Of a DNA stretch of 64,000 nt, positions 1-64,000 are shown piece after piece. The notes below the pieces were generated by a model. It was not told the DNA's origin. It searched no databases and saw only the letters and a list, made by a program, of their open reading frames with translations. This DNA is from Adenophora triphylla var. japonica (taxonomy: Eukaryota; Streptophyta; Magnoliopsida; Asterales; Campanulaceae), in contig JAFEMH010002511.1 of the NCBI GenBank assembly GCA_022495995.1, positions 62,001-126,000 of the forward strand, read 5' to 3'. How positions within the stretch are numbered: position 1 is the stretch's first letter; each line of letters starts with the position of its first letter. Made by a program: the position numbers and the translations under genes.

Positions 1-75
1 ATTATTATTTTATTATTATTTTATTTCTATTATTATTATTATTATTTTATTTTTATTTTTATTATTATTTTATTA

Positions 76-115
<40 letters not shown>

Positions 116-219
116 TATTATCATTTTATTATTATTTTATTATTTTTATTATTATTTTATTATTATTATTATTTTTTTATTATTTTTTATTTTTATTATT
201 ATTTTTATTATTATTATTA

Positions 220-250
<31 letters not shown>

Positions 251-313
251 TTATTATTATTATTTTATTTTTATTATTATTATTATTTTATTATTATTTT
301 ATTATTAATAATA

Positions 314-373
<60 letters not shown>

Positions 374-374
374 A
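1..374. repeat. ATT/TTA trinucleotide microsatellite
   Basis: The first 374 bases are almost entirely A and T in an imperfect ATT repeat, broken by short T runs and rare C. No gene is visible in it. Confidence 0.95.
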
Positions 375-394
375 ATATTATTCATCCACTTTTT

Positions 395-668
395 TTACAC
401 CATTTTCCGGAAAACAACTTCCTTACTTAGGAAAAATTCGGAAAACGTTTTCCTTAGAAACGGCGGAAAATGTTTTCCGAAAAACATTTTCTCCATTTTT
501 CGGAAAACTACCAAACACCGGAAAATGGGAAAAACGTTTTCCGGAAAACAAACATGTTTCGGGGAAAATGGTGAAAACGTTTTCCAAAAAATTACCAAAC
601 ACCGAAAAATGGGGAAAACGTTTTCCGAAAAACGTTTTCCTCCCATTTTCCTGAAAACAAACGGGCCT
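395..668. repeat. Cluster of GGAAAACGTTTTCC palindromes
   Basis: About eight perfect or near-perfect copies of the 14-bp palindrome GGAAAACGTTTTCC or variants such as GGAAAATGTTTTCC lie here, in two imperfect direct repeats that each begin with CCAAACACCG. The block ends with ACAAACGGGCC, which resembles termini of plant MITEs reading GGCCCGTTTGT. The element at 1783 starts with related words. I read this as part of a decayed small transposon; I could not define both ends. Confidence 0.6.
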
Positions 669-714
669 GAGTATGGCTTGGTTTTTCCTTTCCCTTTGTT
701 AGCTACTAAAACTA

Positions 715-1114
715 CTCCCTCCGTTTAGTAGTAAGTGCCACCGTTTAAATGTCAAATTTATAATCAATGTATTTATTTGTTTGTAAATTATTTTTATCCT
801 AATAAAATTGTATTATCATTGTTTTGTTATTTGGAAACGCAATACTCTTTTTCTCTCATTTGAAGCTTCACTTTTTTCTCAAATATATATATTTTTTTTA
901 AAAAAAAAATCACATTTTCTAGAATGGCAAAAGTTTATTATTTTTTTTTATTATTATCATAATATAAATATTTCACTTGCTATATTTACACAATTAAATT
1001 GTGGGTCACTCAATCCACTCACTTATTTCACTCACATTTGAAATTCTTTGAAAATTCCTTCTATTGTTGCAATTATTTATCCTTTTTCCTATTTTGTTGC
1101 ATAGAGGAAGAGAG
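715..1114. mobile_element. Possible degenerate Stowaway-like MITE
   Basis: The left edge TA-CTCCCTCCGT is the classic Stowaway-type terminus. The proposed right edge (GAGGAAGAGAG-TA) matches it only loosely, so the boundary is uncertain. The interior is AT-rich and non-coding. Confidence 0.3.
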
Positions 1115-1236
1115 TACTTGAAAACTAATAATGTAAGCAAAAAAAAAAAAAAATGGAAATTAAATAGCATATCCCTCATTTCTACAAACACAGTATGCGC
1201 ATGCGAGATATTGCTTGATTGCGATTATAAACTATA

Positions 1237-1529
1237 CTCCTCCCTCCCTCAGTCCCACACCAATTGATACTTATTTTCTTTTTGGTCCATTCCACACCAA
1301 TTGATACTGTCCACAATGGAAGAAAATCTTTACTATTTTCTCTACTCATTCTCTCTCCTATTTTACTTTTACACTCACAACATTCTCTCTCCTAACTATT
1401 CCTCCCACTCATTCTCTCTCCTATTTAATTTTTCATACTCACAACATTTCATTTCACTTTTTCTCTCTTTTACTTTCCTTAATATGTGTGCCCAAAATTT
1501 GGGTATCAGTTGATGTGGGACGGAGGGAG
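1237..1529. mobile_element. Stowaway-like MITE
   Basis: Terminal inverted repeats CTCC(TCC)CTC-AGTCCCACA on the left and TGTGGGACGGAGGGAG on the right are flanked by TA, the usual Tc1/mariner target duplication. The inverted repeat continues inward (CAATTGATAC against GTATCAGTTG). Part of the left arm is duplicated near 1288. The interior is the pyrimidine-rich filler typical of the family (ATTCTCTCTCC) and has no coding capacity. Confidence 0.8.
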
Positions 1530-1782
1530 TACTTAATTAGCTTTGTCATTTGTATGATTATTAGAAACTATATAAGTTAAGCATAATGATGTTATTTCAA
1601 AATTTCTTAGGAAACAAACAAACAAAAAAAGTTAAAAATTATTGGTCAATTTCAATTTCAATTTCACTTTCATCATAAGAAAGGGCCAAGTGAATCCTAC
1701 CAAATGCCTTTCAGCCGTGAAAATGTAATTAGAACATTAACTTAGACTATTTTTTTTCGAATTAACATAATAATAAGGCTTC

Positions 1783-2755
1783 GTTTGTTTGTGAGAAAAC
1801 AATTTCCGTAAAATGGTTTCTGAAAAATGAAAATATTTTTCAAAAAATAACATTCGGTTGTTTGGTACGTCTTGAAATCCTAATTGCAGTTGATAGTAAT
1901 GTTATCAAAACTAAAATTAAATATAAGAAAAATGTTTTCCATAAAACATTTTCATTTGTTTGATAAATCTAACAATAACATTTTTTTTATGAATATAAAA
2001 AATTGGGTAGGTGGATGGGGGATAGGGGTAGGGTAGGTGGTAGGGAGAGGGTGAGGTAGGGGGTTGGGGTGGGTTGGTGAGTGATTGAGGGGTGGGTATG
2101 ATAGATAATGGTTGGGGGAGTTGATAAAAATAATTTTAATATGAGTAAAGAAAATTGATGGGTGGGTAGGAGACGTATAAGGGGCGTTCAAGTGTAGTTG
2201 TTAAAAAATAATTTTAATATGAGTTAAAAAAAATTGATAGGGGAGGAAGGGAGTGGGTAGTGGGAGATATGGGGTGGAGAGACAACAGTTGTCAAAAATA
2301 ATTTTAATATGAGTAAAATTATTATTTTTGAACGGGGAGCAGGGGATAGGGTGTGGTGGGGATGGAGGGGAGGCAAGAGAGTTGATAAAAAAAAATATAA
2401 GCAAAAAAAAAATTGAAGGGGAGGGGGTGGGTGGGTGGGGGATTGAAGAGGCGGCATATGAGAGTTGATAAAATAATTAATATGAAAAAAAAAAAAATTG
2501 ATGGGGGGGGAGAAGATGTGGTGGTGTGGTGTGGGGCGAGGTGGGGGTGGGTGAGTGGGCTAGTGGAGGGGTGGCAGTGAAAATTGAAGGGGGGGGGTGT
2601 TTGTGTGTGTGTGTGTGAAGTTCAATTTGCTTATGATTAACGACGTGGACCAAATTTAGTTTAGTGCAGAAAATGACTGTATTTAGTTTGAAAAATTTTA
2701 TTTTCTACGAAGGGTCAAATAATACTTCCAAACAAACTTTGTTTTTGTTTATTAG
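1783..2755. mobile_element. Putative MITE-like element with G-rich core
   Basis: The left end reads GGCTTCGTTTGTTTG and the right end CCAAACAAACTTTG, a plausible but imperfect inverted terminal pair. Next to the left end are GAAAACAATTTCC-like words resembling the block at 395-668. I saw no clean target duplication, so the class is unassigned. The core is occupied by the G-rich tandem block listed separately. Confidence 0.4.
2005..2612 (+). repeat. G-rich tandem repeat block, G-quadruplex-prone
   Basis: At least five units of about 80-93 bp begin near 2119, 2198, 2287, 2380 and 2464. Each opens with GTTGATAAAAATAATTTTAA or a variant, followed by TATGAGTAAA and then 30-50 bases of G runs. The plus strand carries almost no C. 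Runs of three to seven G are closely spaced, for example at 2018-2075 and 2403-2440, so several quadruplexes could form. A short GT repeat lies near 2600-2618. Confidence 0.8.
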
Positions 2756-3547
2756 ATTAGGTAATTGATTTCTTGTGGGAACTAAAGGTCCACAACCATG
2801 TATAAAATGCATTCTAAATAAGCATATAGTACTTTCTCAGTCCTAATACTAATACGATCCTTCCATTCTAAAATTTGTTATTGATATACCATTATAAATA
2901 CTATCAATTACAATTTTTAAATTTTCATTAGAATAAATAAATCAATCTAAAATTATTGCTCAAAATTTATTTGTAATAACGATAAAAAAGTGAAAAAATA
3001 ATTACGAGGCGAAGAGAATACTCCCTTGTATTAGAAGAATGTCATTATTCCTTTGTACCAAAAAAATATTTTATTTTTTATTTTCTTATCACATTAAAAA
3101 AAAAAATTATAGTCTATTTTGACCGAAAACAAGCGACACATATTGCATAACGTAGTTGATTTGTCAAATAAGCCTTATATTTTATTATTTTATTTATTTT
3201 TATATTATTTTTATATCAATGAAATTGTAAAAGAATTATTTTATTATTTAAAAATATAACACTTATGAAACAAATAAAATAAAGTAAAAATACAATTTTG
3301 ATTATGATGACTGAGATAATAGCCATGTATAAAATCAACGTTTGAAATGAAATTTATATGTCAACATCATGTTTTATTTAATGGTTTATTACAGCAAAGA
3401 AGAATGGAATAGTCTAGATTTGTTTATCAACTAAAAAGTAACTTTCCATTTTACAAAAAAAAAAAATGAAAAGAGATACATCAAAACAACGTGACAACCA
3501 AAACTCTCAAATATCAGAAGTACAGTACAATACAATACTACAAATTA
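2756..3547. other. AT-rich intergenic DNA
   Basis: There is no gene and no clear transposon. A possible eroded Stowaway-like element lies around 2830-3025 (left CTTTCTCAGTCC, right GGCGAAGAG), but the ends are too degenerate to call. Confidence 0.6.
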
Positions 3548-3835
3548 CTCCCTCCGTTCCATCCGAAGCGTCACTTTTTATTTAAAAGGGTGTCCCGTTT
3601 AAAGCGTCACCCTTTCCTAAAAAGAAAATATTTTATTAATATTCTATTACCCATCCACTATTCCCTCCACTAATTTCTCTCATCTACACTCACAATACTT
3701 TTTAAATTCACTATTTCCTCCACTAATTCTCTCTCCTATTTTCAAATTACACTCACAACATTTTTTCTTTCCACATTTTTCCTTAATTTGCGTACCATTC
3801 CTAAAATGACGACGCTTCTATCGGGACGGAGGGAG
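3548..3835. mobile_element. Stowaway-like MITE
   Basis: The 288-bp element has left terminus CTCCCTCCGTTCCATC and right terminus GATGGAACG-like sequence ending ATCGGGACGGAGGGAG. It is flanked by TA on both sides. Inside the left end is GAAGCGTCAC and inside the right end GACGACGCTTC, so the inverted repeat is longer than 20 bp with mismatches. No coding sequence. Confidence 0.85.
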
Positions 3836-3982
3836 TATACAATAAACTCCATACAAATATCCTACCCACTAAAGGAAAGGAACTAAAAAATCAAGAAAAT
3901 ACGTACCGACCATTTAGAAACACAACAAAAATCAAACGACGCCAATCCCTAAGAAAAACTAATACTCTTCTCTTTTCTTATA

Positions 3983-4221
3983 CTCCCTCTCCCTCTAATC
4001 CTAAATATTTGTCCCATTTAACTTTTTAGTTAAACTTTGACCACAAATATATGACAATTTAATTATGTTTATGAAATTTTAAAAAATTCTATTTATTCAC
4101 CATTAATAATATTATCAATAACAACTTTTAGAATTTCATGAACATAATTAAATTGTCATATATTTGTGGTTAAAGTTTAACAAAAAAGTCAAATGAGACA
4201 AATATTTAGGAATTGAGGGAG
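3983..4221. mobile_element. Stowaway-like MITE with arms over 80 bp
   Basis: The 239-bp element is flanked by TA and is almost wholly an inverted repeat. From CTCCCTCTCCCTCTAATCC the left arm runs through TATTTGTCCCATTTAACTTT to ACAATTTAATTATG. The right arm mirrors this and ends GAATTGAGGGAG. A transcript through it would fold into a hairpin of more than 80 bp, a typical source of 24-nt small RNAs. Confidence 0.85.
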
Positions 4222-4460
4222 TAATAATTATGGGAGTATATACAGGGGCGGAGCCAGGGGGCATGGGGGCACTTGCCCCCCCCAAAGAAATTTTTGGAAG
4301 TGCAGTGGAATTTTTTTTTTTTGCCCCCCCCCCCATATTTTTTTGTTATATATAATTAACTTCAAGATTAATATTAGTGAGTGGTGTGGTTCAGCGGTAG
4401 AAGGGGTGAAGTTAAAGCTTTTGGTATTTCCTTTCAAATCCATGTTCGAGCCCTGCTACC

Positions 4461-6358
4461 TAGGGGTGTGCGCGGGCCCAAAGCCCGCGGGCTTTGGCAA
4501 AGCCCGGTGTGAGCCCATTTAGTTGCGGGCTTCAATTTCAAGAGCCCAACATAGCGGGCTCAAATTAACGGGCTTTTGCGGGCTTTAAGCGAGCATTTAG
4601 CGGGCTCGGGCTTGACGGGCCCAAATTTAAAATTACAAATTTCAACTTCAAGAACAAAAGAATTGCGATAAAGTTAAAAATTTAACATTACAATTTAGCA
4701 CGAGTCGAAGTTCTCTCACGGCCTAAGAATACACCTTCGTCCTGTGCCTTACTCCTTTGGACCATTTTTAAGTTCCTGCATCACCCACCTGGATGAACGA
4801 GCCTAAGAGCATGTTTAATGGTGAGCATGTTTAATGGTGAACGAATTTTCGTTCACCAAGAACAATTTCGTGAACGAAATTTCGTTCATGGCAATTAGTG
4901 GTGAACGAAATTTCGTTCATGGCCATGAACGAAATTTCGTACATGGGTTTCGTTCATTTCGTGAACGAATCCGTGAACGAAAATTTCGTTCATGGCTATA
5001 TGTGTATTTTGTAATTTTGACATTTTTAAAATTATATTATTGAAATAAAAATATTAAAAATGTTTATAATTTCTTTTTCTCTATAAATAGAGTCTAATTT
5101 TATAATATTTGACATAATTTTAATATTTTACTATTTAAAAATGATAAAAAAAATTATTGTATATATTTGATAATAATTTAATTTTTTAAATATTTAAATT
5201 TTCTCTTGCGTCAAACGACGCCGTTTAGATCAAAATTTCAAAAACGTTTATTTTTCCCTATAAATAGAGCTCAAGATTGCTAGATTATGTACATCTCTTC
5301 TTCCATACTTCCTTTCTTTATACTAAGCAAAAAAAAATCAAGATTTTCCCTATCATTTTATTTATGAGCGCGTTACTTTCTGTTCGTTCGTTTGTGTTGT
5401 ATTTTAATTTTTAATTTTCATGAGTGTAATGTTTTAAATTATCGTAATTTAACGTTTATTTATGAGTGTTTAATTTTTTAAAATTGTGCAATTAAGTAAA
5501 ATAATAAAAAAAAATTATATTTATTGTTAATGATGTTAATAAAAAATAATATTTGTTAATGTATATTATTAATTTTATAATATCAAATTTCTATTAAAAA
5601 ATATTTTCGTGAACGAAAAATTCGTTCACCACTACAGAATGTAAGCTGGCGTGAGCGAAATTTCGTTCACAGATTTTTCGTTCACCATTAAACATGGTCT
5701 AAGGTTTTTGAGTTGGAGGGAGAGGCTACAATTTGTGTGATGCATTGTTGAACCATATACAGTAAATTCTAGAACATACCTCTTGCAAGAGCAATTACAT
5801 CTCTTCTACATGCATTTGCTTCAGTAACTGTGATATCAAAATGCAGTACATGGTCAGTTTGGTTTCCAAAGAATAAGCAAAGCATTTATGCCATGTTTAT
5901 GTCGATGGAAACAACATTTCACACGAATCTAGAACATCAGGAGTTAAGTTATTTTACACTGAAGTGATCACTACAGAATACTAATAAGCTTAAGGGCTAT
6001 GATATGATTGTGGGTGCCAGCAAAGGCCTAGTGGCCAAAGATGGACTGTAATACAGTCTTCGCAATAGTATACCTGTTGTCTCCAATGGAGGAGCTTTTA
6101 GCACTTCTATTGCTCTTCTATAAAGTCCCTGTACAGAATTTAGCAATGGGAATTATATTAAATAACATCCCCTTGAAGAAGGACGCGGGCCGGGCCGGGC
6201 CTAACGGGCCGAAGAACTATGAAAGTCCGATCTCAGCCCAAACCCCGCGGGCTTTCAAGCAGTCAAGCCCAGCAGGGTTGAAAACCTTGCGGGTGCGGGC
6301 CTTACGGGCACGGGCCTTGCGGGTTTCGCGGGCCGATGGACAAGTTTGCACACCCCTA
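4461..6358. mobile_element. Non-autonomous hAT with GCGGGC-rich ends, nested
   Basis: Terminal inverted repeats TAGGGGTGTG and CACACCCCTA are flanked by the 8-bp duplication CTGCTACC (4453-4460) and CTGTTACC (6359-6366), one mismatch. The subterminal 150-200 bp at both ends are packed with GCGGGC / GCCCGC words, likely transposase-binding repeats by analogy with other hAT elements. No transposase is visible. It carries a PIF/Harbinger-like MITE at 4807-5699 and sits inside the older hAT at 4243-12320. Confidence 0.9.
4807..5699. mobile_element. PIF/Harbinger-like MITE
   Basis: The 15-bp ends GAGCATGTTTAATGG and CCATTAAACATGGTC differ at one position and are flanked by TAA (4804-4806 and 5700-5702). 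A 3-bp TWA duplication is the PIF/Harbinger signature. The left terminus is itself tandemly duplicated (4807-4840). Subterminal arrays of GAACGAAATTTCGTTC, a perfect 16-bp palindrome, occur at both ends, about six on the left and two on the right. No transposase is present. Confidence 0.85.
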
Positions 6359-6502
6359 CTGTTACCTACATTTTCAATTAATTTTATTTGTCCTCCATCT
6401 TTGCTATTCTCTCTCTCTCTCTTCATTTCTTTCTCTTAACAGTTTTGTTTTTCTCTTTCTCCTAATTTCCTCACATTTTTTCAATCTTAATTAATTAGTT
6501 AG

Positions 6503-7040
6503 TGACGCAGCACGGAAGCCGGATAAATTTCGTGATTAGCGCACTAATCACAAGAACTCTTCAAGCGAAGAATCCTCAAACGCGAAGAACTGGAATCCAC
6601 CAGAAAAGAGAAGAAATTCTCTGAAATATTAATTAATCAAAAACTGTCGGCCAACATTTAACAAAGTTGCTTTTATACTTCTAAAACCCTAAGCACTGGA
6701 AATTAAAACGATTACTAAAATACCCCTGTTTTACCAAACAACCAGTAACAAAATTGAACAAGGAACGAAAACAAGGAAACCATGACGTCGCGAGGCGCCC
6801 GCCTGGAAGGCCGATCCTTCACCCTGCGTTGCCTTGTCTTGAGGCGCCCGCATCACCTCCGCCGGGGCGGCCGCCTGGGCTGCCGAGGAAAGCTCCATAC
6901 TTGGTCCATTTTGAGGCGAGCGCTTGGATGTGGAAGAGGCGTACGCCTCAACAGAAATCAGTACCTCCGCAACATTGGCTTGAGGCGTGCGCTTGGGGAG
7001 ATATGGGGCGGCCGCCTCATCTCCAGAGTCTCCTGCATCA
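6503..7040 (-). repeat. 3' LTR of the Ty3 element
   Basis: The 538-bp LTR starts TGACGCAGCACGG and ends CTCCTGCATCA on the plus strand. Positions 6790-7020 contain seven quasi-palindromes of the form GAGGCGNNCGCCTC, spaced 20-50 bp apart. The integrase reading frame runs into this LTR and stops near 6731, so the last ~100 residues of the polyprotein are LTR-encoded. A purine-rich tract lies just inside at 7041-7056, read on the minus strand. Confidence 0.95.
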
Positions 7041-8437
7041 GTCTCTCCCACCTGCAAAGAACTCGACCCCGAGTTCACATCGGGATAAAGAACTACATCC
7101 GCATGATACTCATAGATATCCGCAACGTTGAACGTGTTGGAGATGTTCAAATCATTGGGAAGAGCTACCACGTATGCATTGTCATTGATCTTCCGAGTCA
7201 CCTTGAACGGTCCATATTTGCGGGGCTGCAACTTCTTGTACGTACCCACGGGAAAACGCTCCTTCCGCAAGAACACCATAACTTCGTCCCCCACAGCAAA
7301 AACCTTGACTCGCTTCTTTTTATCCGCAGTCGTCTTATTCTTCAACCCCGTAGCCTCTAACTTAGCCTTGACCGCTTCCTTGATAGCTTGCACATCCTTA
7401 GCCATATTCTCAGCAGCCTGACTCACTCCACGACCGCTAGGCAATGGAACCAAATCAACCACGTGTCTAGGGATAGATGTGTACACCAAAGAAAAAGGAG
7501 ACTTCCCTGTCGCCGAGTGTATGGCACTGTTGTAGGCAAACTCCACTTGTGGTAGTGCAAGATCCCACTGTTTTGGTTTGTCCCCACAAACACTCCTAAT
7601 CATGTTCCCCAAGGTCCGATTAGTGACCTCCGTCTGTCCGTCTGTCTGTGGATGTGCTGTAGAGCTCCGATTCAGTGAAGTGCCAAACATGCGCCACAAA
7701 GTAAGCCAGAAATGGCTCAAAAACTTGGTGTCCCTGTCCGAAGTAATGGACTTAGGAACCCCATGTAGTCTCACAATCTCCCTGAAAAATAGCTTCGCAA
7801 TGTTGGAGGCATCCGCCGTCTTCTTGCAAGCAATAAAGTGGGACATCTTGGAGAACCGATCAACCACAACAAATACTGAATCTACACCCCGCTGTGTCCG
7901 AGGCAAGCCCAAGACAAAATCCATGGACAAGTCTAGCCAAATATCATCAGGAACAGGTAGAGGTAAGTAAAGACCCCGGTATTTTGAGGCCCGACCTTTA
8001 GAAACTTGGCACACATAACACCTCCGAACAATAGAACTCGCGTCCTTCCTCAGACGAGGCCAGAAATAACGCTCCTCCAAACTCGCAATAGTCTTGTCTC
8101 GTCCCAGATATCCACTAAGGCCTCCGCCATGCAAGTCACGAATCAGCTTCTCCCGCAGGGAAGAAATAGGAATGCACAACCGATCTCCCTTGAACAAAAA
8201 GCCATCTCGAACATGAAAATCTGCACTAGGGTGCTTGCCCACACACTTCGACCATATCTCCATAAAATCTGCATCCTCCTCGTACAGGTCCTTCAATAAG
8301 TCAAAGCCAACGATCTCCTGCGATAAAGTGATCAACAAAGAAGCCCTCCTGCTCAAAGCATCTGCGACCTTGTTCTGAACTCCCGACTTGTGTTGAATAA
8401 TGAACGGGAACTTCTGCAAGTAACTAACCCGTTGCAT
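6731..8437 (-). pseudogene. RNase H end and integrase of the Ty3 element
   Basis: This 568-codon frame starts with the RNase H/integrase linker ([10 protein letters not shown]). It continues with an HHCC zinc finger (histidines in the LHGG region, CYVC near residues 139-142) and the DDE integrase core ([28 protein letters not shown]). It ends with a C-terminal region ([19 protein letters not shown]). About 100 residues after this are encoded by the LTR and are rich in Ala, Ser and Pro. The start at 8437 is artificial: the true frame enters from upstream through at least two frameshifts at about 8445-8490. Confidence 0.9.
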
Positions 8438-8471
8438 GCATCTTGTTTATCACCTTCGACTATGCAGAATT

Positions 8472-10844
8472 TCAAGGCAAGATGGTCGAAAACGTAACAA
8501 ACTCCCTCTGAACTAGATAATGCTCCCACTGTCGTAAAGCTCGATAGACTGCATAGAACTCCTGATCATACGTGCTCCACTTCTGACGAGCCTCACTCAA
8601 TTTCTCACTGAAGAAAGCCACCGGACGCTTTTCTTGTGAGAGAACAGCCCCAATTCCCACGCCACTAGCATCACACTCCACCTGAAAGATCTTGTCAAAA
8701 TCTGGAAGGGCAAGAACTGGTGCGGTGCATAGCTTCTCCTTGATGAGGGCAAAACTCTGATCTTGCTCCAAGCCCCACTGAAATTTCCCCTTCTTCAGAC
8801 ACTCAGTAATAGGTGCAGTAATAGTGCTGAAATCGCGCACAAACCTCCTGTAAAATGTAGCCAAGCCATGAAAACTGCGCACCTCTGTGACTGACTCTGG
8901 AACCGGCCAATCCCGTATTGCCTTCACCATCTCCTCATCAACATGAATACCGTCCTCACCAACAACAAACCCCAAGAAAAGTAACTTGTTGGTGAAGAAT
9001 ATACACTTCTTAAGATTGATATACAACTGATTATCTTTCAACACCTGCATCACTTGGTTAAGATGTTCCAAATGCGCAGTTCTATCTCTACTATAAATCA
9101 GGATATCATCAAAGTAAACTACTACAAAGGAGCCAATAAAAGGTCGGAATACCTGATTCATCAACCTCATGAATGTACTAGGGGCATTCGACAACCCGAA
9201 TGGCATGACTAGCCACTCGTAAAGACCATCCTTGCTTTTGAAAGCAGTCTTCCACTCATCCCCCGGCCTAATCCGAATCTGATGATACCCACTGCGCAAA
9301 TCCAACTTTGTAAATAATTGAGACCCGGATAATTCATCAAGCATGTCCTCCAGACAAGGAATGGGAAACCTGTACTTGATGGTGATCTTGTTGATGGCCC
9401 GGCTATCAACACACATACGCCACTGATTCCCTTTCTTCGGCACAAGAAGGACAGGCACTGCACATGGGCTCATACTCTCTCTGATAAAACCCTTCTGCAA
9501 CAAGTCTTCAATCTGCTCCCTCAGTATCTCGTTCTCCTTAGGGCTCATGCGGTAATGTGGGAGGTTTGGCAGACTAGCTCCCGGAATCAAATCAATCTGA
9601 TGCTGAATGTCCCTCATAGGAGGGAGCTCATTGGGCAACTCGTCACCAAGTAACTCCTGAAATCCTGATAAAAGCTCTGCAATATCCCGTGGCATCCCGA
9701 TCTCCACACTAACAGAACCCAACAGCCCTTTAACAACTATCGGACAAAAATACTCGGCCTCTGCAATAGCAGCTGTTAGCTCCTTTTCATTCTGTAGGAG
9801 CATCACGACTGGCTTCTCTTTCTCCACCTGCTTCTCAAAACGTGATACAGGAGCTATAGCAATTTTATGATTATCCCAAGTGAACAACAATACATTATCC
9901 CTACCCCGATAAGTAATATCATGGTCAAACTGCCAAGGGCGACCAAGCAATATATGACACACATCCATACTCAGAACATCACAAACGACCTCTTCCCTAT
10001 AATGTTTGCCAATGGAAATAGGGACCCTACAAGTTCGGGTTACTCGGAGTTCTGAACCTTTATTCACCCACCCCAAACTATAAGGACTATCATGAGGTTC
10101 AGTTGCTAAGCCTAGAAATTCGACCAACTTCTGTGAAACAAGATTTTCAGTGCACCCATTATCAATAATCATATTACATACCTTGTTCTTCACAGAACAG
10201 TGTGCACGCATCAGATTCTTCCGTTGACCCTCGTCCTTGGAAGAAAGTAACATCTGTTGGAGCACGCATCCAACTCTCTCACCGGACTCCTCTTCCGCAA
10301 ACTCAGCATCGTCATACTCATTGTCCTCGGGCTCATCATCTTCGTACTCATGCAATACTGCAGCAGTCCTCCGAGTGGGGCAAACATTCGATCTGTGGCC
10401 ATATCCCTGACAACGATAGCACTTGTCCCCTGTTGGCTTGGCGTAAGGATTTGCTGCCTTCTGCGCCGGAGCCTTGCTTACTGCGCTACTGCTAGCATTG
10501 GTTGTACTCTTGGCTTGCGGGACTGGGCCTTTATCAACTACTGCCTCCGAACTACCTTGCTGCGGAAATCTGCGAAAAGGGGTAAAGTTTTTCGCGCTCG
10601 ATTTCTCTATGAGCTCAGCCTTCAACGCTGGGGTGGTAGCATCTGTCAGAGTCCATGCATGATGCAAACTCATCTTCTCTTGGATCGAACCCTTCAATCC
10701 ATTGATGTAACGAGCAATCCTCTGATCCTCGGTCTCCTCAATCCTAACCCGCGCAGTATACCTCTGAAATTCCGTCGTGTACTCATCAACTGTTCTATTG
10801 CCACACGCACACGATTGAGGTATAATCGTATAAGGTCTGCTCAA
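8472..10844 (-). pseudogene. gag C-terminus, protease, reverse transcriptase and RNase H start
   Basis: The 790-codon frame holds, in order, the gag C-terminal part; a CCHC zinc knuckle [14 protein letters not shown] near 10424-10383; an aspartic protease-like segment with [10 protein letters not shown] near 10150 (N where DTG/DSG is usual); reverse transcriptase with the YFDD active-site motif near 9100-9120; and the start of RNase H ([15 protein letters not shown]). It breaks off near 8490, inside RNase H, with a frame change. The Asp-Asn-Gly in place of Asp-Ser/Thr-Gly in the protease is unusual; I cannot tell whether it is tolerated. It is read together with the gag and integrase segments on the minus strand. 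Confidence 0.9.
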
Positions 10845-11469
10845 AATCTGCAGGTAAAAATCGCTCCGAAATTAATCGCTTCATGCGCATCCGTGTTCTC
10901 GATTGGCCCCTTCCCTTGTCGTCGCCCGCGCAACAAGCTTCTCCCACCAAACCGCGGTGCTCTTCAATCTCGATCGCCACCATCTTGACCTGTTTGTTCG
11001 TAGGTACCTCCATAACCTCGAAGAAACGATCAACATCATTCTGCCAATCTAGAAAATCTTCAATCCCCATAGTTCCATAAAATAATGGAATATCCGCTTT
11101 AATCCGGTAATCTTGGCGATGTCGATTTCCACCCCGTTCCGATTCATCACTATCAACCTCAACCTCAGACTCGGAATTAGGATCCTCTTCCTCATTATTT
11201 TCGCCCCTCCTAGGGCGACGGCCCTGTTCAATACCTCTGTCTCTCTCGCCGCCACGATTACGATTAGCACGAGCGTTAGGACCTCGTTGAGCAGCCACGA
11301 GCGCCTCCAACTGTGTCGACATCGCAGCCATGGCTGTGGTTAAGCGATCGAACTCCTCCCTTGGTCCCCCATAACAAATCAGTGGTGAAAATACAGGATA
11401 TGGCCTGCTCTGATACCAACTGACGCAGCACGGAAGCCGGATAAATTTCGTGATTAGCGCACTAATCAC
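10795..11469 (-). pseudogene. gag N-terminal part of the Ty3 element
   Basis: This is the capsid-type part of gag, which packages element RNA in cytoplasmic particles. The frame is open from 11469 (inside the LTR) to 10795; the methionine near 11331 is a reasonable start. It has an Arg/Gly/Glu-rich segment followed by the retrotransposon gag motif with FLDWQNDVDRFFEVMEVP. A frameshift near 10815 separates it from the rest of gag, which continues in the next reading frame ([11 protein letters not shown]). As it stands it ends after 224 codons. Confidence 0.85.
11407..11418 (-). other. Primer-binding site, initiator Met tRNA type
   Basis: Two bases inside the 5' LTR the minus strand reads TGGTATCAGAGC, the complement of the 3' end of plant initiator Met tRNA that primes minus-strand DNA synthesis in many plant LTR elements. 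Confidence 0.9.
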
Positions 11470-11981
11470 AAGAACTCTTCAAGCGAAGAATCCTCAAACG
11501 CGAAGAACTGGAATCCACCAGAAAAGAGAAGAAATTCTCTGAAATATTAATTAATCAAAAACTGTCGGCCAACATTTAACAAAGTTGCTTTTATACTTCT
11601 AAAACCCTAAGCACTGGAAATTAAAACGATTACTAAAATACCCCTGTTTTACCAAACAACCGGTAACAAAATTGAACAAGGAACGAAAACAAGGAAACCA
11701 TGACGTCGCGAGGCGCCCGCCTGGGTTAGGGCCAGGCGCCCGCCTGGAAGGCCGATCCTTCACCCTGCGTTGCCTTGTCTTGAGGCGCCCGCATCACCTC
11801 CGCCGGGGCGGCCGCCTGGGCTGCCGAGGAAAGCTCCATACTTGGTCCATTTTGAGGCGAGCGCTTGGATGTGGAAGAGGCGTACGCCTCAACAGAAATC
11901 AGTACCTCCGCAACATTGGCTTGAGGCGTGCGCTTGGGGAGATATGGGGCGACCGCCTCATCTCCAGAGTCTCCTGCATCA
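11421..11981 (-). repeat. 5' LTR of the Ty3 element
   Basis: The 561-bp LTR is identical to that at 6503-7040 apart from about two substitutions and a 23-bp insertion near 11724. The insertion adds an eighth GGCGCCCGCC-type palindrome to the array. It should carry the promoter for the minus-strand transcript. Confidence 0.95.
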
Positions 11982-12602
11982 GTTAGGTTTTTCCCATTTT
12001 TTTTGTTTTTGCTCTTTCTTCCTATTATCCCGAGTTTAATTAGCAAATTTGAATTTCTTTTTTGTACGAGTAATATATTTTAATAAATTGTTTGCGTTAA
12101 ATACTTCAACATTATTTCAATCGTTATTTGAATTACTTACTTTTATCATTTTTGTTAACTTTCTTAATTCTTTACATTTTTAACTAAAATACATTGTATT
12201 TCATAGATCCGACCCATTTTTTACTTGTCCGACCCGAAAAAAAATTTTCGGGAGCGCTGCTCCCGAACCCCCTTGTAATCTTGCCCCACCCTCCTCAGGC
12301 AATTCCTGGCTCCGCCCCTGAGTATATATAGCCGTTGATTTGGAAAAATGCGACTAAATGGAATAGCCTATTAAATCTTGCAATTTTATGAGATGAAACG
12401 TACTGTGTGTAAGTACGGGAAGTCCGGAATTCTTTAAATTTAAATTTGAAGGCTCAATCATTTTAGCATTGCATTTATAAAAAAATTGATTTGGACCTCG
12501 GGTATATGTAGACTTTAGTAAATTATGTAAATTTTTATAATTTTTGGTTTGGGCTGAGGGGTCTTAAGGAATTAAAATAATAATTTATGAATGAATATGA
12601 AG

Positions 12603-12606
<4 letters not shown>

Positions 12607-12671
<65 letters not shown>
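12607..12671. repeat. TA dinucleotide microsatellite
   Basis: About 65 bp of uninterrupted AT repeat. The 270 bp between the hAT end at 12328 and this tract holds no gene. Confidence 0.95.
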
Positions 12672-12674
<3 letters not shown>

Positions 12675-12838
12675 ATAGTATAAATTAGAGCGGTCTTCTA
12701 TCTTGTAGCATGAACAGTGCCAACGGCGGAAATTTCCATTTTGCCCTCACTGTTTTGTCCCTTTCCCATTTTGCCCTTAAAAATTTTCTTTTTTTTAAAT
12801 TAAAAAAAAACGTGGCCTTGGACACGGGCTTAGGCTAG
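12672..12838 (+). mobile_element. Very small Helitron-like element
   Basis: The 167-bp segment begins with TCTATAGT after an A, and ends with CTAG before a T. About 10 bp upstream of CTAG is a short hairpin (CGTG...CACG). These are Helitron hallmarks: 5' TC, 3' hairpin plus CTRR, insertion between A and T. The hairpin is weak and the element sits between TA microsatellites, so the call is tentative. Confidence 0.4.
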
Positions 12839-13004
12839 TATATATATATATATAGGTAGGTAGGTGTTCAAATGAGAACCATAACAAAATGAGAACCGTG
12901 AGAATCACTTGTATACACTTATTTACAGTAGATACTTAGCTACTGTATACATATACAGTCTACTGTATATGTATACAATAGTTAAGTATCCACTACAAGA
13001 AAAA

Positions 13005-13690
13005 CGACAGTTACCGACGGAAAAATCCGTTACTAAATGTCAAAAATCCGTCACTAAATCAATTTAGTGACGAATTTTAAATGTAAAAAATCTGATGTTA
13101 AAACGTGCGTCACTAAATTTTTTGACGGATTATCGACGGTTCTCAATCAGATTTAGCGACGGAAATTTCCGTCACTAACGTTTTAAAATCCGTCGGTAAT
13201 TTGGTAAAATAAACGACCAATTTAAAGCATTATGTCGACGGATTAGCGACGGAAAATTCCGTCGCTATTTAAACAGTCGTTTTATTTTTTGGACCATTTT
13301 CGTGACGGATTATCGACGGATTATTTCGTCGTTATTTAAATGGTCATTTTATTTTTTTGGACCATTTTAGTGACGGATTATCGACGGATCATTCCGCCGC
13401 TATTTAAATGGTCGTTTTATTTTTTGGACATATTTAGTGACGGATTATCGACGGATAATTCCGTCGCTAAAATTCAAAAATCCGTCGCTAAATATTGGAG
13501 AGGAACGACAGAATTAATGTATTGGCGACATTATTAACGACGGATTTAACGACGGAAATTTCCGTCGCTAAAATTTATTCCACATTTTCACAATATTTTT
13601 AATTTTTTTAAATTTTCTATTTTCAATATTTTTTATTTTTGATATATCAAATTACCGACGGATATTTCCGTCGCTAATTTGATATTTTTT
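13005..13690. repeat. Left subterminal repeats of the CACTA
   Basis: Dozens of copies of the words GACGGATTA, GCGACGGA and TCCGTCGCTA in both orientations, often paired as short inverted repeats around AAATTTCCGTC. In En/Spm such repeats bind the TnpA-like protein; that function is inferred here from the family. Confidence 0.9.
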
Positions 13691-13705
13691 ATTAAAAAAA
13701 ATTAT

Positions 13706-13708
<3 letters not shown>

Positions 13709-13798
<90 letters not shown>

Positions 13799-13880
13799 TG
13801 TAAATATTTTTAAATCAGTCCCTTAAGTTCTATTATTGTCAAATCAGTCCCTTAAGTTCTATTATTGTCAAATCAGTCCC
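13709..13880. repeat. AT microsatellite plus 29-bp tandem repeat
   Basis: The stretch 13709-13794 is an interrupted TA repeat. From about 13810 the unit AAATCAGTCCCTTAAGTTC (29 bp with its spacer) is repeated two and a half times. Confidence 0.85.
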
Positions 13881-14193
13881 TTTAAATAACAATGGTTTTG
13901 AGGGGATTGTCTTGATTGGATTATACTAGCAAAATGATGTGCTTAAGTAAGAAAACTCAACATAATAATTGTCCCTTTGCATACAAAACAGGAGACCGAA
14001 AAGAGATGTCGGTCGATCTCAGATTCTCCACCAAAGTTCTTTTTTTTTTTTTTAATAAAAACCAGCTGATATCATCTCTTTGCATTAAAAAAATAAACTA
14101 AAAATGTCATTTGTTTTGCCCAACATTCATCAGAAATCATAACTAATACTACTTCTACGTTAAATGAAAAACTTGGATTGTGCTCTGCTCCAT

Positions 14194-14532
14194 CTAACCA
14201 AACAGATCCAAGCCAAAATCTTCATCTTCCCCCTCTTCTTCAATTTTCTCCTCTTTCTCTGCTTCTGCAACGGCTGGGGCAGCAGCCGCACCGCCTCCAC
14301 CGCCAAGAGCAGCTACTGCAACACCACCGCCAGATGGGACTGAAGCAAACTTTTCCCTCCCAGCTGCAATTAGTTCACTGATATCTTTACCATTCACCTG
14401 AGACAGGAGCAACTCGATCCTCTCTTCATCAGCCTCCGCTCCAACTGAAGCGAGAATTCTCTTGAGATCAGCAGCAGATGGGTTGGTGTTACCACCCAGC
14501 ACAGCCAACAAGTAGACGGCGACCACCTTCAT
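14194..14532 (-). CDS. RPP2: 60S acidic ribosomal protein P2 copy inside the CACTA
   Basis: The frame from the ATG at 14532 gives 112 residues, the normal length of plant cytosolic P2, the stalk protein that recruits GTPase translation factors to the large ribosomal subunit. It begins MKVVAVYLLAVLGG and has SVGAEADEERIELLLSQV, then GKDISELIAAGREK, then an Ala/Gly-rich hinge and an acidic tail. The tail ends EDEDFGLDLFG, whereas functional P2 usually ends in a conserved GFSLFD-like motif. The frame is open upstream to 14625, but that extension is not P2-like. It is intronless, and 140 bp downstream the minus strand has A14 (14053-14040), suggesting a retrocopy. It lies inside the CACTA ends, so it travels with the transposon. 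Whether it is expressed is unknown. Confidence 0.8.
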   Translation of the reverse strand: MKVVAVYLLAVLGGNTNPSAADLKRILASVGAEADEERIELLLSQVNGKDISELIAAGREKFASVPSGGGVAVAALGGGGGAAAAPAVAEAEKEEKIEEEGEDEDFGLDLFG

Positions 14533-14632
14533 TCTCAAAATTGACACAAGCTGCATTTTCGATTCTGAATGTGCGCTCGCCGAAAAAATAATAGGAGTCG
14601 CCACGCCGTTTTTAAGAGGAAACATTGAAAAC

Positions 14633-15055
14633 CTTTTTGAAAGAGAAAATGGGTTCGGGGGTCAGGTTACGTGTTGGGAAGAACCGAGAGTTCACCCAAC
14701 ACGCCTCGTCCGTAGACGAGTCTTTCAATTGTTCAACATTCAATTTATCCAAATGTGTGTGCAAAATATGTGTAACAAGATATGTGTAAAATGCATTTTA
14801 ATGCTTTGTTTTATTAATGAATGGGAGGAATTACAACTTGTGAGTCATTTTATTCAGGAGACCACCACCTGATTACAACGTGGACAAACAACTTACAACT
14901 GAACTGAACCTGCTGCAGAAGGGTTCATTGTGTCGCGTGACACAGAACCTGGGAGCAGGTTGTGTCGCGTGACACGACAAGGCCTTTTGCAGATGTTTTA
15001 CAAAGCTTGATTACAGAAAACAAATGAATAGCAATCCGAGATTAACAAAAAATAT
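14633..15055. other. CACTA interior with GTGTCGCGTGACAC palindromes
   Basis: No gene is recognised. Two copies of the palindrome GTGTCGCGTGACAC lie near 14930 and 14961, and the same core word recurs diverged near 16307 and 16348. The start (TGTTGGGAAGAACC near 14672) could be the edge of a solo LTR, but I found no matching end. Confidence 0.5.
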
Positions 15056-15590
15056 AAATCAAGTCCCAACGACTTTAGAGCGATCAAATTGCAGATGAGT
15101 GTGGATATGGAATCATCCACACTCACCTTAGCAATTCATGCCCAACGCACGACATCAAACAAGAGTATGTATAATCACTACGATCAATGTACAAAAACAG
15201 GTCCCAACGACCTCAAAGAGATCCAAGCTTAAATGGACGTGGATATGAGACGATCCACGCTCACCTTAGCACGATTCATGCACAACGCATACAATCACTC
15301 GAACAAAATACCATCACCACGATAAATGTACAAAACAGATCCCAACGATCAGAATATCCAAACAACTCGAAGTATACTACATGCTAAAAAGAAACTACAA
15401 CCAAACCAGTATGCTAAGTTCTACACTATAAGCATTTTAACATGGAAATTGCACTACTCAGGAAACGGAGAGAACATCCAAATAAATCAGAACATACTAC
15501 ATGTTAAATGTAAATTGTAACAACATCTGTTTAATCAGTTCTACACCATCGGCATATTAATCAATTTGCACTTTACCACACGGTTAACGA
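15056..15590. repeat. Two sets of tandem duplications in the CACTA
   Basis: A unit of about 138 bp starting CCCAACGAC is present near 15064 and 15203, with a third partial start near 15342. Each copy contains a GTGGATATG / GATCCAC inverted pair and TCACCTTAGCA. A second unit of about 120 bp follows: CATACTACATG and ACTACATGCTAA words at 15370 and 15495, each followed by TTCTACAC. No coding function recognised. Confidence 0.7.
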
Positions 15591-16668
15591 GAGAGGGAGA
15601 GAAGGTTAGGCTTCGTTACCCTTGTAGTGTCCTCAAATTCGATACCACGTTAGGTATCGAATCCTTCTAATCAGCTCCGAATGAATTCAAATCTCGTACT
15701 ACGTGGTTTGCAATTTCCAGCGCCTTTGTGTGTTGAACGGACTTGGGATCGGCTTGGGGCGCTTAGAAGGGGAGCGGTGTTGGCTAGAACCAGTGGTGCG
15801 GCGGCGGATTGCGGCTTAGGGGTTGTGGTTAGCGTCGTTAGCGAAAGGCTGCGGCGGTGGGGTTGACGGTTTAAAAAAGGCTGGGACGAGGATCGCTTCG
15901 GCGGTTGTAGAGAGGGTTAAACCGAGGTGAAGCAAAGGATTAGAGAGGATTGGGTTTGTTTTTCCGGTGAACTGGTTCTGGAATCGGGGATTGTTGTTTG
16001 GCCGGAGTAGGGGGAAATTGGGTGAGATTGGATTAGGGAAGAAGAGAGTTGAGGTGGAATTGGGTTTGGGTGAGGTCGCCGGTGAGGGAGAGCTAGGTTA
16101 AGCTGAGATGAAGGGATTGGAGGTCGCCGGTGATTGGGTGAGGGAAGACGCCGGCGAATGATTTTGGTGAGGGAGATCGCTTTTGCGTATATAGAGAGAG
16201 AGAGGAGAGAGAGAGGGCGTGAATTGTCTGTGTGTTGTGTGTGGCCTCCTCCTTACAAATGAACGTAAATGGGTATTTAAATGTTTGATTGGGAAATGAA
16301 TTATAATGTCGCATGACCCAACGTCTCAAAATTCCATGTCTCAAGCTGTCGCACGACGGGCCACGTCCATAACCGCTTCTGGCGCCAAAACCTGCTTCTA
16401 TAACATTCCGGGTTAATTTCCAAGAGGTCCAAACTGATTTATTCTTTTTGGGTCCTTTTGTCCGGGAAAAATACTAAAAAATACTTCCTTCACGAGAAAC
16501 TAATAAAATGTTTCCGGAAGTCTCGGAACGGACCGGGAATTTACCAAAACGCCCCTTAATGCAATTTTATCATTTAAAATGCAACAAAAAGGATTGCGAA
16601 TTGGATTGGCGTACTCACAGATTCAGCTTGAATATTTTCTCAAGCTTTATATTAAGACTCGGCTTGGT
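15591..16668. other. Unassigned CACTA interior
   Basis: G-rich on the plus strand from about 15740 to 16160 (many GGTGAGGG and GCCGG words), with a short GA repeat near 16190-16220. The minus strand reads as a CT-rich leader-like region. It could be the 5' flank of a captured gene, but I recognise no protein. Diverged TGTCGCATGAC / TGTCGCACGAC words lie near 16307 and 16348. Confidence 0.4.
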
Positions 16669-16899
16669 TCATTCAAGGCCCTGAATCAAGTAATTGGATT
16701 GACTTGGCTCATCTACAAGCTTTAAAAGAGAGAATGGGATTTTAGGGGTGGGAGGTAGAGGAGATGGGGGCTGAGTTGGGGGAAAAGAATCTTGTGGGTA
16801 GAAGAGTTGGTGGAGGGTACGGCGGTTGTGGGTGGCGGCAATGGCAGATATTAAGAGAAGGAGGAGGAAGAAGGAGATGAAGAAGGGGAAGGTGGGCAT
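16669..16899 (-). pseudogene. Formin-like (group I) N-terminal fragment
   Basis: The 76-codon frame starts with a hydrophobic segment (FPFFISFFLLLLLISAIAA, residues 4-22) that looks like a signal peptide. It is followed by RRTLHQLFYPQDSFPPTQPP and a proline-rich PKIPFS stretch. Plant group I formins, membrane-anchored actin nucleators, start with a signal peptide followed by an RRxLHxPxFP motif and PPxPP repeats ending PKxPFS, which this follows closely. The transmembrane, FH1 and FH2 regions are missing, so it is only a captured first-exon fragment. The resemblance comes from memory of the family and needs a database search. Confidence 0.5.
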
Positions 16900-16999
16900 T
16901 GTTTTTGGGTGCGGAGAGGATTGAAGGAGAAGGAGAGATGAGGGAGGCGGTGGAAATGAAAACTGAAGAAATAATTAGGGCTGGGAGGCGCAAGAAAGA

Positions 17000-17490
17000 A
17001 TGAGATGAGGGAGGGGTTTGTTTAGGGTTAGGAAAAGTGGGTGAATTAGGACCATTGAATTTTAGTGTGAAATTAATGGTGTAGATTGATTTATTGATAA
17101 TTCATGTGAACATTAATGAACCAATCAAAGGAAAGTGTAGTTTTATTTTTATTGGATGAATTTGGACCATTGAATGTAATGTATTTCATGGTGAAGATAT
17201 TGTTTAAGGCTAGTGATCCAAGTGAATATTTGTGTGTCCAATGAAGTATTGTCACTTCTTATATTTATTTGTATTTCACAAAAAAAATCATCATAATTAT
17301 AAAATAATATTATCTCATAATAATAATTGAAAAAAATAAAAACATTAAATAATTATAACAGTAATAGTAATAGTAATTAGTAATAAAATAAATAAATATC
17401 TAGAAGAAGGGTCATTACTAATATTATAAATTATTAATAATAATACTTCATAATAATATTAATAATAACTAGTAATAATAATGATGCTAT
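17000..17490. other. AT-rich CACTA interior, no gene seen
   Basis: Possibly the upstream flank of the captured formin fragment: GACCATTGAAT occurs twice, near 17051 and 17165. The region grades into AATAAT-rich DNA from 17300. Confidence 0.5.
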
Positions 17491-18085
17491 TGTTAATTAT
17501 TCAATAAAATAATTGAATATATTAATAATTATTATTATATAATTAATAATAATAGTAATAAAAATATTATATAATAAATAAAAATAATATTATATAATTA
17601 ATAATAATACTTAATAATAATATTAACAATAACTAGTAATAATAATGATGCAATTGTTAATTATTCAATTAAATAATTGAATATATTTATAATTATTATT
17701 ATATAATTAATAATAACTAGTAATAATGATGCTATTGTTAATTATTCAATTAAATAATTGAATATATTAATAATTATTATTATATAATTAATAATAATAC
17801 TTAATAATAATATTAATAATAACTAGTAATAATAATGATGTTATTGTTAATTATTCAATTAAATAATTGAATATATTAATCATTATTATTATATAATTAA
17901 TAATAATATTAATAATAACTAGTAATAATGATGCTATTTTTAATTATTCAATTAAATAATTGAATAAATTAATTATTATTATTATATAATTAATAATAAT
18001 AATTAATAATATTAATAATAATTAGTAATAATAATGATGATATTGTTAATTATTCAATTAAATAATTGAATATATTAATAATTAT
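17491..18085. repeat. AT-rich tandem repeat with central palindrome
   Basis: Six units of 80-165 bp carry the near-palindrome TTATTCAATTAAATAATTGA at 17497, 17661, 17742, 17851, 17944 and 18049, separated by TAATAATAACTAGTAATAA-type filler. Units vary in length by internal AATAAT expansion. Confidence 0.85.
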
Positions 18086-18640
18086 TATTGTCACTAATCC
18101 GTCGCTAACCTAAAATATAAATTTAATAATTATTTTAAATAATTTACCGACGGATTTTAATCCGTCGGTAATTAATTCCGCCACTAATCCGTCGCTAACC
18201 TAAAATATAAATTTAATGATTATTTTAAATAATTTAGCAATGACTCAAATCCGTCGGTAATAATATGTAATTAATTTACCGACGGATTTTAATCTGTCGG
18301 TAATTAAATCCGTCACTAATCCGTCGCTAACCTAAAATATAAATTTAATATTTGTTTTAAATAATTTAGCAACGACTCAAATCCGTCAGTAAAAATATCC
18401 GTCGCCATTCCGTCAAAAATTCGTCGGTAAAAAAGTGCGTAAATTTTTGGCGCCAAAATGGTGACAGATTAGAGACGAAATGGAATCCGTCGGCATATCC
18501 GTCACTAAATCCGTCGGTAATCTCGTCCTAATTTCGTTTTTTGTTTTTCACCCCAGGTCATTGCTATTTCGTCACTAATCCGTCGGTATTAGTGACGGAT
18601 TTATTTTCGTCACTAATTTCCGTCAGTATCTGTCAGTTTT
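18086..18640. repeat. Right subterminal repeats of the CACTA
   Basis: Three tandem copies of a roughly 120-bp unit (ATCCGTCGCTAACCTAAAAT near 18105, 18190 and 18318) are followed by scattered CCGTCGGTAA words in both orientations up to the terminus. Confidence 0.9.
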
Positions 18641-18829
18641 CTTGTAGTGATCTACTATATATAAGTGTATAATCACACGTATACACTTGTATACAATAGC
18701 TAAGTATCTACTGTATATGTATACAGTCTATTGTATACTCCCTCCGTCCCACTATACAGTAGCTAAATATCTACTGTATACAAGTGATTTTCACAATTCT
18801 CATTTTAAACGGTTCTCATTGGAGTGTAA

Positions 18830-18831
<2 letters not shown>

Positions 18832-18878
<47 letters not shown>
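18832..18878. repeat. TA microsatellite
   Basis: About 46 bp of TA repeat abut the end of the split MITE and the start of the next MITE. Confidence 0.9.
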
Positions 18879-18880
<2 letters not shown>

Positions 18881-19160
18881 CTCCGTCCCGGAACAATCTT
18901 CACACTTTCCCTTTTGGGCGTCCCAAAACTTACTTCACACATTTAAAACTTACCTAAAATGGAAAGGAATCTTTACTATTCCCTCCACTCATTCTCTCTC
19001 CTATATTATTTTAATACTCACAACACCATTATAATTTACTATTCTCTCCACCCATTCTCTCTCCTATTTTATTTTCACACTCACAACACTTTCAATATAA
19101 TACTCCCTCCTTAAAATCAGTGCAAACAGTGTTTGTGAACATTGTTCCGGGACGGAGGGA
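18879..19160. mobile_element. Stowaway-like MITE
   Basis: Inverted ends CCTCCGTCCCGGAACAATCT on the left and ACATTGTTCCGGGACGGAGG on the right are flanked by TA within TA repeats. The interior is the family's pyrimidine-rich filler. No coding sequence. Confidence 0.85.
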
Positions 19161-19300
19161 GTATATATATATATATATAAAAGTATATATATATTCAATT
19201 ACTTATAAGTCAATAATAATATTTTAGTCTTTCATTAACTATTGCTTACTACTGTAACTCCAAAATTTTAACTATTTGTTCATTAACTATTTGTCCATTA

Positions 19301-19566
19301 CTCCATCCGTCCCATTCGAAAATGCATAATTTTGGTATTTCACGTAAATTAAAAAAAGTGTATAGTAAAATAAGTGTTGTGAGTATAAAAAGTGAGGTAT
19401 CAAAAAGAAATTGAGGTAGAGAATAATAAATGGATAGTTATTTTGAGTATGATAAATGGGTCGCATGAATAAAGAAGTGTTAAAAGATTTCCATTTTAGG
19501 TGTATGCCTTTTTAAATGTAACACCCAAAATAAAAATTTGTGTCTTTTCGAATGGAACGGAGGGAG
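19301..19566. mobile_element. Stowaway-like MITE
   Basis: Left terminus CTCCATCCGTCCCATTCGAA and right terminus TTCGAATGGAACGGAGGGAG are flanked by TA at 19299-19300 and 19567-19568. The element is 266 bp and non-coding. Confidence 0.85.
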
Positions 19567-19568
19567 TA

Positions 19569-20367
19569 CCAATAATTTATTTAAAACTACTTGTAGCTAT
19601 TTTCCATCAACTCTGATATTATCTTCTAACTTTTCTTCCATTACATAATTTACATTATACAATTTAATAATTTTCATTAGCTCTGACTATTTATTTATTA
19701 GCACATTTTTTTTTTCTTGATTGCATGAAGTGCACATATATAAAGTACTAAGTACTTATATTATACATATAATATTTAAATAATTAAATTATATTGTCTT
19801 CTTGTTTGTTTTTAGAGTAAGTGTTATAAAAAATTAGTTTTTTCAAACATATAGAAAATAATAAGTTTTAAAAAAGCACAGTGACATTTTCGTAATTATC
19901 TGAAACTTTATTCAAAACGCGCGATGGCATTTTTGTAATGACACTTTTTCAAAAAAATAATAATATTAATAGTGTTTTTCAATGCCTGATCGGTCTGATA
20001 TAGTGTAAAATTGAGTCGATTGGTATTTTTCTAGAGCAAGTGTTATTTTTAAATAGTGTAACAGTTTTAGCGTTAAAAAAATGTCAGTGATAAAAAATGT
20101 CAATTTTAATTATAAAAAGTGTTAGGGGTATTAATAATTTCCGGATAGTTAGGAAAATGCACCGCATCATTTTAAAAAATATGCTGAAAAATTGAGTATA
20201 AATATTTGACATAAAAATAAGATATAAAAATACTATAAGTTAGTCATGATGAGAAAGATGGCATGTTTATTATTTTCCTTTATAAGGACTAAGTCGAATA
20301 TTGATATGTTTATATTTACTATTTGAACATGTGATTCATGGAGGACGAAGCTACATTGATATTTCAC
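19569..20367. other. AT-rich intergenic DNA
   Basis: I see no gene, no recognisable element ends and no repeats beyond short homopolymers. Confidence 0.7.
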
Positions 20368-21359
20368 TTAACGATATAAACAGAGTACAATTATTGGCAA
20401 TAAAATGAGTACTATCCAATGGATTAATATCAATGAAAAATATACTCAATTCTTAAATAAGACATAGGAAATGAGTTTTCTTACCTATAATCATCACTTT
20501 CACCTCATATATTCCTTATGTCGACCTATACATATACATAAGTATCCATTTCTATTGCTAGGACGACCAGAGAATTGATATATGTCGACTTGAAAATAGC
20601 ATAGAGATTATATGAATAAGGCAGAAATATCAATATATATCGATCAATGCTTACGTAGATGCCGAGTAAGGCCTACGTAGGTGCTGACCAAGGCATACGT
20701 AGCTGCCGAGTAAGGCCTGCGTAGCTGCTGAGTAACGCATGCGTAGCTGCCGATCAAGGCCTACGTAGGTGCCGACCAAGGCATATTCAAATGACGACTA
20801 GCACCTATCAGACTCCTATTATAACAAGGGGAATGGGCTTTCCTACCCTTGCTCACCTTTTACTCGGCAGTCACACATGTCGACCAACACCACATGCCGA
20901 GGAGCATGCATCCTAGCTAGCCATACATAAAGAAGAGAATTCTAATCCTACTAAAACAAGAATTGTGGTAAGTTATAATCCCACTGGGATTATAACCCTC
21001 CTCTTACACAACTTTCTATTCAAAAATGGACTCTACATCCTACAACTATAAGTTATAATCCCACTAGATTATAACCCTCCTCTTACACAACTTCCTATTC
21101 AAAAATGGACTCTACATCCTACAACTAAAAATACAAGTCATAATTCACATATTTTTGATAACGCATTTTTTGACTCTCAACTTTTATCAATTGATTTGCT
21201 ATTTATATCACACGAATACTTACTCTTACGCCGGAGGGCCTTCGCCGGTGAAGCCACAACTTAGTTTACGTGTTTATTCATCTTTTTCAGGCTATTCAAA
21301 CATCCAGGATATAACATGCCGCTGGATTTGGGCTGATTCGAACATTTTTGGCATCATCA
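20368..21359 (+). repeat. 5' LTR of the Tat-like element
   Basis: The 992-bp LTR starts TTAACGATATAAAC (the 3' copy keeps TGAACG) and ends GGCATCATCA. Positions 20650-20790 hold about seven units of GGCCTACGTAGGTGCCGA and variants, whose core CCTACGTAGG is a palindrome. An 88-bp segment beginning AAGTTATAATCCCACT (20960-21125) is tandemly duplicated here but single in the 3' LTR. Confidence 0.85.
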
Positions 21360-21436
21360 GTTTGGTTTCATTGTCGGGAACATCGTTTCTGACCTTTGAA
21401 TAGCCGGAAAAATTATGCTCCGTTCTCCTAATCCTA

Positions 21437-23415
21437 ATGGAAGAAGGACACACTGCTAGCAATACTCCTGATCCGAATAATATTCTTGTGGAGGAGACTT
21501 ATGGCAACGCTGGGACTTCTATTCCTCTTGCCAATGGGAGACTGCCACCTCCTCCACCATTGATTGATGGATTGCCCCCACTAGGAATGAATATGCGTTC
21601 TAGTGGGCAGCCAGTAATTGAGGTACTGCCCAACCCTCCCCGTCGTCGACGACGAGGAATACCTGCCGATAGTCAGGCGGGGAGGAATGCTGCCCAGGGG
21701 GCACTAGAGCTTTCCTCCCACAGATTGATCGCAGAACTCTCTTGCATCAACAGATGGACACTCTGCAACATAATTATGAAACACAAAATTCCTTGCTACA
21801 GTTGGATCCAGAACACTCCCTAGCTGAATTTATAAGACCTACGAGGACTGAAAATTCTCTTGGAGGGGAAAGTAATCTTGATAGGCGTGGAAGTCGGGGG
21901 AATAGAGAAAATCTTCCTCCTGGCCAACATCCCCCTCGTCATGATATTGCTGGTAGATCCAAGCAAAACCCCCCAAGATATCCCTCCTAATTATAAGGCA
22001 CCTGGACGTGGAAACACAAGAAACGAGGTAGACATAAGAAATCAATTGAAAAATCAAAATGAACAGGAGGTTAATTCTGCTGACTTAAGAGCAAGGCTCA
22101 GTCATGCAAGGAAAAAACCCTCCTTGTCGTAATACCTCTCCTCGGTATAGGAGCCATGCTCGACCTAGGAGTCCTCCTCGGCATAGGATCCCTCCTCATC
22201 TTAGGACTCCTCCCCGTCCAGAAATGGCTCCTAGGAGGGACAGAACACCTCCTCATCATTTCAGACCCTTGAATGGCAAATCACCATCTGTGCTTGGGGA
22301 TAATCACCAACAACATGAGAAACAAAGTCAAGTGAATGGGCACAGAGAAAAAGAAAAGACACAACGTAGTTCCCACTTTACCTCGGGGATCGGTGAAGAG
22401 ATATACTACTATTGAAAAAGAGACTAGACGAAATGGAGATGGGGAGGAAAGAAGTAGATGATGATACCAGTGCCACCCGTTCTTTCTCCCAACGAATTAA
22501 TGATCTACCTCCCAATCCTGCTTTTAAGATCCCCAGTTTGGAAAAAAAAATGTTGGGACCACAGACGCACGAAATCATGTGAAAAGTTTTTAATACACCA
22601 TAGCCCTACTCACCAAGGCAGATGATATACTTTGTAAGGCTTTCGCGAGTACCTTCTCCAGAACAGCTTTATCTTGGTTTCGTGAGCAAAAGAAGGGAAG
22701 CATCGATAGCTGAAAAATTATGAGTAGGAGGTACCTGGACCACTTTGCAACAACCAGGAAAAGAAAGAAAAGATTGATAGACCTTGCCAACATCGAGCAA
22801 GGTAAAAATGAAATCACGCTAAGTTATTACAATCGGTTTAGAGCCATGGATGACCAGATATAGAAAAGCCTAACTGACCGGGAGGTGATTGTCTGCTTCA
22901 ACTCCGGACTGAGATTCGGACAATTGATCTACGAACTCTCTGCCAGGGACCCTAAATCGAAATCTGATTTGTATAACGTGGCCTACGCTATAGCTATGGC
23001 AGAAGATAAAAGTAAGAAGAGATCTGAAAAATCGGAAGCTGATGCAGTTGGCACCAACCAGGCTTCCAACGGAAGTAACTACAAGGGGAAGAATAGGACC
23101 CGGACTACTGAAAAAGCCAAGGTCTTCACCCCACTCACTAAACCTATCACGGAGATCATGCAATTGGTAAACCTACCAGATCCCCGACTACTCAGTGATC
23201 AATCCAAACATGTCCGGGACAATTACAAGTGATGTGCCTTCCACAAGTATCATGGACATGACACGGATAATTGCATCTCCTTTAAAAGAATGATCCAGAG
23301 ATGGGTGGTTGAAGGCAAACTCGATCTCTACGTTATGAGGAAAGATAACAAGCGAAAAAGAGATGACGATGACGAAGATGATGAAAGGGAAGACAGGCCT
23401 CCTAGGGATAAACAC
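21437..23415 (+). pseudogene. Tat-like gag region
   Basis: The broken reading frames run through the gag-like start (MEEGHTASNTPDPNN), a proline/arginine-rich segment and a capsid-type stretch with FNSGLRFGQLIYELSARDP near 22895. They end at a zinc-knuckle-like CAFHKYHGHDTDNC near 23233-23275 and a Lys/Asp/Glu-rich tail. An in-frame TGA at 23230-23232 directly precedes the knuckle. At least three other frame changes occur upstream (near 21780, 22130 and 22430). The order and motifs follow Tat-clade gag. Not functional. Confidence 0.75.
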
Positions 23416-23559
23416 ATGTTATAAGGGAGGAGACTGTCTCTAACAAAAAAATTGAAAGACCAAATACATGAGCTAAGTAAGGTCTACCACATCCCCGCCT
23501 GAATCCATAAGGAGCAGGAAGTTATCTGCTTCTCCCCTAACGAGCTAGCTGGAAGTTGC

Positions 23560-24373
23560 GCAGCTCGTGAACAACCTTTGGTAATCAAAGAAATGATTGA
23601 TAATTGTGAATCCGAGAGGCTCCTCATAGACTCGGGGGCCTCCAGGGATATTCTATAATATTCTACATTCCAAAAGATGAATCTGAAAGATAGCATACTA
23701 AAGCCATACTCTGGGAGACTAGAAGGCTTCACCAACCATAAAGACAGCGCAATGGGGACGATTGACCTACCTGGAGGTTGGAGAGTATCCTTTTCGAGCT
23801 GAGGTCACAGTGACATTCGTGGTCATGGACGTGACAAGTGACTACCACGCCATCATAGGCATTCCAAGTCAAGGCAAACTCGGGATGGTCGCCTCCCTCC
23901 CCCATCAGCGATTTAAGTTTCCCACTTGCGCTGTAATCGGATGCGTGAGGGCGACCCTCAAAGACTTCTTGGAACATGTAATGAGGAGCAGAAAGGCTGC
24001 CAAAACGATGGAGGTAGACACACCAGAGAAAAATCTGAAAATCTCTAAGTCTGTAAAGACCACCAGCACCAGTTCTAGGCTTAATCTAATTTTTGAAGCA
24101 GAATATGAGGAACACATGATACTAGATATCCATGAGAATGACAGTGATGACACATTTATGTCCGTCCTAGATACATACTCTTATCTCGTCAGCGGCCAGA
24201 ACCAGGGGGCCGACCCTTACATGAGACAAAGAGAGATGCATGATGTAGACGAACTAGTTGAAGTTGAGATACTAGACGTTCATGAGGATGACAACAATGA
24301 CACAGTTCTGTCCGTCTCAGATATAGCTACTCATCTCATCAGCGGCCAGAACTCGGGGGCCGACCTAACTTGA
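23560..24373 (+). pseudogene. Tat-like protease region
   Basis: The aspartic protease motif LLIDSGAS is read at 23611-23643, followed after a frame change by DYHAIIGIPSQGKLG (about 23840-23880), the conserved downstream part of Ty3-type proteases. A 130-bp acidic segment with DIHENDSDDT and SGQNQGAD is directly duplicated (about 24115-24215 and 24265-24365). Downstream of this the reverse transcriptase should begin, but the sequence passes straight to the integrase C-terminus. Confidence 0.7.
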
Positions 24374-24508
24374 GACAAGGAGAGCTGCAGGATGAAGATG
24401 AACGAGTTGAGTTGGATATCCCCACAACAAAAAAATCAAACTATAAAGAACAAATCAACAAGGTTAATAGGCTCCTAGACCTAGACCTAGTAGATGAGAA
24501 AAGAGTAG

Positions 24509-24764
24509 ATGAGAATGGTGAACTACAAGCAAAGGACCAAAGCCTACCATGACAAGAAAATCAATAAAAGGGTATTCCAAGTTAAGGACTGGGTGTTTAG
24601 AAAGATTGAAGGTACAGGCAGAAAGGCAGAACAGAACAAGCTCTCCCCAAACTGGGAAGACCCCTACATCATCACTCAAATCATTAGAAGGGACCAACAG
24701 AATGAAAAACCAAGATGGGCAAGAGCTGAAACATCCGTGGCATTCTTATCAACTACAAAAATAA
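24509..24764 (+). pseudogene. Integrase C-terminal remnant
   Basis: The frame from 24509 reads YHDKKINKRVFQVKDWVFRK followed by LSPNWEDPYIIT. This is the standard C-terminal part of plant Ty3 integrases (basic YHD-K-R-F-VGD-V-RK, then a GPYI/V strand). Everything between protease and this point is missing. It ends with a frame change near 24765. Confidence 0.8.
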
Positions 24765-24919
24765 TATCACTAGTTTTAAGTTTGTTTTTTGATTAAAGTA
24801 GATTAGTCCTTGTTAGTCCTTTTTTTTTTGTTTACAAATAGAATAGGATTGCAGTTCGATGTAATCAGTTTCAGACAATAAATTCAATTTTCATCAATAG
24901 ACTATGACTAGCAAGACAA

Positions 24920-25330
24920 AAACACTAAAAGATGAGGAGCCTACTCCTCGCACATTGGGCAAAATGCCTAGGGGTAAAAGACGAGGAGCCTACTCCTCGC
25001 ACATTGGGCGGGTAAAAGATGAGGAAGGCCTACGTAGGTGCCGAGTAAGACCTACGTAGGTGCCGAGGAAAGCCTACTCCTCGCCCCTTAGGTGAAATGC
25101 CTAGGAGTAAAAAGACGATTAGCCTACTCCTCGCACATTGGGCAAAATGTCTAAGGGTAAAAGACGAGTAGCGTAATACTCGCACCTTGGGCAAAATGCC
25201 TAAGGGTAAAGGACGAGTAGCATACTCCTCGCACCTTGGGTGAAATGCCCAAGTCTTTTAAAATGAGCAGCCTATTGCTTGCACCTTGGATGAAATGTCC
25301 AAATCCTAAAGACGAGCAGCCTAATGCTCG
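24920..25330 (+). repeat. Tandem repeats before the 3' LTR
   Basis: Six to seven imperfect units of about 55 bp carry AGACGAGGAGCCTACTCCTC, then GCACATTGGGCAAAATGCC, then TAGGGGTAAA. The GAGGAGCCTACTCCTC part is a near-perfect palindrome. Short CCTACGTAGGTGCCGAG units of the LTR type interrupt the array near 25027-25068. Tandem arrays in the 3' untranslated region are known for Tat elements. Confidence 0.85.
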
Positions 25331-25499
25331 CACCCAAGGTGAATATCTCGGCAATAATGAGCTTGCCTGCCAACTTCAAATAACCAGCTGATAAATGATT
25401 GAGTTGCCTCGAAATTTGAGAAACCTACTGGTATTCGTAAGACCAAGGACGAGCTGCACTTCCTCCTTGGCATAGCCGAGCTAGGAAGTCGGGGGCCAC

Positions 25500-28189
25500 T
25501 GAACGATATAAACTGAGTACAACCATGGGCCATAAAACGAGAAAAGACCCAATGAATTTAGACCAACGAAAAATATACTCAATTCTTAAATATGACATAT
25601 GGAATGGGCTTACCTACCTATGATCATCACTTTCACCTCGTCTAGTCCTTATGTCGACCTGGATATAAGTATCCATTCCTATGACAAGCACGACCAGAGA
25701 ATTGAACTATGTCGACCTGTACATATTAGAGAGATTCTATAACTAAGGCAGAAATATCAATATATGTCAACCAAGGCATATGTAGGTGCCGAGGAAGGCC
25801 TACGTAGGTGCCGAGAAAGGCCTACGTATGTGCCGACCAAGGCCTAGTTAGGTGCCGAAGAAAGCCTACGTAGGTGCCGATAAAGGCCTACGTAGGTGCC
25901 CACCTGTAAGTACTCCAATTTGAGTTGTTAGCATTTTCGTTAGAAAATTAACGAAAGTTTTAACATTCCTAACATTTCTAACTATTCCTAACTTTTCTAA
26001 CAAAGTAAGGGTAAAGTAGGCATTGCTATTTAAAGATAAACCAAGGAAAGCATCTCAAAAAGAAAAGAAATTGGAAAAATCCGAATCTGGTAAGCTGAAA
26101 AATAGCAACCAGTTTGAATTTTCAAAAGATATTCCTTGTGTCCAAAGCCTGGAGCTGCATTTAATGAACAGTGCACGCTTCCAGTTTGGTCCGCGCGGAT
26201 GACAATGGAAATTTCAGAGGCCTATAAATTAAGCCCTTCAGTCACAGAAATAAGGAGACAACACATTTCACAACTGCACCTTGGCGAAAATAGGGAGAAA
26301 ACAGTGAAAATTCTCTAGAATTGTCACCTTTTTCTCTTAATTATTTTCCCAAATCCCATTCACTCTCAAATTCAAACACTCACATATTCAAGCCTCATAC
26401 ACAAACACAAGGAAGATAGGTATAATCTCCCTCTCCTTACCCTAAATTTCTCTCATCCATGCATGTATTTTCAAACTTCAAAATGTAGTTTGTTCATCTT
26501 CTTGCCCTAGATCCAAGAAGATCACCATGGAAGTTCATCTCCATGGTTGATCTTCTACAAGGATTAACATTATCTTCGAATTGTTCTTACTTACTTGCAA
26601 ATGCATTTTCAAAACCCTAAAAACCATTTTCATACATCAAATCTTCATTTTCAAGGATAAAATCCCCACTTCCCAAGCAAATGAAATGCTTAAGTCCTAA
26701 TGTACCCCAAGGATGGTTTGATATAGTAGATCACCACTAAAATGTATAGTGACTACTAATCAAAACCTAGGGAAATGGGGACAAGCATGGATGCAAAACC
26801 CCCTTAAAATCATGTTTTTCTTCTTAAGAAAGTTGCTGTCCAGTAGCAACTTTCTAAGACCTCTGTCCATGGTCTAATTTTTTGGACACAGGTAAACTTG
26901 TAATTTGGTGTTGACTACAAAACACTTTTTGTAGACAACATTTAGAGATTTCCAGACATATTTTTATTTCATTTTTTGCGTGAGTAAAACTCCCTTTTTC
27001 AAATTTTTCTTTTAAAGATCAGTTCATCAGTCTCTGGAAATCCAGATTTCACATTTGAGATTTCCAGAAGGTTTTGGTCCCTCAAATAATCTCCAAAATG
27101 GAAAATTCTTTCACATAAATCTTATTTAAGGTGTCTGGAACAACTTTCATCCTCTGAGTTTCCCCAGATTCTGGAGTTTTGAAGCCCTTAAGTCCATTTC
27201 AAAATAAAGTGTCCACTGCCTTTTTCATTCTGGCAGAAATGTTTTTCAACTTCAAAAAATCCTTTGAGTCCCAAAATTCAACCCAAAAATCATACCAAAA
27301 ATCATGGGATTTGTTCAAAGTCTAATAAAGAGTTCCCAATTTTTACTTTCCAGTTTCAACTTATTTTGGCCAAAACACACACACACACACACAAAAGGTT
27401 TTTAATGCTTGGAAGACTCGTTTTACGAGGCATTCCGGGTGAACACTAACGTTCTTCCCGGCGTGTAACGTGACCTCCGAACCCAAATCTCTCATTTCGG
27501 GCATTTTTCAAAGTTTTGGCCCTTAAAACAAAAAATGACGTGGCGACTCCGTTTTCCGATTTTATTTGGTTTTCAAAGAAACGAAAAATCGATTTTTTCC
27601 GCGAATGGCAACATCGTTACACCACCAAGGCCTACATAGGTGCCGACCAAGGCCTTTGTAGGTGCCGAGTAAGGCCTACGTAGGTGCCGACTAAGGCATG
27701 TTCAAATGACGACCAACACCTATAAGACTCCTATTATGACAAGGGGAATGGGCTTCTCTACCCTTGCTCACCTCTTACTCGGCATTCACAAATGTCGACC
27801 AACACCAAATGACGAGTAGCACGCCTGCTAGTGATACGTACAAAAGACAATTCTAATCCTACTCAAAAAAGGATTGTGGGATGTTGTAATTCCACTAGAA
27901 TTATAACTCTCCTGTCACACAACTGTCTATTAAAAGATGGACTCTACATCTTACAACTATAAATACAAGTCATAATTCACATATTTTTGTAACGCATCTT
28001 TTAATTCTCAAGTTTTGTCAATTGATTTGTTATATACATTACACGAATACTTACTATCACGCCGTAGGGTATTCACCGATGAAGGCCTTGCTTATTTTAC
28101 GTGTTTGTTCATTTTTTCAGACTATTCAAAAATACAGTATACAATATGTCGCTGGATTTGAACTGATACGAACGTTTTTGGCATCATCA
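25500..28189 (+). repeat. 3' LTR of the Tat-like element, with insertion
   Basis: The LTR starts TGAACGATATAAACTG directly after GGGGGCCAC and ends GGCATCATCA. Without the nested solo LTR (25905-27621) and one TSD it is about 968 bp, and it aligns to the 5' LTR throughout. The GGCCTACGTAGGTGCCGA array lies at 25780-25899 and resumes at 27627-27695 beyond the insertion. Confidence 0.85.
25905..27621 (+). mobile_element. Solo LTR nested in the 3' LTR
   Basis: The 1717-bp segment begins TGTAAGTACTCC and ends CATCGTTACA (TGTAA / TTACA inverted) and is flanked by CCACC at 25900-25904 and 27622-27626. It has a TATA-like CCTATAAATTAAG near 26220, consistent with an LTR promoter read on the plus strand, and a CA repeat near 27376-27394. 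No coding domains. The word TGGCGACTCCG near 27540 resembles a tRNA-Arg type primer site used by Ogre/Tat elements, yet it lies inside these ends. So the exact family is uncertain. Confidence 0.75.
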
Positions 28190-28755
28190 CACGCTATACT
28201 ATAAGGTTTTTTGATTCCCTTTAATTTTAGAATATGTCAATTTTAGCACTTTCAAAATTTTTAGTAATGACATTTTATTAATAAAAATAATGAATATATA
28301 TATTTTAATTTTCTTAATTTTGAGAAACTTTTGTACTAAATTATTACACGGGCATCAACCTAAAAAAAAAAAAAAAAAAAGATTTTGCTACCGAAAAATA
28401 ATACAAGCACATGTATCGAAATCCAATTCTTGTCATAAATGGTGGATTATAATTTGATTTAACCTAAAAGAAAGGCCCTACCAACCACAATGAATATCTT
28501 GACATTATTAACTACACTACTTTTGTCTTGAATCCTTATCAGAATCCTTTCGACGAGACAGCATTTCATTTTCTTTCTTCTTTTTCTATTTCTATGCCAA
28601 CTTTCGAAAGGGACATCTTTCAACTTCTTTATCTATTTATAGTCTTTGGCTAAAATAAGTAAATAAATCTATTTATAGTCTATTTTTGTCGTTCCTTATT
28701 ATTTTATTGTTTACTTATATTTTCAACAAGGACTGTTAATTAGTATCCCAAAATA
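28190..28755. other. AT-rich intergenic DNA
   Basis: There is an A18 run near 28363-28381 and no gene or element ends that I can define. Confidence 0.6.
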
Positions 28756-29705
28756 TTAAAGATATTCATTTTGATGACATCATCGTTACCGGTTCTTCTG
28801 TCACATCCGTTAACCATGTTCTTGATGCCATTTGTGGCAAATTTGATAGCCGGCGGTTGGGACCCCTGAGGTTCTTTTTGGGCGTTGAAGCTACACGCAC
28901 CAAAACTCACCTGCATTTGAATCAGTCTAGGTATGCTACTGATCTCCTTCACAAGTTCAATATGCATTTGAGCAAACCAGCACCCACCCCTCTAGCACCC
29001 GGCCTTCATCTCTCAGCTTCTGACGGGGACCCTCTCTCCGACACCACTTCTTATCGTAGTATGGTTGGAGGACTTCAATATATTACTCTCACCCGACCAG
29101 ATATATCTTTTGCTGTTAACCAAGTGTGCCAATTTATGCATTCTCCTCGGACAACCCATTTACAAGCTGTTAAACGTATCTTTCGGTTTCTTAAAGGTAC
29201 GATAAATCTTGGTCTCTCCTTCCAAAGTTCACCGACACATCCTCAGAAGCATATAGTGATGCCGACCGGGCCGGTCACCCGACAATCGCCGCCTACAACC
29301 GGCGCTTGTGTGTTTATTGGTCCTAACTTAGTGGCATGGTCGCAAAGAAACAACATACGCCTCTCGTTCTAGTAGCGAGGCGGAGTATCGAGCGTTAGCC
29401 TCCACGCGCCGCCGAACTTCGTTGGTTCTCCTATCTCTACAGTGGAACTCCGGACTCCACTTAGCTCCTCCTCGACTTCTATGTGACAACATATCGGCGC
29501 TTCACATGTCCAAGAACCCGGTTTTTCACGCTCGTACTCGTCACATTGAGATCGATCTTCATTTTGTTCGTGAGCTACATCACCGCGGTTTCTTACGTCT
29601 TCATCATGTTGCCTCCTCAGATCAAGTTGCCGACATATTCACTAAAAGTCTTGCTGCACCAAGATTCCAACTACTTTCCGGCAAGCTACATCTCTGCTCC
29701 GTTCC
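28756..29705 (+). pseudogene. Ty1/copia reverse transcriptase end and RNase H
   Basis: Reading starts within reverse transcriptase at the active site (HFDDIIVTGSS, where YVDD is usual). It continues through LGPLRFFLGVEA, YRSMVGGLQYITLTRPDISF, then after a frame change near 29225 RNase H (STTGACVFIGPNLVAWSQ). It ends with HARTRHIEIDLHFVRE and VADIFTKSL, all typical of copia pol. A second frame change lies near 29370. The fragment is truncated at its 5' side, with gag, protease and integrase lost. Confidence 0.9.
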
Positions 29706-29723
29706 GATTAGCTTGAGGGGGGG

Positions 29724-30098
29724 TGAAAGCAATAAAATGAGTTATGGAGGTCCAATCACATAAAATACAAGATATGGAGTATGTCAATCACGGATGTTAT
29801 GTTTGTCCATATCTTGTATTCACAGTATGTATCAATCTCTTGTAATTATCCTTGTAATTAGCCCTATAACTAAGGTAGGTAGATTAGTATAGAATAATTA
29901 GAGAATATCTTTTCCTATGTAATAGTATTCTATTTAAACAAGGTATCACCCACAACCAAAAGTAGGTTGGGTTACATTGTTCACATCAGTCATCAGTGTC
30001 TTTCTTTCTTTCTCTCTCAGTTCGTCTTCTGCATTTTATTTTCTTCTTCCGTTTTATGCTTCCGTTGCAGGTGACGTCGTACACATTTGCCACATTCA
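29724..30098 (+). repeat. 3' LTR of the truncated copia element
   Basis: It follows a polypurine tract TTGAGGGGGGG (29713-29723), starts TGAAAGCAATAAAATG and ends near CACATTCA, so the ends are TGAA...TTCA. It has a TTTAAAC TATA-like site near 29932. The other LTR is missing. Confidence 0.75.
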
Positions 30099-30132
30099 CA
30101 ACAACTATCTTGATGTAAAACAACAACTATCT

Positions 30133-30693
30133 TGATGTAAAGTAAACGCAGCAAAATTAAAAAAAATAAAAGATAATCGATTGAATTCTCGCAAAAGGAG
30201 TAAAATCGATTAACAAATAAAAGAGATATGATTAAAATCTCGCAAAAGAATTTAACCTAATAATCAACCGAAGAAGATTATTCTGCAAGCCAACGAATTG
30301 ACTTAATAAGAAACTCCTAAGAGAATCTTCTGCAAGCTAAAAAGCTTAAGGGAAAATCCCACAATTGCAAAGCAATAATTTTATTAATAAGAAATAGTCT
30401 AAATTCGGATTACAACCTTAGGCCTATTTTATAGTGCCCATAAAACTTGAAAAACAATCCTAAACCTTCTAGAATTACTCCTAACCTATATGGTAACTAA
30501 ATAGGACTCAAAAACTAGTAAATCTCCTCAAAATCTACTCTAAAATCACCTCTAATCATCCTATTAAAATAAATGACGAAAATAATAAATAAAATATAAA
30601 CTAAAACAAATTAAATCCTAAAATACTAATTAAAATACAAAAATAATTAATATATTTGACTTGGTCAAATATTTCTTGAACCGGATTACATCA
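30133..30693 (-). repeat. 3' LTR (561 bp)
   Basis: The copy at the plus-strand left side is the 3' LTR of this minus-strand element. Its first bases together with the target site are duplicated just outside: ACAACTATCTTGATGTAAA occurs at 30101-30119 and again at 30123-30141. Confidence 0.9.
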
Positions 30694-30968
30694 TTCACCC
30701 CCACTTGAAAAAGAATTCGCCCCAAATCCTCGTCCGATCTTTGAAACGAGCCATTCCATCGAAATAAATATTTTGAATAAATCTTCATCTTTAACGTAGA
30801 AGGAATTGAAAGAACTTGAATTAATCCGTTCCACCAAAATAAATACTTCGAATAAATCAAAACTTTCCTCATCCTCGGAAGAAATAAGAATACCTTTCCA
30901 TCCCATTGAAACAAGTATTTGGAATAAATATGACAACGAAGCATTATAGGCATGAAAATTTCCTCCAA
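30691..30968 (-). pseudogene. Remnant with IYSKYLF repeats next to the 3' LTR
   Basis: Between the ORF and the polypurine tract, one frame has three repeats of IYSKYLF-W-G (HIYSKYLFQWDG, LIYSKYLFWWNG, KIYSKYLFRWNG), spaced about 25-27 residues. Another frame ends GFGANSFSSGGE just before the polypurine tract. That resembles the end of many Ty3 polyproteins (an RTN-F-EGG motif), hinting that the element is a deletion derivative of a Ty3 parent. Confidence 0.45.
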
Positions 30969-31004
30969 AAATAAGATTATACCATCTTCCGCATCAATCT
31001 CTTG

Positions 31005-31757
31005 TCAATCGTCCGGATAAATATATATATTATCAATCCCACTAACCTTTTGTCGATCTACCTCCCCGACCTTTCCATGATCCACAAAATTTTTGCCCCA
31101 TATAAAATTTGATTTTGCAACAAACAAATTCATATTAACAGTATCCTCCACCTTGGGCTCAACTAGGGCATGAATAGGGACACTAAAATCTGCAGTAACA
31201 ATATTACTACATACCTTAATTACTTCGCTCGTTGCAATTTCACATAGATCATCATCTTTAGATTCTTCCATCACTTGAACAATGCAAACATCTTCTGCGA
31301 CTTCACAAATAACCTCTTCATCAAAAGCTTCTTCTTGAGTAGGAAATTCTTCAATAACAAGGCGACGTTCTTCCTCCTCAAGACGCTTCAATTCAATAGC
31401 TTTTTGTGCTTTCAAACGTCGAACTTGTTTCAAATAAGAACAAGCTATGTGCCAAAGAGGTTCAGATTTTTTTAAAGCCTCATCCCTATACTCTCTATGC
31501 AAATTCACTATGAATTGTTTTTCTGGCGGAAGTCGGCCGCTTACAAGAAGGGATTCATAATGAAGAAAGAAATCATGGTGGAAGTTGGCCTCCTTTGAAA
31601 GTTCCCCCTCCTTAAAAAAATAATATTTCGCCTGTTGATTAGCATGAATCAAACTATCATTGATCCCATTAACAACAGATTTGATTAAGGTGACATTCGA
31701 GGCGATCAATTTTTGGAGGAGTGCCTTCATGTCGTTGTTTCCTTGATCTCCAGCCAT
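31005..31757 (-). CDS. 250-residue ORF of the non-autonomous LTR element
   Basis: I do not recognise this protein. It starts MAGDQGNNDMKALLQKL 36 bp inside the 5' LTR edge, where gag would be. Residues 1-100 are mixed helical, with a tract of Phe/His/Tyr (FHHDFFLHYESLL). Residues about 115-140 are a Lys/Arg/Glu-rich probable coiled coil (LKAQKAIELKRLEEEERRL). The last 110 residues are acidic with many Val and Ile. There is no zinc knuckle or capsid motif that I can see. The frame is intact over 250 codons in a recently inserted copy, which suggests the ORF is or was selected. Position suggests an RNA- or particle-binding role; that is inference only. Confidence 0.6.
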   Translation of the reverse strand: MAGDQGNNDMKALLQKLIASNVTLIKSVVNGINDSLIHANQQAKYYFFKEGELSKEANFHHDFFLHYESLLVSGRLPPEKQFIVNLHREYRDEALKKSEPLWHIACSYLKQVRRLKAQKAIELKRLEEEERRLVIEEFPTQEEAFDEEVICEVAEDVCIVQVMEESKDDDLCEIATSEVIKVCSNIVTADFSVPIHALVEPKVEDTVNMNLFVAKSNFIWGKNFVDHGKVGEVDRQKVSGIDNIYIYPDD

Positions 31758-31793
31758 GATAATTCTTGGATAGTCCTTTGTTCTGGTACCAAC

Positions 31794-32352
31794 TGATGTA
31801 AAGTAAACGCAGCGGAATTAAAAAAAATAAAAGATAATCGATTGAATCCTCGCAAAAGGAGTAAAATCGATTAACAAATAAAAGGGATATGATTAAAATC
31901 TCGCAAAAGAATTTAACCTAATAATCAACCGAAGAAGATTATTCTGCAAGCCAACGAATTGACTTAATAAGAAACTCCTAAGAGAATCTTCTGCAAGCTA
32001 AAAAGCTTAAGAGAAAATCCCACAATTGCAAAGCAATAATTTTATTAATAAGAAATAGTCTAAATTCGGATTACAACCTTAGGCCTATTTTATAGTGCCC
32101 ATAAAACTTGAAAAACAATCCTAAACCTTCTAGAATTACTCCTAACCTATATGGTAACTAAATAGGACTCTAAAACTAGTAAATCTCCTCAAAATCTACT
32201 CTAAAATCACCTCTAATCATCCTATTAAAATAAATGACGAAAATAATAAATAATATAAACTAAAACAAATTAAATCCTAAAATACTAATTAAAATACAAA
32301 AATAATTAATATATTTGACTTGGTCAAATATTTCTTGAACCGGATTACATCA
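31794..32352 (-). repeat. 5' LTR (559 bp)
   Basis: Near-identical to the other LTR and next to the primer-binding site at about 31780-31792. Confidence 0.9.
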
Positions 32353-32357
32353 TATCT

Positions 32358-33003
32358 TTATATTTTGATTTTTTTATTATTATTTTACTTTTCTCACTCA
32401 TACTACTCATTTATTTCTTAATTACGTACACACAATTTTAGTAATCAATAATAATAATATGAATTGAATATTGCTTTTAGTGTCTAGATATTTTCTTTTT
32501 GGTACAAGGTCGATTATAACACCACCAGTACCACAAACTATAGCTCATAAGACACCAGTCTAACCCTTTCAGCAATGGAGATGCAAATTCCATAAAAATG
32601 GGAAATCCAATTCCCACCACCCCACTTCCTTCCTTTCATTATTAGTTGTTGGGTAAAATTGTGCTGATTTTTTTTATAAAAATATAATTATTTCGTTTTG
32701 GGATAAAAGTTTTTTACTTTTCTTTTCTATACGTGTTAGGGTAAAAGCTTCATTTTTTTTTTTTAAAAATGACAAATAATAAATAGTGTTTTCGACAACT
32801 TTATCATTATTATTACAAAATAACCAACAATTACTAACCTACTTTTTTATCCACTTGTATTATTAATAGTGTTTTAGAGAAATATCTTTAATCCACTTAA
32901 AATATTTACCCATCTTTTATTATTTCTTTAATTAATATAAGCATGCAAATTTAAGATAGGACGCTCATTTGTAACGGACAAAAAAAAATTACGTCACTTA
33001 TTA
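32358..33003. other. AT-rich intergenic DNA
   Basis: No gene or element ends seen. Confidence 0.6.
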
Positions 33004-33067
33004 CTCCCTCCGTCCTTAAATGAAAATTTCAAAAAAAAAATCGATAATCATTTTTAGGGACAGAGAG
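33004..33067. mobile_element. 64-bp Stowaway-like remnant
   Basis: CTCCCTCCGTCCTTAAATG on the left and TTTAGGGACAGAGAG on the right are flanked by TA. At 64 bp it is a minimal element of little more than two termini. Confidence 0.6.
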
Positions 33068-33409
33068 TATTATTATTGTGAAATCAAATGTATTATTTAT
33101 TGGTTAGGCCAATAAATAAACAAGGTAAACTTAAATTATTTGATGTAAAAAAAAAAGGAACAAAATAATTTTGAGAAGACTTGATTTGCATTTTGAACTC
33201 TAGTAACGAATTAGGAAGAGAAAAAGCTCAACCACTTTAAGGTGACAATTGCGGCATCAAATTGAGCACGCGTCGCTTAAAGAGATAAGCGCTGATGGGC
33301 TTCTTTGTTTAAAGGAACAGGAATGCACGAGGAACAATGCAACGCATCAACGACTAGACCAATTTGGCCGTGGAGCAATGCTTCCTTTAGGAATAACTAG
33401 TCTAACATC

Positions 33410-33426
33410 CGTGCGTTAAACGCACG
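33410..33426 (-). terminator. Helitron 3' hairpin
   Basis: CGTGCGTTAAACGCACG is a perfect palindrome with one central base. It lies ten bases before the CTAG end on the minus strand, in the place of the Helitron 3' stem-loop that ends rolling-circle replication. Confidence 0.75.
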
Positions 33427-33721
33427 ACATAATACTTTTACAAAAAAATTATACAACAAAAAAAGTTAATATAAGAAAAATTATTTTAAAGGCAGTTGAA
33501 TGATTTTTTTATAGTTATATTTTGTAACTCAATAAGCCAGTTGGGAGCCTCTAATTTGGGAGCCTCTTCATAATTATATTGTGTAACATATTGAGTTTTG
33601 TACAGCTTACAGAAACATGTGAAAAAAAAATAGCAATACTATACAATGATTACAATATACAAATATATTTGTTCTTTACGGATAGAATCAAAAACCAAAT
33701 AAACATATTGAATCACATTAT

Positions 33722-36700
33722 TTTTAAAAGAAAACAGCAACACAAAAGGAAAAATCAGGCGTTGCAATGGAAATATTCCTTGGGGTTAACAAAGGTTTCT
33801 GATCATCCTTTGTTTTCTCCCTCTCACTCCTTTGCTGCCGCTGAGTTTCTACTCTTAACTACATTTTGCAAAAGTCTTCTCCCAGCTTTCACAAATAGAC
33901 CATCTAAACAAACAATATACGACAAATCAAACCAATACTCAAATCAGAACCATAAATCAGTATCAAGTACTGGGAATATACTTGATAAACGATCCACCTC
34001 CCATTAAGGGGGAGGGGGTAATATATTTCAGAAGAAACAATAATCACGCACAAAATAGGTATTAAGAGATAACTTACTCGCGATGAAGTTCATGATGGCA
34101 AAAGTTGTACCAAGATTAAGCAATGTCTTAAAGGTCCATCATGAAAGGCTATAATGGTTAACCTCTATAGATGGTAGAAGGTCAAAGCAAATTTTTCATT
34201 TCAATACTAAAGGATCTGCTTCATGAGTTTAAGTAGAAATATAAATTATACATGGAACATCACCACCAAGAAGATCCACATACGATGAAAACTACTAAAT
34301 AAGTGAAGTAATATTATGTGATCCACAATGCTTTGGCAAGATAACTATGAGTAAGAATATCCTTACATTTGTTTCAGTTCGCTATGAAGATGAGACTTTT
34401 CACAGTAGTCTGCTGCAGAGTAAAGCTGAGGCCTTAAATTCTTAAGTTCATGAAATGCACAGCACAAGGATCAAACTCAATTTATATGGTACAACGGGCC
34501 ATGATATTGTCAGAGTTGTGAAAAAGATGTAAAATGTGAAATAAGCTAGCAGTTGTTGACGCTTTCACTTGTGTGAAAAAAAATAAAAATACAACATTGT
34601 ACATGGTATCCCAACATGCAGATCCCACTACACTAAACTGAGTATCAAGATATATGACTGGTTAAGTAATTAGCCCCAGAAGTAAACGGCTTTGATGCAT
34701 GACCAATCTCATTCTAAAACATCTGTTGGCAGTCAAAATTGGGAATTTGAGTGTTGAATTCCTATATTCCTCATTTAACTGAGAGCTAATTTTGTTCTTC
34801 ACACAGAAATGAAGTCAATGTGTAGCCAGTTATGCTATGTGAATAATTTCAGGACATGGAAAAGAAAAAGGAGCGAAGTGATGCCCATTTAGTAAAAGAG
34901 GGTATGAAATTCAGAGTCATGGGCATACATTAACCAAGTAAAATGTAGAATGGATAAAGCAGTTGAGAAGTTCAGTTGGTGTAGAAGTGACGTAAAGAAT
35001 CATTATCAAATCAAACTACCGAAAAATAACACACCTCCGTCTCAAAATGAATGTCCTAAAATTTTCAAATTTGCACTTAATAATAAAGAGCTTCTATTAT
35101 CAAATTTACCTATGTGAGGATTAACGTTCTCCCTATCATTTTCCTCTTCATCGGAAGAACTGCAAAAGCATTCACTAAAAGTTATTTGATGAAGGATGAG
35201 AAATGGTAATAATTATACCTATTATGCAAGTTTAATGCTCCCTCCACAGCTCACTCCATAAACAAAGTACTATTTCACTTTAGTTCGTCACAAAAAATAG
35301 GTCCCTATTGTAAATTTAAGCTACAAATATTCATTGTTTTAAAAAAAAAACTTTTTTTTCTTCAAATAAACTTCTTATAATATTACATGTCAAAATAAAA
35401 AAGGACATTGGTGAGTCTAAATAAATACATGGTTCTAAAAGCACCATTTTCAAAAGAGACTTTTAAAATAAGACTCTTTTTTTGGGTGAATGACACAGCT
35501 TATTCCGCAGTAACTAAACACAACGGTGTGGTGAGCAGTATATCTACCACATCAACCAGCCAACTTTTATATCCTAAAACTCCTTAAGACCAAAATATTC
35601 CCTCCATTCCGGTTACTGAGTCGAAGTTTGAAAAGTTTTATAGTTAAGTGATATATTAGTATGCCTGTTGTTAGCCATATTACAAATATTTTTTAGCAGA
35701 TTAAGATACTTATATTACATTTAAAATGGTAAAGCTGAAAGTTTATGAAAGTAGTGGACATTCTGTTCAAAAGTAGACTCTACACACATCCTAAAATAGA
35801 CTTTTGGATTATTTGATCGGATCATAGAGAGCATTGACATGTGTTTTTAATTAAATGAACTCACATATCATCAGGGGAGCAGAATATCACTTCAACTGCA
35901 TTGCTGGAACAGATGGCATCAATACTTCCTACTCCTGAGAATTCTTTCCTCATCGCTCGGCAGCTCGTCTTTACTGTTACTTGTTTGAGAATCATCAAAA
36001 AGATCCTGCATTTTGGAAAGCCAATGAGCACACAGACCTTTATAGGAAAAAGAGCAGAAAATTAATTTCCTTTGGAAGAGTGGAATAATCTGAGTATCGT
36101 CAAGTGGAGCTCGGAATGCAGGGGTAGACTCTTCATCCAAAGCCTGTAACAATATGAAAATAGACACGAGTGTATATGAAATCTGCTTCGCTGTTTATAT
36201 ATGATAACTCTTAACTTCTACTTACTATTTTCCTCTTCCACCAATTTAAATCGTACATACGGTTTTAATGTTCTATTACAACTTCTGTGAACTCATCATT
36301 ATTTTCCGTAATCAAATCAATGCTTTTAGAAGGGAGGAGCCTGAACAAATAAATGAGAAGACAGCATTAGTAGGCACGGGTGAGAAAAGACTATTTATAC
36401 AACAACCACCAACCAAATCAAGTAGAGTTGTACTCACTTTCTTGACATCTCAAGCTTCCTCTGTCTAATCTTCCTCGGAATTAAGAATGGAAAAGGAAGA
36501 AGAAAAACGGTACCATTTGTACTCAGCTTAGATCAAGTAATAGCATCACAAGCACTTGAACAAAGTGAGGAAGCTTATAAAACAGGGCTGATAGACAGTT
36601 GATGTCGAAATTGGGAAAAAAATTAAGTTGTTCATATAATCATAATGAAGAATCTTTTTATCATTATTTGAGCTTACACTTCATTAACCATAGACAAACT

Positions 36701-38996
36701 GATTTTTGAATAAACTCATCAAACTGAAAAAGAAAAGAAAATTATACCCATACCAATCGCCTGGAAAACGAAGACAATGTGCAGTATTCGCCTTCCCTTT
36801 CACCATCTTGTCAACTAACTCAGTAAAAAAATAAAATACAAAATTATAACCTGCATCCTGTCTCAAAATTTCAAAATTCTGGATAAAAAGGCCAATAACA
36901 TCACACATACAGAAATTGCCACATGATAAAGGCACCCTACCCTGGTCTCCATAAGGACAGCAGATTGGCTTTGCAAAGAGGTTTTGGAAAGAAATTTAAA
37001 GAACACTAGTTAATCTAATCAAAAGATAAAAAAGTTGAGCTAATTGATGAATTGAAGTAGTTAACTAGTTATTATTCTAATTTTATAGCAACGCTAAAGT
37101 AAGAAAAATGTACATGCACAGAAAAATCATCCTCGTACATTGAAGCTCGTATCTTGCGACTACTCAGCATGATTGTTATACTGAAGTGTTTAGTGAAAAT
37201 ATCATGTCACAAAACCGTAACCATAGCTTGGTCAGAAATTACCTCCCATCACTTGATTGTGAAACCTCCAAAGAGTGCATCGATCACATGATTAATTAAA
37301 CTTTTCGGTGATAAAAAAAATTATAAACATCAATAATGTCATAAATAGCATATGAATGTGAGAGGATAGTCTAAAATTAGCTCTTAAGCTAAATATAGTC
37401 ATTTACCTGTCTTGATGCTACAAAACATTAAATGATGTAGCCATAGACATGTTAATTCCCAAATAAAAACATAGAGGACAATTAGCAAAATGAAAATTTG
37501 CAACTGGTCAAAACTATAAATCATATGGCTACATGGAGCAACCTTATCTTTTCACCGTGGCTTTCCCCTGCCGATCATATTAGGATGAAAGGATACAAGC
37601 TAAAAAAGGTGTACCACAAACCATGGATATGCAATCATAGTTTCAAACTTTCAATGACCTCTATTTCATCATATACAGCAAATATGCAGAAACATGAGGC
37701 AGAGCTAACCTTCAGACCTACTGGTGCTTTCCAGCTATTTTTACTCGATATCTAGGGGAGAAAAAATCTATACACTTTTTTATTTGCAATTCATACCACA
37801 TTCAAGTGTGCAAAGTAACAATTCTTAGTGTAATTCATATCCTTGAGTTTAAAAAAGGTTGTTATATCTAAGTTCCTTATTGTTAGGGAATAAAAAGGCC
37901 AACCAAGCAAAATATAGTATCCATAATGATACACTGATGAATAACAATTTTATTGTAAAACAGTGTAATCCATAAAGAATAGTATCCAACCATGAAAATT
38001 TTACCTGCGTTTTCTCAATAATGTTCCCATTTTCATCTCGCAGCCTGTAAACCGGAGAAAAGATGATTAAAATTCACAGACATAAAAACCATGCTGAACT
38101 ATCATACACTTTATGGAACACTAATAAAGAGTGCATCAAAATCAATTTGTCAAGCTCATATGTCCAATCTAGAGAAAATCAACATATATTGAGGGGATGG
38201 GGAGAGAGAGGAAAGTGATTTCTAATGTCTTCGGAGTAGCTTTTTGCTTCTTGGCCATTTACAGGTGTCACATAAGCAAACTATCAGGTTGGACTCGCAT
38301 ATATCCCTACAAATAATAAGAAATATGAGCTTATTTCTGAAGATTGAAAAAAAAAGGTTAATTACTTTTTTTTGTGAATGATCTGCAAGTTACCCTTGTT
38401 GGTCGAAGTAAGTCAAAATAATCTTTAATATCATCAAATCTCCAGATAACTTTCAAACATAGGCCATACTTGAAAAAGATTATTACTGTGGGAACAACAG
38501 AGGGTTGAGACAACCTGTAACCCGATATTACATACCTTTCACAAATCTTCTCACTTCTTTTGTTAATTCAATTCTTCATCATAAACCCTAGAACAAAACA
38601 AATTCCTCCTCAACTATAAAAACAAAAATCAGACATAAACACATTCAGGTAGAAAAGGCTGATATCACCTTGCAAAATCAAAATCAAACCTACCGAATAA
38701 AATCGAAAGCAAAAAATTAACGAAAAAAGAGCTCAGTTTATACAAATTGCGTCTTTAAAATCATAAATAAATTCACATGAATTTATATCTAGTTGAAAGT
38801 AGATATAAATTCAAAGGGCGTTCTTAGAGAATTTATATCTCCATTTCGACCTTCGAGCGACGAAGGGACTGCAGGACGCTTTATAGAGAGTGAATTGAAG
38901 TCAAAATTGAGGGGCTAAATTGAAAATGTGAGGAGAGAGAAAAAGCATATACTCAAGTAGATCGTAGCAATCGTCATCGTCTCAGTAGATTGACAT
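33722..38996 (-). pseudogene. Captured 12-exon gene of unknown function
   Basis: I do not recognise the protein. Proposed exons, all with AG acceptor and GT donor unless noted: 38996-38953, 38044-38005, 37751-37710, 37265-37243, 37159-37114, 36968-36941, 36814-36754, 36473-36438, 36340-36283, 36143-36090 (donor lost, AT in place of GT), 36005-35926, 35159-35110. Phases match at every junction and the product reads coherently: LRDENGNIIEKTQ, SWKAPVGLK, RKIRASMYEDDFSVH, KANTAHCLRFPGDW, KIRQRKLEMSRK, DEFTEALDEESTPAF, DLFDDSQTSNSKDELPSDEE, DEEENDRENVNPH. Acidic Ser/Asp/Glu-rich clusters and one basic stretch suggest a nuclear protein, but that is a guess. A Lys/Arg-rich last exon probably ends near 33722. 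Codon 5 is TGA (38984-38982), in frame with all that follows. The leader (39060-39410) has long CT repeats. Exons beyond 35110 are uncertain. Confidence 0.6.
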
Positions 38997-39133
38997 TGAA
39001 GGTTGGACGAACTTGAAGAACAGAGAACTGGGCTTAGGGAGATGAGGGCGGCGGATTAGGGTTAGGGTTTCAGTTGGGGGTTCGAACAATGCATGAATTG
39101 CGTAAGAGAGAGAGAGTTGTGGAGGCGGCCAGA

Positions 39134-39135
<2 letters not shown>

Positions 39136-39190
<55 letters not shown>

Positions 39191-39223
39191 GACAATGAGA
39201 GGGATTGATGCCATGGAAGAAGA

Positions 39224-39256
<33 letters not shown>
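39136..39256 (+). repeat. GA microsatellites in the leader of the captured gene
   Basis: Two GAGAGA tracts (39136-39188 and 39228-39256) lie upstream of the proposed ATG. On the gene's strand they are CT repeats, common in plant 5' leaders. Confidence 0.85.
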
Positions 39257-39546
39257 CGGCGGCGATGATCATGAAAGGAGAGAGGGGCGACAGCAACCGT
39301 GGCAGAGGTGGAGCGTTTGGATTTTTTGTTTGCAATGACGCTGGGGAGAGATCCAGAAGTAGAACGCAGAATTCAAAAAGACGGACTAAGTTATTTATTA
39401 GGGGTATTTTCCAGAACAAACAGAATATCAAAATATCACTCTAAGGCACTGTAATTATAAATATGACTGAACATCTAATTACTTTACTATCCTTACTTTG
39501 AGCGGGAAAATGAGTGCTTGCACTTGCCTCATTATATAGTTATAGA

Positions 39547-39738
39547 TATACTATCAACTATATATTGTATTATATTGTGTTTATTTTATTAACAAATTTA
39601 GAGATTAATTATATTAATTAAATATTCAAATCGTGTAAATTTAAAAAGATTAGTCTAAAATATTCTATTATAAAACTATAAATATTTACCTTATTATCAT
39701 AATAAATTGAATCTTTCATATCAACAAGTCCATCTCAA
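39547..39738. repeat. LTR fragment of the copia-like family
   Basis: This aligns with the 3' LTR at 47891-48055: ATTGTGTTTAT, then TTAGAGATT, then AAATATTCAAAT, then GATTAGT, then ATAAATATTTACC, then ATAAATTGA. It directly abuts the Helitron end. It may be the front half of the 5' LTR whose last 58 bp lie at 45986-46043. Confidence 0.5.
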
Positions 39739-39791
39739 TAATTATAGGTGTCCTGTGCTAAATTGAATATATGATACTTAATATATATATA

Positions 39792-39822
39792 CTAGTACTC
39801 TCTGACCTGTGCCAATGGCACG
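39792..39822 (-). mobile_element. 3' end of a second Helitron
   Basis: On the minus strand a hairpin GTGCCATTGGCAC is followed after 14 bases by CTAG and then T. This matches the Helitron 3' end pattern. The body would extend to the right; I could not find the matching TC start. Copies of a roughly 160-bp segment (AACTCTTGCATCAA-TTGAAAGTA) near 39975 and 40130 lie in the presumed body. Confidence 0.5.
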
Positions 39823-41469
39823 GGAACAGTATGCATGGGTGGTCAAGTGAAGAAAATTAAAAGATAAACTTCATTATAAGTATCAAATGTCTCAAAATTC
39901 CTAATATCTCAAAATTTATGAAAATAGAATAGCAAACAATCACAAACTATAAACTGATATTGCCTAAGTTTATTCTTAACTCTTGCATCAATTTGAAAGT
40001 ATATGAAAATTCAAATGTTAGATTGAAGTATCAAACTGAAAATGTGAAAGAATTTAAATGTGCACAAATAATAACAAATAGAGTAGCAAACAATCACAAA
40101 TTACAAACATATATTGCCTAAGTTTATTCTTAACTCTTGCATCAACTTGAAAGTAAATGAAAATTCAAATATTAGATTGAAGTATCAAACTAAAAATGTG
40201 AAAGAATTTAAAAGTGCACAAATAACAACAAATGTTCAAATTTATGGTATTTACCATAAGGGATGAACATTGGTTCACCGTTTTTGAAGTTGCAAAGATG
40301 GATTTCTCCATAAACCGTTCCCACATCACTCACCAATTTCACATACATATCAATCTTGGACTTTAACATAACTCAATTATGATTGAAACAGAATTGTGCC
40401 AGAAACAAAGTACTATAAGCAATCACAAAATTACATCAAAAGCCCCTATCATCACCATTACCTTTCCACGATACTTTCCCCACTTCGCTCCTGTTATAAA
40501 ATAACAAAATCATGCAAGTAAAGGAATCGTCCCATATATCTTCACACGTCAACTGTGATGGAGTCATTTGAGAATCAGTTGGAGCTTCAGTATCTTACAA
40601 ATCTTCTGTCGAATGCGGGAAAACCTATTTAAAACATGCATTAGATCAATATATACACATATATATATTGTTTAATATAAATGTGTCATGTTATCGATAT
40701 TAGGTACCGCCATTTAGTTAGTTAGTTATCCATCCCATTATAAATCTCTTAACTTTATTTTTTAGTTAATTTAATTGAAATTTAACAAAAAAGTTACTAA
40801 AATTCATTTATTCATAAAATTTTAAATATTATTAATACAACAATATATTAAATTTTATAAAAATTATTTAATACGAAACAGCTGAAGTATACGGATATCA
40901 CGAAAATAGAGAGAGATTGTGATTGATAAATTCAGGGATAATTTTAGAAATCGGCTAATGAGAGTCGTTGGATTAAAGCATTGATAATTAATCTTACGGT
41001 TAGAATTGAAGAAGAAAATAAATTATCAAATGATAGCCCTTGGATCGTAGCGGTTATTGATCGATATCAACCGTTCTTTGTGTAAAGTCAATAGGCGATT
41101 ATGAACTGAGGTGAGAGAGAGAATGAGATAGAAAATATTAAGACGATAGTGATTATATGAGTATTACAAATGAGTCTCATTAATAAATAAATATTATATA
41201 CTTTCGTTCATAGAAAATGAGACTTATCAATAAAATGCTCTAGATGACAAAGTGGATAAGATTATTCGAAATAGAAGTAGAGGGAGTATTGCGTTAAATT
41301 AAGGTTAAAATATGCATTTTGGCTAATGGAAGTTAGTCATGAAACTAACTCCGGGTAATATGTCATGTGAAATGATCAAATTATCCCTTAAAAAAAGATG
41401 TCCATCATATATGACTTGAAAATATAACATCATATTTTTTTTATTTGCAACAGATTATAAAAACAAATA
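39823..41469. other. Presumed Helitron body and AT-rich DNA
   Basis: The minus-strand stretch 40245-40370 is open and reads SKIDMYVKLVSDVGTVYGE, not recognised and without a clear start. A 155-bp direct duplication lies at about 39905-40060 and 40060-40215. The rest is AT-rich and no gene can be supported. Confidence 0.45.
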
Positions 41470-41724
41470 CTCCCTCCGTCTCGAAAAATTTAGATCACTT
41501 TGACTTTAACAGTCAACTCAATCGAATTTTGACCGTAATTTTATGAAAATTTAGATATTTTTATGCAATTATAAAAATTGTTATTGTTTTATCATTAAAA
41601 ATACTATCAATAACAATTTTTAAAATTTCATAGAAATATCTATATTTTTCCATAAAATTATTCATATTTTTTTTATAAAAATATGTCAAAATTTGATTGA
41701 GTTAATTCTGTGAAATAAATGGAG
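41470..41724. mobile_element. Degenerate Stowaway-like MITE with long arms
   Basis: The left end CTCCCTCCGTCTCG follows TA. The right end (GTGAAATAAATGGAG) is diverged, but the arms match further in: AACTCAATCGAATTTTGAC on the left against GTCAAAATTTGATTGAGTT on the right. No coding sequence. Confidence 0.6.
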
Positions 41725-41937
41725 CGATCGGATCTACACACTTTTATTTTTAAAAAGTATATTACAAAAGTAACCAAAATTCATGTCAGTTAAATTGTAA
41801 ATTGAGAGAAAGTCAGACAGTCGGTACACACAACCAGACCACTTGTTTGTTTTCTTTCCATTTCCATTTGAATTGAAAATCTTGGTACACGCCAATTTTC
41901 AAATAATAGTTATGTATACTATTACTACATTATTATA

Positions 41938-42136
41938 CTCCCGTACGATCCCACATGAATGAAAAATTTTAGTCAAATTGATGTCACTTTGATCAATAAT
42001 TTAAATAAAAAATAGTGATTCTAATAAAAATTTAATTTTTTTTATTATAACACAATTAATAATATTTTCAATAATGATTTTTAAATTAATAAGTAAAATT
42101 ATTGCAATTTGACTAAAAGTCTTGTGATGGAGGGAG
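41938..42136. mobile_element. Stowaway-like MITE
   Basis: The left end CTCCCGTACGATCCCACA and right end TTGTGATGGAGGGAG are flanked by TA. The arms continue with AGTCAAATTGATGTC and its diverged complement. Confidence 0.75.
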
Positions 42137-42325
42137 TATGTATTGAAATAGAAACCGCCAATCTACAGTCGTATAATCAAACAAATTGAAAAGAAATCCA
42201 ACGATTGAAAATAAAAAAAGTTAAAACTGATGTTGGAGGTGAGAATCAATCCTGGCCACTCTTTGTCTTTTCTGAAACACAATCCTAGTCACTCATTATG
42301 TGGCGGCTATTCTTGACCTCTATTG

Positions 42326-42369
<44 letters not shown>

Positions 42370-42410
42370 TATATATTCTTGACCTAGTATATATATATAT
42401 ATATATATAC

Positions 42411-42550
42411 TAGGTGCTCAAATGAGAACCGTGAGAATCACTTGTATACACTTGTTTACTGTAGATATTTAGCTAATGTATACATATACAGTCTACTGTA
42501 TATGTATACAGTAGACTGTATACATATACAGTAGACTGTATATGTATACA
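42411..42550. mobile_element. Truncated microsatellite-embedded MITE copy
   Basis: It begins TAGGTGCTCAAATGAGAACC after a TA repeat and stops in another TA repeat after several GTATAC palindromes. It is the left half of the element intact at 42564-42862. Confidence 0.75.
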
Positions 42551-42563
42551 TATATATATATAT

Positions 42564-42860
42564 AGGTAGGTAGGTAGGTGCTCAAATGAGAACCGTGAGA
42601 ATCACTTGTATACACTTGTTTACAGTAGATATTTAGCTAATGTATACATATACAGTCTACTGTATATGTATACAGTAGTTAAGTATCTACTGTATACAAG
42701 TGTATAATCACACGTATACATTTGTATACAGTAGCTAAGTATCTACTGTATATGTATACAGTCTATTGTATATGTATACAGTAGCTAAATATCTACTGTA
42801 TACAAGTGTATACGAGTGATTCTCACGGTTCTCATTTTAAACGTTCTCATTGGAGCGTGA

Positions 42861-42862
<2 letters not shown>
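42564..42862. mobile_element. Intact microsatellite-embedded MITE copy
   Basis: About 299 bp from AGGTAGGTAGG to GGAGCGTGACC, with TA repeats on both sides. The word AAATGAGAACCGTGAGAATC near the left end and GATTCTCACGGTTCTCATTT near the right end are perfect reverse complements. The centre is a chain of TGTATATGTATACA-type palindromes. No coding potential. Same family as the element split by the CACTA at 12855-18831. Confidence 0.85.
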
Positions 42863-42902
<40 letters not shown>

Positions 42903-43594
42903 TACTAGAATAAATAAATTTGGAGACAACAAAATTCGTCTCTAACATGCTAAAATGGTTGCCAAATAAGGAAATGGAGACGAGTTTTGTGGTTGCAAAA
43001 ATCTGGTCACTAAAGGCAACCAAATAACGGTGGTCGCCACTTCGCGACCACTTAATGGTCTCAAAAACTGACGATGGTCTCCAAAATATGTGGTTGCCAA
43101 ATATTGTTGGTCGCGAAATGGAGACCACATCGTGGTTGCGAAATAATTGGCGACCTGCCACGTGGTTGCAAAATGGATACCACATCATGGTTGCGAGTTA
43201 TTTGGCGACCTCACTTGGTTGCCAAATTTACTAAGGCAGCAACCACTTGGTGATCTCTAAAGTCTAATTTTTATTTTTAAATGCATTCAGATATAAATAT
43301 ATTTTAATATCCGATTTTTTAACAAAATAATATTAAATATTCAAATAAACAAATAATCTTATAATTAAGCAAAAATTTTGCTAAATTTTATAACTTCATC
43401 ATTAAACCATTCCAACAAAACATACTATGCAAGGTTTCATCGCATTTATAAAGCCAAAATGTGATCAACCACGAGGACTCAAAATGCTTAAAGCACTAAA
43501 TTTGATCATTACAAAATAAACTATGTTGCTAAAGTCATGCACTTCAACTGCCACCAACTCTTCCATAATTTGGATCCATAAGCATTTCAAGAAG

Positions 43595-43868
43595 CTAACT
43601 ATTTCCAACGACATCGGCAACAAAGGAACCATTTCCACCAGCACTGCCACCTCCATTTCCACCAGGAATATTACTGCAACCTCCATTTCCACCACTACTG
43701 CTACCTCCATTTCCACCACTACTGCTACCACCATTTCCACCACCGCTACCTAGTGAGGCTGAACCATGACCGCTCTGTGGTTGTTGTAGTGGTTGTTGTA
43801 ATTGTTGTAGTTGCAATAGTTGCATTTGGGGCGGAAACATACCAAAAGGCCATTGATTTTCTTTGTTG
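43595..43868 (-). pseudogene. Gln/Gly-rich C-terminal exon, possibly TnpA-like
   Basis: The minus strand reads WPFGMFPPQMQLLQLQQ, then a Gln-rich tract. A Gly/Asn/Ser repeat (GGNGGSSS three times) follows and the frame ends VADVVGNS. Aromatic-Pro/Gln-rich followed by Gly-rich C-termini are common in the Ptta/En/Spm TnpA-like proteins of plant CACTA elements, which fits the location. I recognise no catalytic domain and the family call is a guess. Confidence 0.35.
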
Positions 43869-45041
43869 TTGAAGGCCGGAAGGAGTCACTAGCACCACCC
43901 ATCATTAAACCTCGCAAACACAATAAAGTTAAAAAGAAGGGAAGAAGCACCACCACACACAAAGAGTTGGCACCGAGAATAAAGATTAAAGAGAAGTGGT
44001 GTTATCAAATTTTTGCACTTTGAGGATGCTCCTCGGTACTATACAGTGGCATACTAACTACCTTCACTCAAAAAAGCTTAGAAGTTTTCACATTTCTACT
44101 AGAAACTCTTATTTGGGCCAAAAGACTATCAAATGCTGCTCCAAAAGCTGATTACTATCAAAATGAATATCCTACAATTGAATGCGCAAGAATTAAGCAA
44201 AAAAAAACACACTTAGCTGAAATACCCGTCACAGAAACAAAAGAAATGCAGAGACACCAGTTATGATATACCAAGTATTTCATAACTGACAATCGATCTG
44301 TGATCCTCAAATGGCATGCTATGAACAGACGTAAACTTGGAGGTAAGCAGGAAAAGAATTGAATAGGAGAGCCCGAGGGAAGCAAAAAGTAAGCAGTGCA
44401 ACAAAAGGATATAAAGGAGAAACGAAACAAAGAGAAGGTACACTCAGAGAGACAAAAGAAAACGATCAGCCAGAAGAGACCAGCAGCTATGCAAGAATAA
44501 TACATGTAAGCAGAATTAAAGAAATACAGCCTCACACATGCAACACATAAACCTCACAAATGAAACATATAACCGAAAAAAAAAACAGAAAAAAAATACA
44601 CAAACAACATCACAAAATGCAGACTTGACAAACATAATGGACAATAAGCTTTTGGCATGGCAAAGATATGGTTAATCATTCACATGAAGACATAACAGTA
44701 ATAGAAGTAGCAGCATAAACAAGCATTTAACTTATGCATAGCAAGTTCAACTTACCATTTAAGAAACTAAAAAAATTGAGAAGTTCGACTCAGGTCCATG
44801 GAGGCACCAAAAGCTAGCTAAACATAAAGGTCCCATTCGAAAAGGTCTATTTCCGTATAACAGATACATATGTAAAGTAGAAGAAAGAAGATCAAGAACC
44901 TACCTATTGAGAGGCTCCCCCAACGTTGAGACTCTCTTCTATTAGCGTAAACAACAGAATAGATTCAATTCTAAATTCAAGCAATTAAACCCAAAATAGG
45001 AACACAGATTTACAACCATCCACCTAATGACTATCAATGCT

Positions 45042-45296
45042 TCATAATTGAATGTAGGAGAAAGAGAGATAAAGAAAGAGAAGGAACGGCGGACTACTCA
45101 CCGGAGGCGAACAGCCTAAAATCCACGGACCGAGGCCACGGCGGTTGGCCAGAATAGTAGCGTAGATGAGGCCGGAGATAGTAATTAGCGCCGCTGATGT
45201 CCGTCGACCTAGAAAGAAAAGAGGGGAACGGTGTAAATTTGAGAAAGAGGGAGAAATTAGGTTTACATTTGATTTGAAGTATTTATATCCTAGCAT
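45042..45296 (-). other. Open frame with one membrane-like segment, unassigned
   Basis: An 84-codon frame contains LGRRTSAALITISGLIYATI and GPWILGCSPPVSS. It could be a captured first exon of a host gene at the 5' side of the CACTA unit. There is no recognised family and no supporting splice chain. Confidence 0.25.
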
Positions 45297-45601
45297 TGGA
45301 CACCACTCAGTGGTCGCAATAAAAAATTGGAGACCACCTAATTTGGTGATCGCAAATGTTTTGGTTCCCGCTAACTTTTTTCATTTTCCCCCCATTTTGT
45401 GTGGCGACCTAATTTGGTCTCGATTTAATTGGGTGGTTGCGTTAATAATATAGAGACCACTTTATCATCTCCAATCTTTTTTGAAATCTGATACATAATT
45501 GGCAACCATTTGCTGGTTACAATATTTAATTTGGTGGTCTCTAAATTGAGTCCAACGTCTTGGTCTCCAATTGCTCGTATCCAAATAAGTTTATTCTAGT
45601 A

Positions 45602-45729
<128 letters not shown>

Positions 45730-45985
45730 GCAATATATAGTAAATGAAACAAAAATATATTGAACACCTATATGGTGATTTGATCCTGGCACCTCAGGTA
45801 TATATATAATGAAAGTTACTCAACCAATTTAGCAACAATACTTGCTATGATATCACATCTAAATTTATATATTTAGTACTAGCATTTTTGGGCTAGGTTT
45901 TAGGAATGAACGAAAATATGAGGCCCTATAAAATTATGGGTCCTGTGCAATTGGGCTTCTTGCACACCCTCAAAACGGGACCTGC

Positions 45986-48098
45986 ATATCAACCCTTCTT
46001 CTCCCATATATGAATTGAATTCGTCTAACCATTATTCACTTCAATATGATATCAGAGCAATATGATAAATAATGGGATTTCTGCGCTAAAACCTGCAGCA
46101 AAAAGCCACCCCACTCTAAAACACCACCTCACTCCCGCCACACCCTATCATCACCATACGCTTCCGCCTTTCACCATCAAACCACTATCCTCCTACACCA
46201 CACCACCACCCTCGGCTCAAACCTCACAAAAAGCTTAAACCCTATTTTTTTATTTTCTTTTCCAACAAAAACAAACCAATCTTCGGCAAAACCCATAGTC
46301 GAGCCACACTAACTCAACCACATAAGTTTCGCCGCTCCCACCATCTTCACCATCTACCACCACCATCGGTAAAACCCTAATAGCCGAAACCCTCTGCACT
46401 TCCTCACCATCATTCCTTCCGCCACCAGCCATCAAAACCCCACCCTCCTCCATCTCCAAATATCACCTTCGGCAAACCCTCATAGCCGAAACCCTCCCTC
46501 GCCCATTTCACCACCAATTTGCGACAAACCCAAAGCCGCCCCACTCAAACACCACCGCTCACCTCCGCCATGTCCACCATTAATTTACCAACATCCCACC
46601 TTCTCTCTTATATGTTACTTTATTTTTCCCACCCAAAGCACCATCATACTTAGCCTCTTATGGCTACCACCTGGTGCTCACCACCCTCGACACAATCCAA
46701 TCGCCGAGACCCACCAACTCTCCCGTTACCACACCAACACCAAATCCGTCCTTACATTTCCTGACACAACCTGCTCTACCATTTCTACCACATCCGCCAT
46801 CATCACCAATCGACCATACAATGGTTTTGATAACCCACAACCCACCGTCTCCGACATAGTCATGCACGCCACCACCCTCCTAAAACCCGGTGGCATTCAA
46901 CACCACCACCATATCACCACCTCGGTTGCGATGGACCAACTATAAAAACCCTTACTCACCCAATCCCAAAACTCAATCTCCAATAGCGCCTACAACCCCT
47001 TCTTTGGCGTCCATACCACCTAGTCTAGACACCGATTTAGTTACCACCCTCAAACGTTTGCCAAAACTTACAACGACACAACCCTACTCCACCCAAAACA
47101 TCACCATCCTCGTTACAACAACTAGTCGAAACCCTATTATTTTTATTTTCTTAAAAAAAAGTCTTGTTTTAGGCAAAACCCTATTGTCCCCATAAACTCA
47201 AGCCCACATTTTTTTTTGCTTCTTTGAAAAAAAAAACTCCTGGTGTCATCACACCAATCATCAAAACCCACCCTCCTCCATCTCCAAACATTACCCTCGG
47301 CAAACCCTCACAGCCGAAATCCAACTTTATTTCTTTATCTTCTTCTTCTTAAAAAAAAAAAACTCCTGGCGTCAACACACCGGTACTCACACCAACTCAG
47401 CTAGCCAACCAGCTGATGTCACCTCTGATGCGATAACACCAGCAACCACATCACATCAGAAGCCACATACACATCTGTGAACACATCAATCTCCACCCGC
47501 TCCATCAAATCTGGTTCATCTTATCACTATTTAAGATTGAACTTATCCAATTATCGTCCATCTTGCGGGGGATTATTAGTAATATTATATTATCAAGTAC
47601 TCCCTCTGTCCCAATCTAAATGTCCAAACTTTCTATTTTGGGCGTCCCATTTAAAATGTCTCATTTTCAAAAAAGGAAAGTTTTTTTCACTATTCCACCC
47701 ACTCATTCTCTCTCTTACTTTACTTTTACACTCACAACATTCTCTCTCCTAACTATTCCTCCCACTCATTCTCTCTCATATTTAATTTTTCATACTCACA
47801 ACATTTAAACTTTTTCTCTTTCCTACCTCACTTTCCTTAATTCCCGCGTCAGACCCATTTTTTGACATTTAGATTGGGACGGAGGGAGTATTTATTGTGT
47901 TTATCTTGTTACCAAACTTATAGAGATTGTGTATATCAATTACAGATTCAAATATTGTAAACCTAGGAAGATTAGTGTAGAATATTCTCTTGTAACGATA
48001 TAAATATGTAAATCTTGTATCATCATAAATTGAGTCTTTAATATCAGCCCTTTTTCTCCTATGTATGAATTGAATTCGTCTAAACGTTCTTTACTTCA
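45986..48098 (+). mobile_element. Non-autonomous copia-like LTR element
   Basis: A 5' LTR remnant (45986-46043) and a 3' LTR (47573-48098, containing a MITE) share TATGAATTGAATTCGTCTAA and end CTTCA. The primer site TGATATCAGAGC (46048-46059) has one mismatch to the initiator-Met type. A GCGGGGGA purine tract (47565-47572) precedes the 3' LTR. The 1.5-kb interior is C/A-rich, without G on the plus strand for long stretches. It encodes no recognisable domain in any frame; one frame is Pro/Thr-rich. CTCCATCTCCAAA-CGGCAAACCCTC occurs near 46448 and 47276. Confidence 0.6.
47600..47888. mobile_element. Stowaway-like MITE in the 3' LTR
   Basis: Ends CTCCCTCTGTCCCAATCTAA and TTAGATTGGGACGGAGGGAG are flanked by TA. 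The filler is nearly the same as in the MITE at 1237-1529. Confidence 0.9.
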
Positions 48099-48344
48099 AT
48101 AGCTTCTACGCTCCTGATAGCCAATGAGATGCAAATATATCATTTCGTCAATGGGGGCGTGCGAATCTGTCGGCCAGATTGAATTCACTTTTGTCGAATT
48201 AATATCGACCATCGATATAATAAAGTGAAAAAATGTGGCAAAAATTTCGGCAGGAGCATTTTCGGTTCTCGGCTAAACCGCAGCAATTATTTTTCCCATT
48301 TATTATTAGTCAGAAGTTAATAACTTTTTTAAACGAAGATAATA

Positions 48345-48621
48345 CTCCCTCCGTCCCAATAAGATCTTTCACTTTTTTAAAAATCAGGCAAATTAAGGAA
48401 AGGGGAGGGAAGTAAAGATGTTGTGAGTGTAATTTGAAAATAGGAGAGAGAATGAGTGGAGGGAATAGTAAATTATAATAGTGTTGTGAGTATTAAAATA
48501 ATGAGGAGAGAGAATGAGTGGAGGAAATAGTAAAGATTTCTTTGCCAAAAAAGGAAAGTGGAAGCTATTAGCGGGACACCCAAAATTGCAAAAAGGGAAG
48601 CTCTTATTGGGACGGAGGGAG
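48345..48621. mobile_element. Stowaway-like MITE
   Basis: Ends CTCCCTCCGTCCCAATAAGA and CTTATTGGGACGGAGGGAG are flanked by TA. It is 277 bp and non-coding. Confidence 0.9.
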
Positions 48622-48844
48622 TATATGTGTGTGTGTGTGGGGTCAAAATTGAATTAAAATTCCTGATTTTAGAGATTATTGACAAATTTTACGGTGTTTT
48701 TTTTTTTAATATTTTTTAATCAAACGGTGGTAGTTGCCCCCATATACTAGGTCGTAAAACATCTACTATTCCCTTTAGTATCAGAGTCTAATCTCTTGAG
48801 GCATTGTGGTGTGTTGAAGTTAGAACGTATCCTAAAAGACAAAA

Positions 48845-49925
48845 ACTCATGTGAGAACATGAATACTCGTCTCATCCATGAGACGGGTCGGATCCATGAC
48901 CCGCGCCAAGGTGTATCAGCGCTCGCCCAAGTCATTTCATGCCTTGGTCCAGTTCAGCCAACAGCCTTGTGAAAAGTAATAGTTACTATAATATAATGTA
49001 ATAATTGTATGCATATAAAGTAATAGTTTGTATACATTAAAGTAATACATATATACAGAAAAGTAATAATATTTTTTCCTATGTTTTCTTCGTTTGGCAA
49101 ATGTAATAACTTATGTATATGAATGTAATAGTTTATACAAGTAAATGTAACACTTTGATAGATGAAATTGTAACATATTTCTATAGATAATGTAATACTT
49201 TTACATGTATCATGATAAATTTGAACTCATTTTGTAACTTATTGTTTGAAAACATATAGATATCTATACATATGTGTTACAATTATGTACAAATACTATT
49301 ACATATAAATAACACGTTTATTACATTTTAGATATAATAAGTATTACTTTTGCCAAACGAAGAAATCATAGGGAAAAACACTATTACTTTTCTGTATATA
49401 TGTATTACTTTAATGTATACAAATTATTACTTTATATGCATACAATTATTACATTATGTCATAGTAACTATTACTTTTCACAAATCGAAAAAAAAAAAAT
49501 TAAAAATTTAAAAAAAAAACACTATTACTAATTATTTTGCTGATCCCAGCGGTCAATATGAGCGTCTGAGTGATGCGAACATACCCCAGAAATTTGACGA
49601 CGATCCAACGGTTAATGAAGCGGAAATTTGATTTTTAATATAGCGAATTTTTGGAGATTTTCGCCAGTTTTCGCCGCCGGCCATTTCTCCCTCTCCGGCA
49701 ATTATTTGGAAGATCCCAACGGTCATCATGTGCGCCTAGGGGATGCGACCAAAGCCCAGAAGTTTCACGACGATTCAACGGTTAACGAAGTCGGAATTTG
49801 ATTTTTACATATGCGATTTTGGTTTGTATTTTGCCCAGAACCTAAGCCCATTTGACGGATCATGTCTCATGGATCATGGATCGACCCGTCTCATGCATGA
49901 AACGGATCCCCTTGTTCTCATTGGG
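48845..49925. mobile_element. Fold-back element with nested inverted and direct repeats
   Basis: Outer arms (48850-48900 and 49862-49922) share GAGACGGGTCG-GATCCATGA and GAGAACA words. Inner arms of about 142 bp, 48969-49111 and 49340-49481, are over 90 percent identical as inverted repeats. They are built of AAAGTAATA words and TTCTTCGTTTGGCAAA, separated by 228 bp. A direct repeat of about 115 bp (GATCCCAGCGGTCAATATG at 49543, GATCCCAACGGTCATCATG at 49713) lies between inner and outer right arms. I found no clear target duplication, so the class is open (Mutator-like fold-back is possible). Confidence 0.6.
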
Positions 49926-50281
49926 AGACCACCTCATCCTAAAATTATTTATTTGAATCTATAATGGTTAAGACCTCTTGTTTAAGACAATCGACTTTTC
50001 ACTTTGACCATTGTTATACTTGGAAATGATTATATTGTAATTTGTTTTCAATTTGACCATTGTTATATTGGAATCGTGGATAATATCAATCGTACATTCA
50101 CTACAACCTCTTTTACGAGACACGATCTTTTCTACAAGAGATTTAGGTCATAAATTGTTGAACTGTTTAGCAGTATAAATTTCGTAAATGGAGATTTTGG
50201 TTCCTCCGTTTCAATAAAAACTATGGAGATTTTGTTACGTTCATTCCGAAAATAACATCTCCCTCATCCCAATAATAGGGG
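49926..50281. other. Intergenic DNA
   Basis: No gene or element seen. Confidence 0.6.
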
Positions 50282-50289
50282 TCCGTAAT

Positions 50290-50964
50290 CAGCGGTGGAG
50301 TCAGGAATTGCCCAAGGGGGGGGGGGGCAAGATTACACGGGGGTTCGGGGGCAGCGCTCTCGAAAAAAAAATTTCGGGTCGGACAAGTAAAAAATGGGTC
50401 GAATCCATGAAATACAATGTATTTTAGTTAAAAATGTAAAGAATTAAGAAAGTTAATAAAAATGATAAAAGTAAGTAATTCAAATAACGATTGAAATAAT
50501 GTTGAAGTATTTAACGCACACAATTTATTAAAATATATTACTCGTACAAAAAAGAAATTCAAATTTGCTAATTAAACTTGGGATAATAGGAAGAAAGATA
50601 AAAAACAAAAAAAATGGGAAAAGCCTAACTAATTAATTAAGATTGAAAAAATGTGAGAAAATTAGGAGAAAGAGAAAAACAAAACTGTTAAGAGAAAGAA
50701 ATGGAGAGAGAGAGAGAATAGCAAAGATGAAGGACAAATAAAATTAATTGAAAATGTAGGTAGCGAGGGCCGAGCATGGATTTGAAAGGAAACAAGAAGG
50801 CCTAACTTCACCCCTTCTACCGGACCGCACCACTCACTTGGTGTTAATCTTGAAGTTAATTATATATAACAAAAAAATATGAGGGAGGGGGGCAAAAAAA
50901 AAAAAAAAATTCACTGCACTTCCGCCGCTGGGGGAAGCCCCATGCCCACCTGGCTCCGCCCCTG
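50290..50964. mobile_element. Second, uninterrupted copy of the 4243 hAT family
   Basis: Ends CAGCGGTGGAGTCAGG and CACCTGGCTCCGCCCCTG are flanked by the 8-bp duplication TCCGTAAT (50282-50289 and 50965-50972). It is inverted relative to the copy at 4243-12320 and aligns to it end to end once the insertions there are removed. Length 675 bp, no coding sequence. Confidence 0.93.
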
Positions 50965-50972
50965 TCCGTAAT

Positions 50973-51585
50973 TGCATCTATCAGTCCTTGATGAAATATG
51001 TTTGCTTCCTCTCGTGTTTCCCGTCCACAAGGAATTTGGAAGTCTCAAAGCGTCAAAATTATTCAAGTGGGATGCCAGCAGAAATTGACAATTTGGTAGT
51101 TGGACCACACAATTACAACTTCAATTTTGATCCTCTGATAGATGCTTAATTTTTAGTATATTCCGTTATCTTGTTGGTTCTCAATTCTCATGTAATATAA
51201 AACAATATCAGCACCAATAAATATAGTTTCTGATATTTTTTGAATATAAGTCTTAATAAAAGTGGTACTGATTGGTACTAATTTATTAATCCAAAACCCG
51301 CATACAAGATCAAATAAACATATTTATTTTCTTCATCTGCAGGCTTATTCTCTTTCATAGTTGTAATTATAAGATGGGTAACCTTGGCATGCTGCGAAAT
51401 CAAAAAAAAAAAAAAAATTCAAAAAAATATTCAAAATTGCTCAAGGAATAAATTATAAGTTTTATATGAAAATTTCAAAGTACTAATATGAAATTTCTAA
51501 AAAATTAAGGGATCAAATGGCCACTTAACTTCTGAAGTTATCAATTGTAAATTTGAAAAAAAAAAACTATACTTGGAGCATATTC
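50973..51585. other. Intergenic DNA
   Basis: AT-rich with an A15 run near 51403. No gene seen. Confidence 0.6.
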
Positions 51586-51601
51586 AAAGTTGGTGTCATC
51601 A

Positions 51602-51813
51602 AGCACACGGGGATTTAGCCTGATGGCTAGAATTCATGGCTTCCAACCTGTAGGTCATGAGTTTGATCCTCCCAGAAGTTAGAGGGAAGACTTTCTCTCC
51701 CTAGGATTTTTCTCTTCTCCCTAGGATTTATCTCCTAGGCGCTTTTCCTCTCCCTATGATTTATCTCCTAGGCGCTTCTGTGCGTGCATGTGTGTGTGAG
51801 TAGTGAAAAAAAA
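51602..51813 (+). mobile_element. SINE with tRNA-type promoter
   Basis: The element is flanked by the 16-bp duplication AAAGTTGGTGTCATCA (51586-51601) and AAAGTTGGTGCCATCA (51814-51829). It has an A-box-like TAGCCTGATGGCTAG near 51616 and a B-box-like GAGTTTGATCC near 51659. The body has CTCCCTAGGATTT repeated three times and ends in a poly(A) tail. These are the hallmarks of a Pol III-transcribed plant SINE mobilised by LINE machinery. Confidence 0.85.
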
Positions 51814-51829
51814 AAAGTTGGTGCCATCA

Positions 51830-52389
51830 TAAAAATATAAAGCTTATTTCATTTGAAATGTCTTAAAACTAAAATAGGATATTTGTTATGGGAATAAATG
51901 AATGATTGTTTCTTCTAAGGTAAATTATATTACCATTTACCGGCCCTTAAGTTTGAATAAATATTATTGTTCTCGAGGTTTGGTTTGATTTCGCCACACC
52001 CTATACCTTCTACTCCGTACCAGTGTTATGTACACAAAATAACCATTTTATCCTTAAATCTGTAAAATGAAAAGAAAGAGGGTAAAATTGTCACTTTGTT
52101 TACATAGATTGATTAAAAAAAAAAAAAAAAAAAAAGACAATTAAATTAAATCTTAAAAAAAAGTGATAATTATTCAAAATTAAAAAATGGAAAGTAGAAT
52201 TAACAATCTCTTCCTAGTTAGTGGGATAATAAAGAAAAGAAAACCAAACTTTTTGCTCAACCTTTTGAGGGAAGGGTATTTTGCGAAATCTTTCGGCCGT
52301 AGATTATAAATTCACATGGATACATTGCGGAAAGGGACACAACAAACAAAAGGAAAATGTTAAAGTTAAAGGTAGTGCACATGGCTTAG
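51830..52389. other. Intergenic DNA
   Basis: There is an A-rich run near 52115-52135. No gene or defined element. Confidence 0.6.
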
Positions 52390-53785
52390 AAAAGAGCTAA
52401 GGACCCTAAGGCCCACTTTCCAAATCAATATCCCATTTTAACCCATATGAGATTAAAATTCCTAATAAACCCAAAGGCCCATTACTCTCAAACGGCGTTA
52501 ATAGATGGAGCGGCGTTAATTGGCTAAAATCTCGCCGGATCCGTGATTTCTGGTACTATAGTCGTAATCCAAACCTCAATTCCGGCCAAAATCAAACACA
52601 AATCCACGCGAGGGAGGTAATCGGCGAAGAGATTGAAGATCGCCTCTGATAACATCCGACCTAGAATTTCGTTATACCGATTTTGTAAGGTAAGTTTTAA
52701 TTTTTTTTTTTTTTAATTGGAATTCGTTTTTGAAAGTTTTCATCAATTCATATAAGATGTTGTTGACAGTGTTCATCAATTCATAGCAATTGTTGTGTGA
52801 AAAAATTTGTTACGAGACACTTGATTTGTCCGATAACAAATGGTATCGGACCTTTCAATGGCATTTTGATTTCGATTGTTGATGTCTTATGTGATTCGTA
52901 ATGTGTCTTATATCGGCTGCTATAGGATCCGATCTAGTGTTTATATGATTACTGAGTTTACATGCTTCATTTTGTTTTAGATTATTTATGTGGCAGATGA
53001 CCTGTTCCAGGTCCTATACTATTTGTTATAGGAGATGTTATAGTGTGCATTTCATTGTTTGATTAGAAGATAATTTGATTCAGTTTAATTGTTTGAGTAT
53101 GAGTTATATGCCTTGTAATAAGTCCTATACTCCTTAATAAAGGATCTGTTGAAGTGTTCATACGATTTTGAGACAAATTTCTTCATTATATTTTTTATTA
53201 TTAATGTGACAGAGGACTCGTTAAAAGTCCTATAGCATTTGCTATATGACCTGCTCTATTTTGCTTTTTGATTTGGATTTGAATTGATTTATATTGCATA
53301 TGACCTGTTATCGTGTTCATATTATTTTGAGGGACGAATAGAGGAGATGATTTATGTTGCAGATGATTTATGTTGCTATAAGACCTGGATAAGTATTGAT
53401 CCATTAACACTGTTCCAGGTCCTATATCCTTTGTTATATGACCTGTTATAGAATGCATTTTGTTTGTCTAATGTTTAAGTTGCATATGACCTGTTTTAGG
53501 TCCTATATCCTTTGTTATAAGACCTGTTCCAGTGTACTATATTCTTTGTTATAGGACCTATTATATGTTGCATATGACTGCTTCAGTCCTATATCCTTTG
53601 TTATAGGACTTGTTATAGTTTCCTATACATCTTGCTAAAGGACCTCGCTCTATTTTGTTTTTTGATTTGGTTGTGCTATGATACAAGAATATTTGATATA
53701 TAAAATGATTTATATCATTATATATGAATTGTACTTTTTGTGGCTTATGTTTTATTTTTTGTTTTTGTATGAAAAGGTGGAAAAC

Positions 53786-56700
53786 TACGATGTCTCGCAA
53801 ATAAGAGAATGACCCGTATGAATACAGGAAAACAATTGAAGATGAAACAGCTTAAATCAGTAGATGTTACACTGTCTAAAGATAGGAGAATTGTACGTTA
53901 CTCACCAAAGAAAACGGTAGAATCAAAAAAACAAAAGCAAAAGGAACATCTAAAAGTGCAAAGGGACTCACCTGGATCCCTTGTTTGCATCTAACCTCCA
54001 TTCTATATCATCTATCTTGACAGAGGTTGATTTAAGGGAATCTCATTTAAACAGTTGAAGATATCACCTTTCTTCAACCTATTCAATTCTATAAACTCAA
54101 ACAAAGATGTTAACTTGAGGAAGATGGACTCAACAATAGAAGATTTGATCAAATGCTACAAGCCAAAGGAAAGGAAATTTTTTTGCCGGGCAAAGTTTTG
54201 GTTGGGTTGAGTGCAAGTGATGTAACATCTATATTTCGTGTTGTTTCGGAAGTGAATTGATAGATATGAAGAAAAAAAGGGATAGGCACTCACTTGGGAT
54301 AGTTCGAGAGGCTATTCCCAAACTGTAAAGCAAATGAAATAACCATGAAAAAAGTGAAGGAAAACTTGAGAAGGCCGGCTTTGAGTGTAGTGAAAGAGAA
54401 GTTGATATAGGAGACGTTGTGAGATTGCCGAATCTCATAGCATTGGGGTCTGCTTTTCTTTGCTTCAAAGGGTGAGGTAATGTCTCCGGGTTTCTTTATT
54501 ATGTGGATGATTTGGAAAGAATGAAGAGCTATGATTGGTCAAGCGCGATTGTAGATAACTTGCTTCAGTCTTTAGATGAGAAATATAAATCACCGATCCT
54601 CGTTGTTGGATGTGTATCAATCTTACCGGTAATAACATTTTAAATTTATATCTCTAATTTTATTTTAGTTACTATTATTTACTATAAGTTAGGTCCTATA
54701 TGACTGATCATATGTCTCTTTATTTTGTAAATGTAGTATTGGTTTAACGAGCACACAAAGGTGATGAATGCAACAAGAAACTTGCTTCCAAGGTGTATGA
54801 AGTGGGAAGTATCAAAGAAAATTGCCAATTTCAAGGATTTTATCAAAAACTTGAGAAGTGATCAGGTATAAAACACCATGACGATGTTATGTAATAAATT
54901 GTTTAGTATTCTCATATCCTATACCAGTTTCTATAGGACAATTCATAGTGTTGATATCAGTTGATATAGGACCTGCTCTATTTTGCATTGAATGGTCCTA
55001 TATCAACTGATATAGGACCATTCAAATTCTTATAAAATTGGTATATGATTTTTTTGAGGTCCTATATCACTTGATATATGACCATGCAATGGACCTTTTA
55101 GCTGCGAATATGAGTTTGTTAAGTCCTATACTAGTTGATATAGGACCCTTCATAGTGTTGTCATGTCCTATACCAGTTCCTATACCATTTGCTATATGAC
55201 CATTGAATTGTTTATATTATGTTCTCAGGTCCTATAGCATTTGCTATATGACCATTCAATGGTGTTATAGCAAATGTATGGGGTGTTAGTAATTCTTATA
55301 ATACATGTATTCATTTCTTATAGGTTCGAGTTGAAGAGCTAGCATTGACAGATGAAGAGAAGTTGTTGTTGATGGATAAACCAAATGAGGATGGAAAAGA
55401 TAATGATTTTGAAATGTCTGTGGAAAATCCTGGTACTGGAAAAAGGATTGGGGGAGAGGATGAAGGAGGAGGTACGAATCTTCAAGATTTAATGGATAAT
55501 TTTGAATTAATTTTGGGGACCAATCTGACACCTACTGATAAAGGTCAGGGGAGTGGGACAAATGAATTGATTGAGTTGAGGAGTGAAAATGAAAGTTTGA
55601 AAGCTGGAGAAAGCTAAGTTGCTGGAAAAGATTAAGGAGTTTGAACTGAAAACAAACAACGCGATTGAAGAGGGACATGTTTTTTTCGTCGCCGAGGTTG
55701 AGATGAGGAGAACTTTTGACGACGCGCTTAAAGTAAAGGACAGAGAGATTGAGAAACTTAAAAGTTTGCTAGAGGAGAAAGACAGAGAAATAAAAAATTT
55801 GGAGGAAAAATTGGCTGAAAAAGACAAGGACAGCTTTGCAAAAAAAAACCAAAATGCGATGAAGAAAAGTGGTATGGACATTGTGGCCGCGAGGGATCAG
55901 ACAAGAAAATTGATACTATTGGATCAATGGAAAGAAGAGTAAAGGAGAGAGGGGATAAGAGGAAGAGGAAGGTGGATCCTGATTACACGTATGACGGAAA
56001 GAAGAAAAGGCCACAGGTTTCAAACATGGAGGGAAAGAAGAAAAAAGAAAAAGAAGAATTGGTTGGGAGTAAAAGTGTTTTAGATGTTGATGAATTGGAA
56101 GACAGAAATGTTTTCTTACCAACATTTAATGAGAACTTTAGTCTCACAACCAAGTCAATGGATGATGACACAAAGAGAAAATTTACAGATTTATGCAGAA
56201 AACTCGCGCGTCCGTAAGTACCACTTTTATCAAATATTGTTTTCATTTATTAAAAATTTTGATGATAATAGAAATGTATTTTTTTTTGTGTGTTTCCAGT
56301 GATAGTGTATGGTACATTTCGGGATTGCATGTGGCGATGTGGCAACTGTGGGAATTGGCTCATGATATGATGACCGAAGCTGCGGTACAAACATTTTTTA
56401 TCCCTGAACTATTTTGCATGAATGCTCTAATTTTGCTTTTTGATTTGGATGTGCCTTGTTTGGTTTTTGCTTATAAAATTTGCTATAGGACCTGTTCTAC
56501 TGTTAATATGCTTCTGAGTTAACATGCTTCATTTTGTTTGCAATTATTTATGTGACATAGGACTGTTCCAGTCCTATAACATATGCTATAGGACCTCTTA
56601 TATATTGTTTCCAATTCACTCTTCAATTCACTCTTATAACATATGCTTCTGAGTTGACATATGCTTCATTTTGTTTGCAATTCACTCTTATAACATATGC

Positions 56701-58514
56701 TATAGGTCCTATAACATATGCTATAGGACCTGTTCCAGGTCATTTAACATATGCTATAGGACCTCTTATATATTGTTAACATGCTTCATTTTGTTTGCTT
56801 TTTGATTAGTTTAGAATTATGGTCCTTTGGTACACTTTGACTGTTTCTTTGCTTCTCTACTTCCTCTGTAATTTGTACATAGCTTTTGCTCCATGTTGGC
56901 GCGTTGCTTGAATTTATAAAAAGAACTTGGTAGTTGTTGCAAGCATGCAATTTTGCAGGTAAAGGATCACTTTAGGGGAATCATGTTGAGATTATGAGTG
57001 GAGTGACTGATAAACATTGTGTACAGGAAGTTCAATTGGTATGTCGTGGTGTAGCCAATGAAAGGGTTATAGATTCATCTATTTGTATTAAGTTGTCAAC
57101 ATAATAATTGTATCCATATGCCTTGTATTTCATACATTCTGACTTGGTTTCATAAACATCTCCCATATAGTACATATTTTATATATGAATCTACAAATTT
57201 ATAAGGGATATGGACCATGATTATGTGAGGTTGTTACAAAAGTCTGATGTAGGTATGAAATCATTGTTAAAGGTTTTACAGAAATGATATGTTGTGCATT
57301 TGATACCTAAATCAAACTTTTGTTTGCAATTATTTATGTGACATAGGACCTGTTTCAGGTCCTATAACATATGCTATAGGACCTGTTATAGTGTGCAATT
57401 ATTTATGTGACATAAGACATGTTCCAGGTCTTATAATCTTTGCTATAAGACCTGCTATTTTTTGCTTTTTTATTTGGATGTGCATTAATATAGGTCCTAT
57501 AACTTTTGCTATAAGACCTGAACAAGTATTGATCCAGTAACAATTGTTGTATTATTAATGGAATTTTAGGTAATGGATGCTTATCTAAACATTTTGAGGG
57601 ACAAATACAAGAAACTCCCCCCTCCATCTGGTGGACGACAAAGGTCAAAAGTTAATTTTGTATCAAGTTTTGCTACCGTAAGTCTTATTTATTGATTGAA
57701 AAGATACTTACACCTCACATTTTTTTTTATTAAAGTTAATTATCATCTTTATGCTTACATTTAAAATTTATTTGTTTCAAGCAATGGTTGAAGGACAAGA
57801 ACTCAGGAGAAATACAGAAAGGAATAAACGAGGTCATCAAACAATTTGCGGATGATGAAACAATTTATATATTGTTTCCAATTCACTCTTCAAGGAATGA
57901 TCGTGGTGTCGGGTGTAACGATCATTGGACATTGCTAGTGCTTGACACGAAAATGGGGAGTACAAATTTTACAACTCCATGAAGAGGATAAAAGGAAAAG
58001 ACTACTATGCAACACACGGAAAACTAATGGTAATATTTTATATATGAGCTGTAATATGTTGGGTATATTGTTACAAGGACATATAGCAACTGCTATAGGA
58101 CCTTTAAAATGCTTTCTAGCTTTGTATATGACGGTGCCAGGTCATATACCAACTGCTATAGGACCATTCAAAATTCTATTTTTAAATTTTTTGAATTCTC
58201 CGATAACCTGTTGTTTGATTTCACGTATAATAATTGATTGCTTTTTTCTATTTCAGTTTGATCATGTCAGGGCTTTGTACAAACGAATAGAGGAGACTCA
58301 AAAGGACGTGGATACTTTCATAGACTTGAAACGCGGAGACATTCCACAACAGCGAGATGATAGTTTGGATTGTGGAATAATCGTCCTGATGGAAGCAGAG
58401 GAGATGTTTGATAAAGGAGTTATTAGCAAGACGTATGAAGCCGATGCTGTCTCTAAGTATAGGGTGAAAATGATACAAGACATTTTAGCAAGTCCACATT
58501 GTCCTCATCATTAG
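53786..58514 (+). pseudogene. Ulp1-like (peptidase C48) gene of the MULE
   Basis: Ulp1-type cysteine proteases cleave SUMO or related modifiers; why MULEs carry one is not known. Exons: 5' leader to about 52687 (donor AAG-GTAAG), 53776-54628, 54737-54865, 55324-56213, 56300-56384, 56959-57038, 57570-57677, 57782-58029, 58257-58514. The start is MSRK at 53790 followed at once by TAA. The middle exon has a Lys/Glu coiled coil (about 55700-55840) and a basic KRKRKVDPDY stretch. The protease part has catalytic His in DHWTLLVLDTK (CAT 57923-57925) and Cys in DSLDCGIIV (TGT 58371-58373) with Gln upstream (PQQRDD). The aligned Asp position appears as Asn in YNSM. Frameshifts near 53804, 54000, 54170-54480, 55615, 55920 and 57955 make it inactive. 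It converges with the transposase gene. Confidence 0.8.
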
Positions 58515-58719
58515 TAAATTAAACATCTTATTTTCTTTTTGGATGGAATGATAAAAATTGGTGGTTGTTGAACAGTTTACTTTTATATTTGATATATGTT
58601 GGATAAATATATTCCAAATATTTTTAAGGTCTCATAGTGGGTTTTTGCTTATAAAATTTGCTATAATACCTGTTATACTGATAATATGCTTCTTTATTAA
58701 TTCTTTATTGAGCTCTGGT

Positions 58720-58836
58720 GCAATGGCGGTCGCCCATGATGGGTGTGGGCGGTCGCACATTACGACAGCTACTTCTATCTTCAGAAAACATCACACCTGG
58801 GCGGTCGCCAATCTTAACATGTGCGGTCGCCCACTC
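58720..58836 (+). repeat. GGCGGTCGCCC palindrome array
   Basis: Four units (ATGGCGGTCGCCCAT, GTGGGCGGTCGCACA, TGGGCGGTCGCCAA, TGTGCGGTCGCCCA) lie in 110 bp, much richer in GC than the surroundings. Confidence 0.8.
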
Positions 58837-58989
58837 CAACAGAGGTTTCAAGGCTTGGTAATCTCTCTAATAGCTATGTATATGATGTTGGCAGGTCATA
58901 TAGCAATTGCTATAGGACCAAAATAGCCCAAGAAAGTGCCAAAATATCCCTAATTAAGATAAATCAAAACATCAGCAATGAAACATAAA

Positions 58990-59215
58990 ACGGAATAAGG
59001 AATAATTGCAATTTGACAGTGAGGCGTGCGCCTGGATGAGTTCATGCGGCCGCCTCAGCGACCGTGGCTAGCTGATCCTTCAGCCCTTGGTGAGGCGAGC
59101 GCCTGGCCTGTGGGATGCGGCCACCTGGAAGGCCGAGAGTTGAAGCTGCTCTGGTGCAAATTGGGGCGGGCGCCTGGGGACTTATGGGGCGGCCGCCTGG
59201 CTGTCTGTTGCTGGA
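58990..59215 (+). repeat. GAGGCGNNCGCCT palindrome array, LTR-related
   Basis: Six GC-rich quasi-palindromes (GAGGCGTGCGCCTGG, ATGCGGCCGCCTCAG, GAGGCGAGCGCCTGG, ATGCGGCCACCTGG, GGGGCGGGCGCCTGGG, GGGGCGGCCGCCTGG) lie in 200 bp. The order and spacers (TATGGGGCGGCCGCCT, CCTGGAAGGCCGA) match the array in the Ty3 LTR at 6790-7020, so this is probably a fragment of a related LTR. Confidence 0.75.
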
Positions 59216-59243
59216 ACACAATATTGAGCTACATCAATGGTCC

Positions 59244-59645
59244 TATAGCAAATGGTATAGGACCTTTCAAAGGCATTATTGCTTTGTATATGATGTTGGG
59301 AGGTCCTATACCAATTGCTATAAGACCAATTAAAGGGCTAATAGCTATGTATATGATGTTGGCAGGTCTTATACCAATTGCTATAGGACCAAATAAAGGG
59401 CTTATAGAGTTTTGTATGATATTGTCATGTCCTATACCAATTGGTATAGCAAATGGTATAGGACCTTTCAAAGGCATTATTGCTTTGTATATGATGTTGG
59501 GAGGTCCTATACCAATTGCTATAAGACCAATTAAAGGGCTAATAGCTATGTATATGATGTTGGCAGGTCTTATACCAATTGCTATAGGACCAAATAAAGG
59601 GCTTATAGAGTTTTGTATGATATTGTCATGTCCTATACCAATTGG
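59244..59645 (+). repeat. 201-bp tandem duplication of palindrome units
   Basis: Positions 59244-59444 and 59445-59645 are near-identical copies, each with three to four palindrome units. Since 201 is a multiple of three, an accidental reading frame stays open across it. Confidence 0.9.
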
Positions 59646-59878
59646 TATAGGACCAATTAGAGGCCTGTTACTACAGGAATAAGCCTGTTACATTTCCTTC
59701 ATACGTAGGTAAAAAAAAAAAACAATTAACAACAAATATTTTAGAATATCGAAAAAATCAATTAACCAAAATTCTGAAATTAAAATGATTGTATAACATT
59801 GTAATGAACACGTGTGTAATGTCAAATAGGACGTTTAAAGAATTAAATTAATAATTATTTTACTAAGAAAACAATGAC

Positions 59879-62516
59879 TCAACTAAAAGTAATTTGCAAT
59901 GGCTCCTTGCATGATCTTTTATTATGATAACCTTCTTTTCCGCATCGACGACATTTCATCTTCCTCTTTGTACCTTCTCCTCTAGAAATGTAGCGATTTT
60001 TCCTTGGCCTACCGGGGGGGCGTTTTGTTTCAGGAGGAAGAACCAAGGATTCCCCATCAACTACAGGAGGACATAATGTAGAAATAGCTGGAATTGACAG
60101 AGCATAAGATTCCCTGTAATTCCTTACCTTGAAATAATCTTGAATGAAGGAAGAAGAATTGTTCTTAAACCCGCCGAAGACGGATATGGAATGAACACAC
60201 GGAAATCCATTCTGCCGCCACAACCCACATGAACATGTGTATTCCCGTATGTTGACAACCATAGAAGGATCCTGAATGAACTTCAAATACATATTCATCG
60301 CAAGCATGAATTATCCATGACCTTCCTTTGTCCGCACATTCCAAGTATACCTTCCGGATGGATGGACACAACACATTTGCCCATGAATTTGATTCTTGTT
60401 TACGTTTGCACATTCTTGACATAATCTTCAAACGTATACCGTCAATCAACTCTACAACAGTGGAGAGATTTATACTCCTTTATCATAGCATTAAATGACT
60501 CACCGCATTTGAGTACAATTCTCCATAACGATTACCTCCAAAATAAGCAATGCATAGTTTTCTTTCGGAAGATTGTTGAAAAACTCGTACACCTTCGTAC
60601 CACCCTCATTTATGATTTCGTCCGTAAGAATGCGAAAGTGCTCGGGTGTTGGAGCTTTTGAAAGCTTAGAAAATTTGTGAAGAATATTGGACCGTACCTC
60701 CTTCGATAACCCACCAAGTTTATTTCAAGGTTGTTTTTTAAATGGAACATACGAGAATGAATGGTGTGAAAACGGCATAACCTCATGAACCGAAGTAATG
60801 ATACCACGATGACGATCCGAAACAAATGTCACTCCTCGCTCGCTATGTAAGGACGGAGATTTTGGAGAAACCACGTCCAATTTTCGGCATCCTCCGATCC
60901 AACCACAAAGCAAAAGCAACATGGAATAGGCCTACAACCAAAACAATTCATAAAAAATTAATTTGACATCATAAAATATGAATAAAAATAAAAACCAATA
61001 TACAAAATGTTAAAACATAAATAAGTTGTCTCATATCACATGGTCTAAGACATTTGATTTGACATATAGCAAGTGATAAAGGACCTGGAAACATCATAAA
61101 CAAATCTATAAAGACATTTGAATTGTCCTATATCAAATAATATAGGACACTTAGCTAACGTAATATACAAAACTATAAGACCTTTGAATGGTCTTATAGC
61201 AAGTGGTATAGGACTGGCACTTCATATATAAAGCTATAAGATCTTTGAATGGTCTTATAGCAATTGGTATAGAACACGTTAACTACATATATAAAGCTAT
61301 CGACCATTGAAGAATCCTATATCAATTAGTATAGGTACTCATATAATCATATACATATGTTATAAGACCTCGAATGAACCTATATCAACTGAACATATAA
61401 AAAAAAATTTAAAAGCATTAATAATAAAATTCTCATACCATTATCTCCATCTTTCACTGTTTGCAAGTAGGGTACCCCGAAAATTCCAGTCAAAAATGTT
61501 GCATCCAAAAATAACAAGGGACGACAAAACTTAAATCCCCGCAAACATGCCCCAAATGCAAAAGCAACGCCGGAAACGAGAAGTCACAGGATCGACTCAA
61601 ACTTCACACAACCATCCTGGATCCACCTCCCTAATTTTATCTCGTATATGCTTTAAGCTTATTATACGCAAACTTTGCCTCGCCAAAAATAATGTTTTTC
61701 GCCTTCTCAACTCGCTCTCCAAACAACCTTGTAATGAACAGTGAGGCCATACTGCTAGCAACGACTTTACAAGAGAAGCAGACTAACATTTGGATCATCT
61801 CTAACCTTATCACGGATAACACTGGAAAGAACATCACATCCCATCCTTTGCCCAAAATCACAACTAATCGCATCCTTGCATATATGATCAGGGATATATT
61901 TCCTTATGTAGAAATATCCACTGCATTTTTCAATTGAGGCATGTATCTTCCATGGACAACCTTTTGATTCTTTGTATGAGCATACAGCCGTAATACGAGT
62001 AGGTTCATTTATCACATAGTTGAAATCAAACCCCACTTCCGTTGCAAACTTACACAATGCATTCCTAAATTCACCAGAGCCACCTTCAAATATCTGGCCA
62101 ATATTTTGTATTGCGTCTGCCCATTCCGCACTTCTCATTCTCTTTTCTTTGTGATAGAAGAATTTAACATTATCATCATTTCTACTACTACTGCCTTCGC
62201 ATAATGTGGAAAATGAATTCTCGAATGAATCACTGACATTACTAACACATATACTCAAATCATTCACATTTATTTCTAGTAGATCAATATTACTACGAGC
62301 AATCATAACACCCATACAGATGAAATCTTGCTCACTAGACAACATGCACGACCTTTTCTCACCTAACAGATATGACATCGAGATTGTCTCCTTTTTCAAA
62401 CTGTTCCATCTGTTGCAACTAAATTCAACAATAGATTCATAAGAATCAAATTGATCAAACCTAGTAACAACCGAAAATCTTCCATAATTCAACATCAACA
62501 TCACATTAGACTCCAT
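59879..62516 (-). pseudogene. MuDR-type transposase of the MULE
   Basis: Transposase for cut-and-paste movement in the nucleus. The start is the ATG at 62516, just after a splice acceptor (TTTACAG). The N-terminal part has the MuDR DNA-binding region (EFRNALCKFATEVGF, CSYKESKGCPWKIHAS, DHICKD). The catalytic core has the first Asp in FLDATFL (61505-61503) and the conserved SDRHRGI (60820-60800). The C-terminus has a SWIM zinc finger (CSCGLWRQNGFPCVH, about 60230-60190), an AT-hook-like KRPPGRPRKN and a zinc knuckle CRRCGKEGYHNKRSC near 59965-59920. An intron at about 60930-61435 holds palindromes. Frameshifts near 61765, 61640, 60845 and 60720 disable it. Confidence 0.85.
61060..61400. repeat. 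GGTCCTATA / TATAGGACC palindrome family, cluster 2
   Basis: About six more units lie in the transposase intron, for example near 61120, 61187, 61247 and 61310. They are more eroded on average than those in cluster 1. Confidence 0.85.
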
Positions 62517-62900
62517 TGAAGGTAAAGTTATTTTATCTGTAAATAAATTCAATCAAAAAATTCATCACAACCTCAAAATTCTGAAGAAAAAACAAATGAA
62601 AATTAATACAAAATATAAACTGAATTCAATCAAGATCATAATTCGGATGTAATACCTTTTTTCCGGATTGATTGAATTGGATGTAAGGATTGCAATTTCA
62701 AAATTCTTCAATAGCGATCCTTAAGAAACGGCATGGATTAAGCGATCGAAAGATTTGATGTTAACGGCGCCGTGAATGTATTTGACCGGTATATGGTATT
62801 TTGGGGTTTAAAGGGATTTTGATTTGGAATATAAAAGGGAGTTGTCTTTTTTAATTTGGGTTGGGTTTTTTTGGGTTATGATTTGAGAAATGTGGGTAAA

Positions 62901-63170
62901 GAGGAATTTTTCCCTTAGAAAATTGCTTTATAGGACCCTCTATTTTGGGAACTTTATCAAACATGGAATCACGTGTTTCAAAATTATATACTCCATATTC
63001 CTCGTAACAAATGTTACAAAATTTGAACACGGAATAATTAATAAAAAATAGTATGATAATAATAGTACAAAATAGAAAGTGGATTTTTTTATGAAATGAT
63101 TTCATTTTAAAAAAATAATGCCCAAAATAACTCACATTTAAAACTATTTTCCAAAATAACCACTTTTTTG
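62901..63170. other. AT-rich intergenic DNA
   Basis: No gene or element ends seen. Confidence 0.6.
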
Positions 63171-63317
63171 AAACTCGATACATGGTGTAGCGATTTCAAC
63201 ACTTGATCGTTGAAACTCGCCAAACCATATAGCGAGTTTAGTTTAACATGGATTAACCGTTTGAATTAATTAACTGTAATTAAGAAAGTCAAACTCGCTA
63301 CACCATGTATCGAGTTT
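63171..63317. repeat. Perfect 23-bp inverted repeat with internal hairpin
   Basis: The first 20 bases AAACTCGATACATGGTGTAG at 63171-63190, plus CGA, are exactly complementary to 63295-63317. The 101-bp loop contains a second hairpin (AACTCGCC...TAGCGAGTT near 63216-63241). No coding sequence. Confidence 0.85.
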
Positions 63318-63559
63318 AGTGTTGGAAATGGGTAACGAAAGTTAAGTTTGACTTAACATTGACCTAACTTCCTAACGAAATTCGTTATGTGTTAACGAAA
63401 TAAGTTACAAAATGTATTCTACATTTAGTGTAAATTATGAAATTCATTTATTGTCTCAAAACCATTTCCGGGTGAATGAGAAATTAATGACAAAAGATTT
63501 GTAACTTAACGAGAGTTGTTTAAAGGGTAAATTAGATCATTTGAATTTAATTGGATTTG

Positions 63560-64000
63560 AACAGTGTTGTTGGCTGATGAGATTTTGCTCCCAGCTGATC
63601 AGAACGAGTGGGGACTCTGGTCACGAGTCGTGAGCACGAATGGGCCTTAATGGACATTGCTCAAATCTGATCAGAACGAGTGGAGATCTCAAGAACGAGT
63701 CGTGAGCACGACTCGTGCCAAGGAGCACGAGTCGTGCCCTTCGCTGCTGCTGCCAGAAAAGTCGTGTCTTTTCAAAAGAAAAGACACAAACCCCTTAACT
63801 CTCCTTATATTCTTCCCCTTCGAATTTCAATTTACACATTCAGTCATTTGAGCCTCTCTACCTACATTTGAGATAGATTAAACAAGCATAATCATTTCAT
63901 CTTGTTACATAAATTCCTTCAAGTCCGAAAGTTCCAAATAGTCAATTGTTCGTTAGATTTGTTAATTTGGAGTGCTCCTATTAACAAATAGAAGTCGTTG
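63560..64000 (+). repeat. ACGAGTCGTG palindrome array, possible LTR edge
   Basis: From 63605 to 63740 the words CACGAGTCGTGAGCACGA and GAGCACGAGTCGTGCC repeat about five times. They are followed by a TATA-like CCTTATATTC (63802) and a leader-like region that runs out of the window. The organisation resembles the promoter side of an LTR. The matching end is not in the window. Confidence 0.5.

Follow-up and report, generated by a model that had tools for sequence, protein, structure and literature searches.

Why would a family of short palindromes recur in the introns and the 3′ flank of a transposable element and be missing from its exons? This question is raised by a MULE carried in a 64,000-nucleotide stretch of DNA from Adenophora triphylla var. 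japonica (hereafter the window), for which a preliminary description had proposed hairpin-forming palindromes and had considered transposase-binding sites, RNA structures influencing splicing or small-RNA production, and a self-propagating micro-repeat. The answer depends on the anatomy of the element, on the distribution and internal constancy of the palindromes, and on whether their two arms vary together.

The element and its two genes

The MULE extends approximately from position 52418 to position 62829 (no strand assigned) and is bounded by two short terminal inverted matches of 26-27 bp (52418-52444 vs. 62804-62829), first picked up in a wider scan. Their score of 37 was reached in 0.2% of 500 shuffles and in 1.25% of 479 window pairs, both figures being those of narrower stretches picked after the match had turned up; the match is only moderately beyond chance, and the ends of the element may lie at these positions. 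MULEs are typically recognized by inverted repeats at their termini and by duplication of a target site of about 9 bp. Candidate duplications were examined at the two ends and none was convincing. Long terminal inverted repeats were also considered from a lenient alignment (score of 150 vs. at most 115 in 100 shuffles), which was discarded because it is rich in gaps and extends past the element.

On the minus strand, the element bears a transposase gene interrupted by an intron. Its 5′ part (61406..62552), delimited with the help of open reading frames (ORFs), encodes a MuDR DNA-binding domain (DBD_Tnp_Mut, 1.2e-09), and its 3′ part (59879..60933) a SWIM zinc finger (8e-07). Both domains pass the cutoff and the MULE domain (0.085) fails it; the transposase is of the MuDR type, and the element had rightly been called a MULE from its letters. 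The plus strand carries an Ulp1-like (Peptidase_C48) gene of about eight coding exons (53776..58514), recognized from a C48 profile match and ORFs. Its joined exon pieces score 28.3 bits against Peptidase_C48 (cutoff of 20.7), and the last exon by itself 17.1 bits, under this cutoff. A C48 domain encoded inside the element on the strand (+) opposite to that of the transposase (-) is the layout of a KAONASHI-like Ulp1-MULE. Exon borders were set visually, guided by open frames and splice signals, and may be wrong by 1-2 bases.

Neither gene of this copy looks intact: the reading frame of the Ulp1-like gene is disrupted, with a break in exon 8, and the transposase gene appears broken because the pieces of its 5′ part occupy different frames in the ORF list. 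Therefore, this copy itself is probably unable to supply a protein that would bind the palindromes. No DUF1985 was detected (E up to 1) when Ulp1-like pieces covering 54338-54871 and 55324-55617 were joined, a scan whose sensitivity is limited by its coverage of these pieces and by the broken state of the gene. Among 238 candidate relatives of the transposase in a protein collection that we take to be plant-poor, none reached E ≤ 0.001. Among solved structures, the N-terminal pieces gave no match at E up to 10 and the C48 pieces none at E up to 1. BLAST of positions 52000-63400 against the first 52 kb of the window returned four short matches, the longest of 80 bp.

A 26-bp dyad in the introns and the 3′ flank

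The palindromes conform to a 26-bp dyad, GGTCCTATA-N8-TATAGGACC, of which 42 units (39 distinct) span positions 52827-61338, and thus begin upstream of the start at 52910 initially given. Units were defined by a spacer of 8 and at most 5 arm mismatches in total, no more than 2 of them in the better-matching arm. Four, 14, 10, 6, 6, and 2 units carry 0, 1, 2, 3, 4, and 5 mismatches, respectively (34/42 with at most 3); the set includes degraded units that could be dropped (e.g., 53554, 54692, 54948, 56467, and 56684), and the pairs 53533/53554 and 56684/56705 share a few bases. Under the same definition, the mean over 20 Markov sequences (8,750 bases each) was 0.4 matches (maximum of 3). The family of about 40 units reported in the preliminary description is real. 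The window outside the array region yields a single match, at 23075, with 5 mismatches. The restriction of the dyad to this MULE, and hence the MULE link that had been proposed, holds within the 64-kb window.

Other ways of counting gave comparable pictures. With gaps of 6-10 and at most 4, 5, or 6 mismatches, raw matches amount to 45, 55, and 114 in the region vs. 0, 6, and 31 elsewhere. Exact GGTCCTATA-N(3-14)-TATAGGACC occurs four times vs. none in 100 shuffles, and the half-site TATAGGACC, with at most one mismatch, occurs 79 times in the window vs. 12.2 expected. The 8-mer GTCCTATA, counted on both strands, is found 43 times in the non-coding DNA of the element (5,005 bases), and neither in its coding DNA (4,840 bases) nor in bases 1-52000 of the window. 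A lone perfect half-site TATAGGACC is located at 62929-62937, 100 bp beyond the right inverted match. The exact site has no match in IMG/VR; it occurs in four stretches of GTDB genome contigs, once in each, all titled bacteria, which are taken as chance occurrences. Literature searches with the strings GGTCCTATA and TATAGGACC gave, among the matches listed, no title on plant genomes or transposons, and searches on Ulp1-MULEs, or on MULE palindromes and repeats, gave, among the titles listed, no such array.

All 42 units are non-coding under the gene model used here, and a scan of the segments taken as coding returned no unit, in agreement with the confinement to non-coding parts that had been claimed. 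Introns of the Ulp1-like gene, all on the plus strand, hold 29/42 units. The 5′-leader intron (52691..53775; splice sites by eye, ±2 bp) carries 11 units (52827-53644), intron 2 (54629..54736) a single degraded unit at 54692, intron 3 (54866..55322) seven units (54915-55253) arranged in part as a 64-bp tandem repeat, intron 5 (56386..56959) five units (56467-56763), intron 6 (57039..57570) three units (57358-57518), including the unit at 57427 with both arms changed to match, and intron 8 (58031..58256) two units at a distance of 63 bp. Introns 4 and 7 are empty; “nearly every intron,” as the distribution had been put, therefore amounts to six of the eight, one of them with its degraded unit only. 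Eight further units lie in the 3′ flank (58894..59654, +), between the facing 3′ ends of both genes, and five in the transposase intron (60934..61405, -; units at 61060-61338), where the 63-bp repeat seen in this flank is found inverted.

The internal spacing of the dyad is fixed. A spacer of 8 was found in 16/16 convergent pairs of half-sites less than 40 bp apart (exact except for the free fifth base) and in 27/27 pairs less than 20 bp apart when one mismatch was allowed, which replaces the range of 6-10 bases given earlier. The half-site reads TATA-N-GACC and the centre of the spacer is CAnnTG-like, positions 11 and 16 being kept in 30/39 and 33/39 units and positions 12 and 15 in 30/39 and 38/39. 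Tolerance by position is similar for left arms and reverse-complemented right arms: position 5 (and position 1) is loose, and positions 6-9 are almost invariant. The opposite arrangement, TATAGGACC-N7-GGTCCTATA, also recurs between neighbouring units (eight pairs, one mismatch allowed), so that the phase of a dimer on this DNA is not certain. Unit-to-unit distances are variable and cluster around 31-34 and 61-66 bp.

Positions 59239-59663 form a 63-bp tandem array with two copies of 201 bp that are 100% identical (59244-59650); this perfect duplication in an element with broken-looking genes suggests that the array probably grew or changed recently. Between the 3′-flank repeat and the transposase intron, on opposite strands, identity is 72% over 320 bp; to this same intron, again on the opposite strand, intron 3 is 73% identical (162 bp) and intron 8 is 80% identical (91 bp). 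One 63-bp repeat is common to these four arrays. When the transposase intron is read in the sense of its gene, spacers of the four arrays match better than when reversed in 32/35 pairs, which means that in all three introns concerned (3, 8, and that of the transposase gene) the repeat points in the direction of transcription. The 3′-flank array is oriented like the Ulp1-like gene, yet situated between two facing genes. Spacers of the 5′-leader intron and of introns 5 and 6 look different from those of the four arrays.

Because units were picked by arm similarity, arm conservation in a simple profile is inflated. A comparison between arrays lowers this selection bias without removing it: among 10 tandem repeats drawn from the four arrays that share the 63-bp repeat, identity is 79% in the dyad and 59% in the spacer, the dyad being higher in 34 of 35 non-independent pairs, which lends support, short of proof, to a reading as protein-binding sites.

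Two side observations concern the 3′ flank. Its array is open on both strands (59023-59682, +, 219 aa; 59229-59687, -, 152 aa) owing to a period (63) divisible by three, and these frames are probably not genes. Within the same flank, the segment 58690-59227 has a GC content of 50% vs. 36% for the window, contains GCGGCCGCCTGG-like repeats, and looks like an insertion.

Hairpins, repeats, or protein-binding sites

Perfect arms are able to pair, and the palindromes could be RNA hairpins involved in splicing or serving as a source of small RNAs, or could owe their matched arms to palindrome-templated repair. Two units, at 52827 and at 57427 (the latter close to the example at 57424 cited in the preliminary description), carry matching internal changes in both arms. 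These changes are real, but double changes are not in significant excess overall (6 vs. 4.4 in arm shuffles, p 0.27), and paired cells are as frequent as in the shuffles (281 vs. 280.5, p 0.48). The most variable position forms 17 pairs, fewer than the 20.4 expected by chance. When weak units were removed (31 distinct units with at most 3 mismatches), paired cells numbered 239 vs. 237.1 (p 0.30) and double changes 5 vs. 2.7 (p 0.11). Single-position tests lean toward pairing at position 9 (p 0.045) and position 6 (p 0.052), about as expected from 13 tests on 13 positions. A pair-counting tool found 83.0% of cells paired vs. 82.3%, a value as high in 110/500 shuffles, and the covariation score of 0.089 vs. 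0.081 was equalled by 129/500 shuffles. The mean RNA energy of the units is that of permuted arms (-6.92 in both cases), and G-U pairs on the sense strand (12) are about as frequent as A-C pairs (13), i.e., wobble shows no strand bias. Arm covariation of the kind expected from an RNA hairpin family was not observed over all units. On the basis of arm shuffles, permuted-arm energies, wobble counts, and pair counting, a hairpin or splicing structure was rejected, and so was arm correction by palindrome-templated repair because of the same absence of covariation; taken together, these readings are highly improbable. The preliminary description had itself made its structural reading dependent on a pairing bias among aligned arms, and no significant bias emerged. 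A striking hairpin pattern need not imply RNA structure.

Symmetry without covariation, fixed spacing, and like tolerance of the two half-sites are as a dimeric DNA-binding protein would impose. The units are thus best read as predicted double-stranded DNA sites for a protein with two-fold symmetry, in which each subunit would contact one half-site, TATA-N-GACC, on either side of a rigid 8-bp spacer. They would have multiplied mainly as tandem repeats with periods near 32 and 63 bp and would have been retained solely where no protein is encoded. We infer that the binder is most likely encoded by the element, the first candidate being the product of the Ulp1-like gene, whose introns contain the majority of units, and that the likeliest role is a sequence-specific anti-silencing: bound across the non-coding stretches, the protein would remove methylation from the DNA of its own family or prevent it, in the way VANC proteins act on VANDAL elements.

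Three other explanations compete with the anti-silencing sites just outlined; all of these explanations overlap, and their probabilities do not sum to exactly one. The dyads could be a neutral tandem micro-repeat, exon-free merely because insertions into exons were lost, and the periods near 32 and 63 bp, the perfect 201-bp duplication, and the clear homology between arrays are what such a repeat would show. However, the dyad is better conserved than spacers of the same history in nearly all pairs of repeats, and half-sites keep a rigid spacing when inter-unit distances vary, which makes a functionless repeat rather unlikely. A host DNA-binding factor, e.g., one acting at an intronic enhancer or insulator, would fit the conserved central CA and TG, and the CAnnTG centre resembles an E-box; but the remainder of the window contains just the one match with 5 mismatches, and a host factor appears quite implausible.

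The protein-binding option of the preliminary description is favoured by the pattern; the binder that it named, the transposase, is less so. Sites for a transposase are expected near the ends of its element. Here, counting inward from the inverted matches, the first 400 bp at the left end and nearly 1.5 kb at the right end contain no full unit, only the lone half-site at 62929 being found near the right end, and the majority of units lie in the other gene. In its favour, both genes contain sites, the transposase has a MuDR DNA-binding domain, and hypomethylation of Mu TIRs by maize MURA is reported (PMC10398659). Binding of the dyads by a MURA-like protein, for transposition or for its own regulation, seems on balance unlikely, and would overlap with the anti-silencing explanation if the transposase were the anti-silencer.

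The anti-silencing explanation finds its closest parallel in VANDAL elements. According to Hosaka et al. (2017, PMC5735166), VANC21, encoded by VANDAL21 of Arabidopsis, recognizes a short motif both in vitro and in vivo and causes loss of methylation; it occupies introns as well as intergenic and terminal non-coding DNA of VANDAL21, and its motif regions, often in fast-changing tandem repeats, include the introns of VANC21 and VANB21 and the DNA upstream of VANA21. The present array has the form of such a target, i.e., a short motif, often in tandem repeats, located mainly in introns and otherwise in non-coding DNA of a MULE with a non-transposase gene and changing by tandem repetition. According to a 2026 review, Ulp1-carrying VANC genes (KIU) recognize motifs in the non-coding DNA of the group to which they belong and bring about hypomethylation (PMC13317346). 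Likewise, the element resembles KAONASHI/KIU and the Ulp1-MULEs of melon and grapevine in holding a C48 gene, and KI-MULEs are described with an Ulp1 domain opposite in orientation to mudrA (PMC2528002, PMC13317346); the likeness to KIU is one of gene layout.

Differences are also apparent. The VANC motifs YAGTATTAY and AGTTGTCC are 8-9 bp long and not palindromic as printed (PMC5735166), unlike the 26-bp dyad with its fixed 8-bp spacer. Arabidopsis VANC has DUF1985, whereas the companion gene here encodes C48 and DUF1985 went undetected in the scanned pieces; both points speak against the VANC reading. KI-MULEs are described as non-TIR, in contrast to the short terminal inverted match of this element, although in melon the Ulp1 domain occurs in TIR-MULEs as well (PMC2528002, PMC13317346). 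The array may work like a VANC target array, with no claim of VANDAL membership. Because the plan is shared with VANC systems and KI-MULEs (Ulp1 as second gene, opposite to the transposase, and a uniform intron motif), we consider it an even question whether the units are anti-silencing sites bound by the Ulp1-like product. A narrower proposal, which we hold tentatively and lean against, is that an Ulp1-carrying MULE outside the described VANDALs marks its introns for anti-silencing with a 26-bp palindromic code word read by a homodimer of its own protein; recognition by a dimer through independent half-sites and a fixed spacer would then differ in logic from that of the non-palindromic VANC motifs.

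The sites of TnpA are located near the ends of a CACTA element. Unlike these subterminal repeats, the sites described here are internal and mostly intronic. TnpA of En/Spm and demethylation are named in PMC10398659. The likeness would lie in an element-encoded protein with repeated sites and a link to demethylation. Should the dyads serve in anti-silencing, a single copy would suffice to read the site, which could be tested with one protein and a 26-bp probe; the locus would show how the target code changes between elements, here to a symmetric and probably dimeric code, and might provide a new sequence-specific means of stripping methylation from plant DNA.

Other repeats and CpG content of the window

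The CpG observed/expected ratio is 0-0.17 in introns 3, 5, and 6 and in the 3′-flank array (54866-55322, 56386-57570, and 59228-59665), 0.55 in the 5′-leader intron, and 0.47 in the transposase intron, vs. a background median of 0.69 (n = 89 windows) and a 5th percentile of 0.22 for the AT-rich background; CpG depletion of the arrays could reflect past methylation or mere repeat composition. Other inverted or palindromic structures occur elsewhere in the window. A nested foldback of TACTGTATACATATACAGTA-like palindromes (42420-42837) has 123-nt arms that are 89% complementary, with a related short copy at 12927-12994, and a MITE- or foldback-like inverted repeat (48967-49483) has 157-nt arms that are 90% complementary and separated by 203 nt. 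Short CCGTCG/GACGGA repeat tracts, both inverted and tandem, are found at 13011-13700 and 18092-18531, the first of these being palindromic.
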